Part shown: positions 1-64,000 of the stretch, piece by piece
Position numbering within the stretch: position 1 is the stretch's first letter
How the letters are laid out: every line of letters begins with the position of its first letter
Origin: Capsulimonas corticalis
Lineage (GTDB): Bacteria; Armatimonadota; Armatimonadia; Armatimonadales; Capsulimonadaceae
NCBI RefSeq assembly: GCF_003574315.2
Contig: NZ_AP025739.1
Span: forward strand, 5,518,001-5,582,000
Reading direction: 5' to 3'
DNA length: 64,000 nucleotides
Made by a program: the position numbers and the translations under genes
Notes under the pieces: generated by a model
The model's input: only the letters and a program-made list of their open reading frames with translations
Database searches by the model: none
Told to the model about the DNA's origin: nothing

Positions 1-179
1 TTCCGGGTCGCCACATCGACGTGGAAAACAGCGGTTCCACCGGTGGCGGATGGGGTCGTGGAGGGCGGCGTGGACGTTCCCGTTCCCGAGGAACTAGATC
101 CGCCTCCTCCGCCGCCACATCCCGCTGAAGCCAGCAATCCCGCGAGCAGCGCCAACGAAAAGCGACTTTTGTTGAGCAT
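1..179 (-). CDS. Lipoprotein, N-terminal part (cut by window edge)
   Basis: Starts at an ATG with AAGGA about nine bases upstream and runs off the left edge, so only about 59 residues are visible. They form a lipoprotein signal: MLNKSR, a hydrophobic stretch, then the lipobox LASAGC, followed by a Gly run and a low-complexity Ser/Thr/Pro linker typical of exported lipoproteins tethered to a membrane. The mature domain is outside the window, so no function can be given. It lies 133 bases downstream of the sulfotransferase gene on the same strand but has its own promoter-like sequence in that gap, so it is probably a separate transcript. Confidence 0.8.
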   Translation of the reverse strand, partial: MLNKSRFSLALLAGLLASAGCGGGGGGSSSSGTGTSTPPSTTPSATGGTAVFHVDVATR

Positions 180-263
180 AAGTTTAGTCCTTGCTTTTAT
201 TTATATTGCAATGCTCAGCGGAACCACAAATCAGCCCTTCATGAATTTTCCGCAAGCAAGCTC

Positions 264-293
264 AGTATACCACTCGCGAAGCCAGCGTGACAA
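264..293 (-). promoter_or_regulatory. Promoter candidate for the lipoprotein gene
   Basis: On the minus strand TTGTCA (288-293) and TATACT (264-269) are separated by 18 bases, a good sigma-70 type pair about 85 bases upstream of the lipoprotein start. Confidence 0.5.
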
Positions 294-312
294 AATGTGG
301 CGTTACCAGGGG

Positions 313-1233
313 CTATTTTCGTGGATTCGGAGATTGCAGGTATCCATAAAAAGCCAGGAGCGGGAAAGTTGCAGCGGTGACGAATGCTTTGGCGCCCACG
401 GGCATCTTTTCCCGCCATTCCATATCCGGACGGATAATGATTTCAGGATTGAAACGGTCTGGGTTGCCGCTCACCGTATGCTCGCGTCCAAGATGCAGCG
501 GCTGACGATGGAGAAATTCCAGCGGGGGAACAGGTTCGTCTAGAAATTCGAAGATCTGCGTGAGGGCGTTCAGAGGGTCGATAACCAAATCTTCATAGCG
601 CATACGCATAGATCGATTACCGGGACATCCAAGCGGCAGCGCGGCGTTGACGGCATTCCACTGGCGCGCTGATTTCGTCCACGACGTGGGCGACATATAG
701 GTGTTCTGATCGACAAACCCCGGGTTGCGCTTGCGTCGCTGCTGTGAGAACGCGACGGCGCGGCTGTCTCGGATCAGATGAAGGAAACGAAGATCCACGC
801 CGGGAGCGGCGGCGAGGCTGCGCGCGTAAGAAATGCGTTTCGATGTGTCGATGATGAGCGCCGCGCCGGACAGTTCAGAGACAGCCGCATAAACTTTGCC
901 GAGATAGCGCCGATAATCCGCAGCCGTCATTGCCGCGCTGCTCTCACGATTCGATTCGTCCGTGCGGCCCCATCGACGCGACTGACTTCGAAACTGAACT
1001 ACGGCGTCAATAATTTCATTGCCGTCGCTTTCAAAGACTTGCCGCCGAACGGCTCCCCAAAAACCGCATTCCGCGAAGATCGCGCCGCAGCCGCAGCGTA
1101 CGGACCGAGAGTTCCATCGCTCCCAAATCACATCCGCCTCGGCGAGATTGATACAGCCAGAAACATTTCCCAGCAGGCGGCCGAGCAGGGTGCTGCCGCT
1201 GCGATCCATGCCGCCGATGTACAGGACCTTCAT
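313..1233 (-). CDS. Sulfotransferase family protein
   Basis: About 306 residues. The start at 1233 is chosen because its ATG overlaps the stop of the upstream glycosyltransferase (ATGA) and because the protein then opens directly with the PAPS 5'-phosphosulfate loop, GGMDRSGSTLLGRL at residues 7-20. A second PAPS-binding element, LIRDSRAVAFS, lies near residue 155 (3'-phosphate binding). A Cys-rich stretch (CGCG...ECGFW, residues 47-58) is common in this bacterial family. The enzyme should transfer sulfate from PAPS to a hydroxyl group. As last gene of an operon with a glycosyltransferase and an acyltransferase, the acceptor is most likely a glycan or glycolipid; this is inference. Cytosolic, no signal peptide. 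Confidence 0.85.
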   Translation of the reverse strand: MKVLYIGGMDRSGSTLLGRLLGNVSGCINLAEADVIWERWNSRSVRCGCGAIFAECGFWGAVRRQVFESDGNEIIDAVVQFRSQSRRWGRTDESNRESSAAMTAADYRRYLGKVYAAVSELSGAALIIDTSKRISYARSLAAAPGVDLRFLHLIRDSRAVAFSQQRRKRNPGFVDQNTYMSPTSWTKSARQWNAVNAALPLGCPGNRSMRMRYEDLVIDPLNALTQIFEFLDEPVPPLEFLHRQPLHLGREHTVSGNPDRFNPEIIIRPDMEWREKMPVGAKAFVTAATFPLLAFYGYLQSPNPRK

Positions 1234-2363
1234 TGGCGGACGCCTTTGGCGGGATGCTGCGGCCGAAAAAAACGCTGCGTCAATCGGCTCCGCAATGTGG
1301 ACATCCCCGGAAGATTCGTCAGCCGGTCGCGCTGCCCCAATGGGATATTTTGCCACGCAATCAAAACCTGCTCCAGCAATGTGTCGCGCCGAAACGCCTG
1401 CGCATACTTGCGCTCGTCTTCTGTATCACTCGAAGCGCGCGCCTTCTGAATGATGTTCTGGTAAATTTCCACAAGTTCCCGAACAGCGTCTTCCAGAGAG
1501 GCCACCCGGCGAAACCGCTCACTCACACAAGCGGCGTCTGCGGCGTCATAACGATCGATTTGCGCCAGTAAGGCTTCCGGGGTATGTGGGTCGCGCAGGG
1601 CTTGAAATCCGAAGTTCATCGGGCGGAGGATATCAAATTCGGCGGATGTCACCATCGGCCCAACGCCCCCAAAGTCACAAAGGATAACGGCGGCGCCAAC
1701 AGCCATCGCTTCCATCGCCGCCTTGGCTTTGGCGAAGACAAGATCGTAACGTCCTAAGATATCTTCCGGATGCAGAACCGCGTTCCCCACCCCTGCCCCC
1801 ACGATATCCAGCTCCAGATCCGCACGGCGGCACGCCTCCCTCACAGCCGGCAAATGCGTGGACGCGTGAGCGTAATTGCTGAACAGTAGCGCGCGCCGCG
1901 GGCGCTCGGGCAGAGCTTCGCGCGGCTGAAACCGCTGGAGATCCACCCAATTTCGCGTGAGCCCGACCCGATCGCTCGGAATACCGTCCGCCAGCATGCG
2001 ATCAACACACAATTGGCTGACGCCCAGGTATTGGCGGATGCGCGGGTGATTCGGCGCGCCGCCCATCCAGCCGCTATGCGTATGGCAAACATAAACTCCG
2101 GGAACGTTGGGGAAATGAAGAAGCGCCGCCATGATGTCCCGGCGGAAGCTGCCGTGAATAAGATCCGGCGCAAAGGGTACGGACCGAAGACGCGATACGA
2201 CGGGAACCCCTTGCGCGCGCAGGTCCTTCGCCACGGGACCGATCGCGGACGTATAAACGGCGGTCATATGACCTTGCCGCTTTAGTTCGAGCGCCAAGTC
2301 ACGAACATACAGTTCGGCGCCGGCGTATTGCTTCAGCGCATAGGTCGTGATGAGGACGTTCAT
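1230..2363 (-). CDS. Glycosyltransferase, GT4-like (GT-B fold)
   Basis: 377 residues. The N-terminus (MNVLITTYALKQYAGAELYV) is the typical first strand plus glycine-containing loop and ELY of GT4 enzymes; the C-terminal half contains FAKAKAAMEAMAVGAAVI, the conserved region near the nucleotide-sugar site with the E-x-A-x-G-x-A-V-I pattern. It would transfer a sugar from an NDP-sugar to an unknown acceptor at the cytosolic face of the membrane. Its ATG overlaps the stop of the BKACE gene and its stop overlaps the sulfotransferase start, so the three are translationally coupled. Donor and acceptor cannot be read from the sequence. Confidence 0.85.
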   Translation of the reverse strand: MNVLITTYALKQYAGAELYVRDLALELKRQGHMTAVYTSAIGPVAKDLRAQGVPVVSRLRSVPFAPDLIHGSFRRDIMAALLHFPNVPGVYVCHTHSGWMGGAPNHPRIRQYLGVSQLCVDRMLADGIPSDRVGLTRNWVDLQRFQPREALPERPRRALLFSNYAHASTHLPAVREACRRADLELDIVGAGVGNAVLHPEDILGRYDLVFAKAKAAMEAMAVGAAVILCDFGGVGPMVTSAEFDILRPMNFGFQALRDPHTPEALLAQIDRYDAADAACVSERFRRVASLEDAVRELVEIYQNIIQKARASSDTEDERKYAQAFRRDTLLEQVLIAWQNIPLGQRDRLTNLPGMSTLRSRLTQRFFRPQHPAKGVRQ

Positions 2364-3205
2364 AAACTCTGCGCAGGAGAGGGAGCCGAAAGTCCGATTA
2401 TCTGTCGAGCCTCTTCCGGTGACGCCGGCAGGCGTCCCATCTCGGAGCCGATTCGCGCAATCCGCTTGACGAAGCGGACATTATCGGCGAGCTCAGTGCG
2501 GTCCCGGTCGTAATGAATGTTATCTTCCAGACCGACGCGCACGTGGCCCCCGGCGGCGATCGCCATCACATTGGCGTCGAGCTGGTATGCCCCCAGCCCT
2601 CCGGCGGCCCAGGTCGAACCCGCCGGCAGCAGGCTTACCATATGCCCCAGTCCCGTGAGGTCGAGCGGAGCGGACCCCAGAGACCCAAACAGGAGATTGA
2701 AGTAATAAGGAGGCCGCAGCACGCCCTTTTTGATCAAATACGATGCGTAGTGGATAAAACCAGCTTCAAACGCCTCCATCTCCGGAACGGCGCCGGCGGC
2801 GTAAATGCGGGACGCCAGCTCGCAGATTGTTTCCGGGGAATTGATGCTTGGACCGGAGATAAAATTCATGGAGCCCAGAGTCAGGCTCGCCATTTCCGGA
2901 TGGGATTCCAGCGCGGCCGCTCTTGTGGCGATATCGGAGACGTGACGGCCGCTCAAGGAAACGCAGACAATGGCGTCGTCGCACGCCTCGCGCACGCTTG
3001 CCGCGAGATCCCGATAATCACGCGGATCAAAACTGGGAGTTTCGTCTTCGCGGCGGGCGTGGAGGTGAATGATGGACGCCCCGGCGTCCCGCACGCGCAT
3101 CGCGCATTCCGTGATTTCCCCAATCGTGACCGGCAAATGTCGCGAATGCTCTTTGCGAAGTACGCATCCCGTAATGGCGGCGTTAATGATCAGTTTATCA
3201 GACAA
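2360..3205 (-). CDS. BKACE family beta-keto acid cleavage enzyme (DUF849)
   Basis: 281 residues, the normal length for the family. Recognisable BKACE signatures in order: INAAITG near the N-terminus, IIHLHARRED (zinc-binding HxH), LTLGSMNF, EMEAFEAGFI, a glycine-rich substrate loop and HVRVGLEDN near the C-terminus. Characterised members (3-keto-5-aminohexanoate cleavage enzyme, Kce) condense a beta-keto acid with acetyl-CoA to give acetoacetate and a new acyl-CoA; the family covers many other substrates. Here it is not in a lysine-fermentation cluster but between an acyltransferase and a glycosyltransferase with a 4-base overlap, which suggests it supplies or removes an acyl group in glycan modification. 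That role is inferred. Confidence 0.88.
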   Translation of the reverse strand: MSDKLIINAAITGCVLRKEHSRHLPVTIGEITECAMRVRDAGASIIHLHARREDETPSFDPRDYRDLAASVREACDDAIVCVSLSGRHVSDIATRAAALESHPEMASLTLGSMNFISGPSINSPETICELASRIYAAGAVPEMEAFEAGFIHYASYLIKKGVLRPPYYFNLLFGSLGSAPLDLTGLGHMVSLLPAGSTWAAGGLGAYQLDANVMAIAAGGHVRVGLEDNIHYDRDRTELADNVRFVKRIARIGSEMGRLPASPEEARQIIGLSAPSPAQSL

Positions 3206-3207
3206 AC

Positions 3208-3696
3208 TTACAAAATCTCCTTTTCAGAGACACGCCCAACGACGACAGCCGGGTTGCCAACGACGATGGCGAAGTCTGGAACATCCTTCGTGACGACCGC
3301 TCCCGCGCCGACTTTTGCATTTTCGCCGATCGTCACGCCGGGCAGCAAAATACTGCCGCCTCCAACACGGGCGGCGCGCAATATCCGAGGCGCATCGCGA
3401 ACGAACACGAGATTTTTTCGGCGATACGTCATGTGCTTGTCGTTCATCGTAATCACTCGGGGGCCACAGAAAACTTCGTTTTCAATCACAACCCCGCGTG
3501 TGAGATAACATCCGCTTTGCAGTGAGACATGATCTCCGATCTGAACGTCGCCCTCGATATCGACATAGGAGCCAATCACGCATCCCTTTCCAATCACGGT
3601 GCTGGAGCGAATAAACACGAAATTGCCGACGCGGGTCTCCTCACCGATGGTCACATCGTCTGAGATAACGCAATATTCTCCGAAATTGTTATTCAT
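3208..3696 (-). CDS. Left-handed beta-helix acyltransferase (hexapeptide repeat)
   Basis: 162 residues built almost wholly of hexapeptide repeats ([IV]-G-x4 turns such as VTIGEETRVGNFVFI and VTIGENAKVGAGAVV), ending with VPDFAIVVGNPA, the hallmark end of sugar O- or N-acetyltransferases of the WbbJ/DapH type. A loop containing NDKHMTYRR interrupts the helix and carries the catalytic-type His. It should act as a trimer using acetyl- or acyl-CoA on a sugar. First gene of the four-gene operon; only two bases separate its stop from the BKACE start. Confidence 0.85.
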   Translation of the reverse strand: MNNNFGEYCVISDDVTIGEETRVGNFVFIRSSTVIGKGCVIGSYVDIEGDVQIGDHVSLQSGCYLTRGVVIENEVFCGPRVITMNDKHMTYRRKNLVFVRDAPRILRAARVGGGSILLPGVTIGENAKVGAGAVVTKDVPDFAIVVGNPAVVVGRVSEKEIL

Positions 3697-3713
3697 GAAA
3701 CGTATTTTTTTGA

Positions 3714-3736
3714 AAGCCCGGTATCTTTGCGGGCTT
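3714..3736. other. Leader hairpin upstream of the acyltransferase operon
   Basis: AAGCCCG (3714-3720) and CGGGCTT (3730-3736) can pair with a nine-base loop in the leader between the divergent genes starting at 3696 and 3852. No T-tract follows on the minus strand, so it is not an obvious terminator. I see no clear sigma-70 promoter in this 155-base gap. Confidence 0.3.
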
Positions 3737-3851
3737 CAGCCCCTTTTCGAATGAACCGATATGTTAAGGTAGCTTACTGAGATTTTAGCGTATCTTGAGA
3801 GAGTATTGCAATCCAATCGGAAAATCAACGATTTCGTTCAAAGGAAACATT

Positions 3852-4757
3852 ATGACATTTCGTTCTATGACGAGCACATTGGCTGTAGTGGGCGTAGCCC
3901 TGGCTTTCGCAACCACGGCGCACGCGCAGGCGACGCGCACCTGGGTCTCGGGAGTTGGCGACGACGTTAATCCGGGAAGCCGCACGGCGCCATGCAAAAC
4001 GATCGCCGGCGCCATTTCCAAGACTGCGGCAGGCGGCGAAATCGACGCGCTTGACCCGGGCGGCTTTGGAACGATTACGATCACAAAAGCGCTAACCCTG
4101 GACGGCGGCGCCGGCCAAGTTGCAAGCATCCTTGCGTCGGGCGTTTCCGGCATTACGATCAATGCGGGTCCAAGCGATGTCGTGACCATTCGCAACTTCC
4201 GAATCAATGGGATCGTGGGAACGTTAAGCCCCGGAACAATCGGTATTCGTTTTCTCGCCGGCAAGCAGTTGATCATCGAAAACTGTAACGTTTTCGGATT
4301 TTCTGGAGCCGGAGTCGATGTTACCACAACTCTGCCCAGTCAGGTTGTCATCAAACATTCGTCCTTCACGAATACGCCGGTCGGTGTTCGTGAGAATAGC
4401 GCCAGCGTGGCGTCAAGCATGACACTCAGCGACGTGCTGATCCAGGGAGCCGTGACTGGCGTCGATACCTTCTCCGGCATGACTCAGCTGCTTGGCTGCA
4501 CCGTCACCCAATCCGATTCGTTCGGTCTTCACGCCGAAGGCGGCACGATTAGCGTTGTCAAAAGCCTGATCGCCAATGCGGGGGTCGCCGCACAGGCGGA
4601 AAACGGCTCCACGATTCGTCTGTCGGACAATGACATTTTCGACAATGGCGTTTGCTTTGCGTACAACGGCACCGGCAAGATCTCATCCGCCGCAAACAAC
4701 CGAAAAGCGGGCAACGGCAGCTCCGCCACTCCGAACGGCGTCATCACCGTTCAATAA
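3852..4757 (+). CDS. Secreted right-handed parallel beta-helix protein
   Basis: 301 residues with the start at 3852, where AAGGAAAC lies just upstream and the protein begins with a clean Sec signal peptide ending THAHA-type at AHAQA (near residue 26). The mature protein starts RTWVSGVGDDVNPGSRTAPC, followed by CKTIAGAISKTAAGGEIDAL and regularly spaced beta-helix turns (ITINAG, IIENCNVFG, VVIKHSSF, and similar). This is a widespread environmental family annotated only as beta-helix repeat protein; the fold is shared with pectate lyases but I see no catalytic signature. Single gene, followed by a strong terminator. Confidence 0.8.
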   Translation: MTFRSMTSTLAVVGVALAFATTAHAQATRTWVSGVGDDVNPGSRTAPCKTIAGAISKTAAGGEIDALDPGGFGTITITKALTLDGGAGQVASILASGVSGITINAGPSDVVTIRNFRINGIVGTLSPGTIGIRFLAGKQLIIENCNVFGFSGAGVDVTTTLPSQVVIKHSSFTNTPVGVRENSASVASSMTLSDVLIQGAVTGVDTFSGMTQLLGCTVTQSDSFGLHAEGGTISVVKSLIANAGVAAQAENGSTIRLSDNDIFDNGVCFAYNGTGKISSAANNRKAGNGSSATPNGVITVQ

Positions 4758-4791
4758 ATTCACTGTCCGTTTCTTCGATCGATGCACCGGG

Positions 4792-4820
4792 ACGGCGCGG
4801 CCAAACATTGGCCGCGCCGT
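4792..4820 (+). terminator. Perfect 13-bp hairpin after the beta-helix gene
   Basis: ACGGCGCGGCCAA (4792-4804), loop ACA, TTGGCCGCGCCGT (4808-4820), followed by only a short T run. A strong GC hairpin 34 bases after the stop codon. Confidence 0.7.
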
Positions 4821-4912
4821 TTCTGCGCGTGGAGAGCAGAAGATACCGTATCGCGCGTCCTTCCAATATGGCATAATTACCGTAGTATTACGCCGCCAAA
4901 TATGAAGGATCT

Positions 4913-5752
4913 ATGACGACCTCTCCGACTGTGAATCGCATCTCCATTTGTTCGGTGCGCGGCGCCGGCAGTCAGCAGGCGCAGGATTTGATCGCCGTGG
5001 AAGAGCCGCTGGAGATCCAGCTTTCCTCGGATCGAACTGCGCCTCAGACCGTCTCCATCACCATGAGAACTCCGGGAAACGACGCCGAACTCGCGGCGGG
5101 ATTTCTCTGGAGCGAGGGCGCAATTACCGACACAGGGCAGATCCTGGCCATCCAGGCGGAAGATAACATCGTTCGCGTCGTGACGGAGCCGGAAGTACTC
5201 GCCGGACTTCATCGGCTGAGCCGCAATTTCTACACGACATCGAGCTGCGGTGTCTGTGGAAAAACCTCCCTGGACGCGATCCGCCAGCAGGCTCGGTTTC
5301 CGATCGCCCCAGAGGTCCCCATCGTCGACCGGTCGATTCTCACAACGATTTCGGATACTGTCCGCCAGGCGCAGGACGCGTTCAACCAAACCGGCGGCCT
5401 GCATGGCGCGGCGCTGCTGGATATCGGCGGACGGCTACTCGATCTGCGTGAGGATGTCGGACGCCACAACGCCGTCGATAAGCTCATCGGCGCGCAAATT
5501 CTCACGGGACAGCTGCCGCTCTCCGGCGCGATCTTGTTTCTGAGCGGGCGAGCCAGTTTTGAGCTGCTGCAAAAAGCGCGCATGGCCGGAATACCAATTG
5601 TCGCCGCCGTCGGCGCGCCGTCGAGCCTCGCCGTCGAGATGGCGCGGGACGCAGGCGTCACGCTGATCGGGTTCCTGCGCGGCGATCGGTTCAATATTTA
5701 TACCGGCGCGGCCCGCGTCAATCTCACACCGTCCATGGAGACAGCGTTATGA
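4913..5752 (+). CDS. fdhD: Formate dehydrogenase accessory sulfurtransferase FdhD
   Basis: 279 residues, preceded by AAGGA. It contains the FdhD cysteine motif SSCGVCGKTSLD with the two Cys at residues 112 and 115; these carry the persulfide transferred from IscS to the molybdenum cofactor. Also present are the PGNDAELAAGFLWSEG and LREDVGRHNAVDKLIG motifs of the family. Cytosolic. Its stop overlaps the start of the oxidoreductase gene (ATGA), matching the job of sulfurating that enzyme's Mo-bis-MGD cofactor. Confidence 0.95.
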   Translation: MTTSPTVNRISICSVRGAGSQQAQDLIAVEEPLEIQLSSDRTAPQTVSITMRTPGNDAELAAGFLWSEGAITDTGQILAIQAEDNIVRVVTEPEVLAGLHRLSRNFYTTSSCGVCGKTSLDAIRQQARFPIAPEVPIVDRSILTTISDTVRQAQDAFNQTGGLHGAALLDIGGRLLDLREDVGRHNAVDKLIGAQILTGQLPLSGAILFLSGRASFELLQKARMAGIPIVAAVGAPSSLAVEMARDAGVTLIGFLRGDRFNIYTGAARVNLTPSMETAL

Positions 5753-8070
5753 GCGATTTGGAACCGACGCAAGGGCATGGGAGCGTCCGGGCTCAAGGGC
5801 CGGTCGAAGAGTCCCCGGCCGGGGTCACCGAAGCCAAAGACGCCGCCGGAGGAATTCCGGCGGTGGTGTCTTCCATGCGGCATATCCAGGAAGAAACTGG
5901 ACTGGCGCGCGGCGTCAAAACACTGCTGCGCATGAACCAATCGGATGGATTCGACTGCCCTGGGTGCGCCTGGCCCGATCCCGACGACAAACGCGCGGTC
6001 ACGGAATTTTGCGAGAACGGCGCGAAGGCCGTCGCGGAAGAAGCGACCACCCGGCGCGTGACCGCCGAGTTCTTCCAAAAATGGAGCGTCGCCGCGCTGT
6101 CCGAGCAAACGGATCACTGGCTGGGCAAGCAAGGGCGCCTGACGCATCCCATGGTTCTGCGTCCCGGCTCGGCGCACTACGAACCGATCTCCTGGGACGA
6201 CGCATTTCAGCTCATCGCTTCCGAGTTGAATGCGCTGACGTCTCCCGATGAGGCGCTGTTCTATACCTCCGGACGGACCAGCAACGAGGCGGCTTTCCTC
6301 TACCAATTATTTGTGCGACAGTTCGGTTCGAATAACCTGCCGGATTGCTCCAATATGTGTCACGAATCCAGCGGCGCGGCGCTGAATGAAACAATCGGCG
6401 TCGGCAAAGGCACGGTCACGCTCGAAGATTTGGAGATTGCGGACACGATCTTTGTGATCGGGCAGAATCCCGGCACCAATCACCCCCGTATGCTCACCGC
6501 GCTCCAGCACGCCGTCCGGCGCGGCTGCACGATCGTCAGCGTCAACCCATTGCCCGAGGCGGGCCTGATGCGCTTCCAGCATCCTCAGGAGCCGATTGGG
6601 ATGCTCACCGGCGGCACGCCGCTGACCAAGCTCTTCCTGCAAGTGCGCATCAATGGCGATGTCGCGCTGCTCAAAGGCGTCATCAAAGAGATGCTCGAAG
6701 CCGAAGAGCGACGCCCCGGAACCGTCATCGACCACGAGTTCATCGCGGCGCACACGAGCGGCTATGAAGAGTTCGCCGTGGATATCCTGGCAGAGTCGTG
6801 GGATACGATTGTCGAGCAGAGCGGCGTTGGACGCGACCAGATCCGCGAGGCGGCCGAAATCGCCATGCGCGCCGAGCGGATGATCTGCTGCTGGGCGATG
6901 GGGCTGACCCAGCATAAAAACGCCGTCGCCAACATTCAGGAAATCGTCAACCTGCTGCTGCTGCGCGGCCAGATCGGCAAGCCCGGCGCGGGCGCCTGCC
7001 CGGTGCGCGGCCACAGCAACGTGCAGGGCGACCGCACGATGGGCATCTGGGAGAAGATGCCGGACCGATTCCTGGATGCTCTGGGACGCGAGTTCGATTT
7101 CGATCCGCCCCGCCAGCACGGCCTCGACGCCGTGGAGTCGATCAAGGCGATGCACGCCGGCAAGGCGCGCGTCTTCATCGGCATGGGCGGCAACTTTCTC
7201 TCGGCCACGCCGGACACCGAATACACCGCCGATGCGCTGCGCCGATGCCAATTGACGGTCCAGATCTCCACCAAGCTCAACCGCAGCCACCTCGTCACGG
7301 GGCAAGCGGCGTTGATCCTGCCGTGCCTTGGCCGCACCGAGACGGATTTGCAGGCGGGTGGTCCTCAGTTCGTTACCGTGGAGGACTCCATGAGCGTTGT
7401 GCACCGGTCGCGGGGAACTCTTCCGCCGGCTTCGGAGCACCTGCGCAGCGAGCCGGCGATCGTCGCGGGGATGGCGCGCGCCACGCTCGGCGCCCGGTCC
7501 AAGGTTGGCTGGGACGAGCTGATCGCAAATTACGATTCGATCCGCGACCATATCGCCCGTGTCATCCCTGGCTTTCAGGACTACAACTCTCGCGTCCGTG
7601 GCGCTAATGGGTTCCGCTTGCCGAACGGCGCGCGCGAGCGCAGCTTCGTCACGACGACACAAAAGGCGCGCTTCACCGTTCATCCGATCCCAACCACGAA
7701 GCTGGGCTCGGATGAGCTTCTGATGATGACGATCCGCAGCCACGACCAGTACAACACCACGATCTACGGCCTGGACGATCGTTACCGGGGAGTGCGCAAC
7801 GGTCGGCGCGTGGTGTTCTTGAACGCGGAGGACATCCACTCCCTTGGATTCCAGGCTGAGGAGTGGGTCGATCTTGTCGGCCGCCACGAAGGCGTGGAGC
7901 GCGTGGCCGAACGGTTCATGATCGTCCCGTACGACATCCCGCGCGGCTGCGCCGCGACCTACTTCCCCGAAACCAACGTGCTCGTGCCGATTACCAGCGT
8001 CGCCGACAAGAGCAACACGCCGACCTCAAAGTCCGTCATAATTCGACTGCGCCGTTCTATAAAATCCTGA
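5749..8070 (+). CDS. FdhF/YdeP family molybdopterin oxidoreductase
   Basis: 773 residues. Molybdopterin oxidoreductase domain followed by the C-terminal molydopterin dinucleotide-binding domain (LMMTIRSHDQYNTTIYG...). It carries YdeP-type signatures: FDCPGCAWPDP near residue 64, CSNMCHESSG around residue 203 and GKPGAGACPVRGHSNVQGD. The classical N-terminal CxxCxxxC [4Fe-4S] ligand set of FdhF is not evident, as in YdeP. The family is annotated as formate dehydrogenase-like but substrates are mostly unproven. An about 40-residue N-terminal tail rich in charged and Gly residues precedes the conserved part. No Tat signal, so cytosolic. Translationally coupled to fdhD. Confidence 0.88.
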   Translation: MSDLEPTQGHGSVRAQGPVEESPAGVTEAKDAAGGIPAVVSSMRHIQEETGLARGVKTLLRMNQSDGFDCPGCAWPDPDDKRAVTEFCENGAKAVAEEATTRRVTAEFFQKWSVAALSEQTDHWLGKQGRLTHPMVLRPGSAHYEPISWDDAFQLIASELNALTSPDEALFYTSGRTSNEAAFLYQLFVRQFGSNNLPDCSNMCHESSGAALNETIGVGKGTVTLEDLEIADTIFVIGQNPGTNHPRMLTALQHAVRRGCTIVSVNPLPEAGLMRFQHPQEPIGMLTGGTPLTKLFLQVRINGDVALLKGVIKEMLEAEERRPGTVIDHEFIAAHTSGYEEFAVDILAESWDTIVEQSGVGRDQIREAAEIAMRAERMICCWAMGLTQHKNAVANIQEIVNLLLLRGQIGKPGAGACPVRGHSNVQGDRTMGIWEKMPDRFLDALGREFDFDPPRQHGLDAVESIKAMHAGKARVFIGMGGNFLSATPDTEYTADALRRCQLTVQISTKLNRSHLVTGQAALILPCLGRTETDLQAGGPQFVTVEDSMSVVHRSRGTLPPASEHLRSEPAIVAGMARATLGARSKVGWDELIANYDSIRDHIARVIPGFQDYNSRVRGANGFRLPNGARERSFVTTTQKARFTVHPIPTTKLGSDELLMMTIRSHDQYNTTIYGLDDRYRGVRNGRRVVFLNAEDIHSLGFQAEEWVDLVGRHEGVERVAERFMIVPYDIPRGCAATYFPETNVLVPITSVADKSNTPTSKSVIIRLRRSIKS

Positions 8071-8104
8071 TCGCCTCATCTGAGATCACAGATAAGACGA
8101 TCAG
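8067..8104 (+). terminator. Weak interrupted hairpin after the oxidoreductase gene
   Basis: CTGATCG (8067-8073, overlapping the stop codon) pairs with CGATCAG (8098-8104), with an inner ATCTG/CAGAT pair. No T-tract follows, so termination is uncertain. Confidence 0.3.
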
Positions 8105-8118
8105 AAATAAATCACAAA

Positions 8119-8135
8119 GTGACATGTCATGTCAC
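8119..8135. promoter_or_regulatory. 17-bp palindromic operator candidate
   Basis: GTGACATG-T-CATGTCAC is a perfect dyad lying directly upstream of the -35 box of the GH76 gene. Position and symmetry suit binding of a dimeric regulator; the protein is unknown. Confidence 0.55.
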
Positions 8136-8142
8136 AAGCGCC

Positions 8143-8174
8143 ACATTGACAATGTCTCCCCATCCCTTTATGAT
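8143..8174 (+). promoter_or_regulatory. Consensus promoter of the GH76 gene with a second dyad
   Basis: TTGACA (8146-8151) and TATGAT (8169-8174) are 17 bases apart, a near-perfect sigma-70 promoter. A second perfect dyad, ACATTG-A-CAATGT (8143-8155), covers the -35 box. The predicted leader is about 90 bases. Confidence 0.75.
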
Positions 8175-8269
8175 TATGTAGCAGAATGCATCGATATTTG
8201 ACTCATTTCGCCATGATTACGATTGAGTTGATTGCGTTAATCGCTATTCTGAAGGGGAGAAATCTAAGC

Positions 8270-10264
8270 ATGACAACGTACATATTGAGGAAGAAAGCGC
8301 TACGATTTCGGTTTATTGCAATATTTGCAATATTACTAATTGCCGCCGTGAGCCTTTTCTGTTCGCCCTCCGCCCGCGCGCAGAATCCATCGGACACCGC
8401 CTACAACGCATGGATATCAAATTTCCTGGTCCAAAGCGGCGGCCAGACTTATTTCGCCAGCACTTTGACCGGCTCCGGCCGCAACAGCGCGGCTTATATG
8501 TGGGGATCGGCGCTGGACACCCTCATCGTCATGGACACCTACGACCGCACGCATAACCCTGCACTGGTCACGCTCGTCAACAGCCTGCTCAACTCCTTCG
8601 TCTACTATAACGGCTCGGATTGGTCGTGGGACACCTGGAACGACGATGTGGGCTGGGCAACAATCGCCTTCGTTCGCGGCTACCAGATGACCGGCAACAG
8701 CGCCTTCCTGACCGATGCGGCCAATAACTGGAACATGGCCTATAATCGCGGCTGGGATAATACGTTCGGCGGCGGGGTTTGGGAGGAGCAGTCCGGAAAA
8801 CACTCCAAGGCGGCCCTATCCAACGATTCCCTCATTATCGCCGGCTGCGCCCTGTACGAAGTGACAGGAGATTCCAACTATCTGACCAAGTGCCAGAATA
8901 TGTATTCGTGGGTGCGCGCAAATCTCTTCAACTCCACGAACGCAAACAATTCCCTGGGCGCGCCTGGGCAGGTCAATGAAGCCATCGCCACCGACAACGG
9001 GCAAACGCTGCAATCGAGCGACAATGTCTACAACAGTGGATCGTTTCTCGAAAGCGCCGAGTATCTTTATCGTCTCACCGGAACCGCACAGTATTACAAT
9101 GACGCGGTGCTGGCGGCCAACCATGTCGTCAATAACAACACCATCCTGCACAACAGCGCCGAATATGGGGGCAACCAGTGGGCCTATTGGTTCTGCAAGG
9201 GCCTCAGCGATCTTTGCAGCGACAATAATCTCTGGCCGACTTACTACAACTGGATGCTCAGCAACGCGCAGGCCGCGTGGAACACTCGCAATCCCAGCAC
9301 CAATCTGACCTGGAACGATTGGACGACCGTGTCGAACGAAGACCAGACAAAGACCGAGGCGCTGGAATGTTCGAGCGGCGTGGCGATCTGGCAATTCCTC
9401 GCCCTGCCCCCGCAGTTCATGCTCATCAACAAGAACAGCGGCAAGGCGCTGGATTTGATCGGCGGCAATATCACCAACGGCGCGGTGATCAACCAGTGGA
9501 GCGCGGATTCCGGCAGCAGAAATCAGCGCTGGCTGATTGTCCCCAACGAAGCCGGCAATCACTTCAAGCTTCTCTCCGCGATCACTCGGAAGTCCGCCTG
9601 TATCGATCTGGACTCGACCTCCACCGGCGCACAGCTCCATGACTGGGCCTACACGGGTAATAACCCGGCCCAGCAGTTCGACCTCGTAGACGCCGGCAAC
9701 GGCTGGTGCAAGCTCAAAAACGTCCACAGCGGCCTCATCTTAGAAGTCGCGAGCTCCTCGACGGCCGACAACGCCAAGGTGCAGCAGAATACGGACGCAG
9801 GCGCGGCTAACCAACTCTGGCGGCTTCAGCCCATAGGCAATTACTACATCCGCGCCAGCAGCGGCCGTTATATCTGCATCCAGGGCGCCGGCAGTTCAGA
9901 TGGCAGCGCGATCATCCAGTACGATTGGCAGACGAATCCCTGGTTCAAATGGCAATTCACCAGCGAAGGCAATGGCTGGTATGGCCTTTTCAGTTTGAAC
10001 GCTACCACGAAGGTCGCCTGCATCGATGGCCCCAACAGCAATCTGGGAGACGACATCCATCTCTGGACGTACAACCCCAGCAATGCCGGCGATCAAAAAC
10101 TGCGCATCGCGCCGCAGGTCAACGGCAACTTCAAATTCTATTGGAATTACGATGGGCTTACCTGGGACATCCCCGGCGGCCAGACCGCCAACAACATTCC
10201 CTTAGAACAATATACCGACGTCAACAACGCCTGGCAGCAGTTCCTGCTGGAGCGCGCGCCGTAG
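8270..10264 (+). CDS. Secreted GH76 alpha-1,6-mannanase with ricin-type lectin domains
   Basis: 664 residues. The start at 8270 has AAGGGGAG upstream and gives a Sec signal peptide (basic RKKALRFRF, hydrophobic core, SARAQ). Residues 40-380 form an (alpha/alpha)6 barrel with the GH76 catalytic pair in WDTWNDDVGWA (D125, D126). From about residue 383 to the end run two ricin B/beta-trefoil lectin modules with QxW-type repeats (NQRW, NQLW, WQQF). GH76 enzymes cleave alpha-1,6-mannan backbones such as yeast cell-wall mannan; the lectin part should bind the polysaccharide. Exported. The next gene encodes a GH92 alpha-mannosidase, which supports mannan as substrate. Confidence 0.88.
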   Translation: MTTYILRKKALRFRFIAIFAILLIAAVSLFCSPSARAQNPSDTAYNAWISNFLVQSGGQTYFASTLTGSGRNSAAYMWGSALDTLIVMDTYDRTHNPALVTLVNSLLNSFVYYNGSDWSWDTWNDDVGWATIAFVRGYQMTGNSAFLTDAANNWNMAYNRGWDNTFGGGVWEEQSGKHSKAALSNDSLIIAGCALYEVTGDSNYLTKCQNMYSWVRANLFNSTNANNSLGAPGQVNEAIATDNGQTLQSSDNVYNSGSFLESAEYLYRLTGTAQYYNDAVLAANHVVNNNTILHNSAEYGGNQWAYWFCKGLSDLCSDNNLWPTYYNWMLSNAQAAWNTRNPSTNLTWNDWTTVSNEDQTKTEALECSSGVAIWQFLALPPQFMLINKNSGKALDLIGGNITNGAVINQWSADSGSRNQRWLIVPNEAGNHFKLLSAITRKSACIDLDSTSTGAQLHDWAYTGNNPAQQFDLVDAGNGWCKLKNVHSGLILEVASSSTADNAKVQQNTDAGAANQLWRLQPIGNYYIRASSGRYICIQGAGSSDGSAIIQYDWQTNPWFKWQFTSEGNGWYGLFSLNATTKVACIDGPNSNLGDDIHLWTYNPSNAGDQKLRIAPQVNGNFKFYWNYDGLTWDIPGGQTANNIPLEQYTDVNNAWQQFLLERAP

Positions 10265-10273
10265 GGATGTGTT

Positions 10274-10303
10274 CGCGCCTCCTCGGTTTCCTGAGGAGGC
10301 GCG
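10274..10303 (+). terminator. Intercistronic hairpin between GH76 and GH92 genes
   Basis: CGCGCCTCCTC (10274-10284) pairs perfectly with GAGGAGGCGCG (10293-10303) around an 8-base loop. It lacks a T-tract and sits in a 60-base gap, so it may be a partial terminator or mRNA-stabilising structure rather than a full stop. Confidence 0.5.
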
Positions 10304-10324
10304 GCAATCTGCTGGAGAGTTCAA

Positions 10325-13252
10325 ATGCGTCAATATCATCTTTTCCCACTATCAGCGCTGATCGCGGGAGCGAGCCTGGGGATCTCCCTGCCGCTGCATG
10401 CGTACACGCTGCAAAATCTTACGCCATATGTGCTGCCCTTCTGCGGTACGCAAAACGGCGGCAATACATTTCCCGGCGCCGTCACTCCCTTTGGCATGAT
10501 GCAATGGAGTCCGGACACGCCGAGCGGCATTCAGGGCGGTTCGGAGCCCGGCGGATATCTCTACACCGACAATAAAATCTGCGGCTTCAGCTTCAATCAT
10601 GTCAGCGGCGGGGGCGGCTTTTACGGAAGCGATCTGGGCTTCACGCCGATCGTCGGCAATTTGACCAGTTCGCCGGTCACCAGCAGCAGCCCGACGGGGT
10701 ATCTCACATACGCCTCCACAATCGCCGGCGTCCCGTTTGTCGGCCCGGGTTATTACTCCGTCCAGCTCACGAATGGGATCGAAACGGAACTGACGGCTTC
10801 GACGCGCACCGGATTCGGACGCTTCACTTATCCCTCGGGCAATGCGGCCACGATGCTCATCAACGCAGGCAGCGGAGCGTCCATTATCGACGCCTCAATC
10901 CAGATCAATCCGGGCGGCAATGAAGTGAGCGGATGGACGACCGGCTTCGGGTTTCTGGGCTCAGGACAAAACCATCGCTTGTATTTTGATGTCGTCTTCG
11001 ATCACTCATTCAGCGCCTATGGAACATGGAACGGCTCCAGTCTCTCCGGAAACTCGACGAGCGTGTCGGGGTCAAAGAGCGGCGCCTATTTGACGTTCAA
11101 TGGCGGCGGGACCGTGCTGGCGCGCAGCGCCGTTTCGTGGGTGAGCGTGGCGAACGCCAAAGCCAATCTCAATACGGAAAGCCCCGCATCCACGTTCAAC
11201 AACTCTGGATTCGACGCCATGCATAGCGCGGCGAACAACACCTGGAACGGTTATCTCAACAAGATCCAGGTCAGCGGCGGAACCTCGGCGGATACGCAAA
11301 CCTTTTACTCCGCGCTCTACCATTCGCTGCTGGCCCCCAGCGTCGTCAGCGATGTCAACAATCAATATATGGGCTTTGACGGACAGGTTCGGACGACCTC
11401 CGGATTCACCAAGTATGAATACTTCTCCGGCTGGGATATCTATCGCAATGAATGCCAGCTCATCGCGATGATCGACCCGGCGCGCGCAAGCGACATGGCG
11501 CAATCGCTGGTGCAGGACGCATCCGATTGCGGAGCGATGCCGCGCTGGAGCATTCCCACCGGCGACACTGGCACGATGATCGGCGATCCCGCCACGCCAA
11601 TCATCGCCGGCATGTATGCGTTTGGCGCCAGAAACTTCAATACCGGGGCGGCGAAAACGGCGATGGCGAAGGCGGCGACCGATCCTTCGACAAAGTCCAG
11701 CAATGGGGTTTACGAACGGGACGCCGAGCGTGATTATTTGAATCTGGGCTACGTTCCCGAGTATCAGATCGGCGGATACGCCCCGATCTCGATGACGCTG
11801 GAGTATTGCAGCGCCGACGCCGCCCTGGCGCGCTTTGCCCAGTTCCTTGGCGACTCCGCCACCTATAATTCGGCGATGAGCCGCGCCCAGAACTGGCGCA
11901 ATCTCTTCAACTCCGGCTCCGGATATTTCCAAATGCGGCAGTCCGATCGCTGGTGGTCGCCGGGCTTCGCCAGCAATGTCTCAACCTATGACAATTACAA
12001 TGCGTTCGCCGAGGGAACCGGCGCCCAGTATGTCTGGATGGTCCCGTTCAACTATAGCGCGCTGATCGGAGCGATGGGAGGCGCCTCAAACGCCGCAAGC
12101 CGCCTGGATAACTTCTTTACGCAAATCAACGATACTAACACATCCGTCACTCAGTACGCCTATATGGGCAATGAACCGTGCTCTGAGACGCCGTATGTTT
12201 ATGACTACCTTGGACAGCCATACAAGTGCTCGAATGTCGTTCGGCGCGTTATGACGCAGCTATACTCATCGGCATCCACGGGCTTGCCTGGCAACGACGA
12301 TCTGGGCCAAACGTCGTCCTGGTATGTCTGGGCGGCGCTCGGGTTTCATCCCGAAGCGCCGGGAGACGATGTTCTTGTGATGAACGGACCCCTTTTTCCA
12401 CAGACGGTGATTCATCTGGCCGGCGGCGATGTGACGATCAATGGCGGCGGCGCGGCGGACAACGCTCCATATATTCAAAGCCTGACGGTCAATGGTCAGA
12501 CGTCAAACTCGCCCTGGACCCGCTTCGCCAATATCTCCAATGGCGCGACGCTGAACTATACGATGGGGACCAATGCGAATACAAGCTGGGGCGCCAGTTC
12601 CTCGTTTGCCCCACCCTCCAATACAGACGGAATGTCGACTCCGGTCACGCAGAACTACTTCTGGGGAACCAGTCTGGAGGCGGGCGAATACCAGCCAACG
12701 TGGACAAACTCGGTCGATACAAACTCTCCTGGGGGAAATATCTCCAATGTCGGCCCTATTCTCAGCGGCGGCTCCGGTCCGGAGCTGGGTATCCGAAACG
12801 AGAACAGTCAAAGCGGCTCTTCCGAGTTGATGTATTCCGGCGGCGCATTGGGAGGATCGGCCGTTTACGCCTATCTTAAAGCGTTTGACGTCAGCAGCAA
12901 ATCGATCGTCGTCACCTCCGGGATGCATCTGTCTTACTGGCTATATCCACAGAGCAGCGCCACGTCGGGTCTGGTGTCTGGAAACAACAGCGCCCATGTT
13001 GCGGTAGACCTGGTGTTTACCGATAACTCCACCTTGCGCGACAGCGGCCTGAACGATCAGCGCGGCGTCCGCCTCCACCCCAATGCGCAAAGCGGGTCGC
13101 TGGCGCTGGATACTTGGAACTACGTCTCCGTCGATTTGACTCCGCTGGCGGGGAAGGCGGTCAATCGCATCGACTTCGGCTATGACAACCCAAACAGCAC
13201 CGGCGGGTATCGTGGTTACATAGACGACATCGCCTTCACAACGACCCACTGA
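10325..13252 (+). CDS. Secreted GH92 alpha-mannosidase
   Basis: 975 residues with an N-terminal Sec signal peptide. The GH92 N-terminal domain opens with GGNTFPGAVTPFGMMQWSPD and GYLYTDNKICGFSFNHVSG. The catalytic domain carries YMGNEPCSETPY with the acid Glu at about residue 617 and STGLPGNDDLGQTSSWYVW with the Asp pair at 658-659. GH92 enzymes are calcium-dependent inverting exo-alpha-mannosidases that trim alpha-1,2/1,3/1,4 side chains from mannans or N-glycans. An extra C-terminal region (about 780-975) looks like a beta-sandwich carbohydrate-binding module. Together with the upstream GH76 it makes a debranching plus backbone-cleaving pair. Confidence 0.93.
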   Translation: MRQYHLFPLSALIAGASLGISLPLHAYTLQNLTPYVLPFCGTQNGGNTFPGAVTPFGMMQWSPDTPSGIQGGSEPGGYLYTDNKICGFSFNHVSGGGGFYGSDLGFTPIVGNLTSSPVTSSSPTGYLTYASTIAGVPFVGPGYYSVQLTNGIETELTASTRTGFGRFTYPSGNAATMLINAGSGASIIDASIQINPGGNEVSGWTTGFGFLGSGQNHRLYFDVVFDHSFSAYGTWNGSSLSGNSTSVSGSKSGAYLTFNGGGTVLARSAVSWVSVANAKANLNTESPASTFNNSGFDAMHSAANNTWNGYLNKIQVSGGTSADTQTFYSALYHSLLAPSVVSDVNNQYMGFDGQVRTTSGFTKYEYFSGWDIYRNECQLIAMIDPARASDMAQSLVQDASDCGAMPRWSIPTGDTGTMIGDPATPIIAGMYAFGARNFNTGAAKTAMAKAATDPSTKSSNGVYERDAERDYLNLGYVPEYQIGGYAPISMTLEYCSADAALARFAQFLGDSATYNSAMSRAQNWRNLFNSGSGYFQMRQSDRWWSPGFASNVSTYDNYNAFAEGTGAQYVWMVPFNYSALIGAMGGASNAASRLDNFFTQINDTNTSVTQYAYMGNEPCSETPYVYDYLGQPYKCSNVVRRVMTQLYSSASTGLPGNDDLGQTSSWYVWAALGFHPEAPGDDVLVMNGPLFPQTVIHLAGGDVTINGGGAADNAPYIQSLTVNGQTSNSPWTRFANISNGATLNYTMGTNANTSWGASSSFAPPSNTDGMSTPVTQNYFWGTSLEAGEYQPTWTNSVDTNSPGGNISNVGPILSGGSGPELGIRNENSQSGSSELMYSGGALGGSAVYAYLKAFDVSSKSIVVTSGMHLSYWLYPQSSATSGLVSGNNSAHVAVDLVFTDNSTLRDSGLNDQRGVRLHPNAQSGSLALDTWNYVSVDLTPLAGKAVNRIDFGYDNPNSTGGYRGYIDDIAFTTTH

Positions 13253-13284
13253 ACTCGTAATTTCCAGAGCCAATTCACCTGCGC

Positions 13285-13324
13285 AAACCCCGTTGGCCCG
13301 TACCGCCGACGGGGTTTCGTTTTT
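13285..13324 (+). terminator. Rho-independent terminator after GH92
   Basis: AAACCCCGT (13285-13293) pairs with ACGGGGTTT (13309-13317), followed by CG and a run of five T. Closes the mannan locus. Confidence 0.75.
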
Positions 13325-13454
13325 CCACGGTCTGAAGAAGCGTGGATCTCTCCAGCGCGGGAAAGTCAATTTGTGTGGTAAGATCATGCAGTTGTGATTG
13401 CGCCGGCGTTCTCCGCCATTCGCTCCCCCGGTAACAAATCCGCGCGTTGGGTGT

Positions 13455-13460
13455 TATAAT
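13455..13460 (+). promoter_or_regulatory. TATAAT box of topA
   Basis: Perfect -10 hexamer about 29 bases before the topA start; the -35 side (TAACAA at 13432) is weak. Confidence 0.5.
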
Positions 13461-13488
13461 AGAGAACGTTGAGGAAAGACGAATTGTA

Positions 13489-15669
13489 ATGGCTAAGAAA
13501 TTAATTATCGTTGAGTCCCCCGCGAAGACAAAGACGCTCAAGGGGTTTCTCGGCGCCGACTATCAGGTTGAGGCGAGCATGGGACACGTGCGCGACCTCC
13601 CAGAGAAAAAGCTGTCGATCGATATCGAGAACGACTTTGCGCCGACTTATGTGATCATTCCAGAACGCAAGGACGTTGTCGCGAAACTGAAGGCCGCTGC
13701 TAAGGGAGCCGATGAAGTCTACCTGGCGAGCGACCCTGACCGCGAAGGCGAAGCCATCTCCTGGCACCTCAAGGAGGCGCTCGGACTGAAGGAGCCCAAG
13801 CGGATCCAGTTCAACGAGATCACCAAGACGGCGGTTCTCGCGGCGCTGCAAAACTATCGCACGATCGATATGGACCGTGTCAACGCCCAGCAGGCGCGGC
13901 GCGAACTGGACCGGATCGTCGGCTACAAGATCAGCCCGCTGCTCTGGCGTAAGGTCAAGAAGGGCCTGAGCGCCGGCCGCGTGCAGTCCGTCGCCGTTCG
14001 TTTGATCACGGACCGTGAGCGCGAGATCCTGGCGTTCAACCCGGTCGAGTACTGGACGATCGGCGCAACGCTGACGCCCGATACGGTGAAGAACAAGTTC
14101 GACGCCAATCTGACTGAGCGCGATAACAAGAAGATCGAGATCCCGGATCAGGCGACGAGCGATAAGATTTTGTCGGACCTCGACGGCGCGGAGTACCGTG
14201 TCAAGAAGGTTAAGAAAAGCGAAAAGCGACGCAACCCGTCGGCTCCGTTCATCACCAGTACGCTCCAGCAGGAAGCCTCGCGGAAGCTCGGCTTCTCGGC
14301 CAAACGGACGATGATGGTGGCGCAGCAGCTTTACGAAGGTTTGGATGTCGCAGGCGAAGGCCATGTGGGTTTGATCACCTACATGCGCACCGACTCCACG
14401 CGGATCGCCGACGAGGCTCAGCAATCGGCGCGCGCCTATATCGTCACGGAGTACGGCGCGGCCTACGCTCCGGCGCAGACCAAACAATATAAGAAGGGCG
14501 GCGCGGCGCAGGACGCGCACGAAGCCATTCGCCCGACGAGCATCGAGCGCGTGCCCGATCAGATCGCCAAGCTCTTGACCGCCGAACAGGCCAAGCTCTA
14601 CAAGCTCATCTGGCAGCGTTTCCTGGCGTCCCAGATGGCGCCCGCTGTGTTCGATGTCGTCACCGTGGACATCTCCGCGCGCAACTATACATTCCGCGCC
14701 ACGGGATCGACCGTCAAGTTCGACGGCTTCCTGCGCGTCTATCGTGAGGGCAAGGACGACCCGAATCAGGTGGATGATGAGGACAAGCAGCCGCTGCCGG
14801 CCCTGTCCGACGATCAGTTGCTGAAGCTGCTCCAAATCCTGCCCAAGCAGCACTTCACCGAGCCGCCGCCGCGTTATACGGAAGCAACGCTCGTGAAGGC
14901 GCTTGAGGAAAAGGGCATCGGACGCCCGAGCACCTACGCCGCGATTATGTCGACGATCATCGACCGGAAATACGTCGAGCTGGAGCAGAAGAAATTCAAG
15001 CCGACCGAGCTGGGAACAACGGTCAACGATCTGCTCGTGAAGCACTTCCCGAGCGTATTGGATATCGCATTCACCGCCGAAATGGAGACCAAGCTCGACG
15101 ACGTGGCCGATGGCAAGGAAGACTGGGTCGCGATGATGCGGTCCTTCTACGGTCCTTTCGCGGAAAGCCTGGAAAAGGCCGGCGAATTGATGGAGAAGGT
15201 CAAAATCGAGCCGAAGCTCGCCGGCATCGACTGCCCGAACTGCGGCAAGCCGATGGTGGTTCGCTCCAGCCGATTTGGCGAATTCGTCGGTTGCTCGGAT
15301 TATCCTGAGTGCAAGACGATCGTGCGGCCGGAGGCCGAAAAGATCGATGTCCCCTGCCCCAAGTGCGGCGGCGAGATCGTTCAGAAACGAAGCCGCAAAG
15401 GCGCGATCTTCTACGGCTGCAAAGAGTACCCGAAGTGCGACTTCGTCGCCTGGGGCAAGCCGACCGGCGAAGACTGCCCGACGTGCGGCTCGCCCGTCGT
15501 GGAAAATACTTATCGTGGCCGCGTCATTGGCGTCAAGTGCCATAACGCCGAGTGCGATTACAAAGAATCAACAAAGAAACCGTCCGAAGAAGCCGGTGAG
15601 AACGATGAAGCGGAGACCGAACCCGCTCCGCAGCGCGAGCTGGCGACGACGGCGCAAGGCAAAGGATAA
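13489..15669 (+). CDS. topA: DNA topoisomerase I (type IA)
   Basis: 726 residues from the ATG at 13489, which has GAGGAAAG upstream and gives the standard start MAKKLIIVESPAKTKTL; a longer reading from 13447 has no support. Domains: Toprim (residues 1-140, with DPDREGEAISWHL), the type IA core with the catalytic Tyr298 in TYMRTDSTR, and three C-terminal zinc ribbons with paired CxxC motifs (starting near residues 582, 624 and 665; the first two end in GCSDYPEC and GCKEYPKC). It relaxes negatively supercoiled DNA through a 5'-phosphotyrosine intermediate. Followed after nine bases by the ASCH gene, probably co-transcribed. Confidence 0.97.
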   Translation: MAKKLIIVESPAKTKTLKGFLGADYQVEASMGHVRDLPEKKLSIDIENDFAPTYVIIPERKDVVAKLKAAAKGADEVYLASDPDREGEAISWHLKEALGLKEPKRIQFNEITKTAVLAALQNYRTIDMDRVNAQQARRELDRIVGYKISPLLWRKVKKGLSAGRVQSVAVRLITDREREILAFNPVEYWTIGATLTPDTVKNKFDANLTERDNKKIEIPDQATSDKILSDLDGAEYRVKKVKKSEKRRNPSAPFITSTLQQEASRKLGFSAKRTMMVAQQLYEGLDVAGEGHVGLITYMRTDSTRIADEAQQSARAYIVTEYGAAYAPAQTKQYKKGGAAQDAHEAIRPTSIERVPDQIAKLLTAEQAKLYKLIWQRFLASQMAPAVFDVVTVDISARNYTFRATGSTVKFDGFLRVYREGKDDPNQVDDEDKQPLPALSDDQLLKLLQILPKQHFTEPPPRYTEATLVKALEEKGIGRPSTYAAIMSTIIDRKYVELEQKKFKPTELGTTVNDLLVKHFPSVLDIAFTAEMETKLDDVADGKEDWVAMMRSFYGPFAESLEKAGELMEKVKIEPKLAGIDCPNCGKPMVVRSSRFGEFVGCSDYPECKTIVRPEAEKIDVPCPKCGGEIVQKRSRKGAIFYGCKEYPKCDFVAWGKPTGEDCPTCGSPVVENTYRGRVIGVKCHNAECDYKESTKKPSEEAGENDEAETEPAPQRELATTAQGKG

Positions 15670-15678
15670 CTCAAGGGG

Positions 15679-16035
15679 ATGTTCGCTCTGAACTTTTACA
15701 CAGATCTTTATGGCGACGCGCTCAAGCGCGGCCGCAAGTCCGCGACGATCCGTCTCGGAGACAAAAGCGCGAAGTACGCAACCGGCCAGATCGTCTGGGT
15801 GACGGTCGGCCAGCGCTTCGCCCGGCGCAAGAAGCTCTTCTGCGCCATTCTGGACGCCGTCGAAGTCAAGGCGGCCAAAGACCTCTCGCCGCGCGACATC
15901 CAGCGTGAGAACCCCGAATTCCACACCACGGAAGACGCCATCACTCTGCTGTCGCGCATCTACGCCCGCGAAGTGAACGAAGACGAGACCGTCACCGTCA
16001 TCTACTTCTCGCCCATCGACGAATACGAACTGTAA
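15679..16035 (+). CDS. ASCH domain protein
   Basis: 118 residues. Contains the ASCH signature KRGRKSATIRLGDKS (G-x-K-x-x-T-x-R) followed by a short beta barrel. ASCH proteins have a PUA-like RNA-binding fold; some are N4-acetylcytidine amidohydrolases, others RNases or of unknown role. The start follows the topA stop by nine bases with AAGGGG directly before the ATG, so it is likely translated from the topA message. Substrate cannot be judged from sequence. Confidence 0.75.
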   Translation: MFALNFYTDLYGDALKRGRKSATIRLGDKSAKYATGQIVWVTVGQRFARRKKLFCAILDAVEVKAAKDLSPRDIQRENPEFHTTEDAITLLSRIYAREVNEDETVTVIYFSPIDEYEL

Positions 16036-16058
16036 TAAGCGTTTCCACCCCACTCTGA

Positions 16059-16089
16059 TATTGACAGGCGGCTCACCCGCCTGTCAATA
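16059..16089 (+). terminator. Hairpin ending the topA-ASCH unit
   Basis: TATTGACAGGCGG (16059-16071) and CCGCCTGTCAATA (16077-16089) form a perfect 13-bp stem with a 5-base loop. The T-tract is poor. Confidence 0.6.
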
Positions 16090-16139
16090 CATTCATTGGT
16101 CGCCATCGATAGCTCCTCCTAATTCCGTAGGAACCCGGC

Positions 16140-16607
16140 ATGTGCCTACAAGTATTTGTCGCCAGCGACGAGCCGCTCCCCCTGATTTCCTATGGACCGG
16201 ATTCTCCCGTGTTTCAGACCGAACTTCTGGACGAGCAAAGCCTACCCGTGGTTCAATATTTCTCCAAACCATACGTGTATTATCTTAGTTCTGTCGGCGG
16301 ATGTCCATGCGGCTTCGGCTATGGCCTCTACGAACTTGAAATTCTTGACGACCCGGACATCCCAGCGGAGATCAAGGCAAACGTTCAGGAAGGATATAAT
16401 GCGTCACGGAGTTCTGTGCAGGCAATGAAGGCTTACTTGCGAATGGCGATACAAACTGGCGAAGCAGAAGTATACGCTTGCTGGATTGGTGATGAAGAGA
16501 TAACTCCAGAAACACGATGCGAAGTCACGCTGGACCATTTCGGCGGTGAGGAATTCCAACTCGTAGAGCGACAGATTTTAACGGTGACGAGAGCGGCGGA
16601 CGAATGA
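16140..16607 (+). CDS. Conserved hypothetical protein with GCPCGFGYG motif
   Basis: 155 residues, TAGGAAC upstream of the ATG. Opens with MCLQVFVASDEPLPLI, then YYLSSVGGCPCGFGYG around residue 60, a helical middle and an acidic end. I recall similar short proteins in many bacteria annotated as hypothetical; the initial MC and the CxC pair are the most conserved features and could bind metal. No signal peptide or membrane segment. Lies alone between the topA terminator and trmFO. Function unknown. Confidence 0.65.
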   Translation: MCLQVFVASDEPLPLISYGPDSPVFQTELLDEQSLPVVQYFSKPYVYYLSSVGGCPCGFGYGLYELEILDDPDIPAEIKANVQEGYNASRSSVQAMKAYLRMAIQTGEAEVYACWIGDEEITPETRCEVTLDHFGGEEFQLVERQILTVTRAADE

Positions 16608-16643
16608 AGAAGAGTGACACCCTCATATTGCGGAGGCGCCGGG

Positions 16644-16649
16644 TATACT
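16644..16649 (+). promoter_or_regulatory. TATACT box immediately before trmFO
   Basis: The box ends six bases before the trmFO ATG, so transcription would start at about the start codon itself. No Shine-Dalgarno is suitably spaced (GGAGG at 16632 is about 20 bases away). The -35 side is weak. Confidence 0.45.
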
Positions 16650-16655
16650 CTCACA

Positions 16656-17973
<1,318 letters not shown>

Positions 17974-17981
<8 letters not shown>

Positions 17982-18885
17982 CACTGCGATCGATGCGTTC
18001 TTAGAATCGCAGGCGAACGTACGCGGCGCCTCCCCCCATACCGTCAAAGCCTACGCCGAAGACCTGCGCCAATTCGCCGAGTACGCGATGGCGCAGGGCT
18101 GCTTCACTCCCGCCCAAGCCGAGCCGCCACTGCTGCGCGCCTACCTCGGCCATCTGCAATCCCTCGGCCTCGCCCGCGCCTCCCGCGCCCGCAAAACCGC
18201 CGCGCTTCGCTCCTTCTTCGGCTACCTGACCATGCAGGGCGTCCTCGCGCAGTCTCCGACCACCGGCCTGCGCACCGTGAAACTCGACCGGCGTCTCCCG
18301 AAGTTCCTGCGCACCGACGAGATCGAAAAGCTGCTCACATCCCCCGCGCAAAACCCGCTCGGCCTGCGCGACCGCGCCCTGCTGGAGATGCTCTACGCCA
18401 GCGGCATGCGCGCTGGAGAGCTAGTCATCTTGAATGTTGGGGATGTGGACTTCGACGAAGCCATTGTCCGTGTCGTAGGAAAAGGCGATAAAGAGCGCGT
18501 CACCCTGCTTGGCCGCGAAGCCCTTCAAGCTCTCACAATCTATCTCGCCACTAGCCGTCCCACACTCATCGAGCACGCCAAAGACGACGGCGCCCTCTTC
18601 GTCAACCGCTACGGCGGCCGCCTCTCCGACCGAGGCGTGCGCAAACTCTTTGACAAATACTGCGCCGCGGCATCCTCCACCCTCAAGATTACGCCACACG
18701 TCCTGCGGCACACCTTCGCCACGCATCTGCTCAACAACGGAGCCGATCTGCGACTGGTTCAAGAGCTGCTCGGGCACACAAGCCTGGCGACAACACAGAT
18801 GTACACGCACGTCACCACCGAACGATTGCAGGAAGTCCACCGCGCCGCGCACCCGCGCGCGAAAGGCGTCCCCAACGGCGACTGA
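17974..18885 (+). CDS. xerC: Tyrosine recombinase XerC/XerD
   Basis: 303 residues from a GTG start overlapping the end of trmFO. N-terminal SAM-like DNA-binding domain (residues 1-90) and C-terminal catalytic domain with the full R-K-H-R-H-Y set: R146 in ASGMRAGEL, Lys in GKGDKER, H242 and R245 in HVLRHTFA, His in LLGHTS and Y277 in TQMYTHV. It should resolve chromosome dimers at dif. The operon position next to trmFO and topA resembles the codV (xerC) locus of Bacillus, hence the symbol, but C and D cannot be told apart securely. Confidence 0.9.
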
Positions 18886-18886
18886 G

Positions 18887-19681
18887 GTACAATTCCCAAC
18901 CGATGTCACACTCGGCGAAAAGCACGAAGTCGATATCTTGATGCAGGCGAAGTTTCGTGGCAAGGCGCAGAGTGATTTTCCAAAGCGGATGTTCCGCTAC
19001 TTCGCGCGTCTCACCGAAAAGTACGACATCCCGATCTACCCGGTCGTCATCTTTTCCTACGATGCCCCGCAGCGCCCGGAACCTGATCGATACACAGTAG
19101 CTTTTCCCAACAAGACTGTGCTAAGATTCGAATACGATGTGATCCAACTCAACCGACTGCCATGGCGACGGTTTGTGAACCAGGAAAACCCGGTCGCCAG
19201 CGCTCTCATGGCGAAGATGAAGATGAGCGCGCCGGACCGCCCCAAGGTCAAAGCGCAGTGCTTGCGGCTGCTGGCGAGTCTGAAGCTTGATCCCGCCAAG
19301 TCGACTCTCATCGGTGGATTTATTGACAGCTACCTGGAGTTGACGGCCCAGGAGATGAAGCAATATGAGCGAGAGCTGGAACAGTTCGCTCCTGCGGAAA
19401 GGAAGGCGACAATGGAATTAATGACGACTTGGGGACGAATTGGCAAAGCAGAAGGCAGAATCGAAGGCAAGATCGAAGGGAAAAAAGAAGGGAAAGAAGA
19501 GCTGGTGGTTCGGATACTTCGGCGTCGCTTTGGCTCCATCTCCGCCGAGGCGATTCAACAGCTTGGTCTCCTCGCGCCAGAACAGCTTGGCGATTTAGGA
19601 GAATCTCTACTCGACTTTACCAGCATCACAGATTTGGATGAATGGCTTAAGCAAACCACGATCGCCGACCGCTTAAATTGA
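18887..19681 (+). pseudogene. Decayed Rpn/PD-(D/E)XK transposase-nuclease remnant (DUF4351 tail)
   Basis: The frame opens right after the xerC stop without a proper start; its first in-frame ATG is at 18941. Readable sequence begins in the middle of the nuclease domain (TDVTLGEKHEVDILMQAKFRG), then jumps to SDFPKRMFRYFARL. In intact relatives about 15 residues containing the I-H-V-E-x-Q active-site strand lie between these blocks, so both the N-terminus and the catalytic motif are missing. The rest is well kept: NPVASALMAKM, the EGRIEGKIEGKKEGKEE spacer and a C-terminal DUF4351 helical bundle. Rpn-type genes are recombination-promoting mobile nucleases; this copy cannot be catalytic. It might still be translated from 18941 (246 residues). 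Confidence 0.7.
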
Positions 19682-19693
19682 GCGACCGGCAAT

Positions 19694-20266
19694 TTACGTT
19701 GCGCCCCTATTTTTCTTCAGCCATTCGTCTTTGAGGATGGCGTATAGATACTCGTCTGTCCACTCGCCTTTGAACCAGTAGCTTTGAAGGTGGTAGCCTT
19801 CCCGGCGCATCCCCAGCCGCTCCATCAGCGCCGCTGAGGCGATATTGCGGCAGTCCGCGCGCCCCACGATGCGATGCATATCGAGTTCTTGGAAGGCGTA
19901 ACCGACCACGGCGGCGATGGCTTCGGTCGCGAAGCCTTGTTTTTGGTAAGGGCGGGCCAGCGTGAAGCCGATTTCCGCCTGGCGCGGCTCGCGGCTGTCG
20001 ACTTCCAGATAACAATCGCCGATCAGCGCCGACGTGTCCGTCATCTCGATCGCCAGCTGCAATCCCTTGCCGGGCTCACCGCAGGGGAGCGTCTTCATTT
20101 CCTCGATGAACTGGCGGGCTTCTTCCTCACTGCAGCAGTTCCAGCTTTGAAAGCGCGCCACTTCGGCGTCATTGCGATATGCGAGAAACGCGCTGACATC
20201 CGCATCGTCAAAACGACGGATCTTCAGGCGTGGGGATGTCAGGCCGGGAAAGGTGTCCAGTGTCAT
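19694..20266 (-). CDS. GNAT family N-acetyltransferase (RimJ/RimL type)
   Basis: 190 residues. Shows the GNAT layout: LTSPRLKIRRFDDADVSAFL at the start, GDCYLEV, EIGFTLARPYQKQGFATEA (acetyl-CoA pyrophosphate-binding loop) and ENIASAALMERLGM-like NIASAALMERLGMRREG near the end. It acetylates a primary amine from acetyl-CoA, possibly a ribosomal protein N-terminus or small molecule. Convergent with the nuclease remnant, 12 bases apart; its own upstream neighbour is the DUF512 gene, 25 bases away. Confidence 0.88.
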   Translation of the reverse strand: MTLDTFPGLTSPRLKIRRFDDADVSAFLAYRNDAEVARFQSWNCCSEEEARQFIEEMKTLPCGEPGKGLQLAIEMTDTSALIGDCYLEVDSREPRQAEIGFTLARPYQKQGFATEAIAAVVGYAFQELDMHRIVGRADCRNIASAALMERLGMRREGYHLQSYWFKGEWTDEYLYAILKDEWLKKNRGAT

Positions 20267-20291
20267 AGCGTGTCCGTGGAAGAGCGTGAGG

Positions 20292-21713
20292 TCAGTTTAA
20301 GATCGCCTTGGCGGCGGCGGACGGCGTGCGGTCGACGACGCTGATCCTTCGGCCAATGCGCTCTTCGAACTCAGGGATTGTCATGTCATCCAGGAAGACG
20401 TCACGGTCGGGGTCGCGCAGCATAATTGCGGGAATGATGATGCGCTCGCCGAGCTCGTCTCCCATCGCGTTCAAGGCTTCCGTAATGTCGCGGCCCGTCA
20501 GGAGTCCGGCGACGTTGATGCTGCCCTCGAAAAAGGTATTGTGTACGGCGCAGACATTGACTTTGACATTCTCGACGGTGTTAAGCGAATCGGCAAGGCC
20601 GTTCAGGAGCGGCTCGGCCAGCTTGCCCGTGACCATCGTGGCGCTGCGCGGCGTCTTGACGCTCGCAGGCAGCTTCTTCGCGACTTTGCGCGCGTCGTCC
20701 ATAAAGAGTCGCACAAGCCCCACCCCATCTTCGAGCTGCGGGAAGCCTTCGTATTGACGCGCGACGGGAATATCCACGCCCGCGTTAAGATAAAACTCAT
20801 CGCTTAAAAACGCGAAGTTCGTGCCGAGTTCCTTGCGATAACGCGCGCGCCACTCTTCGGCCTCGGCGAGCAGCGATTTGCAGAATTCCGGGCTGCATGT
20901 CGTGAGCGCCGCCAGACGGTCGCGGAACTGAGTCAGACCGACGGGGACGATGGCGACGCTTAGCACGCCGCCGTAAGTTCCCCGCGCCTCGGGATGCAGT
21001 TGGGAAAGCTCGCGCACGGTCTGCGCGAGCTGTTCGCCGTCGTTGTAGCCCGGGCAAAGCACGACCTGGCCGTGGATTTGGATCTTTGCGTCGGCGAGCA
21101 TCTGAAGGCGCGGCAGGATCGGCTCAGGGCCTTTGCGGCCCAGCATGCGGCCGCGCACCTCGGGATCGGTCGCGTGGACGGACACAAAGAGCGGTGAAAG
21201 CTTCTGATCGATGACGCGCTGAAACTCAGACTCGCCCATATTGGTGAGCGTCAGATAGTTGCCGTGCAGGAACGAGAGACGGTAATCGTCGTCTTTGATA
21301 TAGAGCGACGAGCGAAGGCCCTTCGGCTGCTGATAGAGAAAGCAGAAGACGCACTTGTTCTTGCAGATATGAACGCGGTCAAAGAGATCGTCGCCAAACT
21401 CGATCCCCAAATCTTCATCATAACCCTTGCTGATGACAAAGTGCATTGGGCCGACATCGGGTCGCTCGACATCGAGCGTGATTTGTTCCCCGGCGGTCAT
21501 AAACGCGAAGTCAACGATGTCCAGCACGGGGTTTCCGTTGACGTTGATCAGCACATCGCCGATTTTGACTCCCGCTTCCTCGGCGGCGCTGCCGGCGTCG
21601 AGAGTCAGAACGGTGGCGCGCTCGGCGCGCGGGCGCCGGATTACGCTATTTTCATCCGCCATCGGTAACGACAGCGTTTTATTGCGAACAAAGGTCTCAG
21701 AATTCATTGCCAT
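20292..21713 (-). CDS. DUF512 protein: PDZ plus radical-SAM-like Fe-S domain
   Basis: 473 residues. An N-terminal PDZ-like segment (GSAAEEAGVKIGDVLINVNG) is followed by a radical-SAM-like core with CKNKCVFCF (CxxxCxxC at about residue 117) and SLYIKDDDYRLSFLHGNYL, then the DUF512 domain. The family is widespread in Gram-positive and cyanobacterial-type lineages, often beside the GTPase Der, and its function is unknown; Der is not adjacent here. A perfect TATAAT lies eight bases before the first ATG, so the message may be leaderless. If the Met two codons later were used, the difference would be trivial. Confidence 0.88.
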   Translation of the reverse strand: MAMNSETFVRNKTLSLPMADENSVIRRPRAERATVLTLDAGSAAEEAGVKIGDVLINVNGNPVLDIVDFAFMTAGEQITLDVERPDVGPMHFVISKGYDEDLGIEFGDDLFDRVHICKNKCVFCFLYQQPKGLRSSLYIKDDDYRLSFLHGNYLTLTNMGESEFQRVIDQKLSPLFVSVHATDPEVRGRMLGRKGPEPILPRLQMLADAKIQIHGQVVLCPGYNDGEQLAQTVRELSQLHPEARGTYGGVLSVAIVPVGLTQFRDRLAALTTCSPEFCKSLLAEAEEWRARYRKELGTNFAFLSDEFYLNAGVDIPVARQYEGFPQLEDGVGLVRLFMDDARKVAKKLPASVKTPRSATMVTGKLAEPLLNGLADSLNTVENVKVNVCAVHNTFFEGSINVAGLLTGRDITEALNAMGDELGERIIIPAIMLRDPDRDVFLDDMTIPEFEERIGRRISVVDRTPSAAAKAILN

Positions 21714-21721
21714 AACGCCTT

Positions 21722-21727
21722 ATTATA
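21722..21727 (-). promoter_or_regulatory. TATAAT box of the DUF512 gene
   Basis: Perfect -10 hexamer on the minus strand whose end lies eight bases before the ATG at 21713; predicted transcription start falls one or two bases before the start codon. Confidence 0.55.
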
Positions 21728-21887
21728 CCGCAATGGGCTCTGGAACATCGGTTTGGGTACACTAAGATTGCAGACGACGGATTTATTTGCTACAATACTT
21801 TGTTGAAAGCGCAATATTTATTTGCAGGATGCGCAACTTTTTGCGCGACGCCGTGTCTCACTCGACAGGGGAAAGAGTTACCGCAGG

Positions 21888-22550
21888 ATGCAGCCCGCCG
21901 CTAGTTCCCGTATGAGCCTCTCGATTATCTCGGCTCCCCGGCTCGATCCGGACGTCGCCCTGGTGCGTCAGTTCCGAGCCACGGGCAATCCGGCTGTTTT
22001 CGAGACGCTGTTTAAAAAATACCAGGCTCCCGTTTTTCATCTCGTATATCGCATGGTGAATGGCGAGGAAGCCTATGACCTGACGCAAGAGGTGTTTTAC
22101 AAAGCCCTGCGCGCCCTCCCGGCGTTCAAGGGCAATTGTAAATTCAGCACCTGGCTCTTTACGATCGCCAAGAATACCTGTCTCAACCACATCCGCGAAA
22201 ATAAACGGCGCGATGAGGTGGAAGACTTTTCACTGAATGAAGAAACGCCGCAGGGCGAATCAGGCCGCGACGTTCCCGACGAGGACGCCGACGTCAGCCG
22301 TATCGTGGAAATCCGCGAATTGCAGCGCGTCGTGGACAAAGTCCTGTCGCAGCTCACGCCTGAGCAGCGCCTGCTGCTGACGCTGCGCGATTTCCAGCAG
22401 CTCTCCTATGAGGAGATCGTGGAGATCACGGAGCTTTCGCTGGTGAACGTCAAGTCCAAGCTCCACCGAGCGCGGCTGGCGTTCAAACAGAAATTTCAGC
22501 CATATTTGGGTCTGATCAGTCCGGACCTCGGGACGAATTCGGACCGTTAA
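21888..22550 (+). CDS. ECF-type RNA polymerase sigma factor
   Basis: 220 residues from 21888, with GGGGAAAGAG about ten bases upstream; ATGs at 21822 and 21912 are alternatives. Region 2 is clear (LFKKYQAPVFHLVYRMV, AYDLTQEVFYKAL, STWLFTIAKNTCLNHIR), an acidic linker follows, and region 4 is LSYEEIVEITELSLVNVKSKLHRAR. It directs RNA polymerase to an unknown regulon. The next gene, 53 bases on, has the character of its anti-sigma factor. Confidence 0.93.
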   Translation: MQPAASSRMSLSIISAPRLDPDVALVRQFRATGNPAVFETLFKKYQAPVFHLVYRMVNGEEAYDLTQEVFYKALRALPAFKGNCKFSTWLFTIAKNTCLNHIRENKRRDEVEDFSLNEETPQGESGRDVPDEDADVSRIVEIRELQRVVDKVLSQLTPEQRLLLTLRDFQQLSYEEIVEITELSLVNVKSKLHRARLAFKQKFQPYLGLISPDLGTNSDR

Positions 22551-22603
22551 GCAATGCTTCGGGCGCATGGGGAATTTTATGTATTGATGGGAGATGTTGT
22601 ACT

Positions 22604-23011
22604 GTGACCGAGCAAGAAGCACGCGAACAGTTTTCCGCGTATTTAGAAAATGAACTGGACCCGGAAGCGGCGGAGCGATTTCAGCGCTTTTTGGCGTCAA
22701 ATCCCGGCTGCGCCGCCGAGTTGATCGACTTCGAGCATACGCTCTCGCTGATGCACCGGCTGCCCGCCCACGAACCCGCCCTGGACCTCTGGACGGAGTT
22801 CGCGCCCCGCATGGCCGGAGTGCGCGCCGAGATGAAGATGGGCGCGCGGCAGCGCTGGCGCTTCCGCTGGTTCAACTTCCTTTCGTCGCTCTCCGCGGGA
22901 CTGATCCTCTATACACATGCCCTGGCGGAACGGACACATGTTCGCCTGGAGCGATATCTGCTTCAGGACCCGTTCCACCTCTACGAAGGACGCGGTGGCG
23001 ATGGCAGATAA
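22604..23011 (+). CDS. Putative anti-sigma factor (zinc-finger-like N-terminus, one TM segment)
   Basis: 135 residues from a GTG start. The N-terminal helices (REQFSAYLENELDPEAAERF, LASNPGCAAELIDFE) match the anti-sigma zf-HC2 layout, but the His-x3-Cys-x2-Cys zinc ligands are not complete: only one Cys (residue 31) is present. A hydrophobic segment WFNFLSSLSAGLILYTHAL near residue 95 could anchor it in the membrane. Position after an ECF sigma gene supports the call. It overlaps the NfeD gene start by 11 bases. Confidence 0.7.
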   Translation: MTEQEAREQFSAYLENELDPEAAERFQRFLASNPGCAAELIDFEHTLSLMHRLPAHEPALDLWTEFAPRMAGVRAEMKMGARQRWRFRWFNFLSSLSAGLILYTHALAERTHVRLERYLLQDPFHLYEGRGGDGR

Positions 23012-24332
23012 TCGTCCGTTCGCACGCTTGCTTCGTCTCGCGCTCGCCCTTGTCCTGTTGATGTTATCTGCGTTCGCCGGCCTTACGCCGGCGAACGCGG
23101 ATGCGCCGCGCGTACGCGTGGTCGAAATCCACGGCGCCGTCAACGCCGCGGTCGCCACATTTGTCGGCGAACAGCTGGACGCCGCCTGGAAAGACGGCGT
23201 CTCGGGTGTGATCTTCGACCTGGACACACAGTCCGGCGACGACGCCGCCGCGAACGCCATCAAATCCTCGATCATTTCCCATACGGCGTCTCTGCCGATC
23301 GCCGTCTATATCCACGACCATGCGCTCGGCGCGGGCGCGATTATTCCGCTGGCCGCCAAAACCGTCGTGATGACGCCGACCGCCATCATCGGCGGCGCTT
23401 CGGGCAGCGGCGCCAAGGCGGATTTCAAGGCGTCCGCCTCCGCGCTCGGACGCAATCCGGCCATCGCCGCCGCGTTTGTGTCCGCCGATGCGCCCCTTCC
23501 CACGCTGGGCGTCGCCAACAGCGGTGAGACGCTCACCATGACCGCGCAGCAGGCGCAGACGTCGGGGTTCGCCTCCGCCATCGCCACGGACGATTCCGGT
23601 GTCCTCGCGGCGATGGGCTTGCCGTCCGCCAGCATCGAGACGGCGCACTTCAGCGCCTGGATCGGCTTCGCGCGCTGGATTGTCCTGCCGTGGGTCACCA
23701 TCTTACTGCTCGCCGTGGGCATCGCGCTGATCATCGTCGAGCTTTTGACTCTGCATACCTGGGGCATCGCCGGCATCGTCGGCGGCTTGATCCTGGCGCT
23801 GATCTTCGCCGCGCATATCGCCGTGGGGCATGCGTCCTACGTCGGCATTCTCCTGGTCCTCGGCGGCGTTCTCTTTCTTCTTTTTGAAACCCATATCTTC
23901 CCAGGACACGGCGTCTCGGCGATCATCGGCCTGGGCCTCATCGGCACAGGCATGTACTTCGCGCTCGGCGGCGCGCAGAACGGCGCGCTCTACGCGATCA
24001 GCGGCTCGCTCCTCACAACGGTCGGTATCCTGGTGGCCTTCTTTATCTACCTTCCCCGCAGCCGGGTCTGGAATAAGATCGGGCAGCCAATGATGCAGAC
24101 GGCCACGGAAGGCTATGTCGCCAGCGAGGACTACACGGGGTATCTGGGGGCCGTCGGCGAAGTCACCAGCGACCTGCGTCCCTCGGGCATCGCCGAGTTT
24201 CAGGGGATCCGAATGCAGGTGGTCAGCGAAGGCGCCTTCATCCCCGCCGGCACGCCTGTGGAAGTCGTGGTGGTCCAGGGTGGACGCATCGTGGTGGCTC
24301 CGACAGCGTCGTCTGGGTACACTGCGGTATGA
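23001..24332 (+). CDS. Long NfeD protein with ClpP-class domain (active-site Ser replaced)
   Basis: 443 residues, start at 23001 overlapping the anti-sigma gene. Signal peptide (1-34), a ClpP-class serine protease-like domain (about 35-210), three to five membrane segments (about 215-350) and a C-terminal NfeD OB-fold (LGAVGEVTSDLRPSGIAEF...). Long NfeD proteins work with stomatin/SPFH proteins in membrane quality control; their catalytic Ser lies in an A-S-A-G-A motif. Here that stretch is HALGAGAIIPLAAK, with Gly110 at the Ser position, so peptidase activity is doubtful. No stomatin gene is in the window. The stop overlaps the next ATG. Confidence 0.85.
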   Translation: MADNRPFARLLRLALALVLLMLSAFAGLTPANADAPRVRVVEIHGAVNAAVATFVGEQLDAAWKDGVSGVIFDLDTQSGDDAAANAIKSSIISHTASLPIAVYIHDHALGAGAIIPLAAKTVVMTPTAIIGGASGSGAKADFKASASALGRNPAIAAAFVSADAPLPTLGVANSGETLTMTAQQAQTSGFASAIATDDSGVLAAMGLPSASIETAHFSAWIGFARWIVLPWVTILLLAVGIALIIVELLTLHTWGIAGIVGGLILALIFAAHIAVGHASYVGILLVLGGVLFLLFETHIFPGHGVSAIIGLGLIGTGMYFALGGAQNGALYAISGSLLTTVGILVAFFIYLPRSRVWNKIGQPMMQTATEGYVASEDYTGYLGAVGEVTSDLRPSGIAEFQGIRMQVVSEGAFIPAGTPVEVVVVQGGRIVVAPTASSGYTAV

Positions 24333-25186
24333 CCGATGTTCCGAAGCCAAAACCGCCGCGTCCAAAGAAGCCCGCCGCGCCGCGAAAGCCGCGAAAGCCC
24401 GAGTTCTCCCCCACCCGCATCAAGACGTTTCTGAGCTGCCCGATGATGTACCGGCTGGAGTATGTCGATAAGGTGGGACGCTTCTACCATCGCTCGCGCG
24501 CCGGCTTCTCGTTTGGGACATCCCTGCACTCCACCCTGCAAAACTTCCACGAAGCCGGCGGCGCGGCCGCCGTCACTCCCGAGGAGCTCGTGACCCGCCT
24601 GGATCAAGATTGGATTCCCCAGGGCTACGCCAGCGCCGAGCAGGAGCAGGAACACCGCGTCGAGGCCGCGCAGATCCTGACGACCTATCACGCCCTCGCC
24701 GCCGAACGCGCGGACCTCACGCAAACCTTCCTCACGGAAAAGATGCTCAAATACGACATGGGCGAATTCGTGCTCACCGGCCGTATCGACCGCATCGACG
24801 AACACCTCTCCGACGGCGCCTTAGAAATTGTGGACTACAAATCCGGCCGGATGAGCGTCACCGAAGAAGACGTCAAAAGCGCCCTCGCCATGTCGATCTA
24901 CCAGCTCCTCGCCAAGCGCAACAATCCCGAACGACGTGTCTTGGCCACCATCCACGCCCTGCGCGGCGGCGTCACCGCCTCCACTTCTTATTCGGATGAA
25001 GAACTCAACGACCTCGAAGACGACCTGCGCGGCATCGGCCTCATGATCCTGGAAAAAGACTTCGAATCTGTCCGCCCAGAACCGCTCCCGGATGTCTGTC
25101 CCTGGTGTGATTTTTTGCCGGCGTGTACGCGATACTGGCGTTCGCAACGGCGCGATTATCTGAGTGAATTGGGGTTGGAAGAGTAG
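24329..25186 (+). CDS. RecB-like PD-(D/E)XK nuclease with Fe-S cysteines
   Basis: 285 residues, coupled to the NfeD gene by ATGA. After a Lys/Pro-rich N-terminal tail, it shows the PDDEXK_1 set: SPTRIKTFLSCPMMYRLEYV, GTSLHSTLQNF, GRIDRID, EIVDYKSGR (the D-x-K catalytic strand) and a Q-x-x-x-Y-type motif (SIYQLLA). Cys36 together with the C-terminal CPWCDFLPAC gives four Cys arranged like the [4Fe-4S] clasp of AddB and Cas4 nucleases. No helicase or cas gene is nearby, so it is probably a stand-alone repair or processing nuclease. Confidence 0.85.
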   Translation: MTDVPKPKPPRPKKPAAPRKPRKPEFSPTRIKTFLSCPMMYRLEYVDKVGRFYHRSRAGFSFGTSLHSTLQNFHEAGGAAAVTPEELVTRLDQDWIPQGYASAEQEQEHRVEAAQILTTYHALAAERADLTQTFLTEKMLKYDMGEFVLTGRIDRIDEHLSDGALEIVDYKSGRMSVTEEDVKSALAMSIYQLLAKRNNPERRVLATIHALRGGVTASTSYSDEELNDLEDDLRGIGLMILEKDFESVRPEPLPDVCPWCDFLPACTRYWRSQRRDYLSELGLEE

Positions 25187-25213
25187 GACGCCGTACGTCT
25201 ATGAGAAGATCCG

Positions 25214-25251
25214 GTTGCAGCGGTCGGCGCGGCCGCGCCGACCGCTGCAAC
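25214..25251. terminator. Perfect 38-nt palindrome between convergent genes
   Basis: The strand reads the same on both strands across all 38 bases with no spacer, core GGTCGGCGCGGCCGCGCCGACC. It lies between the convergent nuclease and reductase genes and most likely acts as a bidirectional terminator; neither side has a strong T-tract. Confidence 0.55.
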
Positions 25252-25257
25252 TAGTTG

Positions 25258-25920
25258 TTACGCCTCATTGCGTCCCTGGCGCCGGAGTACAACATGGGTG
25301 GCTTTCTCCGAGGCAACGAACTGAACGCATTCGTACCCCACGGCGCGCACGTCTATCCCCTCGAACAGTCGCTCTCCCTGGCCTAGCAGGATCGGCGATA
25401 TCGCGATGTGCAACTCATCGATAAGGCCCGCGCGAAGATATTGCTGGATCGTGTTAGCTCCGCCGCCAATGCGCACATCCCTTCCGTTGGCTGCGTCGCG
25501 CGCCCGGTCAAGCGCCTCGTGAATACCGCCCGTGACGAAGTAGAATGTCGTTCCGCCCTCCATCTGGATGGGCGGACGCGCGTGATGTGTCAAGATGAAA
25601 GCAGGAACGTGATATGGTGGGTTGTCCCCCCACCAGCCTTGCCAGTTCATATCGGGCCAGGCGCCGCGAATCGGTCCGAACATATTTCTTCCGAGGATCC
25701 AGGCGCCCATATTCTCGAAGCCCCGCGCCGCGAAATCGTCATCGATCCCCGTTGCGCCGCCGTCGCCGCCAAATAGGATTCGTTGGAATGTGCGTGTCGG
25801 GATTAACCACTGATGTAAATCTGTCCCCCCCACGCCAAGCGGATTGTTGATGTCCTGATTCGGACCAGCTCCGTATCCGTCAAGCGAGATGGTAAAGCCC
25901 TCAACTCGGACGCGTGTCAT
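25258..25920 (-). CDS. RibD C-terminal/DHFR-like reductase family protein
   Basis: 220 residues. Opens with TRVRVEGFTISLDGYGAGPN, contains GAWILGRNMFGPIRGAW, FILTHHARPPI, FYFVTGGIHEAL, VRIGGGANTIQQYL (NADPH-binding) and LIDELHIAISPILLGQGERLF. This is the dihydrofolate-reductase-fold family used by RibD, but stand-alone members (YwjB/YyaP type) have unproven substrates. Single gene with the palindromic terminator downstream. In the 221-base gap before the ABC genes I see a dyad CGAGACG-C-CGTCTCG (26071-26085) and a CTTGTC/GACAAG pair but no clear promoter. Confidence 0.88.
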   Translation of the reverse strand: MTRVRVEGFTISLDGYGAGPNQDINNPLGVGGTDLHQWLIPTRTFQRILFGGDGGATGIDDDFAARGFENMGAWILGRNMFGPIRGAWPDMNWQGWWGDNPPYHVPAFILTHHARPPIQMEGGTTFYFVTGGIHEALDRARDAANGRDVRIGGGANTIQQYLRAGLIDELHIAISPILLGQGERLFEGIDVRAVGYECVQFVASEKATHVVLRRQGRNEA

Positions 25921-26141
25921 TTTTATGCTTCCTTTCGATTGACGCCTAACACTTCAGTGCGCGATCACGGTTCTCATTCACCTTAAAGTCAATTTCCTCA
26001 GGCTTCAATTACTTGTCGTGTGACAAGACTACAAATCGACATTCCTTCACGAAAATACAGCAAATTTCTACGAGACGCCGTCTCGATTGAAGACAATAAT
26101 ATCGCAATCGTTATCCTTGCCGGCGTAGGCAGCGCAAAAAC

Positions 26142-27185
26142 CTACTCCGCCGCGCTTCGCCTCATCGCCTGAATCCGCTGGGACGCCAGCAACGCCAGCA
26201 GCGTCGCCCCTTGAATGACGAAAATCAGGACGCTGGAGACATGGGCGCTGCGCTCCATGCTGCCGGAGCCGGCGCTAAGGGCGCCGAAGAAGAGTGCGGA
26301 GAGGGCGATGGTCCAGGGGTTGAGGCGGCCGAGCAGCGCGACGGCGACGGCGGTGAATCCGTAGCCGGGAGCGTAGTTCTCGTACAGGGATCCGAGCTTG
26401 CCGGAGAGCTCGATCGCGCCCGCAAGGCCGCACAAAGCGCCGCTCCAAGCCATGGCGGAGACCTGCGTAAGCGCGACGTTCACGCCGGAGGCGCGCGCGG
26501 CGTCGGGGTTGTCGCCGACGACGCGCAGGGCGAAGCCGCCGGGCGTGGCGAAGAGGTAGATGGTGACGACGAGGATCGCCGCCAACGCGAGATACAGGCC
26601 GAAGTGCAGGGTGGTTTCGGACAGGATGACGGGTAATTGGGCGTTAGCGGGCAGCGCTTCCGAGGCCGGCTGAGCGTGCGTCGACTCCTGCATGGGGCCG
26701 TGCAGGAGATAGGACAGAAGCTGCGCGGCGACGAAGTTCAGCATAATCGTGCTGATGACCTCTGGGACGCCCCGCCAGGCGCGCAGAGCGCCCGCGACGG
26801 CGCCCCAGGCGGCCCCGGCGAACGCCCCCGCCACAAGTACGAGCGGGATCAGGACGGGGGCCGGGAGATTGTGCAGCTTGTACGCGCCGACGGCGGACGC
26901 GGCGATGGCCCCGACGAGAAACTGCCCTTCGCCTCCGATATTCCAGATCTTCGCGCGAAAGGCGATCGCGACTCCAAGGCCCGTCAGCAAAAGCGGCGTC
27001 GTTCGGTTCAGCGTATTGCCGATATCGTAACGGCTGCCGGCCGCTCCCTGGTAGAGCGCCGTCAGGACATCGCCCAGATGCGCGCCGGCAAGCGTGACGA
27101 CCAGGGCGGTCAATCCCGCGATGGACAGCAGAGTGGTCGACGCCGTGATGAGCCAGCGGCCGACGCCACGCCAAACGTTAGCCAT
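26142..27185 (-). CDS. ABC transporter permease, BMP/nucleoside type
   Basis: 347 residues with eight to ten membrane segments and the BPD_transp_2 signature: NRTTPLLLTGLGVAIAFRAK, IWNIGGEGQFLVGAI and GVNVALTQVSAMAWSGALCG. This corresponds to the first permease (YufP/NupB type) of nucleoside ABC importers with a BMP lipoprotein. Its start overlaps the end of the ATPase gene by eight bases. The usual second permease (YufQ type) does not follow; downstream comes a 221-base gap and an unrelated gene. Confidence 0.9.
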   Translation of the reverse strand: MANVWRGVGRWLITASTTLLSIAGLTALVVTLAGAHLGDVLTALYQGAAGSRYDIGNTLNRTTPLLLTGLGVAIAFRAKIWNIGGEGQFLVGAIAASAVGAYKLHNLPAPVLIPLVLVAGAFAGAAWGAVAGALRAWRGVPEVISTIMLNFVAAQLLSYLLHGPMQESTHAQPASEALPANAQLPVILSETTLHFGLYLALAAILVVTIYLFATPGGFALRVVGDNPDAARASGVNVALTQVSAMAWSGALCGLAGAIELSGKLGSLYENYAPGYGFTAVAVALLGRLNPWTIALSALFFGALSAGSGSMERSAHVSSVLIFVIQGATLLALLASQRIQAMRRSAAE

Positions 27186-28764
27186 GGGACGCGCCCTGCT
27201 TTCCGCCCATCATCAATCCCAAAGTTTCACGCGGCGTATCTGCGGGCGTAATCCCCACGATTCGTCCTTCGTAGAGTACGGCGATTCGGTGGCTGAGCGC
27301 GACGATCTCGTCAAGTTCAGTGGAAACAAGAAGAATGGCGCCGCCCTGTTCGGCGCGCTCACGCAGCTTCCGGTGTACATACGCCGTGGCGCCGACATCG
27401 AGACCGCGTGTCGGGCTCGCGGCAATCAGCAGGCGAGGCTGGCCGACAAGCGCGCGCGCGATCACAATCTTCTGCTGATTGCCGCCCGACAGTGAACCCG
27501 CCAGTGTGGAGAGATGGTCGGCGCGGATATCGAAGTCATCGAGCAACTGCTTGCTGAACTCTCGGAGCTTGCGCCGGCGCAGCCAAAAGCCCCGACGGAA
27601 CTGCGGCTGCCGCGCCGCGTCCATCGATAAATTCTCCTCGACAGATAATCCCAACGCCAGTCCCTCGCGATGACGGTCGGGCGGGATCACCGCGACGCCG
27701 AACTCCCGGCGCTCTTGCACGCCGAGCTTGCGCAAGCGCTGCCCCGACAGCACAATGTCTCCTGACTTCCAGGCGCGTAGTCCCTGAAAGATCTGGATCA
27801 GCTCGGCTTGCCCATTGCCATCCACGCCGGCGACACCCAGGATCTCTCCGGCGGCGATCGAAAATTGGATGTCCCGCAGGGTCGTTTCCATCGGCTGCGG
27901 CCTGGTCGAAACCTGCTCAAAGGAAACAACGGCGCTGTCGGTCCGGTTAGGCTGTGAGGATTTTCGATCGTCACGAAGAATACTTGCCGATTCCGGGTCT
28001 TGCGACCTGGCGTCGCCCACCATGCGACGCGCCAGATCGTCGGGATTGGTCTCATCGATCCCGACTGTTCCGACGGTTTTGCCTCGGCGCAGAACCGTCA
28101 CGCGGTCGCAGAGAGTCATCACTTCGGAAAGCTTGTGGGAGACGAACACCAGGCTGCGGCCTTCGTCACGCAGCGCGCGCAGCACCCGGAACAGCTCCAG
28201 AGTCTCGGTGGGCGCAAGAACGGCGGTCGGCTCGTCAAAGAGCAGAATACGAGCATCGCTGAGCAGCGCTTTGACGATCTCCACACGCTGCTGTGTCCCA
28301 ACCGGCAGGTCGGCGATGGGGTTTTGCCAGGGAATCGTCCACCCCAGCCGCTCGGCAATGGCGGCGGCGCGCTCGCGAACGGCGCTCTCCAGCCTGGGAA
28401 GCGAAGCCGAGGCTCCCGCTTCCGCGAGCGCCAGATTCTCCACGACGGTCATGCTCGACACCAGCATGAAGTGCTGATGCACCATCCCAATACCTGCGGC
28501 CCGCGCGTCTTCCAAAGTCAAAAAGGACCGCCCCTGACCGCCGCAGGCAATCTCGCCGCCATCCGGCCGCATAAGTCCGCGCACGATCTTCAGAAGCGTG
28601 GATTTACCGGCGCCGTTTTCGCCAAGCAAAGCGTGGATTTCGCCGGCGCGCAGGGTGAAGTCCACGCCGTCCAGGGCGGTGAACGTCCCGAAGCGTTTCG
28701 TGACGCCGCGGAGGGCGAGAGCGTCGGGAGGAAGATCAAATCCAGATGGAGAGATTGAAGTCAC
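27178..28764 (-). CDS. ABC transporter ATP-binding protein with two nucleotide-binding domains
   Basis: 528 residues carrying two ABC domains: the first has HALLGENGAGKSTLLKI (Walker A) and LLFDEPTAVLAPTE (Walker B), the second has GVDGNGQAELIQ as Walker A-like loop and SGGNQQKIVIARAL as signature motif. This duplicated layout is typical of the YufO/NupA (and sugar RbsA) ATPases. With the BMP lipoprotein and permease it should drive nucleoside (or similar) import. Separated from the binding-protein gene upstream by a 194-base gap filled with a repeat element. Confidence 0.92.
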   Translation of the reverse strand: MTSISPSGFDLPPDALALRGVTKRFGTFTALDGVDFTLRAGEIHALLGENGAGKSTLLKIVRGLMRPDGGEIACGGQGRSFLTLEDARAAGIGMVHQHFMLVSSMTVVENLALAEAGASASLPRLESAVRERAAAIAERLGWTIPWQNPIADLPVGTQQRVEIVKALLSDARILLFDEPTAVLAPTETLELFRVLRALRDEGRSLVFVSHKLSEVMTLCDRVTVLRRGKTVGTVGIDETNPDDLARRMVGDARSQDPESASILRDDRKSSQPNRTDSAVVSFEQVSTRPQPMETTLRDIQFSIAAGEILGVAGVDGNGQAELIQIFQGLRAWKSGDIVLSGQRLRKLGVQERREFGVAVIPPDRHREGLALGLSVEENLSMDAARQPQFRRGFWLRRRKLREFSKQLLDDFDIRADHLSTLAGSLSGGNQQKIVIARALVGQPRLLIAASPTRGLDVGATAYVHRKLRERAEQGGAILLVSTELDEIVALSHRIAVLYEGRIVGITPADTPRETLGLMMGGKQGASHG

Positions 28765-28789
28765 GAGGCGGCGATCCCGAATCTAGAAA

Positions 28790-28957
28790 GGAGGATGGCC
28801 CTCACCCCCCGGCCCCCTCCCAAAATTGGGAGAGGGGGAGTCAGAGGGAGTTAGCGTTTAAGTCATAAGATCTTTTGGATCTTTGATCCAAATCTTAACC
28901 CTCGCCCAGACCTTTGGGAGAGGGTGGCCCGAAGGGCCGGGTGAGGGCTCATCCTCC
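28790..28957. repeat. Imperfect inverted repeat pair of the CCCTCACCC / GGGAGAGGG family
   Basis: GGAGGATG (28790) followed by GCCCTCACCCCCCGGCCCC and CTCCCAAAATTGGGAG faces a mirrored copy ending GGGTGAGGGCTCATCCTCC at 28957. The same kind of sequence recurs at 32.4 kb and 47.4-47.9 kb, always between genes. Here it sits inside the ABC operon between the binding-protein and ATPase genes. Confidence 0.7.
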
Positions 28958-28958
28958 C

Positions 28959-29978
28959 TTACGGCGCGACCTTGATCTTGCCGTCGGCAATATCCTTCGC
29001 GGCGGCGGCGACTTTGGCTTTCTGGTCGGCGGTCAAAACGTTCGCGAGCTTCGGGTTGTCCACGAGTGTCACGTCGCCCTCTTTCAGACCGAGGGAAATG
29101 GGATGTCCCTGGAACTTGCCGGCTTTGACATCGGCGGCGATGTCGGCGAATGCTTTGGGGACGTCCAGAACGGCGCTGGAGAGAACGTTCGCCGCTTTCG
29201 GGTTCTCATCGGCGTTGACGCCGAAGGTGTAGACGCCGGGCTTGGGGCCAGCGGTGTCGAACATGCCTTTCGCGGCGGCGTCGCAGTTATGCGCGATCAC
29301 GTCGGCGCCGCTGCTCAGCAGCGCTTCGGTCTGCGCCTTGGCGGCGACGGGGTCGGTCCAGCCGTTGATATAGGTCGTCTGGAAGTTGAACTTCGGATTG
29401 ACCGATTTCGCGCCGTTGGCGAACGCGTCGGCCGCCATCTTGACCGGGGGCAGGTTCTGTCCGCCGATGAAACCGCCCTTGCCGGATTTGGAGACAAACG
29501 CCGCCTCCATCCCTTGCAGGTAGGTCCCTTCTTCGGTGGCGAAGTGGATCGGAGCGAGATTCGCCGCCGAGGCCGTACCGCCGGTGGTCACGAAGATCGT
29601 CTTCGGGTACTGCTTGGCGACCTTCTCGGCGGCGGGGCCGAATTCGTCGCCGTGTGCGAAGATCACGTTATAGCCGCGGTTCGCGAAATCGCGGAAGGCG
29701 TCTTCAAACTGACTGTTGTTCAGGCTTTCTTGCTTATCCACCTGCGCCCCGAGATCCTTCTGGATCTTCAGCAGGCCGTCATACGCCGATTGGTTCCATC
29801 CGCCATCCGTCACAGGGCCTGTCGTCAACAGCGCGACTTTGAAATCTCCGCTCGCCGGCGCCGGCGCGGCGGCCGGCGCCGTGCTGGGCGGCGTCTCGGC
29901 GGTTTGCTTTGGGCCACAACCGGCAAGCAGGCTCAGCGCGGCGAGAGGTAGAACCGAGAGTATCTGGAAGCGTTTCAA
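28959..29978 (-). CDS. BMP family substrate-binding lipoprotein
   Basis: 339 residues from a TTG start (29978) with AGAGG eight bases upstream; no ATG gives an intact signal. Lipoprotein signal with lipobox SLLAGC, a Pro/Ala linker, then the BMP (PnrA-like) domain: FKVALLTTGPVTDGGWNQSAYDGL, YNVIFAHGDEF, TYLQGMEAA, GGFIGGQNLPPV, NGWTDP and ADVIAHNCDAAAKG. Such proteins capture nucleosides outside the cell for the ABC importer encoded just downstream. The start-codon choice is strong because the lipobox is otherwise lost. Confidence 0.93.
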   Translation of the reverse strand: MKRFQILSVLPLAALSLLAGCGPKQTAETPPSTAPAAAPAPASGDFKVALLTTGPVTDGGWNQSAYDGLLKIQKDLGAQVDKQESLNNSQFEDAFRDFANRGYNVIFAHGDEFGPAAEKVAKQYPKTIFVTTGGTASAANLAPIHFATEEGTYLQGMEAAFVSKSGKGGFIGGQNLPPVKMAADAFANGAKSVNPKFNFQTTYINGWTDPVAAKAQTEALLSSGADVIAHNCDAAAKGMFDTAGPKPGVYTFGVNADENPKAANVLSSAVLDVPKAFADIAADVKAGKFQGHPISLGLKEGDVTLVDNPKLANVLTADQKAKVAAAAKDIADGKIKVAP

Positions 29979-30056
29979 GAAAGTGACCTCTTCTCTAGAG
30001 TATGGGAGATGCGGGAAATCAAAACACGCGGCGCTCGGTGAGCGCCGCGTGACATG

Positions 30057-30398
30057 TCAAAACGTGATGGGTAAAGTCTTGCCGCCCAGGATATGTACGT
30101 GCAGATGATCGACCGTCTGGCCGCCGTCCTTGCCGTTATTGATGATGATCCGGAAACCGCTCTCGCCGATCCCCGCGTCGCGCGCAATGCGCGCGGCGGC
30201 TTCCAGCAGGTAGCCAAGCAGCGGCGCGTCTTCCGGAGCGGCGTCCAGCAGGTTGACGATCGGCTTTTTCGGGACGACGAGGATATGGACGGGGGCCGAG
30301 GGGTGAATATCGTTGAAGGCGATCACTTTGTCGTCTTCGTAGACGATGGTGGCGGGAATCTCCCGCTTGATGATCTTCGTAAAGATGCTGTCGCTCAT
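30057..30398 (-). CDS. HIT family protein (Hint/PKCI type)
   Basis: 113 residues, the usual length. Contains CIFCKI-like start SIFTKIIKREIPA, DIHPSAPVHILVVPKK and the histidine triad DHLHVHIL with H98, H100 and H102. Hydrolyses purine nucleotide phosphoramidates such as AMP-lysine. The Cys residues of zinc-binding homologues are absent (SIFTK rather than CIFCK). Its ATG overlaps the mtaB stop, so the two are coupled. Confidence 0.95.
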   Translation of the reverse strand: MSDSIFTKIIKREIPATIVYEDDKVIAFNDIHPSAPVHILVVPKKPIVNLLDAAPEDAPLLGYLLEAAARIARDAGIGESGFRIIINNGKDGGQTVDHLHVHILGGKTLPITF

Positions 30399-31756
30399 GC
30401 GGTGGGTGTCTCCTCTTTGATTCCAAATGCGTCGCCGTCCGGCAGCACGTCGCTGAGCGCCACGCGGACGATCTCGCCACGCTTTGCGCCGCGCGCTTCA
30501 AACTGGACACGGACGTAGTTGCCGGTATAGCCCGATAGCCAGCCATCCTGAGCGCCGCGCGCCTCCGTCAGCACGGAAACAGTCTGCCCGATATGCTCGG
30601 CCGCGAACGCGCGCTGGCTCTCCACGCAAACGGCGGTCAGCGCGCGGTGCCGGCGCTCTTTCTCTTCAGGATGCACATCGTCTTTGAGCAGCTCGGCCGC
30701 CGTGCGCTGCCGGGGAGAATATCGGAACACATGCGTGCGCGCGAAGCGCATCTTGCGGGCGTAAGCGAGCGTGTTCTCGAACAGCTCTTCCGTTTCGCCT
30801 GGGAATCCGACGATCAGGTCCGTCGTGAGGCCGATCTGCGGCATATGCGCGCGCAGCTTGTCGGCGATCTCGGAGAAGAACGCCGTATCGTACGGCCGGT
30901 TCATGCGCTTCAGAATCGTATCGTCGCCGCTTTGAAGCGAGAGATGCAGGTGCGGAGCGATGCTGGGATGGCTCGCCATCGCCAGAATGATCTCGTCGGG
31001 AATCTCCACCGGCTGCACCGAAGACAGGCGGACGCGGTCGATCCCCGGCACATCAGCGACCGCCGTGAGCACGTCGGCCAGGCGCGCGCCGCCGCTGCCC
31101 GTCTCCGGGCCATAGGCGCCGACGCAGACTCCCGTCACGACCACCTCGCGCGCGCCGCGCGCCGCCAGCAGGCGCGCCTCGGCCAGAACGTGTTCGAACG
31201 GCCGGCTCGCCATCGTATTCCGTGTGTAGGGAATGGAGCAGAACGAGCAGAAGTACTCACAGCCGTCCTGGATCTTCAGGACCGCGCGCGTGCGATGCAG
31301 CGCCGCCGGGCCGGCGCCCGACGCGTCAATGGCGATCAAACCGGCCGGCGCGCTTTCGGGGAATACGGCGATGGGATCGTCCATCGCCGGAGACGACGAA
31401 TACTGGATCAGATCGGGAAACGCGTTGAGCACATGCGCCACGGTGCGCATCTTCTCGGAGTTCGGAACGAGCAGCGCGGCGCCGTCCACCTCTTCCTGGG
31501 TATCGAGCGCGAGCTGCGCGAAGCATCCCGTCACCACGACTTTGGAGCCGGGATGCTCCCGCGCGGCGCGGCGGGCCATGTAGCGGGATTTCCGGTCGGC
31601 GTCGGCGGTCACGGAGCAGGAGTTGATCACATATACGTCCGCCGCGCTTCGAAAATCCGTCACGGTGAACCCGTGCGCTTCAAAGCTTTCGGCGATGCGC
31701 TCGATCTCGTATTGATTGACTTTGCAGCCTAAATTGGTGAATGCGGCGGTAGGCAT
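30395..31756 (-). CDS. mtaB: tRNA t6A37 methylthiotransferase MtaB
   Basis: 453 residues in the standard order: an N-terminal UPF0004 domain (TNLGCKVNQYEIE, NSCSVTADADRKSR), a radical SAM domain with CEYFCSFCSIPYTRN (CxxxCxxC), and a C-terminal TRAM domain. The NQYE signature favours MtaB over MiaB. It inserts sulfur and methyl at C2 of t6A37 in tRNAs reading ANN codons, using two Fe-S clusters and SAM. A consensus promoter ends only ten bases before the ATG. Confidence 0.93.
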   Translation of the reverse strand: MPTAAFTNLGCKVNQYEIERIAESFEAHGFTVTDFRSAADVYVINSCSVTADADRKSRYMARRAAREHPGSKVVVTGCFAQLALDTQEEVDGAALLVPNSEKMRTVAHVLNAFPDLIQYSSSPAMDDPIAVFPESAPAGLIAIDASGAGPAALHRTRAVLKIQDGCEYFCSFCSIPYTRNTMASRPFEHVLAEARLLAARGAREVVVTGVCVGAYGPETGSGGARLADVLTAVADVPGIDRVRLSSVQPVEIPDEIILAMASHPSIAPHLHLSLQSGDDTILKRMNRPYDTAFFSEIADKLRAHMPQIGLTTDLIVGFPGETEELFENTLAYARKMRFARTHVFRYSPRQRTAAELLKDDVHPEEKERRHRALTAVCVESQRAFAAEHIGQTVSVLTEARGAQDGWLSGYTGNYVRVQFEARGAKRGEIVRVALSDVLPDGDAFGIKEETPTA

Positions 31757-31766
31757 GTTACCTAGC

Positions 31767-31796
31767 AGTGTACCGTATCGCGGAAATGGGTGTCAA
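31767..31796 (-). promoter_or_regulatory. Promoter of mtaB with near-zero leader
   Basis: On the minus strand TTGACA (31791-31796) and TACACT (31767-31772) are 18 bases apart. The predicted start of transcription is about four bases before the ATG at 31756, leaving no room for a ribosome-binding site. Confidence 0.65.
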
Positions 31797-31893
31797 CAAG
31801 AGGATGAGCCTTAAGCCTGCACGGTTTATGCAGCATTGTTGCCGGGAAGAACAGACCGGAAGCGACAACGCAACACGCAAGGAGACGCGAAAC

Positions 31894-32394
31894 ATGGAAC
31901 TCAAGGAACTGAACGATCTTTATATCGACGAGCTTAAAGACCTTTATAACGCCGAACATCAGATTTTGGAGGCTCTGCCGAAGATGGCGGAAACCGCCAC
32001 ATCGCCGAAGCTGAAGAAAGCGTTCGAGACGCATCTGAAGCAGACCCAGGGCCATGTCGAGCGCCTGGAGCAGATCTTTGAGAAGCTCGGCGAGAAGCCC
32101 ACGGGCAAGGTGTGCAAGGCGATGAAGGGCCTTGTCGCCGAAGGAGCGGAGATGATCAAGGAGAAGGCGACGCCGGAAGTCAAGGACGCCGGCCTCATTA
32201 CCTCCGCGCAGCGCGTGGAGCATTATGAGATGGCCGGTTACGGCTCGGTCCGCACCTTCGCCAAGCAGCTTGGCTACACCGACGCCGCCGCGCTGCTGCA
32301 ATTGACGCTGGACGAAGAGCAGCAGACGGATCTCGACCTGACGGCGCTGGCCGAGAAAACGATCAACGTCAAGGCGCTTGCCGGCGCGGCTTAG
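31894..32394 (+). CDS. DUF892 ferritin-like protein (YciE/YciF family)
   Basis: 166 residues from the ATG at 31894, with AAGGAGACG upstream; longer readings from 31768 have no ribosome site. Ferritin-like helical bundle: MELKELNDLYIDELKDLYNA, LPKMAETATSPKLKKAF, HVERLEQIFEKL and HYEMAGYGSVRTFAKQLG, with the paired E...ExxH metal-ligand pattern. YciF-type proteins bind iron and are stress-induced in several bacteria; the exact reaction is unknown. Single gene with its own terminator. Confidence 0.9.
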   Translation: MELKELNDLYIDELKDLYNAEHQILEALPKMAETATSPKLKKAFETHLKQTQGHVERLEQIFEKLGEKPTGKVCKAMKGLVAEGAEMIKEKATPEVKDAGLITSAQRVEHYEMAGYGSVRTFAKQLGYTDAAALLQLTLDEEQQTDLDLTALAEKTINVKALAGAA

Positions 32395-32410
32395 TTCACA
32401 AAACGCCCCT

Positions 32411-32592
32411 TGCAAACCTACCCTTCCCATCTCCCGTCGCCGGGAAGGGTTGAAGAGAAAGCCCCATCGCTTACCGTGTAGGCGATGGGGCTCTTGTTTT
32501 TCATTACCCTTCCCGCCCGCGGGAGGGTCGGCCGAAGGCCGGGGGTGGGTTTGCCAAAGGGCGACCGAAGGGCCGGGGTGGGTTTGCACGGG
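32411..32592. repeat. Inverted repeat pair flanking the DUF892 terminator
   Basis: GCAAACCTACCCTTCCC (32412) is mirrored by two GGGTGGGTTTG copies ending near 32589, with CCCTTCCCGCCCGCGGGAGGG and GAAGGCCGG/GAAGGGCCGG blocks between. It belongs to the same loose family as the repeats at 28.8 and 47.4 kb and fills the gap between the convergent DUF892 and hflX genes. Confidence 0.6.
32460..32501 (+). terminator. Rho-independent terminator of the DUF892 gene
   Basis: AGCCCCATCGC (32460-32470) pairs with GCGATGGGGCT (32482-32492), followed by CTTGTTTTT. Confidence 0.85.
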
Positions 32593-32613
32593 GTGAAGCC
32601 GGCGACGTCTACG

Positions 32614-33906
32614 TTAATACAGCTCCGGATCGATATACCCCGGCGTATACGGCGCGAGCCGTCCCGCCAAATCCTTCGCGATGTCGGCTTTCACCACGAT
32701 CTTTTCCAGCCCATAATCCACCGAATGGACCTTGCCGTTCTCGTAGCATAGCGCGACGATGTCGCTGCGGTCGTAGGGGATCTCCAGCGTGACCGAAGCG
32801 AGCAGCGATCGAAGAGTCGCTTCGATCTTGTCCATCAGGAACGGAATGCCGTCCCGGTGGATCGCGGAGAGATAGCACGCGTTCGGATACTGGGTGACGA
32901 GTTCTCGCAGTTCGTACTGGTCGCTGACCGTGTCGGCTTTGTTGAACGCGATGATCGTCGGCTTTTGATCCGCCTCCAGCTCACGCAGAACTTCCTCCAC
33001 AGCGCGCACCTGGCGATCGCGCTCCGGATGGCCCGAATCCACGACATGGATCAAGAAGTCGGCCTGGATCACTTCTTCCAAGGTCGCCCGAAATGCGGCG
33101 ATGAGGTTGTGCGGCAAGTTTCGGATGAAACCGACCGTATCCGTCATCAGCACGGACCAGCCGCCGTTCGGCAGCACGACGCGCCGAGTGGTCGGGTCCA
33201 GGGTGGAGAACAGCTTTTTGTCCGCGAGGACTTCCGCGCCGGTCAGCAGGTTCAGCAGCGTGCTTTTGCCGGCGGAGGTGTAGCCGACCAGAGCGCACGT
33301 TGGGAACGGCAGCTTATGCCGCATGCTGCGCTGCTGGGAGCGCTGCTCCTTGATCTCCTCAATTTCCTTGCCAAGCAGCGAGATCCGCTCCTTAACACGG
33401 CGGCGGTCGCTTTCCAGCTTGGTTTCACCCGGACCGCGTCCGCCGATGCCGCCCTGCTGGCGTTCGAACTTGGTGTAAAGGGAGGATAAGCGCGGCAGCA
33501 GATAAAGAAGCTGCGCGAGCTCGACTTGCAGCTTGCCTTCCTTGGTGCGCGCCCGCTGCGCGAAGATGTCCAGAATGAGCTGGGTGCGGTCCAGAACGCG
33601 CTTTTCCAGAAGCTCCGTCAGGTTACGCTGCTGGGTGGGCGTCAGCTCGTCGTCGAAGATGATGATATCGGCTTCGACCGCCTTGGCCTCCGTCTTCAGC
33701 TCCCCCGCTTTGCCCGAGCCGATATACGTCGTCATATCGGGCGAACGTCGGCTCTGCGCGAACTCGGAGACGACCACGGCGCCCGCAGTCATCGCCAGCT
33801 CCCGCAGTTCGTTCAGGCGCATGGCGCTGTCATCTTCACCGCCCGCCAGAGACAGCGAGACGATCAGCGCGCGCTCTTCCTTGTGTGTTTCGTAAGAGGC
33901 CGCCAT
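32614..33906 (-). CDS. hflX: Ribosome-associated GTPase HflX
   Basis: 430 residues. N-terminal HflX domain (residues 1-195) with the glycine-rich QQGGIGGRGPGETKLE, then the G domain: G1 GYTSAGKSTLLN, G3 DTVGFIRNLP, G4 NKAD, G5 SAI. HflX splits stalled or hibernating 70S ribosomes under stress. AAGGAAAG precedes the ATG. Third gene of a run with hddA and gmhA (gaps of 19 and 16 bases), an unusual partnership, since HflX has no role in heptose synthesis. Confidence 0.96.
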   Translation of the reverse strand: MAASYETHKEERALIVSLSLAGGEDDSAMRLNELRELAMTAGAVVVSEFAQSRRSPDMTTYIGSGKAGELKTEAKAVEADIIIFDDELTPTQQRNLTELLEKRVLDRTQLILDIFAQRARTKEGKLQVELAQLLYLLPRLSSLYTKFERQQGGIGGRGPGETKLESDRRRVKERISLLGKEIEEIKEQRSQQRSMRHKLPFPTCALVGYTSAGKSTLLNLLTGAEVLADKKLFSTLDPTTRRVVLPNGGWSVLMTDTVGFIRNLPHNLIAAFRATLEEVIQADFLIHVVDSGHPERDRQVRAVEEVLRELEADQKPTIIAFNKADTVSDQYELRELVTQYPNACYLSAIHRDGIPFLMDKIEATLRSLLASVTLEIPYDRSDIVALCYENGKVHSVDYGLEKIVVKADIAKDLAGRLAPYTPGYIDPELY

Positions 33907-33922
33907 AGATTTTTGTCTTTCC

Positions 33923-34492
33923 TTACTTGAGCGTCAGGTGGAGACGCTCTCGGAGCGCCGAGAAGATCACATGTCCAAGCGACATATGGACGTCTTCCAC
34001 CAGCTGCATATTATTGGAGTGTACGACCACGTTGTGCTGCGCCATGCGCGCCAGCTTTCCGCCGCCGTATCCGCTCCAGCCAATCGTGATCGCGCCCGCG
34101 TCATGCGCCGCCTGGACAGCCGCCAGGATGTTCGGCGAATTGCCGCTGCCGCTGATCGCCACCAAAATATCGTCGGGTCGCATCCAGCACTGCGCCTGTC
34201 CCGCGAAGACCATGGCGTATTCCGTGTCGTTCGCCCATGCTGTCAGCAGGGGCGATGAATCCACGAGCGAAAGACACTCCCACGGGCGTCCGCCGATCAA
34301 ATGGATATTCTTTTGTAAGTCCGCGGGCAAATGGCTCGCGGTCGCCGCGCTGCCGCCGTTTCCGCAAAAGCAGACGCGCCGGCCGGCGAGATAGTTTTGA
34401 TACAGCAGTTCGACCTGATTGTCGACATCCTCTTCGGACACATCGCCGAGAAGCTGCTGAAGCTGCGTGAAGTACTCTTTTACATAACCCAT
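33923..34492 (-). CDS. gmhA: Sedoheptulose-7-phosphate isomerase (GmhA-like, SIS domain)
   Basis: 189 residues with the SIS fold and GmhA landmarks: CFCGNGGSAATASHLPADL, a central GRPWECLSLVDSSPLLTAWAND, DILVAISGSGNSPNI and C-terminal QLVEDVHMSLGHVI (metal-ligand H...E). It converts sedoheptulose 7-phosphate to D-glycero-D-manno-heptose 7-phosphate, the first step of ADP- or GDP-heptose synthesis. The adjacent heptose kinase gene supports the assignment. Confidence 0.9.
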   Translation of the reverse strand: MGYVKEYFTQLQQLLGDVSEEDVDNQVELLYQNYLAGRRVCFCGNGGSAATASHLPADLQKNIHLIGGRPWECLSLVDSSPLLTAWANDTEYAMVFAGQAQCWMRPDDILVAISGSGNSPNILAAVQAAHDAGAITIGWSGYGGGKLARMAQHNVVVHSNNMQLVEDVHMSLGHVIFSALRERLHLTLK

Positions 34493-34511
34493 ATCTGCCT
34501 GTCGAACCGAT

Positions 34512-35489
34512 CTAACGCCGCGCGTTCAAAATGACCTTCGCTCCGTCGCGCTCCAGGCTGAACGGAAGCTCTTTGAGCCCAGAAAGGGCCTGCCGGACGG
34601 TCTGCTGGCGATCCGGGGGAGTGTGCAGCAGCAGGAAGCCGCCGCCGCCGGCGCCGGCGATCTTGCCTCCGGTCGCCCCCGCGTCCAGGGCCATCTCATA
34701 AAGCTCATCGATGCTGCGGTTGCTGATCTTGCCGGCCATCTGCTTTTTCAGATCCCAGCCCGTATGCAGCAAGCGGCCGACTTTGTTGGTGTTGTTCTCA
34801 AGCAGGCAGATCTCGATCTCATCGACTTGCGCTTTGAGCAATCCAAGAACGGCGTCTCGGTCGACGATATTCGCCTTCTGCTCCGACAGGATCTCGTCCG
34901 CCTTGCGCGTGATTCCCGTGTAGAACAGCATCATCGACTCGCCGAACCGCCGTCGCTGGTCCTCCGACAGCGGGATGACCCGGCTGCTGACGGTTTCGTC
35001 CTTGTGAAACTCGATCCGCCGCAGGTTGCCCAGCGCCGCAATGTACTGGTCCTGCTTGCCGATCGGCTTGCCCAACACCTCTATTTCGATTTTACACGCC
35101 TGTTCCGCTAAAGAAGCCGCCGTTACCAATTCGCCTTGATACGCGTACATGGCCAGCAGCAGTCCTACGGTGACGGTGCTGGACGATCCTAATCCACTGC
35201 CTTCCGAGGGAATATCCGCCATCGTGGCGATCTCCACGCCGTGCTTGATGCCCGTCATGCGCAGGCATTCGCGCACGAGTTCGTGCTCGATCTCATCAAT
35301 GTCGCTGACCATTTCCGTGCGGGTATACCCCACGCGGATCTTGTTGTCGAAGCGTTCCTTGATGACGACGTAGATGTACTTGTCGATGGCTGTGGAAATG
35401 ACGGCGCCGCCGTCGTTTTGGTAGTAGCCGGCAAAATCCGTTCCGCCCCCGGCGAACGAAATTCGGAGCGGCGTCTGAGTGATAATCAT
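34512..35489 (-). CDS. hddA: D-glycero-alpha-D-manno-heptose 7-phosphate kinase (GHMP family)
   Basis: 325 residues. GHMP kinase layout: [21 protein letters not shown] at the start, [19 protein letters not shown] (ATP-binding loop), [11 protein letters not shown] and the C-terminal [15 protein letters not shown]. HddA forms heptose 1,7-bisphosphate for the GDP-D-alpha-D-heptose branch used for S-layer or capsule glycans. Paired with gmhA; the later phosphatase and nucleotidyltransferase genes are not in the window. A TTATAAT box lies about 27 bases upstream of the ATG. Confidence 0.9.
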
Positions 35490-35571
35490 AAGTGGCCCAA
35501 TCCTAAGCCCTTATTATAACACATGCCGCCTCAGTGCGCATTAACATCTTTGCGCGCCAAGCCAAATCGGT

Positions 35572-35600
35572 TTGACAATTCACCAAGCGTCGGGCATAAT
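35572..35600 (+). promoter_or_regulatory. Consensus promoter of ridA
   Basis: TTGACA (35572-35577), a 17-base spacer and CATAAT (35595-35600), giving a leader of about 45 bases before the GGGAGA ribosome site of ridA. Confidence 0.8.
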
Positions 35601-35651
35601 CGTGAGCAGAAATGCGCCGAAAGCGCTTAACAATCGATCTGGGAGAAACAC

Positions 35652-36044
35652 ATGGAGAAGCAAGGGATTTTCACGGAGGCCGGTCCGCTGCAGGGCGCGC
35701 CTTACACACCAGCGGTGCGCGTCGGCGACACCGTCTACGTTTCCGGTCAAATTCCGGTCGATCCGGCCACAAGCCGTTTGGTGGAAGGCGACTTTGAAGA
35801 TCAAGTGCGCCAGTGTCTGCGTAACCTGGCGTCCTTGCTGAAGCAGGAAGGGCTGTCGCTGGACAACATCGTGAAGACCACGGTGTTCCTGACCGACCTG
35901 GAGCAGTTTGGGGAAATGAACAAGATCTACGGGACGTACTTCACCGGCGTCAAACCGGCGCGCTCCACGATTCAGATCTCGCGGCTGCCGCTCGATTCGT
36001 CGATCGAGATCGAAGCGATCGCCGTCGCCGGCGCGACATCTTAA
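35652..36044 (+). CDS. ridA: RidA family enamine/imine deaminase
   Basis: 130 residues, standard for the family. Shows GPLQGAPYTPAVRVGDTVYVSGQIPVD-type start, LRNLASLLKQEG, KTTVFLTDLEQFGEMN, the active-site Arg in KPARSTIQIS and a final IEIEAIAV. It hydrolyses reactive 2-aminoacrylate and similar imines. Single gene between a consensus promoter and a bidirectional terminator. Confidence 0.95.
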   Translation: MEKQGIFTEAGPLQGAPYTPAVRVGDTVYVSGQIPVDPATSRLVEGDFEDQVRQCLRNLASLLKQEGLSLDNIVKTTVFLTDLEQFGEMNKIYGTYFTGVKPARSTIQISRLPLDSSIEIEAIAVAGATS

Positions 36045-36076
36045 GCCTTAATTTAAAGGTAGCCTGCTTACTGACA

Positions 36077-36112
36077 CTCAAATAAGCCTGAGCCCGCTCA
36101 GGCTTATTTGAG
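36077..36112. terminator. Bidirectional terminator, 16-bp perfect stem
   Basis: CTCAAATAAGCCTGAG (36077-36092), loop CCCG, then CTCAGGCTTATTTGAG (36097-36112). The AT-rich outer part gives TTATTT on both strands, suiting both ridA and the convergent KGG gene. Confidence 0.85.
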
Positions 36113-36144
36113 GTCCAGCAATTGCGTATCGCCGGTTCTTTAGT

Positions 36145-36516
36145 TTATTTCGCCGGGTTCTTGGCGGGACGTCCACGCTTGCGCGGTACGACGGGCGCCG
36201 CGTTCACATCGACACTGGCGTCACGCTGCTCGGCGGCGCGCTGCCCACGCATCTCGCCGCCCTTGCGGCCGATTTCCGCGTAGAAGGCCGTTCCGCGCTC
36301 GCGCTTCACAGTCTCCCCACCCTTTTTGCCGATATTCTGGTAGAACGAAGGCCCATAACGGTTCTTTACGGTTTCTCCGCCCTTGCGGCCCGCTTCGCGC
36401 GCGAGATCAGGGTTAGCGGCGAAGCCGCCTTCCTTGTCATGGTCGTGCGATCCGCGATGCGCCTCAGCAATTTTCCGCGCTCCTTCGGAGCCGGCGACGG
36501 GTCCTGGCTTCGCCAT
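36145..36516 (-). CDS. KGG-repeat stress protein (Em-like)
   Basis: 123 residues from the ATG at 36516, which stands nine bases after AGAGG; an ATG two codons upstream is too close to that site. Three KGG units (GRKGGETVKNRYGPSFY, GKKGGETVKRERGTAFY, GRKGGEMRG) define the conidiation/stress-induced family related to plant Em and E. coli YciG. The C-terminus RKRGRPAKNPAK is an AT-hook-like basic tail, suggesting DNA binding. Strongly hydrophilic, no membrane segment. Neighbours are other stress-type proteins. Confidence 0.85.
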   Translation of the reverse strand: MAKPGPVAGSEGARKIAEAHRGSHDHDKEGGFAANPDLAREAGRKGGETVKNRYGPSFYQNIGKKGGETVKRERGTAFYAEIGRKGGEMRGQRAAEQRDASVDVNAAPVVPRKRGRPAKNPAK

Positions 36517-36601
36517 AATCATGTTCCTCTCTACTCGGTCAGTATCTGCGGCGCCCGAATCACGGGCGCCGCATGTTTGCCGCCACGTCACTGCTCAGAA
36601 G

Positions 36602-37222
36602 TCAGCTGGCGACGGTATCAACGGAGGAGCCTTCCGCCTGCGCGGCCGCGGCGTCCCCTGCCTCCGTCAATTCTTGTTTTTTCTCGGTGGCCGCCTGTTT
36701 GCCGGCGTCGATCGATTCCTCAATGATCTCTTTTTGATCGTTGATTGCGTCTTTGCCCTTGGCGACTAAACTCTGCGCGGAGTCCTTGGCCGACTGCACG
36801 GCCTCGGTGGCTTTGTCCTTGGCGGCGCCAACCGCGTCGGACGCCTTGTGGGTCAGATCGGCGGCCGTCGTTTTGACGGTCTCAGTCACCTGCTCCGCCT
36901 TCGCCTTGACGGTGTCCGTCACTTCAGCCGACTTCGCCTTGAGCGAATCGGCGGCGGCGGCGGCTTTGTCAGAAATCTCATCAGCCTTGGCTTTCGCCGT
37001 CTCCGTGAGGTCTGACGCCTTTGCCTTCGCGGTTTCGGACAGATCGGCCGCCTTGGTCTTGGCAAGGTCCGTGTATTCGTCCGACTTCGTCTTCAGAAAT
37101 TCGCGTGTGTCATCACCGCGCTGGGGAGCGTAAAGCAAGGCCAGCGCCGCGCCGATTGCGCCGCCGATCACCAGACCCGCCAAAAATCCGCCGCCGCTTC
37201 CATTTCCATCTTCTTTTGCCAT
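36602..37222 (-). CDS. YtxH-domain protein with LEA-like 11-mer repeats
   Basis: 206 residues. Residues 10-35 are a glycine-rich membrane segment with the YtxH signature (GGGFLAGLVIGGAIGAALALL-type, then YAPQRG). The rest is a long amphipathic helix of 11-residue repeats rich in Ala, Lys, Asp and Thr (for example AKAKASDLTETAK), as in late-embryogenesis and apolipoprotein-like proteins. Probably a membrane-anchored stress or desiccation protein. Lies seven bases after the DUF948-like gene, in one operon. Confidence 0.8.
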   Translation of the reverse strand: MAKEDGNGSGGGFLAGLVIGGAIGAALALLYAPQRGDDTREFLKTKSDEYTDLAKTKAADLSETAKAKASDLTETAKAKADEISDKAAAAADSLKAKSAEVTDTVKAKAEQVTETVKTTAADLTHKASDAVGAAKDKATEAVQSAKDSAQSLVAKGKDAINDQKEIIEESIDAGKQAATEKKQELTEAGDAAAAQAEGSSVDTVAS

Positions 37223-37229
37223 GTCTACT

Positions 37230-37652
37230 TTACTCCTTCACGTGATCCGACGATTTGTTTCGTCCGTTATGTTTGCTGCTGAACGCATTGCCGTAGACGG
37301 CAAAAGCTTTGCTGACACCGGCAAGAGTGCTGCTCAAATTGATCAAAGGCGTGGTCACCGTGTTTTGCACCACGGAGGCCGTGCGTTCGACGTGGCCGGA
37401 GACATTCCCCGTCAGTGTTTCGCCCCGGCTTAAGATCGCATCTGTCTTTTCGCCTACATTCATCGTCACTCGCTGGACGGTGTCGAGTGTATCGCTCACT
37501 TTATTGATCGCCGGCTCGGCCATCTTTGTCAGCGTGTCGAGTTTGCTGTTGAGCGCGCGAAGGCCAATCACCAATCCCGCCAGCAAGCCGATCACGATGA
37601 AGGCGAAAAAGGCGACGAAAAACGCCATAAATATTTCAGCCGTCAAGTGCAT
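37230..37652 (-). CDS. DUF948-like membrane-anchored coiled-coil protein
   Basis: 140 residues from the ATG at 37652, preceded by GGGAGA; the longer frame to 37751 lacks a ribosome site. An N-terminal membrane segment (FMAFFVAFFAFIVIGLLAGLV region, residues 8-30) is followed by helices of the methyl-accepting-like DUF948 kind (NSKLDTLTKMAEPAINKVSD). Function unknown; in Firmicutes DUF948 and YtxH genes are neighbours and general-stress induced, which matches this pair. Confidence 0.7.
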   Translation of the reverse strand: MHLTAEIFMAFFVAFFAFIVIGLLAGLVIGLRALNSKLDTLTKMAEPAINKVSDTLDTVQRVTMNVGEKTDAILSRGETLTGNVSGHVERTASVVQNTVTTPLINLSSTLAGVSKAFAVYGNAFSSKHNGRNKSSDHVKE

Positions 37653-37693
37653 TTCGGGGTCTCCCGGGCCGTGAAAGCCGCTGTTAATCTCAC

Positions 37694-37713
37694 TACGCGA
37701 CAAACGTCGCGTA
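37694..37713. promoter_or_regulatory. Dyad in the leader of the DUF948/YtxH operon
   Basis: TACGCGAC-N4-GTCGCGTA is a perfect 8-bp inverted repeat just downstream of the predicted start of transcription, suited to an operator or a small RNA hairpin. Confidence 0.45.
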
Positions 37714-37723
37714 TGGCTGCTAC

Positions 37724-37751
37724 GGTATACCCGGAAAAATGGCCTTTCCAA
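37724..37751 (-). promoter_or_regulatory. Promoter candidate for the DUF948/YtxH operon
   Basis: Minus strand: TTGGAA (37746-37751), 16-base spacer, TATACC (37724-37729). Confidence 0.5.
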
Positions 37752-37814
37752 ACAGCCATACTACTCTGTATACGAAAAATTTGGAACTTTTCACTCCCAT
37801 TATCTGAAGAGTAT

Positions 37815-38423
37815 TTATATGTGTGTAAGCATAATTGGCGCCAAGTCGCGCCAAGCAGCCCGGCGGTGACTAATCTCGTTTTTTTTCGCGAGATTCATCT
37901 GCGCCAGCGTGAGGCCGCCGCCGTTGGGGATGAAGATGGGATCGTAGCCAAAGCCGTTGTCACCGAGGGGCTGGGAGGCGATATGGCCGTGGCAAAATCC
38001 CTCGCGAACCTCCGTGGCGCCGCTCGGCAGGGCGAAGGCGAGCGCGCAGATGAAGTACGCGCCTCGGGATTCCCGCGTCAGCCCGGCCAGCCGCTCCAGG
38101 ATCGCGGAGTTCTTATCGGCGTCGCTGACTCCGGCGCCCAGCCAGCGCGCGGATTTCAGTCCCGGCCCGCCGTCCAGCGCATCCACGCAGAGCCCGGAAT
38201 CGTCCGCCAGCGCCGGGAGGCCGGTCACGGACGCCGCACTGCGCGCTTTGATCAGCGCATTTTCGATAAAATTTGTTCCGGTCTCTTCGGGATCCCAATC
38301 GGAGTAACCGGCCTCACGCATGGTGAGAAGGTCGAAGTCCCGGAGTTCCGGGACTTCGGCGAGCAGCAGGCGCATATCATCGCGCTTGCCGCCGTTATTG
38401 GTGGCGATAACCAGTGTCGGCAT
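37815..38423 (-). CDS. rdgB: XTP/dITP pyrophosphatase (RdgB/HAM1)
   Basis: 202 residues. Starts TLVIATNNGGKRDDMR (NNxxK substrate motif), with ETGTNFIENALIKAR, PALADDSGLCVDAL and GDNGFGYDPIFIP, all diagnostic. It removes non-canonical purine triphosphates (ITP, XTP) from the nucleotide pool. Its start codon directly follows the rph stop with no gap, matching the rph-rdgB pairing seen in Bacillus. Confidence 0.96.
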   Translation of the reverse strand: MPTLVIATNNGGKRDDMRLLLAEVPELRDFDLLTMREAGYSDWDPEETGTNFIENALIKARSAASVTGLPALADDSGLCVDALDGGPGLKSARWLGAGVSDADKNSAILERLAGLTRESRGAYFICALAFALPSGATEVREGFCHGHIASQPLGDNGFGYDPIFIPNGGGLTLAQMNLAKKNEISHRRAAWRDLAPIMLTHI

Positions 38424-39143
38424 TTATAGGAGGTCCGCCAGAACTTCGCGCTGCTTGGCGATGATGCTGCGCGATCCGATAGCCGCCAGATCCAGCAAAC
38501 GGTTCATGCGCTGCCGATCGAACGGCGCGCCCTCCGCCGTCCCCTGCACTTCGATATACTTGCCGGTATCCGTCATGACGACATTCATATCGACCGCCGC
38601 CTGCGAGTCTTCTTCGTAAGCAAGATCGAGGCGCTCTTCGCCCTTCACCACGCCGACGGAAACGGCGGCGACCCATTCGTCGAACGGGAAGGTGCGAATC
38701 ATCTTCTGATCCTTCATCCAGGCGAACGCCTCCACCAGCGCCACGAAGGCGCCGGAGATCGCGGCGGTGCGCGTGCCGCCGTCGGCCTGAAGCACATCGC
38801 AGTCGATGCTGATCGTGCGCTCGCCCAGCGCGCTCAGGTCTACGACCGAGCGCAGCGAGCGGCCGATCAGCCGCTGAATCTCAATGCCGCGCCCGTTCGG
38901 CTTGGCGCCGTCGCGGGAGGAGCGGGTGTGGGTGGCGCGGGGCAGCATGGCGTATTCGGCGGTCAGCCAGCCCTGGCCCTTGCCCTTCAGGAACGGGGGG
39001 ACTTTGTCTTCGACGCTCGCGGTGCAAAGCACCTTGGTCTCGCCGACCTCGATCAAGCACGATCCTTCAGCGTATCGCGCGTAGCTGCGTGTGAGTGTGG
39101 TGGGACGCGTGGCGTCCAGCGGGCGGCCGTCTTCTCGTGGCAT
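38424..39143 (-). CDS. rph: Ribonuclease PH
   Basis: 239 residues from the ATG at 39143 with TAGGAGAT upstream; the 29 extra residues of the longer frame are not family sequence. Contains [41 protein letters not shown], the phosphate-binding [22 protein letters not shown] and [12 protein letters not shown]. RNase PH trims tRNA 3' ends phosphorolytically. 83 bases after murI. Confidence 0.97.
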
Positions 39144-39226
39144 GGCGCCGGATCTCCTAACTTGAGAATGGGTTATTCTAACGGAAAAGCTTCGTCGCAT
39201 TATTATAGCGAACGCGTTCGATGGCG

Positions 39227-40066
39227 TCAATCGCCCAGGCGAAGGAGATTTGCGGGGCCGGCGTCGCGCCTGAGGAGCATGGATGCCTGGCGCCGAAACT
39301 CTTCCGGGTCGCCGGTGGCGTCAAATCGGACCGAGGATTGCGAGGAAATCGCAGGATTGAGCAGATTTTTGCGCGCCAGCAGCGCCTTGACATCGCGGAC
39401 GGTTTCGGCCGCCGGGTCGACGAACAAGGGCTGGAAATCTCGCACGTTCAAATCGTGAACAGCCTGGCGAAGCGCCGTATCCAGAAATGGAAAATGGGTG
39501 CAGCCGAGGATGATGACGCGGACGCTGGCGGCGGCGAGCGGGCGCAGATACTCCAGGGACGCGTCCACGGCGTCGGCGCATTCGGTGCGGCCGGTCTCGA
39601 CCAGCGGCACAAAGCGCGGACATCCCTGCTCCGCCACCCGGCGCTTGGGATCGATCGCGTGGACGGCGTGGGAAAAGGCGAGGCTTTGCGCCGTCGCGTT
39701 CGTCGCGATCACGCCGATGTCGCCCGCCGAGGCGTTCACGGCGGTCCGCGCTCCGGAGTCGATCGTGCCGATGATGTCCGCCGCCGGATGCTTCTGTTTC
39801 GCGGCGTCCAGGCCGGCGGCGGTGGACGTGCCGGAGGCCATGATCACGATCTTGGCGCCGCTTTCGATCAGATAATCGGTGAGCTTGAGAGCGAGCGAGC
39901 GCACAACCTCGATCGGCTTGTCGCCATACGGGACATTTGCCGTGTCGGCGACATAGTGGATCCGCTCGCCGGGAAGCTGCCGCTCGATCTCGCGCAGGAC
40001 GCTGAGGCCGCCGAGGCCGGAATCAAAGACGCCGATGGGAGAACTGGGAGTGAGGTCTAACGTCAA
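39227..40066 (-). CDS. murI: Glutamate racemase-like protein with Ser in place of the first catalytic Cys
   Basis: 279 residues, normal MurI length, starting [14 protein letters not shown], with [24 protein letters not shown] and LGCTHFPFL around the second catalytic Cys (Cys189). At the first catalytic site, where MurI proteins have A-C-N-T, the reading is MASGTSTA with Ser78 and Gly79; I checked this on the nucleotide sequence (minus strand GCC TCC GGC ACG). Glutamate racemase makes D-Glu for peptidoglycan by a two-Cys mechanism. Context (amidase, GerMN lipoprotein, rph, rdgB) is that of racE/murI in Firmicutes. Either the family tolerates Ser here or activity is altered. Confidence 0.85.
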
Positions 40067-40665
40067 TTCGGCTGCGCCTTGTGGTACACGCGCGCCTGCT
40101 TGGCGTCGGCGGTGGTGCGGATCACGTCCAGGGGATCGGAAATTTCGAAGTGGCCGCCCAGGGAATCGACGGGCGAGCCGTCGACGAGGATCTGCACTTT
40201 GGAGATCGTGGGGAACTGGCCCAGGGTCTTCAAAATGGAGTTCACCGCCTGCGCTTCCTGCGTATCGCTGCCGTGGAAGTTCGATTTGAGCTCGGCGGAG
40301 AAGTTCACGGTCGCCAGCCCATCTTCGATCTTCACGCCGCGCAGCTCGGAGCCGGCGGGCAGCGGCGTATCCTTCGCGGCGACGAGGGCGTTCAGGGATT
40401 CGCGCGCGGGATCGTCCGGCTTGTCGAAGGTGACTTTGTGCGCCACGAGTTCGCTGCCGTCTCCGCTTCCGTCGGCGGACGGAAGGTAAATATATCCCTC
40501 ACGCACGGGAGCCACCGGCCCCTGCGGCGCGGCGGTGGTCGGCGGAGCGGGGTTGTTCGTGACCGGCGTTGTGTTTTGCGGCGGGCCGCTATGGTTGCAC
40601 GCGCCCAGAAATACGGCGAGCGGCAGAAGAGCCGTCAGAACGGCTCGTGTCGACTTCTTACTCAT
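40063..40665 (-). CDS. GerMN-domain lipoprotein
   Basis: 200 residues. Lipobox FLGAC at residue 20-24, a Pro/Thr linker, then a single GerMN domain (REGYIYLPSADGSGD, SLNALVAA, GVKIEDGLATVNFSAEL, VNSILKTLGQFPTISKVQIL). GerMN domains occur in the spore protein GerM and in cell-wall-linked lipoproteins such as LpqB, and probably bind wall polymers. Its end overlaps murI by four bases; gerM next to racE and rph is the Bacillus order too, although nothing else here points to sporulation. Confidence 0.87.
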   Translation of the reverse strand: MSKKSTRAVLTALLPLAVFLGACNHSGPPQNTTPVTNNPAPPTTAAPQGPVAPVREGYIYLPSADGSGDGSELVAHKVTFDKPDDPARESLNALVAAKDTPLPAGSELRGVKIEDGLATVNFSAELKSNFHGSDTQEAQAVNSILKTLGQFPTISKVQILVDGSPVDSLGGHFEISDPLDVIRTTADAKQARVYHKAQPN

Positions 40666-40680
40666 CAGTGATGTCCGTGA

Positions 40681-42468
40681 CTACCGGTTTCCGGTATCGG
40701 CGATAAAATCAAGCAGTCCGGCGACGACGCCTTCGGCGACATGCTGCTGAACGGCCGGAGTGCGGAGCTTGGAAAGGTCGCTCTCGCTATTCATATACCC
40801 GCATTCCACCAGAATCGCGGGCATGGTGCTGCCGCGCAGCACGCCAAAGCCCGTCTGGAAGCGAATCGTGTCTGATTTTACCCCGTTCGGCGGAATCCCC
40901 GATACCGCCGCGATCCGATTGACGACATCGATCGCAAAACGGCGGCAGACCGCGTTTTGCGCGTGATAGTAGACCGTGGTCCCGGAGTGCGAGTTGCGCG
41001 CGCCGCTGTCGTCGCAGTGGATGCTGATGAAGTAATCGGCGTGCGCTGCGATCGCCATCTGCGGCCGCGCCGCCACGGAGGGTTTGGTGTCGTCCTCGCG
41101 CGTCATATAGACGGTGGCGCCGTTGCTGGCGAGCAGGTCGCGCAGCTGTTTGCCGATGGTCAGCGTCAAGTCTTTTTCCCGCGCGCCGCCAATGCCGACG
41201 GCTCCGGAGTCGCCGCCGCCATGGCCCGGATCCACCATGATGATCTTGCCGGCCAGCAGCGTGCTGTCCGGAACCTGCGCCACGGTGGGCGCCGGCGGAG
41301 TCGCCTGCGCCGGGGTCTGCACGTTGATGACATACTCCACGCCGTCGTCCGAAGGCTGCGTCGTGACATTGAACGCGACAAGCTTCGTCATATCAAGCAC
41401 GACGCGGCCGAACTTCTTACCGTCCGCCTTCATAACGCCGCTTCGAATCGACTTAATAATGGAGTGATCCGTGCTGATGAGACGCTTGAGCCCATCCGCG
41501 AGGCTGGCGTCGGCTAAATCGAACGCCAGGCGATTGGGCCCCGCCAGGGTCTCGGTGCGGTAATCCCCCTGCCCCGTCGTCTTGATCACGATCTGGGTCA
41601 GCGTATCGCTGACGACATTGCAGGCGACATCGGTGATCTGCAATCCCGAGGCGGCCGGGGGCGTATCCTGCGGCGGTTCGGGAAGGGGTGTGACGGGCAA
41701 TGGGCGGGGGGCGACCGGTACGGGAACCGGCAAGATCGGCTGCGGGCGCGTGGCGACATGCGTCTCGCCGTCGCCGCTCATGGCGACTTGAACGTGCGAG
41801 GTCACGGGACCGCTGGCGATCTTAAAGGCGATATTCTTCTTCAGATCGACGACGATTCGCACGGTGTTGTAGGAAATCGAGCCGCTGCGGATATACGACA
41901 CGCCGGGATTGGTGGCGGGAACGGTGGCGGGGGCTGAGGCGAGATCCGCGCCGAGCAGATCGACATAGATGCGCTGCGGCTTTTCCAGACGCTTCACCGA
42001 GTAATAGATCGGATAGGACGTAAAGATCGACAGCCCGTCTCTGTCCTGCTTGACGACTTCGATGCGCGCGCGCAGTGTCATGGTGTGCGCGCGGTCGTTC
42101 CAGCCGACGGACGCGCCCAGCGCATCGGCGACTTGCTTGACCGGGACGCAGTAACGCTCCTTGACCATCTGGAACGGCACGGTGATCTTGGATCCGTTGC
42201 TTCCCGTGACGTCCACGCTGCGCCCGTCGGACGAAGGCGTATAGTTGCCGCCCATTCGGCGCACGAAATCGACGGGCGCGTAGACCGAGCCATCGCTTTC
42301 TTGATAGGGCTGGACGACAAAGGCGACAGGCTGACCGCCAATCACGAGCTGAACATCGTCGGCGGCCTGGGCGGGAGTAACGGAGGCGGGAAGCAGAATG
42401 GCGGAAATAATTGCGGCGGAAAAAATATAAAGCCGGCGTGCGGCCGGAAGGAATAGACTCGTGTTCAT
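40681..42468 (-). CDS. N-acetylmuramoyl-L-alanine amidase (AMIN plus Amidase_3)
   Basis: 595 residues. Signal peptide ending AQA near residue 35; a copper-amine-oxidase-N-like stalk domain (VQLVIGGQPVAFVVQPY, residues 38-130); two AMIN domains (about 140-240 and 275-370) that target peptidoglycan or the septum; and a C-terminal zinc Amidase_3 domain starting IIMVDPGHGGGDSGAVG, with YFISIHCDDSG and LVECGYMNSESD supplying His and Glu ligands. It cleaves the stem peptide from MurNAc in the periplasm. First gene of the amidase-GerMN-murI unit. Confidence 0.93.
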   Translation of the reverse strand: MNTSLFLPAARRLYIFSAAIISAILLPASVTPAQAADDVQLVIGGQPVAFVVQPYQESDGSVYAPVDFVRRMGGNYTPSSDGRSVDVTGSNGSKITVPFQMVKERYCVPVKQVADALGASVGWNDRAHTMTLRARIEVVKQDRDGLSIFTSYPIYYSVKRLEKPQRIYVDLLGADLASAPATVPATNPGVSYIRSGSISYNTVRIVVDLKKNIAFKIASGPVTSHVQVAMSGDGETHVATRPQPILPVPVPVAPRPLPVTPLPEPPQDTPPAASGLQITDVACNVVSDTLTQIVIKTTGQGDYRTETLAGPNRLAFDLADASLADGLKRLISTDHSIIKSIRSGVMKADGKKFGRVVLDMTKLVAFNVTTQPSDDGVEYVINVQTPAQATPPAPTVAQVPDSTLLAGKIIMVDPGHGGGDSGAVGIGGAREKDLTLTIGKQLRDLLASNGATVYMTREDDTKPSVAARPQMAIAAHADYFISIHCDDSGARNSHSGTTVYYHAQNAVCRRFAIDVVNRIAAVSGIPPNGVKSDTIRFQTGFGVLRGSTMPAILVECGYMNSESDLSKLRTPAVQQHVAEGVVAGLLDFIADTGNR

Positions 42469-42578
42469 GACCGTTGGGTACTCCAGACGTGACGGGCGTG
42501 AGGGAGAATGATTCTCAATTGTAACATACTTATCGTCCAGGGGTCAACAAACGTACGGGGTATGGCGTCGATATGGAA

Positions 42579-42613
42579 ACAGCGCTTCCAAAACAGTGTC
42601 TTGGAAGCGCTGT
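42579..42613 (-). terminator. Terminator of the tmRNA gene
   Basis: ACAGCGCTTCCAA (minus strand 42613 to 42601) pairs with TTGGAAGCGCTGT (42591 to 42579) around a nine-base loop and is followed by TTTCC. Seven bases beyond the tmRNA 3' end. Confidence 0.75.
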
Positions 42614-42619
42614 GCAACA

Positions 42620-43018
42620 TGGTGGAGGCGGAGGGAGTTGAACCCTCGTCCTAAGCAGCGAAAACCTAGGCGTCTACAAGCATAGCCAACAATTTAATTT
42701 TAGCGCTTCGGCCGCCTATTGGCGGGCTGCCAGCCGCGCGATCTTTCCTTTGATGTCCGCTTAAGCCAGAAAGCGATACTTAAGCGTGATCCCGTTTATT
42801 TACGCCTCGGTCTTCCCGGCGGGCTTGAGAAGAGGAAACGGACCGCCCGTAGGCGGCGCAATACTACCTAAGGGTTAGTTAGGCAGCCAGCGCGTACGAA
42901 GTACGGGCTGTGGTGAACTTAGTGTTCGCGTTTGTTTTTTTGCCGCTTTTTACGAGGCCAGCGGCGCCTCGACTTGCGACCTAAGCACTCAATCTCTCAG
43001 TCGAAACCTATCGCCCCC
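42620..43018 (-). ncRNA. ssrA: tmRNA (transfer-messenger RNA)
   Basis: About 399 bases. The 5' end GGGGGCGATAGGTTTCGACT and the 3' end GGTTCAACTCCCTCCGCCTCC-ACCA pair as a 7-bp acceptor stem and T arm, with CCA encoded. GGCCTCGTAAAAAGC, the conserved pre-tag region, is present. The tag reading frame starts GCG AAC and ends GCG CTG GCT GCC TAA. One-piece form. tmRNA with SmpB rescues stalled ribosomes and marks the product for proteolysis. Confidence 0.97.
42879..42929 (-). other. ssrA: tmRNA tag reading frame
   Basis: Encodes the degradation tag (A)ANTKFTTARTSYALAA, 16 encoded residues with the canonical YALAA end. The resume codon is placed at GCG (42929) by alignment to the E. coli pre-tag region; this is an inference. 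Confidence 0.8.
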
Positions 43019-43066
43019 ATGTGTGGATACTATTATAACTGATTTTTGAGGGATTTTGTTCCCTGC

Positions 43067-43678
43067 TTACATCAATTCTTCATCCTGCGACACGGGCGCC
43101 AGCGTCCGCACGTCGTCCAGAATGGTCGCCAGCACTTCCACGGGAGTCCGCCCAGTGTCGATTCGCCGGATCTTTTCCGCAGGATAGTAGTTGAGCACCG
43201 GCGCGGTTTCCGCTTCGTAGACATACAGGCGGTGTTCGATCACCTTGTCCGAAGCGTCGTCCAGCCGGTTTTCGTGCAGGGCGCGGCGCTTCAGCCGCGT
43301 CATGACCTTTTGCCGGTCTTCGCAGTTGAGGTAGTAAAGACGCTCTACATCAATGTAGTCGTCCATCAGGCGCGCCTGCGCGACGTTTCGGGGAATGCCG
43401 TCCAGGATCAGCGTATCGGCGGTGGGGTCGAGCTTTTGCAGGCTCACCAGACCGTCGATGTGCGAGCGCCATAGCTGCACCGTGAAATCGTCGGGTACGA
43501 GAGCGCCCCGGCTGCTGTACTCCAGGAAGACTTTTCCGAGGGGCGAGCCGACGCGCAGGTTCCGAAAGACATCGCCGCACGCCACATGAACGTATCCCGG
43601 GATGCTTCCTAAAATACTGCCCTGGGTGCCTTTACCGCTGCCGGGCGCTCCGAAAAGGAGCAAAGTTTTGAATCTCAT
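43067..43678 (-). CDS. Adenylate kinase-like nucleoside monophosphate kinase
   Basis: 203 residues from the ATG at 43678, where the protein begins like adenylate kinases (MRFKTLLLFGAPGSGKGTQ, Walker A); an ATG at 43690 preceded immediately by GGAGA is the alternative. Further Adk motifs: HVACGDVFRNL (AMP-binding), LDGIPRNVAQA (where Adk has DGFPR) and a short RRALHENRLDDASDKVIEHRL lid. The long zinc lid is absent, so it is a short-type enzyme. The divergent DGIPR and missing GR lid motif suggest a paralogue rather than the main Adk. Cytosolic; single gene 48 bases from ssrA. Confidence 0.82.
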   Translation of the reverse strand: MRFKTLLLFGAPGSGKGTQGSILGSIPGYVHVACGDVFRNLRVGSPLGKVFLEYSSRGALVPDDFTVQLWRSHIDGLVSLQKLDPTADTLILDGIPRNVAQARLMDDYIDVERLYYLNCEDRQKVMTRLKRRALHENRLDDASDKVIEHRLYVYEAETAPVLNYYPAEKIRRIDTGRTPVEVLATILDDVRTLAPVSQDEELM

Positions 43679-43772
43679 CGCCGCATCCATTCTCCAACAA
43701 AATTCTTTGCTGGCGTATTGTAGCATGCGTGGGATCGTCCGTCAACGCGGCGATGTTACCGCTTCGACGGCG

Positions 43773-43814
43773 CGCCTCCGGCTCGAAAACGGATTTCTCT
43801 TCGAGCCGAAGGCG
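43773..43814. terminator. Hairpin between NMP kinase and BON lipoprotein genes
   Basis: CGCCTCCGGCTCGAA (43773-43787) and TTCGAGCCGAAGGCG (43800-43814) form a 15-bp stem with one wobble. It lies just after the BON lipoprotein stop; T-tract is poor. Confidence 0.5.
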
Positions 43815-43822
43815 TAAACTCG

Positions 43823-44482
43823 CTAATTGCCCGAGCTTGTGGGAGCGGGCGCGGTTGTCGGACTGGAGCTGTCGGAAGGCGCGGCGGGCGCCGTGCTGTC
43901 CGCCGGCGGCGCGGGCGGATTCGCCGAGGTGTCGGCCGCAGGCGCCTTGTCGTGGACGACGACAATCTTCGTCTTCTCGACAACTTTGGTCGGAGGCGGC
44001 GGGCTCTTTACGCCCCCGGTCGCGACGATTTCGATCTTGTTGACGACACTGGTCACACCGGAGGTGTTGGTCGCCAGGCGCTCGGCCAGCGCCTTCTGCT
44101 GCTGGTTCTGCGCGGTTCCGGTCAAACGCGCCGTGCCGGCCGAGTCGACGGTCGCCAAAACACGCGATCCGGTCATCTGAACGTTGGTGTGGATCGACTT
44201 GAGCACTGCGTCGCCCGCAGCCGAGTCCTCGCCGGTCGCGCCGCCGGGACCCGCGTTGGTGTTGTTCGTTTGCGGAACGCCGGCCACGGTCGTGGTTCCG
44301 CCGGGCGTGGTGACGGTCGTGGTGGTCCCGGCCGGTACGGCGGGCGCGGTGGTCGTGTTGGTGACGACCGTCGGCGGCTGGTTCTGAGACGCGTCATCGT
44401 GACTGCATCCGGCGACGGCGAAAATGGCGGCGGAAAACGCGACGGCGCACAGGCGGCGCATCACGGGCATGGTAGACATCAT
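43823..44482 (-). CDS. BON-domain lipoprotein
   Basis: 219 residues; AAGGAG precedes the first ATG. Lipoprotein signal with lipobox AVAGC (Cys26), a Thr-rich linker with repeated TTT and GGTTT, one BON domain (about residues 88-155: DAVLKSIHTNVQ, RVLATVDSAGTARLTGT, LAERLATNTSGVTSVVNKIEI), and a Pro/Ala/Ser-rich tail. BON domains bind phospholipid and help maintain envelope integrity in OsmY-type proteins. Monocistronic. Confidence 0.85.
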   Translation of the reverse strand: MMSTMPVMRRLCAVAFSAAIFAVAGCSHDDASQNQPPTVVTNTTTAPAVPAGTTTTVTTPGGTTTVAGVPQTNNTNAGPGGATGEDSAAGDAVLKSIHTNVQMTGSRVLATVDSAGTARLTGTAQNQQQKALAERLATNTSGVTSVVNKIEIVATGGVKSPPPPTKVVEKTKIVVVHDKAPAADTSANPPAPPADSTAPAAPSDSSSPTTAPAPTSSGN

Positions 44483-44596
44483 GGATACTCCTTCATCGTT
44501 GACGTCAGTAAATTGCGGCGAACGATATCCGTATGTACCCGCGCTACTCCCACCAGAAACATGATTCCCGAGACTCGGACGGCGCCCGAGAGGAGG

Positions 44597-44602
44597 TATA
44601 AT
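44597..44602 (+). promoter_or_regulatory. TATAAT box just upstream of sprT
   Basis: Perfect -10 box eleven bases before the ATG at 44614, so the leader would be about five bases. The AGGAGG at 44591 lies upstream of this box and would not be transcribed from it. Confidence 0.5.
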
Positions 44603-44613
44603 CGAATTCGATT

Positions 44614-45138
44614 ATGGTTATGAAAAGTCCTGATACATCCCACGAACCCGCTGTCCCGCCGCTGTCAGCGCTGACGGAGGCGCAGCTGCTCGAAGCCATG
44701 CACGCCGAGTTCGACCGTCTGAACGCCGAACACTTCGCGGGAGAGCTGATCCGTCCGACAGTCATCATCTCTCGCCGGAAGGCGTACGGCGGCTACTACC
44801 AGCCACAGCGCCACCGGATCGTGCTGAGCTGGCAGGCATATCGTGAGCATGGCTGGGAGGAAGCGCTCAACACGTTTCGGCACGAGGTGGCGCATATCAA
44901 GCACCCCAACCATTCGAAAGCGTTCTGGGAGCTTGCGAGCCAGCTCGGCGTCACCAAACGGTACGCCGCCTCCCCGCTCACTCCGCCGCGCACGCCCCAC
45001 CGCTACGTCTACGGCTGCCCCGTCTGCGGCCGCCGCGTCCACCGCAACCGCCGAATCCGCCAGGCGTCGTGCGGAGTTTGCGACAAGAATTACAACCCGA
45101 AGTTCGCCCTCAAACTGCTGAGCGACGATCAGCGATAA
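44614..45138 (+). CDS. SprT-family zinc metalloprotease
   Basis: 174 residues. SprT-like domain with RPTVIISRRKAYGGYYQPQRHRIVLSW and the zinc site RHEVAHIKHPNHSKAFWEL (HExxH plus third His), then a C-terminal zinc ribbon with two Cys pairs (YGCPVCGRRVHR, ASCGVCDKNY). Related to eukaryotic Spartan, which degrades DNA-protein crosslinks; bacterial roles are little known. An in-frame ATG at 44620 is an alternative start. Confidence 0.9.
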   Translation: MVMKSPDTSHEPAVPPLSALTEAQLLEAMHAEFDRLNAEHFAGELIRPTVIISRRKAYGGYYQPQRHRIVLSWQAYREHGWEEALNTFRHEVAHIKHPNHSKAFWELASQLGVTKRYAASPLTPPRTPHRYVYGCPVCGRRVHRNRRIRQASCGVCDKNYNPKFALKLLSDDQR

Positions 45139-45156
45139 GTGGCCATCCTACCTTGC

Positions 45157-46470
45157 CTAAAGCCCGATCGTCTCATAAACCAGTGAGGTGGGTGCGGGGG
45201 GCGTGTCTTCAATCGTGAAAGCCGCCTGGACGATAGGGGTGGCTTCGCGCAGGGAGATTTCGCTGTTGGAGTGCAGGGTGGCGATGACGTTGTCGGATTC
45301 GATCTGTTTTCCCACGGGATGGCGAATGAGCACGCCCGCCGTGGGATCGATCTCGTCCATTTTTTCTTTGCGTCCCGCGCCCAGCACCATGGCCGCCATG
45401 CCGATGGCGCTGGCGTCAATGCCGTGAATGTAGCCGGACTTCGCGGCGCGGACGTCGTATTTGAAGCGCGCCACTTGCTGTTTGACCGTGCGCAGTAGAT
45501 ATTCGGTGTCGCCGCCCTGCGCCGCGACAAGGCGGCAGAGTTTGTCGAACGCCGCTCCGGAAGCAATCAGCTCCTGCGCCAGCGCCTCGCCCTCCGCCTG
45601 GGTTTTGCAGCGGCCCGCGAGCATGAAGCCCAGCCCCGAAAGCGTGCGGACCAGGAAGTTCAGGTGGGGCTCAATCCAGGGATTGCCCTTCAAAAGCGCG
45701 ACGATTTCTTTGACTTCCACGCTGTTTCCGACATTGAAGCCGAGCGGAACGTTCATATCGGTGATGATCGCCACGACGCGGCGGCCTTCGGATTCGCCGA
45801 TGCGCACCATGAGCTCCGCGAGCGCCCGCGCGTCCTTGGCGGTCTTCATGAACGCGCCGCTGCCGACCTTAACGTCCAGCAGAATATTCGCGGCGCCGCC
45901 GGCAAGCTTTTTACTCATGATGCTGGACGCAACCAGGGGGAGAGATTCCACCGTGGCGGTGGCGTCGCGCAGCGCATAGAGAAGCCGATCGGCGGGGACG
46001 AGGGTGTCGGTCTGTCCGCAGATGCACGCGCCGACGCCCGCGACCTGGCGCATGATCTCGGGAATGGTGAGATTGGTGCGCATGCCGGGAATGGACTCCA
46101 GCTTATCCAGCGTTCCGCCCGTGCGTCCCAGGCCGCGACCGGACATCTTCGCCATCTGGACTCCGCCGGCGGCGAGGATGGGGACGACGGCCAGCGTGGT
46201 CTTGTCGCCCACCCCGCCCGTGCTGTGCTTATCCAGCGTCGGGCCGGCAAGACCGGAGAGATCCAGCGAGTCCCCCGACGCGACCATCGCCCGCGTGAGA
46301 GCGAATGTTTCGGGATCGGTCAGGCCGCGCCAGACCACAGCCATCAGCCAAGCGCTGATCTGATAATCGGGAACGCCGCCGCGAACATAGTTGCCGACGA
46401 GGAACTGGATCTCTTCGGCGGTGTGTTCCCCGCCGTTCCGCTTTTTCTCAATGAGATCGACGATACGCAT
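45157..46470 (-). CDS. pdp: Pyrimidine-nucleoside phosphorylase
   Basis: 437 residues. Family signature DKHSTGGVGDKTTLAVVPIL and SGRGLGRTGGTLDKLESIPG are intact, with KKLAGGAANILLDVKVGSGAF and a C-terminal domain ending RHPVGKQIESDNVIATLHSN. Splits uridine, thymidine and deoxyuridine with phosphate. Could be DeoA (thymidine phosphorylase) or Pdp; length and sequence favour Pdp. Divergent from the amidohydrolase gene with 42 bases between starts. Fits the nucleoside importer at 26-30 kb as salvage pathway. Confidence 0.92.
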   Translation of the reverse strand: MRIVDLIEKKRNGGEHTAEEIQFLVGNYVRGGVPDYQISAWLMAVVWRGLTDPETFALTRAMVASGDSLDLSGLAGPTLDKHSTGGVGDKTTLAVVPILAAGGVQMAKMSGRGLGRTGGTLDKLESIPGMRTNLTIPEIMRQVAGVGACICGQTDTLVPADRLLYALRDATATVESLPLVASSIMSKKLAGGAANILLDVKVGSGAFMKTAKDARALAELMVRIGESEGRRVVAIITDMNVPLGFNVGNSVEVKEIVALLKGNPWIEPHLNFLVRTLSGLGFMLAGRCKTQAEGEALAQELIASGAAFDKLCRLVAAQGGDTEYLLRTVKQQVARFKYDVRAAKSGYIHGIDASAIGMAAMVLGAGRKEKMDEIDPTAGVLIRHPVGKQIESDNVIATLHSNSEISLREATPIVQAAFTIEDTPPAPTSLVYETIGL

Positions 46471-46499
46471 TCTTTAGTATTCCTGATGAATTGATGGGG

Positions 46500-46505
46500 T
46501 ATAGT
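46500..46505 (+). promoter_or_regulatory. TATAGT box directly before a GTG start
   Basis: Ends seven bases before the GTG at 46513; transcription would start at the codon itself. No ribosome-binding sequence is present. Confidence 0.45.
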
Positions 46506-46512
46506 AGCTCTT

Positions 46513-47424
46513 GTGATAATCGACTTCCACTGCCATATTACGACTCCCGGCAGCAAACTCCCCGATCCTGACGGGCCATATTACCGGTCCATCGGGCCTT
46601 TGACCCCGGCCGCGAAGATGGTGGCGTCCTGGACGCAGGACGCCGTGGATTCGATGGCGGAACGGTGGCGCACCGCCGGCGCGCTCAAAACCTACCGAAA
46701 TATGGGACCGATCATCTACACGGAGATGAGCCGGCGGATGATCAGTACGGACGCCTCGTCGCTCCTGGGCGAAATGGCCGGCAACGGCGTCTCCAAATCG
46801 ATCGTGGTGGCGATGGATCCGTTCGTCCCCACCGAAGAGATCCTACAAGCCTGCGCGCTCGTGCACGGTCTGCTCATCCCCTTCGGCTCGGTGGACAACA
46901 GCCGGCCGGACTACCTGGACCGGTTCGCCCATCTTCTCGAACAGCCAATCGCGGGGATCAAGTTCCACAGCGACCTTCAAGAACTGCCGATCGATTCTCC
47001 GAAGCTGTTCGCCATGATGGCGCAGCTTGACGCGTCGCCGCGCCGTTCGCTGCCGGTTTACCTGCACACGGGCAACTTCCCAATTTACCGTCCCTCGGAC
47101 ACGCCCTGGGAAAAGGCGCTCCCGAAACTGCTGGACAAATTCCCAAACATCACGTTTGTCTGCGGCCATTCCGGCTGGGACGCGCCCCGCGCCGCTCTGC
47201 GCGCCGCCCTCAACCACCCGAACCTTTATCTGGAGACCAGCTGGCAGCCGCCCCGACTGATCCGCCGCCTGTGCGACAAACTCGGCCCGGAACGCCTCCT
47301 GCTTGGCTCCGACTTCCCGCTCTTCTCCCAGGCCCGCGCCATCAAAAACGCCCGCACCGCCCTCACCGACGCCGAATTCGCGATCGTGAGCTGCGACAAC
47401 GCCATGCGGCTGCTGCGGCTGTAG
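46513..47424 (+). CDS. Amidohydrolase family protein (PF04909 type)
   Basis: 303 residues from a GTG. TIM-barrel metal hydrolase landmarks: MIIDFHCHI (HxH), IAGIKFHSDLQELP, VYLHTGNF, FVCGHSGWDAPRAA and LLGSDFPLF (final Asp ligand). Members include decarboxylases and lactone hydrolases; the reaction cannot be assigned. Cytosolic. It is followed by its own terminator and then by a repeat element. Confidence 0.85.
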   Translation: MIIDFHCHITTPGSKLPDPDGPYYRSIGPLTPAAKMVASWTQDAVDSMAERWRTAGALKTYRNMGPIIYTEMSRRMISTDASSLLGEMAGNGVSKSIVVAMDPFVPTEEILQACALVHGLLIPFGSVDNSRPDYLDRFAHLLEQPIAGIKFHSDLQELPIDSPKLFAMMAQLDASPRRSLPVYLHTGNFPIYRPSDTPWEKALPKLLDKFPNITFVCGHSGWDAPRAALRAALNHPNLYLETSWQPPRLIRRLCDKLGPERLLLGSDFPLFSQARAIKNARTALTDAEFAIVSCDNAMRLLRL

Positions 47425-47484
47425 GAATGGCCCTCATCCCCAGCCCCTTCTCCCAGTTTTGGGAGAAGGGGAGCCAGAGTAAGA

Positions 47485-47521
47485 CTCCCCCTGTAGGAGC
47501 CCTCACAGGGGGAGGTTTTTT
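47485..47521 (+). terminator. Rho-independent terminator of the amidohydrolase gene
   Basis: CTCCCCCTGT (47485-47494) pairs with ACAGGGGGAG (47505-47514), followed by G and six T. Confidence 0.8.
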
Positions 47522-47525
47522 CCGC

Positions 47526-47746
47526 CTCGGCAATAAATTACGAGGTTCGCTCTGACCCCGCATTGAAATACGGGGCTGGGGGCGCTTCGCGCCGACCGTC
47601 CGTCCCGGACGGAAGAGAGTATTCGCAGGCGTTTCTTAATTCTTCCGTTCGGTACGGTGGGCGCCCTTTGGGCACTGGTTGCGAAGCAACCTCCAGCCCC
47701 GTATTTCAATGCGGGGTCAGAGCGAACCTCGTAATTTATTGCCGAG
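47526..47746. repeat. 54-bp perfect inverted repeat with 113-bp spacer (MITE-like)
   Basis: Left arm 47526-47579, right arm 47693-47746, identical without a mismatch when inverted (begins CTCGGCAATAAATTACGAGG). The spacer is itself partly self-complementary (ACCGTCC...GGACGGAAG against CTTCCGTTCGGTACGGT). It encodes no protein. Size and perfect arms suggest a miniature inverted-repeat element or a very large hairpin. Confidence 0.85.
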
Positions 47747-47897
47747 TCCTTAATGCGAAGCGCCCCCAGCCGGGTAATTTATTGCCCGGTACGCAAAAAA
47801 CCTACCCTTGTGAGCTGTGGGGGCCGGGGGGCATCCTAACCCTCTCCTAGAATTGGGAGAGGGCGGCGCGAAGGGCTGGGCGAGGGCCATCCCATCC

Positions 47898-48653
47898 TCA
47901 TACAATCCCCCCATTCACCCGAATCGCCTGCGCGGTCACGAACCCTGACAGATCGCTGCATAAGAAAAGCACGACGCCGGCGACGTCGTCCGGTTTGCCG
48001 GTTCGGCGCAGGGCGGTGCTGGCCGCGACGCGCTGCTTGGTCTCTTCGCTCGGCGTTTTGCCGGAGAATGCGGTCTCCGTGAAGCCGGGCGAAACGACGT
48101 TGGCGCGAATTCCCTGCGGACCGACTTCCTGCGCGAGCGACTGCGTGAAAAGGATCAGGCCGGCTTTCGATGCGCCGTAGAGCGCGGTTCCGCGCAGACC
48201 TTCATGTCCCGCTCCGCTGGCAATAGAGACAATTGATCCGCCGCTAGGCATGAGCGGCGTGACCAGGCGAGTGAGCAGAACGGCGCTCGTGAGATTGGTG
48301 TCGATCAGATGCTTCCAATCGTCCACGGATGTTTCGTTCCATGCGCCGCGCGACCCGATTCCCGCACTCAGGATGAGCAAGTCCACACGATTGTTCATTA
48401 TATCGCGGATTGGTCCGGATAAAGCGGCGATCTCGGATTCTTTTGAAATATCGCAGACAATATTCGCGTGCGCTGCATCCGGTCCAGCCCATTGCCGCAC
48501 GGAGAGCGACTCGTCGGCGGCGGCCCGATCGGAACGATAAAGCGCGAGCGTAGACGCGCCCGCCGAAGCCAGAGTCTGCGAGATGGCGCGGCCGATCCCG
48601 CGCGTGCCGCCGGTGATGAGGGCGTTTTTGCCGGACAGGTCGATCGGTAACAT
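47898..48653 (-). CDS. SDR family oxidoreductase
   Basis: 251 residues from the ATG at 48653 with GGAGG upstream; the longer frame runs into the phosphofructokinase gene and is rejected. Classical short-chain dehydrogenase: ALITGGTRGIGRAISQTLA (TGxxxGIG), ILSAGIGSRG (NAG-type), SIVSIASGAG, YGASKAG (catalytic Tyr-x3-Lys) and C-terminal RVNGGIV. Resembles FabG-like 3-oxoacyl reductases but substrate is open. Convergent with the amidohydrolase gene; downstream of the PFK terminator. Confidence 0.92.
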   Translation of the reverse strand: MLPIDLSGKNALITGGTRGIGRAISQTLASAGASTLALYRSDRAAADESLSVRQWAGPDAAHANIVCDISKESEIAALSGPIRDIMNNRVDLLILSAGIGSRGAWNETSVDDWKHLIDTNLTSAVLLTRLVTPLMPSGGSIVSIASGAGHEGLRGTALYGASKAGLILFTQSLAQEVGPQGIRANVVSPGFTETAFSGKTPSEETKQRVAASTALRRTGKPDDVAGVVLFLCSDLSGFVTAQAIRVNGGIV

Positions 48654-48680
48654 GGCGTGATCCTCCGAGAACGATCGTGA

Positions 48681-48719
48681 CAAAAAATCAGCGCCCCGGC
48701 GGATGGCCGGAGCGCTGAT
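48681..48719 (-). terminator. Rho-independent terminator of the PFK gene
   Basis: Minus strand: ATCAGCGCTCCGGC pairs with GCCGGGGCGCTGAT (one wobble), followed directly by a six-T run. Confidence 0.88.
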
Positions 48720-48729
48720 CGGTGTGACG

Positions 48730-49770
48730 TTACTTGTTGAACGTGGTGACGAAGGTGTCGTAGAGGTCCTGCGGAACCAGCTTCCACTGCTTGACGGCTT
48801 CCTGGATCGGAACCGCCAGGATCTCCGTACCCTGGAGCGCAACCATCTTGCCGAAGTCGCCCTTGTGGACGAGCTCGGCGGCGTGGATGCCGACCCGGGT
48901 GCCGAGGATGCGGTCGAACAGCGTCGGCGAGCCGCCGCGGACCGTGTGGCCGAGAACGACGTCGCGCGTCGGGAATCCGGTGCGCTTCTCGATCTCTTTC
49001 GCGATGGCCGGTCCAATGCCGACATCGCCCAGCTGGTGGTGGCCGAAGGCGTCCAGCTCGACGTTATCACCCTTTTGCGCGCCCGGGATCTCAACGCCTT
49101 CGCTGACGACGACGATTCCCCAGGTCTTGCCGCGCGCGTAGTTCTTCTTCAACTGCTCGCACATCGCTTCGATATCGACGGCGACTTCCGGAAGCAGAAC
49201 CCAGTCGGCCGCGCCGGCGACGCCGGACCAGAGCGCCATCCAGCCCGCATGCCGTCCCATCACTTCGACCACGATGACGCGGTCGTGCGATTTGGCGGTG
49301 TCGCGCAGACGGTCAATCGAGTCCAGCGCCACCGAGGCGGCGGAGTCGAAGCCGAACGTGTAGTCGGTCTTGTCGAGGTCATTGTCCATCGTCTTCGGCA
49401 CGCCGACCGTGGGGACGTTGTGCAGCGTGTAGAGCTTGGAGGCGACGCCGAGGGTGTCCTCGCCGCCGAGCGCCACCAGAGCGTCCAGTTCGAACTTCTT
49501 GATGTTCGCCAGGACCGCCTCTAGCTGCGCTTCCTTGCCCGGAGCGAACGGGTTCGTGCGCGACGAGCGCAGGATGGTGCCGCCCTGATCGATGATGCCC
49601 TCGACTCGCTCAAGGGTGAGCGGCTCGGTATTGCCTTCCACAAGGCCTTTCCAGCCCTGGGTGAAGCCGATCACTTCGTCGCCGTAGTCCAGCAGGCGGA
49701 GCACCGCGCCGCGTATCGCCGGGTTCAAACCCGGGCAGTCCCCACCACCGGTGAGCATTCCGATCTTCAT
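48730..49770 (-). CDS. pfp: Phosphofructokinase, signatures of the PPi-dependent type
   Basis: 346 residues. PFK fold with MKIGMLTGGGDCPGLNPAIR at the start. At the phosphoryl-donor site it reads GGEDT (102-106) and VPKTMDNDLD (124-133): the second acidic residue replaces Gly104 of the E. coli ATP enzyme and Lys126 replaces Gly124, the pattern of PPi-using PFKs (ATP types have GGDGS and GTIDND). Family members with this pattern phosphorylate fructose 6-phosphate or sedoheptulose 7-phosphate using PPi. Donor preference is inferred. Follows hpf by 39 bases. Confidence 0.88.
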   Translation of the reverse strand: MKIGMLTGGGDCPGLNPAIRGAVLRLLDYGDEVIGFTQGWKGLVEGNTEPLTLERVEGIIDQGGTILRSSRTNPFAPGKEAQLEAVLANIKKFELDALVALGGEDTLGVASKLYTLHNVPTVGVPKTMDNDLDKTDYTFGFDSAASVALDSIDRLRDTAKSHDRVIVVEVMGRHAGWMALWSGVAGAADWVLLPEVAVDIEAMCEQLKKNYARGKTWGIVVVSEGVEIPGAQKGDNVELDAFGHHQLGDVGIGPAIAKEIEKRTGFPTRDVVLGHTVRGGSPTLFDRILGTRVGIHAAELVHKGDFGKMVALQGTEILAVPIQEAVKQWKLVPQDLYDTFVTTFNK

Positions 49771-49809
49771 AACCTCTACTAATCTCCTTCGCGAACTGAA
49801 TGATACTTG

Positions 49810-50388
49810 CTAGATTTTTGGTGTGACAAGCCCGTAATTGCCGTCACGACGCCGGTAAACGACCTGCGTCATATGGGTGTCGGAATCGAGATAAACATAC
49901 CAATCGTGGCCGACCAGCTCCAGCATCTGGACAGCGTCGTCGATGCCCATCGGCTTCATGGTGACAGCCTTGGTGCGCACGATTCGCGGCGTATTGTCCG
50001 GCTCGTCCTCGGTCTCAGCCGGCAGGATGCCGTCAATGCCGACGCCGTTCGAGGCGGGGGTGTTGCGCAGGCTTTCCTGATGATTTCGCAGGTGAGTATG
50101 TTTGGCCTTGAACTTCTTGACGCGCTGTTCCAGCTTGTCCACGCATCGGTCCAGCGACGCGTACATGTCTTCGGTGCGCTCTTCGCCGCGCAGCAGCAGT
50201 CCATCGCCCTCAAGGGTTACTTCGACGCGATGCTCGCCGCCTTCGATACTCTCGATGACGCGCGCTTCGCGGATGTTGCCGAAGTATTTCTCAAGCCGCT
50301 GCAGCCGCTGTTCGGCATGCTCGCGCAGCCCGTCCGTAACCTTAAGATGCTTCCCCTTGACATGAACTTGAATGGCCATTTTACTCAT
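49810..50388 (-). CDS. hpf: Ribosome hibernation promoting factor, long form
   Basis: 192 residues. N-terminal S30AE/YfiA domain (IQVHVKGKHLKVTDGLREHA, EVTLEGDGLLLRGEER, DMYASLDRCVDKLEQRVKKF) plus linker and the C-terminal dimerisation domain of long HPF (RIVRTKAVTMKPMGIDDAVQ, GHDWYVYLDSDT). Forms inactive 100S ribosome dimers in stationary phase. It counteracts the same hibernation state that HflX, also encoded here, can reverse. Part of the PIN-IspDF-HPF-PFK run. Confidence 0.95.
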   Translation of the reverse strand: MSKMAIQVHVKGKHLKVTDGLREHAEQRLQRLEKYFGNIREARVIESIEGGEHRVEVTLEGDGLLLRGEERTEDMYASLDRCVDKLEQRVKKFKAKHTHLRNHQESLRNTPASNGVGIDGILPAETEDEPDNTPRIVRTKAVTMKPMGIDDAVQMLELVGHDWYVYLDSDTHMTQVVYRRRDGNYGLVTPKI

Positions 50389-50426
50389 TCCTTCCTTGTT
50401 GTGCGGAGCGGAGCGTTACGCCGTGT

Positions 50427-51605
50427 TCAGTCGCCTTGACAAAGGCAGGCGACTGCTTGGGCCGCAATGCCCAACCCCTGCCCAAGCGATCCCAAACCTT
50501 CGTTTGTCGTCGCTTTGATCCCCAGACAGCTTGGCTCTATTTCAAGCAGCTGTACGATATTATTCCGCATTTGCGCGGTATATGGGCCAATCTTTGGCGC
50601 TTCCGCCACGATGGTCGCATCTACATTTTGTACCCGCCAGCCTAGCTCTCTCACACGTCGAAAAACTTCGGCGAGCAGCGTCATGCTGTCGGCGCCGGCG
50701 TAGGCGGGATCGGTGTTTGGGAAGAGATGGCCGATGTCCGGCAGTCCGGCGGCCCCGAGGAGCGAGTCGCAGATCGCATGCAGCAAAACGTCGGCGTCCG
50801 AATGACCATCGAGCCCCCGACCGTCAGTGGTCGGGATCTCCACGCCGCCTAAAACCAGGCGCCGGCCAAACTCTAATCGATGAATATCGTACCCAAAACC
50901 GACGCGCATCTGCGCGCCGCTTCGCGCGGGACGCAGGAGCGCCTCCGCGACCGCGGCGTCCTCGGCGCGGGTGATTTTCAAATTTGTGGATGAGCCTTCC
51001 ACCAGATGCACGGGAATCCCCAGTCTTTCCACGAGCGAGGCTTCGTCCGTTCCCAAAAAGTTCGCCTTCCAGGCGGAGGCGTGCGCTTCGCGCAGCAGCC
51101 CCAGCGGGAAGACTTGCGGTGTCTGCACCGCCCATAATCTCTCGCGATCGATATTGCGCTCGACGGTTTGATCCGGAGCCGCGAGCTTCAATGTATCCAC
51201 GACAGGAATAGCCGCGACAGCGTTTCCATTGCGACGCTGGCCTTCAATACAGCGATCGATGATCGCATCGGAGACTAAGGGCCGCGCTCCGTCGTGCACA
51301 AAGACAATATCATCGTCGGCGCCGTCAAGCGCCGTCAAACCAAGGCGCACTGACTCCTGCCGGGTTGCGCCGCCGCGAACGACATGCGCTTCGGGGGCGA
51401 TCGCCTTCACAATCTCTCGGCAGCGGGAAAGATCATCCTCCCCCGTCACCACAACGATCGAGGCGAACTCCGATCGCCTCCGAAACGCATCCACCGTCAT
51501 CTCCAGCATGGGCCGGCCGGAAAGCGACGCGAAGACCTTATTTCCGTTAGTACTGAATCTTGCGCCGAGGCCCGCTGCGGGGATAACCGCGTGCATTTTG
51601 GTCAT
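50427..51605 (-). CDS. ispDF: Bifunctional IspD/IspF enzyme of the MEP pathway
   Basis: 392 residues from the ATG at 51605 (GAGGAAG upstream; in-frame ATGs at 51629 and 51596 also exist). Residues 1-230 are IspD (HAVIPAAGLGARFST, VFVHDGARPLVSD, TPQVFPLGLL), residues 235-392 are IspF (RVGFGYDIHRLEFG, DGHSDADVLLHAICDSLLG with zinc-binding Asp/His, KATTNEGLGSLGQGLGIAAQ). The fusion performs the third and fifth MEP steps toward isoprenoids. It overlaps the PIN-TRAM gene by 59 bases; yacL-ispD-ispF is also the Bacillus order. Confidence 0.95.
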   Translation of the reverse strand: MTKMHAVIPAAGLGARFSTNGNKVFASLSGRPMLEMTVDAFRRRSEFASIVVVTGEDDLSRCREIVKAIAPEAHVVRGGATRQESVRLGLTALDGADDDIVFVHDGARPLVSDAIIDRCIEGQRRNGNAVAAIPVVDTLKLAAPDQTVERNIDRERLWAVQTPQVFPLGLLREAHASAWKANFLGTDEASLVERLGIPVHLVEGSSTNLKITRAEDAAVAEALLRPARSGAQMRVGFGYDIHRLEFGRRLVLGGVEIPTTDGRGLDGHSDADVLLHAICDSLLGAAGLPDIGHLFPNTDPAYAGADSMTLLAEVFRRVRELGWRVQNVDATIVAEAPKIGPYTAQMRNNIVQLLEIEPSCLGIKATTNEGLGSLGQGLGIAAQAVACLCQGD

Positions 51606-52767
51606 ACGAATCGTCTTCCTCGTCGCCATGAGAGTTGCGGATCGAGGCGAAGATCATCTTGCCGGCGACCGTCTGGAGCACGCTGCTCGTGACGACGTCC
51701 AGCGTCTCGCCGATGCGGCGACGCGCGCCTTCCACGACGATCATGGTGCCGTCGTCGAGGTATGCGACGCCCTGGTTCATCTCCTTGCCTTCCTTGATGA
51801 TGGTGACGGTCATTTCCTCACCAGGAAGGACAACGGGCTTGAGCGCGTTCGCCAGCTCGTTGATGTTGAGAACCGTAACGCCCTGCAGTTCGGCGACTTT
51901 GTTCAGGTTGAAGTCGTTGGTGACGATGCAGCCGTCGAGCTGCTTCGCCAGCTTCACGAGCTTGGCGTCGACTTCGTCCCGATCGTTCGGATCGGTGTTG
52001 TCGTACGTGCGGACCAGCATCTTCAGCTCGGTGCGCATCTGGTTGAGAATATCCAGTCCGCGCCGGCCGCGCGCGCGCTTCAGGCTGTCGGCCGAGTCGG
52101 CGATGTGCTGGAGCTCATCCAGGACGAAGCCCGGAACGTAGATGGGACCTTCGAGGAAACCGGCGCGGCAGATGTCCGCCACGCGGCCGTCGATGATCAC
52201 ATTCGTATCCAGGATCTTGCAGCGCTCCGGCGTCACTTCCACCGGCTCCGCCGTCTGTCCGCCGCCGCCCGGCAGGAAGAAGCGGATATCGTCCTTCATG
52301 CTGGTCATTGTGACCACGCCCAGATAAACCAGGGCGATCGCCACCAGCACGGTCAGGCCGATGCCGATGCTCTTGATGGAAAGCAGAATGGGAGACAGGA
52401 GAACCGTCAGGAGCAGACCGAGCGTGACGCCCAGGAACGTCGCCACCTTCTCGTTCGGGCTCATCTCTTTGAGCTGATCGCCCGTTTTGACCAGTTTGTT
52501 GAAAGCGCCGGTCGCGACGAGGAAGCTGAAGAGCAAGCCGAGAAGCGTGAAGGCGATATACGCCGTCGTGCTTCCGCTGGGGCTGTTCAGAATATCCTGA
52601 TACGAAGAGAGAAAGGCGTTGCCGCGAATGGCTCTCGGATCGAGATGCGTCACGGAGCCGACCACCGCCCCGCCGATCTGATAACCGGAGTATCCTCCGA
52701 GGAGCATCAGAACGCCGACGAACGTGATCCGCCAAAATTTCAAAGCAGAGTTGTTTTCACCAGTCAA
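51547..52767 (-). CDS. PIN-TRAM membrane protein (YacL family)
   Basis: About 406 residues. The start is uncertain: no ATG fits before residue 30; TTG at 52767 has GGGG nine bases upstream and is preferred over TTG at 52782. Four membrane segments (through about residue 165) are followed by a PIN nuclease domain (KILDTNVIIDGRVADI, VLDELQHIADS, IVTNDFNLNKVA) and a TRAM domain (KEMNQGVAYLDDGTMIVVEGA). Acidic PIN residues are intact, so an RNase role at the membrane is likely. First gene of the ispDF run. Confidence 0.92.
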   Translation of the reverse strand: MTGENNSALKFWRITFVGVLMLLGGYSGYQIGGAVVGSVTHLDPRAIRGNAFLSSYQDILNSPSGSTTAYIAFTLLGLLFSFLVATGAFNKLVKTGDQLKEMSPNEKVATFLGVTLGLLLTVLLSPILLSIKSIGIGLTVLVAIALVYLGVVTMTSMKDDIRFFLPGGGGQTAEPVEVTPERCKILDTNVIIDGRVADICRAGFLEGPIYVPGFVLDELQHIADSADSLKRARGRRGLDILNQMRTELKMLVRTYDNTDPNDRDEVDAKLVKLAKQLDGCIVTNDFNLNKVAELQGVTVLNINELANALKPVVLPGEEMTVTIIKEGKEMNQGVAYLDDGTMIVVEGARRRIGETLDVVTSSVLQTVAGKMIFASIRNSHGDEEDDSYDQNARGYPRSGPRRKIQY

Positions 52768-52868
52768 AATACTACACCCCAAGTTTCAATACGTCGTACG
52801 GCGAGTATTCGTTCGCGAAGGAGGGGAATCCTGCGTGGATTACACACGCGTGAAAAAGGGGTTTCCGA

Positions 52869-52897
52869 GGCTCCTTCTCCGACATGGAGAAGGAGCC
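52869..52897 (-). terminator. Hairpin after atpC
   Basis: GGCTCCTTCTCC (52869-52880) and GGAGAAGGAGCC (52886-52897) form a perfect 12-bp stem; on the minus strand CCCCTTTTTC follows some ten bases later. Ends the atpGDC unit. Confidence 0.6.
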
Positions 52898-52904
52898 ATG
52901 GATT

Positions 52905-53318
52905 TTAAGCGCCGCGTCCGGCGCGGATGCGCGTTTCCGCGTGCGCCACGGCCTGCTTGGCCTCAGCCGCCTGCGTGCTGCCGGCTTCGGCTTCGGCGAG
53001 CAGCTGGCGGGCAGAGGCGAGATCCGCCTCCGCCCGCGTGATATCGATCTCATCGACGCGCTCGGCGTAGTCCGCCAGGATCGTCGTGCGTTCGGCGGTC
53101 ACTTCCATGAAGCCGCCGGAGATGATAATGTGCGATGTCGTTCGTCCATCGGCAAGAGTCACGCGGACCTCGCCGGGAACGAGTTCAGTCATCAAAGGCG
53201 CATGCCCGGCGAGAATGCCAAGCTGCCCTTCGTATCCCGGGGCGATCGTGCTGACGACTTGATCGCTCAGCATGATGCGCTCCGGAGTGACGACGTCGAG
53301 TGTATATTGGGACGCCAA
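52905..53318 (-). CDS. atpC: ATP synthase F1 epsilon subunit
   Basis: 137 residues. N-terminal beta-sandwich (LDVVTPERIMLSDQVVSTIAPGYEGQLGILAGHAPL, LADGRTTSHIIISGGFMEV) and the two C-terminal helices (ITRAEADLASARQLLAEA) of epsilon. Regulates ATP hydrolysis and links gamma to the c ring. Last gene of the atpG-atpD-atpC unit, 30 bases after atpD. Confidence 0.95.
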   Translation of the reverse strand: MASQYTLDVVTPERIMLSDQVVSTIAPGYEGQLGILAGHAPLMTELVPGEVRVTLADGRTTSHIIISGGFMEVTAERTTILADYAERVDEIDITRAEADLASARQLLAEAEAGSTQAAEAKQAVAHAETRIRAGRGA

Positions 53319-53348
53319 GTGTCTTTCCTCCGTGAAGCCCTCAGAATA

Positions 53349-54821
<1,473 letters not shown>

Positions 54822-54854
54822 TTATAAATAATCCGAAAGTGTTCCGTCGCTCGT

Positions 54855-55730
54855 TTACTTCAATGCTTCCGCGCCGCCGACGATCTCGGCGATTTCCTTG
54901 GTGATGGCCGCCTGACGCGCGCGGTTGAGGGTGAGCGTCAGTCCAGAGATCATCTTGCCGGCGTTGTCCGTCGCGGCGGACATGGAGGTCATGCGCGCGC
55001 CGTGCTCGGAAGCGACGCTCTCGATCACCGCCTGGAAGACCTGCGTGTCCACATAGCGGGGAAGCAGGCTGCCGAGGATCTGTTCCGGATCCGGTTCAAA
55101 AATGTAATCGGCCTTCGGCCCGGCCTTTTCCGTGGCGGCGCTGTCGAGCGCCTGCAAGGGAAGGATCTGCACCGTCTGCGGCCGCTGGGTCATGGCGCTG
55201 ACGAACTGCGTGTAGATGATGTAGAGCGCGTCGATCTCGCCCTCTTCAAACAAGCGTCGCGCGGCGCGCGAAAGGGTCTGGGCGTCGGCGAAGCTGATGC
55301 CGGTCTGCGGGACCGGATTTTCCGCGATCACCGAAAAGCCGCGGCGCTTGAAGAACACGGCGCCCTTCTTACCGACGCTGACGATCTTCACGTTCTCGGG
55401 GCCGTAGGGACGCACGAGTTCGACGGCGCGCTTGATGACACTGGAGTTGTAAGCGCCGGCCAGGCCCCGATCGGCGGTGATCAGGATCAGGCCGATCTTC
55501 TTCGGATCGCCGTCGACTTTGCGCAGCAGCGGGTGCTGGAGACCGTCCGAGCCGCCGGCGCTCAGGCTCGCCATGACTTCGCGCATCTTTTGCGCGTAGG
55601 GCCGAGCGGCGCCGACCGCTTCTTGCGCGCGCCGCAAACGAGCAGCCGCCACCATCTTCATGGCCTTCGTGATCTGCTGAATATTCTTCGCTGTTCGGAT
55701 GCGTGCGCGGATTTGACGGGGAGTCGCCAT
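54855..55730 (-). CDS. atpG: ATP synthase F1 gamma subunit
   Basis: 291 residues. Starts with MATPRQIRARIRTAKNIQQITKAMKMVAAARLRRAQ, has ILITADRGLAGAYNSSVIK and ends with the classic NRARQAAITKEIAEIVGGAEAL. The rotor of F1. Unusually, atpA is not upstream: the preceding 245 bases carry a promoter and then a divergent unrelated gene. So gamma-beta-epsilon form a separate unit, with alpha, delta and the Fo genes elsewhere. Confidence 0.97.
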   Translation of the reverse strand: MATPRQIRARIRTAKNIQQITKAMKMVAAARLRRAQEAVGAARPYAQKMREVMASLSAGGSDGLQHPLLRKVDGDPKKIGLILITADRGLAGAYNSSVIKRAVELVRPYGPENVKIVSVGKKGAVFFKRRGFSVIAENPVPQTGISFADAQTLSRAARRLFEEGEIDALYIIYTQFVSAMTQRPQTVQILPLQALDSAATEKAGPKADYIFEPDPEQILGSLLPRYVDTQVFQAVIESVASEHGARMTSMSAATDNAGKMISGLTLTLNRARQAAITKEIAEIVGGAEALK

Positions 55731-55760
55731 TAAAATACCTCTTCGTGGAGAATGCGCCTA

Positions 55761-55790
55761 ATGATACCTTCCGCTCCCGCGCTTTGTCAA
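55761..55790 (-). promoter_or_regulatory. Promoter of the atpGDC unit
   Basis: Minus strand TTGACA (55785-55790), 18-base spacer, TATCAT (55761-55766), about 25 bases of leader. Shows that atpG starts its own transcript. Confidence 0.7.
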
Positions 55791-55902
55791 TCGTGAAATT
55801 TATCACACGTGCAATTTTTCTCTTTTTTTGACGACCTCTCGCAATGATTTTCTTGAGAACATATTAATACGAAAAATAATTTATGAAATCATATAAAATC
55901 TA

Positions 55903-55930
55903 TTGCACAATGAGATTTTTCGTATATAAT
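55903..55930 (+). promoter_or_regulatory. Promoter of the DUF5658 gene
   Basis: TTGCAC (55903-55908), 16-base spacer, TATAAT (55925-55930), in a strongly AT-rich stretch; AAGGAGG precedes the ATG. Confidence 0.7.
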
Positions 55931-55975
55931 ATGTTCATGTAGCAAGCGTGAAGCGGATCACCCCAAGGAGGAACC

Positions 55976-56362
55976 ATGGTAAAAGTGTCGCGTGACGGAA
56001 TGATCTTGACGGCAATCGGGATGATCGATCTAATGACGACAATCTTCTTGGTGAACTACCGAGAAGCGAGCGAAGGCAATCCCGTGATGGCCTACTATCT
56101 GCACCAGGGCATCCCGGTGTTCGTACTCGCCAAATTGATTCTCTGCCTGGGACCGCTGTATTTGCTCGAATATGCTCGCCGCCATCGTCCGAAGATGGTG
56201 ACGCTTTCGATGCGCGTCGCGATCGCCGCTTACCTGTGCGCTTACGTCGGCGGCATCAGCCAGCTCAATGATTTCGCGCTGCAAGCGCGAACGCGGAATG
56301 TCTCGATGGCCTGGATCGAATCGCCCTGCATTCCGAACCCGAACGTTCACGTGAAGCATTAA
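55976..56362 (+). CDS. DUF5658 membrane protein
   Basis: 128 residues with a perfect AAGGAGG site. Three to four membrane segments. The DUF5658 pattern is visible: MIDLMTTIFLVNYREASEGNPVMAYYL (D-x3-T near a helix start, then E-x-NP), followed by FVLAKLILCLGPLYLLE. Function unknown. Its end overlaps the convergent regulator gene by four bases. Confidence 0.8.
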   Translation: MVKVSRDGMILTAIGMIDLMTTIFLVNYREASEGNPVMAYYLHQGIPVFVLAKLILCLGPLYLLEYARRHRPKMVTLSMRVAIAAYLCAYVGGISQLNDFALQARTRNVSMAWIESPCIPNPNVHVKH

Positions 56363-57474
56363 TCGGCAAGCTCGCCGCTTCGCGCCGGACCGCTGCTGTT
56401 CCGCGCGACGAGCTTCGGCTGCATCCGCACGAGACCGGAAAATCCGGTTTGAAGCATCTGGATCGCCTGCTTGACCTGATCTGCGGTCGGGTGCGCAATC
56501 GTCGTGAGCGCGGGGTAAACATACTCCGAAGACTTCAATCCCTCAAATCCTAATACAGAAACTTCGTCGGGAACGCGCACGCCGCGCTCGGCGAACCACT
56601 TTAGCGCCGCCCACGCCCCTCGGTCCGATGCGGTGAAAATCGCGGTCGGCCGGCGCTCCCACACCTCCGGCATATGCGCGTACGCCGCGTAATACGAATC
56701 GTCCCAGAGATGCGCGCCGCAGAGTATGACTTCCCCTCGCCATCCATCGATTTCGTTCCCCAGCGTTTCAAAAGCCTCGATTTTTTGGGCGACGCTCGCC
56801 ACATCGGCGGGCTCGTTGACGAGATAAATCACATGCCGATGTCCCAGCGCCGCGAGGTGCTGAACGCCGATGCGCGCCGCCAGCGCCGCGTTTGTTTCAA
56901 TCGCGGGACCGGCGTAGTCCGGTCCCGGGGATTCGAGCGTCACCGTACGGTACCCCAGCGGCTGAAAGCCGGCATAGAGGGCGTACGTCTTTTCCGGCTC
57001 CGTGAGGAAGACCAATCCCGTACGGCTCGGCGACGCCATCAGCTTGGGTGAAAGGGTCTCGGTATTTTCGCCGCGATTGACCTGCACGATCTGCATGGCG
57101 ATCGACAGATCCTCGGTTTGACGCCGAAACTGCTGAAGCGTCTCCATCATCAGCTCGGAATCATACGCCGTGACGAAGACAATCAGCGATTGCAGCGCAT
57201 ATTCATGGGCTGGACCTCGACGAACGATGCTGCCTTTGGCTTGAAGCCGCTGCAGCCGGCCTTCCTGAGCCAGATCCTCCAGGGCGCGCCGCACCGTCCC
57301 CCGGGAGAGCTGCAAATGCCCGGCGATGCTGAGCTCCGGCCAGAACTGCTGGCCTTCTTCAAAGTGCAGATCCATGAGCAAGCGCAGCTCATCGCGAAGC
57401 TGGAGATGGATTGGAGCATCGCCGCGCGTGACGAACCGTTCACGCGAAAGAAGATCGAGATTAGGAAGGGCCAT
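56359..57474 (-). CDS. GntR-type regulator with LacI-like sensor domain (AraR architecture)
   Basis: 371 residues from the ATG at 57474; the longer frame to 57792 is antisense-type sequence over the GH2 gene. N-terminal GntR winged helix (IHLQLRDELRLLMDLHFEEG, ELSIAGHLQLSRGTVRRALEDLAQEGRL), then a LacI/periplasmic-binding-like ligand domain (SLIVFVTAYDSELMM, HRHVIYLVNEP, PTAIFTASDRGAWAALKWF, LGFEGLKSSEYVYPALTTI). AraR of Bacillus has this layout and senses a sugar. Encoded 11 bases after the GH2 gene, so probably autoregulated with it through the palindromes at 59757 and 59832. Confidence 0.9.
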   Translation of the reverse strand: MALPNLDLLSRERFVTRGDAPIHLQLRDELRLLMDLHFEEGQQFWPELSIAGHLQLSRGTVRRALEDLAQEGRLQRLQAKGSIVRRGPAHEYALQSLIVFVTAYDSELMMETLQQFRRQTEDLSIAMQIVQVNRGENTETLSPKLMASPSRTGLVFLTEPEKTYALYAGFQPLGYRTVTLESPGPDYAGPAIETNAALAARIGVQHLAALGHRHVIYLVNEPADVASVAQKIEAFETLGNEIDGWRGEVILCGAHLWDDSYYAAYAHMPEVWERRPTAIFTASDRGAWAALKWFAERGVRVPDEVSVLGFEGLKSSEYVYPALTTIAHPTADQVKQAIQMLQTGFSGLVRMQPKLVARNSSGPARSGELAD

Positions 57475-57485
57475 GGTTTTTCTGT

Positions 57486-59714
57486 TTACTTGTGGACGGA
57501 TGGACTGGACTGCGGAGCAATGATCCCGACATCGATAAACTGGCCGCCGCCCTTCTGGCCGCAGTGCACCGCAAGAACATTCTTGCCGGGAACGATCGCC
57601 TTGCGGCCGGCGTCGGTCATCGGCACGGCGACATAGTCGGAGGTAAACCCAGGAGCGGAGGCGGCGAGCACGCCGTTGATGTAAATCTCCATATCTTCGT
57701 CGTAATAAGCGCTGAACATAAGCGTCGCGGGCAGATCGGCTGGCAGAGTGACCGTGCGGCGCATCCAGATGTCGCCTGGAGTATCGCTCCACTTGGTGTT
57801 TTGCGCTCCTCCGTTTCCAAACGGCGCAGGCGCGGATTTCCAGCCCGCATCGTCAAAGTCGGGCGCAAACCAATTCGCGGGCGCGGGATGATCCGTGGTG
57901 GTGTAGCGCCATTCCGCCGGATGCGTCTCCGAGGTCGCCACAATATCGGTCACCTTCGGCTCGGTCGGAAACTCGCCCCGGTTCGCGAGCTGGGCGATGT
58001 GGAGATCGGGCTTAACGATCTCACGGTCATAGGTCATCAGGCCGCTGTTTTCAATCTCGACGTCGGTGAGCTGTGTGTACACGGCCGCGCTCAGGCCAGG
58101 ATCGTCTTGGTATCCGTAGGCAATGTGCATCAGATGCGCATACCCCTTGCCGAAGGCCGCGCTGTCCGCCATATTCCCGTAGCCCCAGTTGTTCTTCGGA
58201 TCGCCCCACAGGTGGCCGGGGATCAGCATTCCAAGGCCGCCAAATTCACCGGCGACGGCGGCCCGATGCTCTTCCGGCGCCGGCGCCTTCGGGCGCGTAT
58301 AGTTGTGGGTGTCGATGACATCGCCCACCCCATGATCGTTCCAGCCGCTGGCGTTGTCGATTAGCCGCGAGGGATCGAGCGCGCGAACGTGATCGACGAG
58401 GCGAGGAACGTCGTAATCACTGCCCTCGTTGAAGAGCACCCACATGATCACGCTGGGATGATTCCCACGCCCCTCCACCATCCGGTCCAACTCCGTCTCA
58501 AACTGCGTTTTGCTTTCCGGAGTCCGATGGCCGGCGGTCGGCATATCCTGCCAGACAAGCATTCCCAATCGGTCCGCCCAGTAATACCAGCGCTCGGGCT
58601 CTACTTTGACATGCTTGCGGATCATATTGAAGCCCAGCCGCTTCGCCGTCGCAATGTCGTTCTCCATCGCGCCATCAGTCGGGGCGGTGTACTCTCCGTC
58701 CGGCCAGAATCCCTGATCCAGCACGCCCACTTCAAACAGATACTGGTTGTTCACGAACATCCGGGTAATTCCCTTCGCATCCTTGCCAAGACTGATCTTG
58801 CGCATGGCGAAATAGCTCTCCACGGCATCCGAGCGGACGCTGCCTGATTGCAAGGCGACTTTGAGTTGATACAGATGCGGGTCAGAGGGCGACCAGAGAT
58901 GCGCTTTGGGAATCGGGATTGCGAGCGAAGCATTCGCCGCGCCGCTCATCACCGCTACGGTCTTCGCGCCGTCCAGCACCGTGATCTTCACGGAGCTCGG
59001 CGGGTTGCCGCCCGCCGCCTTCACCGTCAGGCGCAGAACAGATTTGTCGATATCGGGCGTCATCGCCAGGTCGGAGATATAGGATTTGGCGACCGGCTCC
59101 AGCCACACCGTCTGCCAAATGCCGCTCGTCGCCGTATAAACGATAAAGTGCGGATCGTTGTCTTGTTTACCGACCGGCTGCTCTCCGGAGTTCGTGGGGT
59201 CGTAGACGCCGACTTTCAGTTCATTCTCTCCCGGCTTCAGCGCATCGGTCACATCGAAGCTAAACCCGTCGTAACCGCCTTTGTGCTCCCCTAGCCTCTT
59301 CCCATTGACAAATACTTCGGCGTCCCAGTCCACGGCGCCGAAATGCAGCAGAACATGCTCGCCTTTCCAAGCCGCAGGAACAGAAAACGAACGCCGATAC
59401 CACAAACGCTGCTGGTCCGTCGGATGCTTTCGGACACCCGACAATGGCGCCTCAATGGGAAACGGGACCAGGATTTTCCCGTCATAGGACGCCGGCGACG
59501 GCGCGTCCTTATCCACCAACGCATAATCCCATTGTCCATTGAGATTTTGCCACCGCCCGCGCGTCATCTGCGGGCGCGGATACTCCGGATGAACATTCTG
59601 CGGCGTGACCTCCTTCGCCCATCGCGTCAGAACGGGAGTAACCGGCTCCGCAAACGAAGGCAACGCTGTGAGGAATAGGCCGGCCAAAGCGGCGACGGCG
59701 CGCGAGTGAGACAT
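57486..59714 (-). CDS. Secreted glycoside hydrolase family 2 protein
   Basis: 742 residues from the ATG at 59714 (AGAGG seven bases upstream), with a Sec signal peptide ending SFAEP. GH2 order: sugar-binding N domain (GRWQNLNGQWDYAL, RLWYRRSFSVP, FGAVDWDAEVFVNGKRLGEH), Ig-like domain, TIM barrel with the acid/base Glu in MWVLFNEGSDY and nucleophile Glu in VAGEFGGLG, and a C-terminal galactose-binding-like module (NWFAPDFDDAGWKSA, FINGV-type IYINGVLAASAPG). Family members are beta-galactosidases, glucuronidases or mannosidases; specificity is open. Divergent from the beta-helix proteins and co-transcribed with its regulator. Confidence 0.92.
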   Translation of the reverse strand: MSHSRAVAALAGLFLTALPSFAEPVTPVLTRWAKEVTPQNVHPEYPRPQMTRGRWQNLNGQWDYALVDKDAPSPASYDGKILVPFPIEAPLSGVRKHPTDQQRLWYRRSFSVPAAWKGEHVLLHFGAVDWDAEVFVNGKRLGEHKGGYDGFSFDVTDALKPGENELKVGVYDPTNSGEQPVGKQDNDPHFIVYTATSGIWQTVWLEPVAKSYISDLAMTPDIDKSVLRLTVKAAGGNPPSSVKITVLDGAKTVAVMSGAANASLAIPIPKAHLWSPSDPHLYQLKVALQSGSVRSDAVESYFAMRKISLGKDAKGITRMFVNNQYLFEVGVLDQGFWPDGEYTAPTDGAMENDIATAKRLGFNMIRKHVKVEPERWYYWADRLGMLVWQDMPTAGHRTPESKTQFETELDRMVEGRGNHPSVIMWVLFNEGSDYDVPRLVDHVRALDPSRLIDNASGWNDHGVGDVIDTHNYTRPKAPAPEEHRAAVAGEFGGLGMLIPGHLWGDPKNNWGYGNMADSAAFGKGYAHLMHIAYGYQDDPGLSAAVYTQLTDVEIENSGLMTYDREIVKPDLHIAQLANRGEFPTEPKVTDIVATSETHPAEWRYTTTDHPAPANWFAPDFDDAGWKSAPAPFGNGGAQNTKWSDTPGDIWMRRTVTLPADLPATLMFSAYYDEDMEIYINGVLAASAPGFTSDYVAVPMTDAGRKAIVPGKNVLAVHCGQKGGGQFIDVGIIAPQSSPSVHK

Positions 59715-59749
59715 AGGGAACCTCTTATTCGAGAACATACTCTGCAATA

Positions 59750-59778
59750 ATTATAGACAATATTGTACTATCAGTCAA
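59750..59778 (-). promoter_or_regulatory. Promoter of the GH2-regulator operon
   Basis: Minus strand TTGACT (59773-59778), 17-base spacer, TATAAT (59750-59755). The spacer holds the first operator palindrome. Confidence 0.8.
59757..59767. promoter_or_regulatory. Operator 1, TACAATATTGT (minus strand)
   Basis: Contains the perfect 10-bp dyad ACAATATTGT between the -35 and -10 boxes of the GH2 promoter, where bound repressor would exclude RNA polymerase. The flank GATAG before it resembles that of operator 2. Confidence 0.65.
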
Positions 59779-59799
59779 GTATTATTTTTACTGATGCGC

Positions 59800-59828
59800 T
59801 TGACTCATCCGTGCTTCCATGATATGAT
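59800..59828 (+). promoter_or_regulatory. Promoter of the beta-helix/LamG gene
   Basis: TTGACT (59800-59805), 17-base spacer, TATGAT (59823-59828); same -35 and spacing as the divergent GH2 promoter. Confidence 0.75.
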
Positions 59829-59831
59829 TGC

Positions 59832-59842
59832 TACAATATTGT
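59832..59842. promoter_or_regulatory. Operator 2, TACAATATTGT (plus strand)
   Basis: Identical 11-mer to operator 1, placed just after the -10 box at the expected start of transcription. The likely ligand is the GntR/LacI-type regulator encoded with the GH2 gene. Confidence 0.65.
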
Positions 59843-59962
59843 TCATATCACAAATGGGCATTGCGATTCCGCAAAGGCACAATTGGGTTAAAGCAATAAT
59901 TGCGGCAACGCCGACTGCGGCGCCCATCACCATGTTGTCACTCTGATAAAGGTCTAAAAGAT

Positions 59963-62900
59963 ATGATTGCAATACATTTTGCGCCGAAGCGAATGTTCAT
60001 TCGCGCCACGCTGCTTCTGATGGGCTTGATCGTCCCGGTCGTTGTGAGGGCCTATCCTACTGTCGGATCGACCAGTAACCCAGGAGGGTTGCTAGCGTCG
60101 ATCCAAAACGCCTACAACTCGGGAACAGGCGGAGTCGTGATCGCGCCTGGGACATACAACCTCCCCGCGCCGTCCGGTTACTGGTGTCTCGACTTCAACA
60201 ATATGGCGAATTTCGTGATTCAGGCAAAGAATGTGACCTTGCTGATGGCGGATGGCGTCCACGGCGGCATGCATTTTGGCAACTGCCAAAACGTCACTCT
60301 GGACGGCTTGGTCGCGAATGGCTGCACGTTCACCACACTGAAGCCGAATTTTACCCAGGGATCCATCTTATCGGGAGGATCTGACGCTGCTGGCTCCTAT
60401 CTGGACGTACAGATTGACGCTGGATACCCCAGCGATCTGAACAATACCGCGGTGTTTACGCCGTATGACGGAACCACTTTCGCACTTGGCTATAACTTCG
60501 ATAAGAATTCCCGTCGCTACAAAACGAAAGAGATCGATTTTGGGGTTCGCAGCGCCGCCGTGCTCGATTTCGCCAGCCGCAAATGGCGATTTCATGTCGA
60601 CAACAGCGCCGTGCTGCCCGGGAATGGCTTGAACGCCATCGGCGACCCCATCTGCCTGATCGGCGCGATGCCCCACGGTATCGGCCTCGACAACTGCACG
60701 GTGACGCTCAAAAATCTGAATCTGCCCTGGGGAGATAACGGCTCCTATGAAGGCGGCGGCGGTCCCAACCGCTGGATCAATGTACGCGGAACCTACCAAA
60801 CCAAGCCCTCTGGCGCGACCGCGACCGCGCTGATGGGCTTCAACGGCGTAAACGTCGGCTCCGAGCATGTCGGTCCCGATGTGGAGGGATGCGCATTTGA
60901 GGGCGCGCCGGACGATATGTGGAATCTTCACGCCGCGTTCGAACAGGTCGGGAGCATTTCGGGAATGACGCTTACGGTCGGCGCCGCCAACTTCCGCAAC
61001 GACATACAGAACGGCGACACCCTGCGTTTCTACGATCAAAAGCTCAATCTGATCGATACCGCCCAGGTGACCAGCGCTCCGCTGCCGGTGAGTTTTACCC
61101 AGCCGTTCAGTTCTCACTGGGGCGAATTTCAGAATGCGTCCAGCGTCGGCTACTACACCCTGTCGCTCAGCCATGCCGTGACCGCCCCTTATGACACGCT
61201 TGTGGAGGACGCCAGCGCCTGCTGCGCGGGCGCAAAGTTCCTGAACAACCGGATTACCAACATTCGAAGCTGCGGTCTGCTGCTCAAGGGCGACAATCCC
61301 GATGTCGAGAATAATATGATCGACGGATGCAGCGGCGCGGGCGTCGCGATCTTCTGCTCGACGGGATGGGGCGAAGCGGGTTTCGTCCATGGCGCGACCA
61401 TCAAAAACAATACCATCATGAACTGCGGCTACTGGGACCGCGAGGACCTCTGGACCGCCGGCGCGCTTACCGTCGGCATGGATCCCGACGACGATACGAT
61501 CACCGGCGAAGACCATCAGAACATCCTGATCCAGAACAATACGTTCGATAACAACGCCGGCGTGGACCTGTCCGTGAAACACGCCGCGCACGTGCGGATT
61601 CTGGGCAACACCTTCCAAAACACGCATTTCGCGGGATTGCGGCCGGGCGTATGGACCGGTTTCGACCCCGGCTCCGTTATCTGGCTCGGCCAGTGCCAGG
61701 ATATCACGCTGGCGCGCAATACCGTCTCCAACCTGGGACCGAGCGCAACGGCGCTGGTCACGGCCGCCGCGACGGCGCTGGCCGTGCACGGGATTGGGTC
61801 CGGCGTCACGCAGATGGGCAAAACGTTCACGCTGGTCAACCGTGACAGCAGCCTGCTGCTCGACACCACGGGCGACGGCGTTCAGGCGCTGCAATGGGTC
61901 GTCAATGACGCGCCATCGCAGCACTGGACATTCGCGGCGGCGGGAGGCGGATACTTTACGGCGGCAAACGCCTCGAACGGCAAACTTCTCGGGGTGAACA
62001 ATTCGCTCGCAACGGGGCAGCGCCTGCAAAATGAAACCGCGAACAGCTCCGCCAGTCAGCAATGGTCGTTTGCCCCGGCCGATCATGGATACGGCGCTCT
62101 TGTCAACAAAAACAGCCTCCTCTCTGGATCGATCAACCTCGCAACGAACGGCGGCGCTCCCGTAACCCAGCAACTGGCGAGCAGTCGCATCGATCAGCAA
62201 TGGTCGCTTCGTTTTCTTGATGACGCTGCGGCGTATTACGCATTCAATGACAATGGAGGAGCGGCGGCGGCAGACAACAGCGGCCATGGAAACAACGGCG
62301 CGCTGATCGGCGGAGCGGGCTGGACGCTCGGGCTCGGAGGCTCCGCAGCGTCGCTCAGCGGCTCCGGCCAATATGTCGACTTGAGCCGACCCGTTCTCAA
62401 CACCGCCCAGAGCTTTTCCGTATCCTGCTGGGTGAAATTAAACGCAATCACCAATTGGCAGACATTCGCCAGTCAGACCATCGGCAATACCGCAAGTTTC
62501 TTTCTCCAATTGCGCGCCGACGGTCACTTCGGTTTCACCACCTTTGCCGCCGATAACTACACGAATGGCGTCACGGCGGCGTCCACGTTCACGCCGCAGC
62601 CAGGCGTCTGGTATCACCTCGCCGGCGTTTACAATCAGCCGCTTCAGCAGATCAAGCTCTACGTCAACGGCGTGCTGCAAAGCGCTCAGTACAATGCCGT
62701 GACGGCCTCCGCCCCCGGACATACGCTGCTGGGAAGCGCGTTTGGCGGCGGAGCGCCCACGGACTTCGTCGGCGGAGCGATCGAAGACACGCGTCTCTAT
62801 CAGCGCGCGCTGCTCGACAGCGATGTGACGAACCTCGCGCAGACCTTCAGCGTTCCTATCCCGCCCGCTCAATGCGAAACTCTCTTCGACGAAAATTCAG

Positions 62901-63496
62901 GAACGACGGCGGATGACGCCAGCGGTCACGGCAAAATCGGCGCCCTGATCGGCGGAGCGGGGTGGACGGACGGCGTACTGGGCGCGGCCGTCAATCTGAG
63001 CGGCGCGGGCCAGTATGTCAGCCTGAACGGCCCCGCGATCAACACCAGCCAGAGCTTCACCGTCGCGGCATGGGTCAAACTCAATGCGCTGGGCGGCTAT
63101 CAAACGATTCTGAGTCAGGACGGCGCCAATATCAGCGCATTCTTCCTACAGGCGCGCTCCGACAATCATTTCATCTTCATCGTCCCTCAAACCGACTCAA
63201 CGGGATCATCTCTCGCCGGCGCATGGGCGCCGACGGCGGCGATCACCGGACAGTGGACGCAATTGATCGGCGTATACGACGCCTCCAACGGCCTTGTGAA
63301 GCTCTACATCAACGGCGTGCTGACTGCGTCGACATCATGCCCAGGCGCATTCGCCGCGGCGGGAGGCGCGCAGATCGGGCGCGGCAAATGGAACGGTCCC
63401 GTGGACTTCTGGAACGGAGCCATCGATAGCGTCCGTGAGTATCAGCGCGCGTTCTCCGATGCGGACGCGCTGAGTTACTACAATACCGGCCAGTAA
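59963..63496 (+). CDS. Secreted multidomain beta-helix protein with ricin and two LamG domains
   Basis: 1177 residues from the ATG at 59963 (AAAGG upstream; 59993 is an alternative), signal peptide ending VVRAYP. Residues 40-610: right-handed beta-helix (GGVVIAPGTYNLPAPSG, NVTLLMADGVHGGMHF, and later NNRITNI, NNTIMN, NNTFDN turns) with EGAPDDMWNLHAAF at 314-327. The combination resembles GH110 alpha-galactosidase-type beta helices, a comparison from memory. Residues 620-750: ricin-like lectin. Residues 755-960 and 970-1175: two LamG/concanavalin-like domains that are near repeats (both with ALIGGAGWT and INT/LNTxQSF). Extracellular polysaccharide enzyme or binder. Confidence 0.8.
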   Translation: MIAIHFAPKRMFIRATLLLMGLIVPVVVRAYPTVGSTSNPGGLLASIQNAYNSGTGGVVIAPGTYNLPAPSGYWCLDFNNMANFVIQAKNVTLLMADGVHGGMHFGNCQNVTLDGLVANGCTFTTLKPNFTQGSILSGGSDAAGSYLDVQIDAGYPSDLNNTAVFTPYDGTTFALGYNFDKNSRRYKTKEIDFGVRSAAVLDFASRKWRFHVDNSAVLPGNGLNAIGDPICLIGAMPHGIGLDNCTVTLKNLNLPWGDNGSYEGGGGPNRWINVRGTYQTKPSGATATALMGFNGVNVGSEHVGPDVEGCAFEGAPDDMWNLHAAFEQVGSISGMTLTVGAANFRNDIQNGDTLRFYDQKLNLIDTAQVTSAPLPVSFTQPFSSHWGEFQNASSVGYYTLSLSHAVTAPYDTLVEDASACCAGAKFLNNRITNIRSCGLLLKGDNPDVENNMIDGCSGAGVAIFCSTGWGEAGFVHGATIKNNTIMNCGYWDREDLWTAGALTVGMDPDDDTITGEDHQNILIQNNTFDNNAGVDLSVKHAAHVRILGNTFQNTHFAGLRPGVWTGFDPGSVIWLGQCQDITLARNTVSNLGPSATALVTAAATALAVHGIGSGVTQMGKTFTLVNRDSSLLLDTTGDGVQALQWVVNDAPSQHWTFAAAGGGYFTAANASNGKLLGVNNSLATGQRLQNETANSSASQQWSFAPADHGYGALVNKNSLLSGSINLATNGGAPVTQQLASSRIDQQWSLRFLDDAAAYYAFNDNGGAAAADNSGHGNNGALIGGAGWTLGLGGSAASLSGSGQYVDLSRPVLNTAQSFSVSCWVKLNAITNWQTFASQTIGNTASFFLQLRADGHFGFTTFAADNYTNGVTAASTFTPQPGVWYHLAGVYNQPLQQIKLYVNGVLQSAQYNAVTASAPGHTLLGSAFGGGAPTDFVGGAIEDTRLYQRALLDSDVTNLAQTFSVPIPPAQCETLFDENSGTTADDASGHGKIGALIGGAGWTDGVLGAAVNLSGAGQYVSLNGPAINTSQSFTVAAWVKLNALGGYQTILSQDGANISAFFLQARSDNHFIFIVPQTDSTGSSLAGAWAPTAAITGQWTQLIGVYDASNGLVKLYINGVLTASTSCPGAFAAAGGAQIGRGKWNGPVDFWNGAIDSVREYQRAFSDADALSYYNTGQ

Positions 63497-63523
63497 CCAC
63501 GCAATACAAAGAAGGAAACGGCA

Positions 63524-64000
63524 ATGACGCGTATTCAAAAATGGGAGCGATGCGTTCCCCTGCTGCTCGGAATCGCCGCCATGACGGCGGCCGCGACGCC
63601 GGCCGGCGCTTACACGCTGGTGGGCGACACGGCGAACCCGGCGCAGCTCCTCACGGCGATCCGAAACGCCTATAACGCCGGATCGAACGGCGTGACCATT
63701 CGGCCGGGAAAGTACGCCATTCCGATCAATCCCAGCGGAACCGCCTGGGATCTCTCGGGAATGTCCAACTTCACGATCGACGCCCCCGGCGTGACTCTTT
63801 TCTTCGCCGACAGCGCTTACAATTTGGTGTGGCTGTCGAATAACAATAACTTCACGATCCTGGGGGCGACATTCTCGTCGCCGCCTAACTTCACTCAAGG
63901 ACGCGTTTATAATGCGGGCAGCGACGCCGGCGGCAACTATATGGATGTACAGCTCGACGCCGGATATCCCACGGACTTTACCAACACCGCCCACTGGACG
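63524..64000 (+). CDS. Second secreted beta-helix protein, N-terminal part (cut by window edge)
   Basis: 159 residues visible, GAAGGAAAC upstream, signal peptide ending AGAYT. It is a clear paralogue of the preceding protein: NPAQLLTAIRNAYNAGSNGVTIRPGKY matches its NPGGLLASIQNAYN region, and FTQGRVYNAGSDAGGNYMDVQLDAGYPTD matches the next block. Lies 27 bases downstream, so it is co-transcribed and under operator 2. Continues outside the window. Confidence 0.88.
   Translation, partial: MTRIQKWERCVPLLLGIAAMTAAATPAGAYTLVGDTANPAQLLTAIRNAYNAGSNGVTIRPGKYAIPINPSGTAWDLSGMSNFTIDAPGVTLFFADSAYNLVWLSNNNNFTILGATFSSPPNFTQGRVYNAGSDAGGNYMDVQLDAGYPTDFTNTAHWT

Follow-up and report, generated by a model that had tools for sequence, protein, structure and literature searches.

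The core of a palindromic intergenic region in Capsulimonas corticalis (about 47526-47746) is very probably a REPIN/TIR-type miniature element that was moved in trans by a transposase encoded elsewhere in the genome (transposase 1), lies nested in older palindromic repeats (M, P, and O), and probably had its arms copied locally. The core consists of two three-hairpin repeats (REPs) of ~64 nt each, arranged as an inverted doublet with a spacer of ~23 nt. This doublet is dispersed in the genome, its base pairing is conserved, and it is linked to an intact transposase gene. The window, that is, the whole 64,000-nt stretch of DNA analyzed, is part of a single contig of 7,645,051 bases (the 7.6-Mb Capsulimonas genome), and positions refer to the window unless given as genome positions. 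The nearest relative compared was Capsulimonas sp. isolate RYN_270 of the same genus, hereafter the sister genome.

Nested inverted shells between two convergent genes

The element takes up the whole interval from the end of one gene at 47424 to the end of the next, a convergent gene on the minus strand, at 47898. The initial annotation had described three inverted shells here with perfect 54-bp inner arms, and our measurements agree with this description. The inner arms (47526-47579 and 47693-47746) are identical at 54 of 54 positions, and when extended to 47582/47690 they match over 57 nt at 98%; 10 windows simulated with a first-order Markov model gave perfect inverted repeats of at most 18 within 500 nt, versus the 54 observed. 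The middle shell (47502-47524 and 47792-47814) is 87% complementary, and the outermost shell (47424-47435 and 47882-47893) matches at 92%. Folded as single-stranded DNA, the 221-nt core has a predicted energy of -101.4 kcal/mol, compared to a mean of -36.8 for shuffled sequences (z -18). The features of the locus are as follows.

46513..47424, plus strand: left flanking gene, presumably amidohydrolase-like from its sequence; its sister orthologue is 93% identical over residues 117-303
47426..47480, plus strand: left outer shell, family O (CCCTCATCC..CTTCTCCCA-TGGGAGAAG), first arm of an O doublet; copies are dispersed, and core-less doublets occur elsewhere
47502..47524, plus strand: left arm of middle shell M (CTCACAGGGGGAGGTTTTTTCCG), 87% complementary to the right arm
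47526..47579, plus strand: left 54-bp perfect arm, consisting of a small hairpin D, a linker, and hairpin A; found as an inverted-repeat match
47553..47616, plus strand: REP 1 with hairpins A, B, and C (CCCCGCATTGAAATACGGGG-CTGGGG-B-GACCGTCC..GGACGGAAGA); model R1, 94.4 bits
47617..47640, no strand: 24-nt spacer between REP 1 and REP 2, 88% like the spacer of the copy at genome position 3613431 (reversed)
47641..47719, minus strand: REP 2 in inverted orientation, carrying an additional GCGCCCTTTGGGC hairpin; model R1, 48.0 bits
47693..47746, minus strand: right 54-bp perfect arm; found as an inverted-repeat match
47747..47792, minus strand: incomplete third REP, corresponding to an outer part of the usual "beta" arm; model R1, 36.9 bits
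47792..47814, plus strand: right arm of middle shell M (CGCAAAAAACCTACCCTTGTGAG), 87% complementary to the left M arm
47815..47838, plus strand: family P (CTGTGGGGGCCGGGGGGCATC), right arm; P forms its own inverted doublets elsewhere
47834..47893, plus strand: right outer shell, second arm of the O doublet; dispersed separately among the matches listed (query 409-467), and paired with left arms elsewhere
47898..49094, minus strand: right flanking gene, presumably short-chain dehydrogenase-like from its sequence; convergent open frame as listed, its true start probably inside that frame; syntenic in the sister genome

The shells belong to repeat families of their own. Within the window the outer hairpin recurs once, at 28813-28836, in line with the initial assignment of the outer shell to a repeat family found elsewhere in the window. 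Family O (CCCTCTCCCA-TGGGAGAGGG) occurs at no fewer than about 40 places in the genome (best 40 of 49 candidates scored), often as inverted doublets, and doublets of this type without the core are found elsewhere in the same genome (L126-L137). In a plasmid collection a single weak match turned up, confined to the outer shell: a similar 57-bp O piece (86%) on a Pseudanabaena plasmid, and by this sequence likeness the O kind of repeat may be common to several phyla. The segment adjoining the core on the right represents a third doublet family, P (GATGCCCCCCGGCCCCCACAG), whose inverted pairs are mostly about 100-165 nt apart (L157, L158, L159, L160, L161, and L164); the left P arm at the window locus, around 47480-47500, is degenerate. 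At the P doublet L160 the arms lie about 480 nt apart, and the stretch between them looks coding by eye. The middle shell M also occurs without the core, at genome position 6129614.

The three-hairpin repeat and a linked transposase

We aligned 36 REP units (34 from this genome and 2 from the sister; 33 distinct sequences), which are 36 of 47 rows after exclusion of 6 type II rows from this genome, 1 type II row from the sister, and 4 rows that were outside the element or overlapping; REPs with an extra hairpin fall outside the search expression that collected the rows. Hairpin A (CCCCG..CGGGG) has the loop T-G/A-A-A and a conserved C-A mismatch (C in 35 of 36 units, A in all 36), and it is followed on its 3' side by a conserved CTGGG linker, with C24, T25, and G28 present in 36 of 36 units. 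The stem of hairpin B is variable in this alignment, and hairpin C (CCGTCC..GGACGG) has 6 pairs with 100% of cells paired. Across the proposed structure 98.8% of cells are paired versus 21-49% with partners slid, the structure having been drawn from the same alignment. Nine of 19 pairs are altered on both sides, for a total of 57 cells with compensating changes, which none of 500 shuffles reached; the alignment was made by sequence, and both the structure and the covariance model come from these same sequences. The tags of known REPs were considered as well. GTAG was rejected as a tag, though it is present inside the M shell, as it is absent 5' of the hairpins in the 36 units, where the columns before hairpin A vary. 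CGTC was rejected as an unpaired end tag because it is base-paired inside hairpin C.

Searching the 7.6-Mb genome with the covariance model yielded 96 REP copies at E<=0.01, of which 68 are paired. These include 36 pairs of neighbors no more than 150 bp apart, and in 34 of the pairs the two REPs have the same inverted arrangement, with gaps of 20-25 nt. Identical spacers are common to distant doublets (groups of 3, 2, and 2 among 25 spacers compared), and the window spacer is 88% like that of the doublet at 3613431; among 20 shuffled spacer sets the highest likeness was 0.78. Such same-sense doublets with nearly fixed gaps, and with spacers common to distant copies, indicate that the doublet is the spreading unit. 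Sequence searches gave at least 90 genomic matches to the whole element (best 40 of 193 candidates scored) and at least 55 to the core (best 40 of 67); a single-copy core had been named as the observation to set against a mobile origin, and the core proved to be multi-copy. For 27 core loci, which exclude type II loci and the weakest matches, we recorded the gene context with a simple codon-score caller that missed transposase 1. By this rough caller, no core copy (0 of 27) lies inside a called gene, and 24 resolved copies comprise 11 between convergent genes, 9 between co-directional genes, and 4 between divergent genes.

A profile search identified four Y1 transposase genes and one fragment in the genome. 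Transposase 1 (genome 2822418-2822852) is an intact open frame between 96-nt arms that are 95% complementary and correspond to the core repeat. Its motifs DHVHL and NYIENQ, which we take to be the HUH and tyrosine motifs holding the catalytic residues, align with DHIHL and KYIEEQ of chain 2f4f, a solved IS200-type transposase. The protein passes the IS200/IS605 cut-offs (NF033573, 82.4 bits vs 55; PF01797, 93.9 vs 23) but falls below that for RAYTs (NCBIfam NF047646, 30.1 bits vs 80). To our knowledge, target-site duplications are not expected for a transposase of the IS200/IS605 type; none is evident by eye at the window copy, which has other repeats all around it. Transposase 2 (genome 2171913-2172317) is flanked by 86-nt arms with 90% complementarity that belong to a variant (type II) repeat, which is also dispersed in the genome. 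The type II repeat with its own transposase (L124) was also observed in the sister genome (G001:C710). The Y1 transposases at 448981 and 440187 were rejected as partners: they have no such flanking inverted arms and no O, P, or M motif, and so are not linked to the repeats.

The sister genome carries the orthologue of transposase 1, 88% identical and between the same repeats. It also has the two convergent genes of the window locus (86.5% and 83.5% DNA identity), with an outer-type doublet only between them (61-nt arms, 87%, 48 nt apart). The REP model found no convincing match at this orthologous locus (best 9.6 bits, E 0.058), and together with the bare outer-type doublet this indicates that the core is absent there. 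A gain of the core in the window lineage is the simpler reading; loss in the sister is possible, since the absence rests on one sister genome. The REPIN at genome position 4081317 is found at the same locus in the sister genome, so at least one doublet predates the split and part of the population is old. The suggestion that the core is a MITE inserted into an older repeat was therefore essentially right, given the dispersed copies, a transposase with matching ends, and core-less outer doublets both in this genome and at the sister locus.

Among 61 genomes, the REP model was positive in 16 and a transposase homolog was found in 33, which include all 16 (hypergeometric P 6e-6, kinship ignored). 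Eight of 34 transposase loci had a model match at E<=0.05, or 6 of 32 independent ones once the training loci L057 and L069 are removed. In a set of 80 named transposase loci from many phyla, 10 had a match at E<=0.1, one of these loci (L175) being the sister training sequence. Inverted arms scoring >=20 surround the transposase gene at 52 of these 80 loci and at 0 of 71 shifted control windows (9 loci had no room for a control), which argues that flanking inverted hairpin arms are common for this transposase branch. Such arms around a transposase have been reported for TIRtrons (PMC3733652).

We weighed two other accounts of what this element is. It is unlikely, in our estimate, that the mobile unit is a larger M-core-M' MITE with terminal inverted repeats TCACAGGGGTAGGTTTTT, moved by another transposase and carrying the REPIN as a passenger. 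M does adjoin 17 of the 27 core copies, 7 of them on both sides, compared with 17 loose-pattern matches in the 63.3 kb of the window outside the element, and the junctions M-CCGA-A and D-TACGCG-M' recur. M may itself belong to the mobile unit instead of being an older host. However, 10 of the 27 copies lack M, including all 4 near transposase 1, M is found without the core, and the single transposase with matching ends among the Y1 genes searched carries REP and not M. Even less probable is that the element, not mobile at present, persists chiefly because it acts as a structured RNA or a bidirectional terminator where genes end. Its very stable fold, its position a few bases from two convergent stop codons, and the convergent setting of 11 of 24 resolved copies would fit such a role, but the element is missing from the same intergenic region of the sister, the doublets have common spacers and a transposase link, and no Rfam family matches it. 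Rfam searches across the window returned the tmRNA alone, so the element belongs to no known RNA family. The tmRNA gene itself lies at 42620-43018 on the minus strand (180.8 bits). A terminator scan gave 5 matches vs 1.0 expected, two of them one palindrome read on both strands, and we did not count this as evidence; the terminator/promoter scan contained no promoter-like site. A structured RNA at the gene ends may still arise as a side effect of the REPIN/TIR-type element that we favor.

Perfect arms and a probable inversion of the core

The perfection of the inner arms had been taken to imply recent origin or strong selection; that one arm was copied locally onto the other is the better reading. 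The two arms agree at 54 of 54 positions, whereas no other copy exceeds 91% over 53 bp (best 40 of 67 candidates), and the sequence that follows the right arm on its right side resembles other copies at 94-96% over 77-86 bp. In copies L098 and L103 a 20-bp hairpin takes the place of the window's longer arm. The core is also oriented opposite to 10 of 12 resolvable copies relative to the shell (17 loci tested); the copies at 7624568 and 1578522 have the orientation of the window, with weak shell matches. Because the arms match only each other fully and the core is flipped relative to the shell, we believe that the perfect arms probably result from local copying of one arm onto the other together with inversion of the inside. 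These are the two outcomes stated for template switching between inverted repeats (PMC8604942), and the flip could also come from ordinary recombination between the arms. Overwriting of the right arm alone was dropped in favor of copying with inversion after the orientation comparison. Copies L102 and L109 have a spacer in common (92%) whose direction with respect to the same shell is opposite in the two, and they may represent another instance of inversion.

A recent insertion whose arms have not yet diverged is a rather doubtful alternative. An insertion with homogeneous arms would look alike, and the arms beside transposase 1 are themselves 95% alike over 96 nt. Against this, the inner parts of the same two arms in the window differ, one having an extra hairpin, no donor copy with these arms was found above the 91% given above, and the perfect tract ends abruptly in a core that is flipped relative to its shell.

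Taken with local arm copying, the history that we favor would run as follows. Transposase 1 would bind REP hairpins in the single-stranded state, for example on the lagging-strand template, and cut and join the strand; in this way the doublet would be transferred or copied into new intergenic positions with no target duplication. At the window locus the doublet would have been placed inside the older palindromic repeats M, P, and O, and a polymerase or recombination event there probably copied one arm from the other and inverted what lies between them. Effects on the two convergent transcript ends, such as termination or protection of mRNA ends, would be secondary. By analogy with the biochemistry of IS200/IS605 and TnpA-REP enzymes, which show strand-specific recognition of folded single-stranded DNA with contacts to a mismatched stem and loop bases (PMC8266576), hairpin A with its C-A mismatch may be the recognition target of the transposase. 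We would guess that the unpaired CTGGG (CCCAG on the other strand) may act as a guide or tag that replaces GTAG.

More tentatively, it is conceivable that in this lineage such loci are assembled like Russian dolls, with new doublet families preferring the loop region of an older doublet and with template switching or inversion repeatedly re-copying and flipping the inside. If so, four families (O, P, M, and REP) are nested in this way at the window locus, and the perfection and assortment of arms would be products of replication at hairpins, not of age or selection. The window copy is in any case a natural example in which arm copying with inversion can be separated from recent insertion.

Comparison with known systems

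Our literature search, which covered mostly papers outside subscription journals, found no report on repetitive extragenic palindromes in Armatimonadota, and the main text of the TIRtron study (PMC3733652) does not mention the phylum. The element resembles REPINs as described by Bertels & Rainey 2011 (PMC3116915) in its dispersed, inverted REP doublets of nearly fixed spacing, its compensating changes, and its link to a Y1 transposase. It differs from that description in its ~64-nt three-hairpin REP without GTAG, in its tens rather than hundreds of copies, and in a transposase that is IS200/IS605 by score and not RAYT. TIRtrons/TIRYTs, as presented by Di Nocera et al. 2013 (PMC3733652), likewise have a single Y1 gene between long inverted repeats of a dispersed family, and those repeats are partly self-complementary and often dimers; a GGGGWSAS motif is given for some of the TIRs, and inspection by eye did not reveal it next to transposase 1. 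The CGTC-tagged REPs of the same account also have CGTCC adjoining a stem, but here CGTC is paired in hairpin C rather than an unpaired tag, and a transposase is linked. With the IS200/IS605 elements IS608 and ISDra2, as portrayed in PMC8266576, the element has the transposase family and hairpin ends with a mismatched stem base in common, while it differs in lacking a second gene, in having long symmetric arms on either side, and in combining one gene copy with many gene-less copies.

The analysis brings a REPIN/TIR system to Armatimonadota, in which each of two transposases adjoins a different variant of the repeat and which can be compared with that of a sister genome. The conserved C-A mismatch and the CTGGG linker provide concrete targets for studying how IS200-type enzymes beyond the classical RAYTs recognize miniature elements. 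Set beside these systems, the window copy is a known kind of element in a phylum from which our search brought up none, and its more unusual features are the nesting and the probable copying of the arms.
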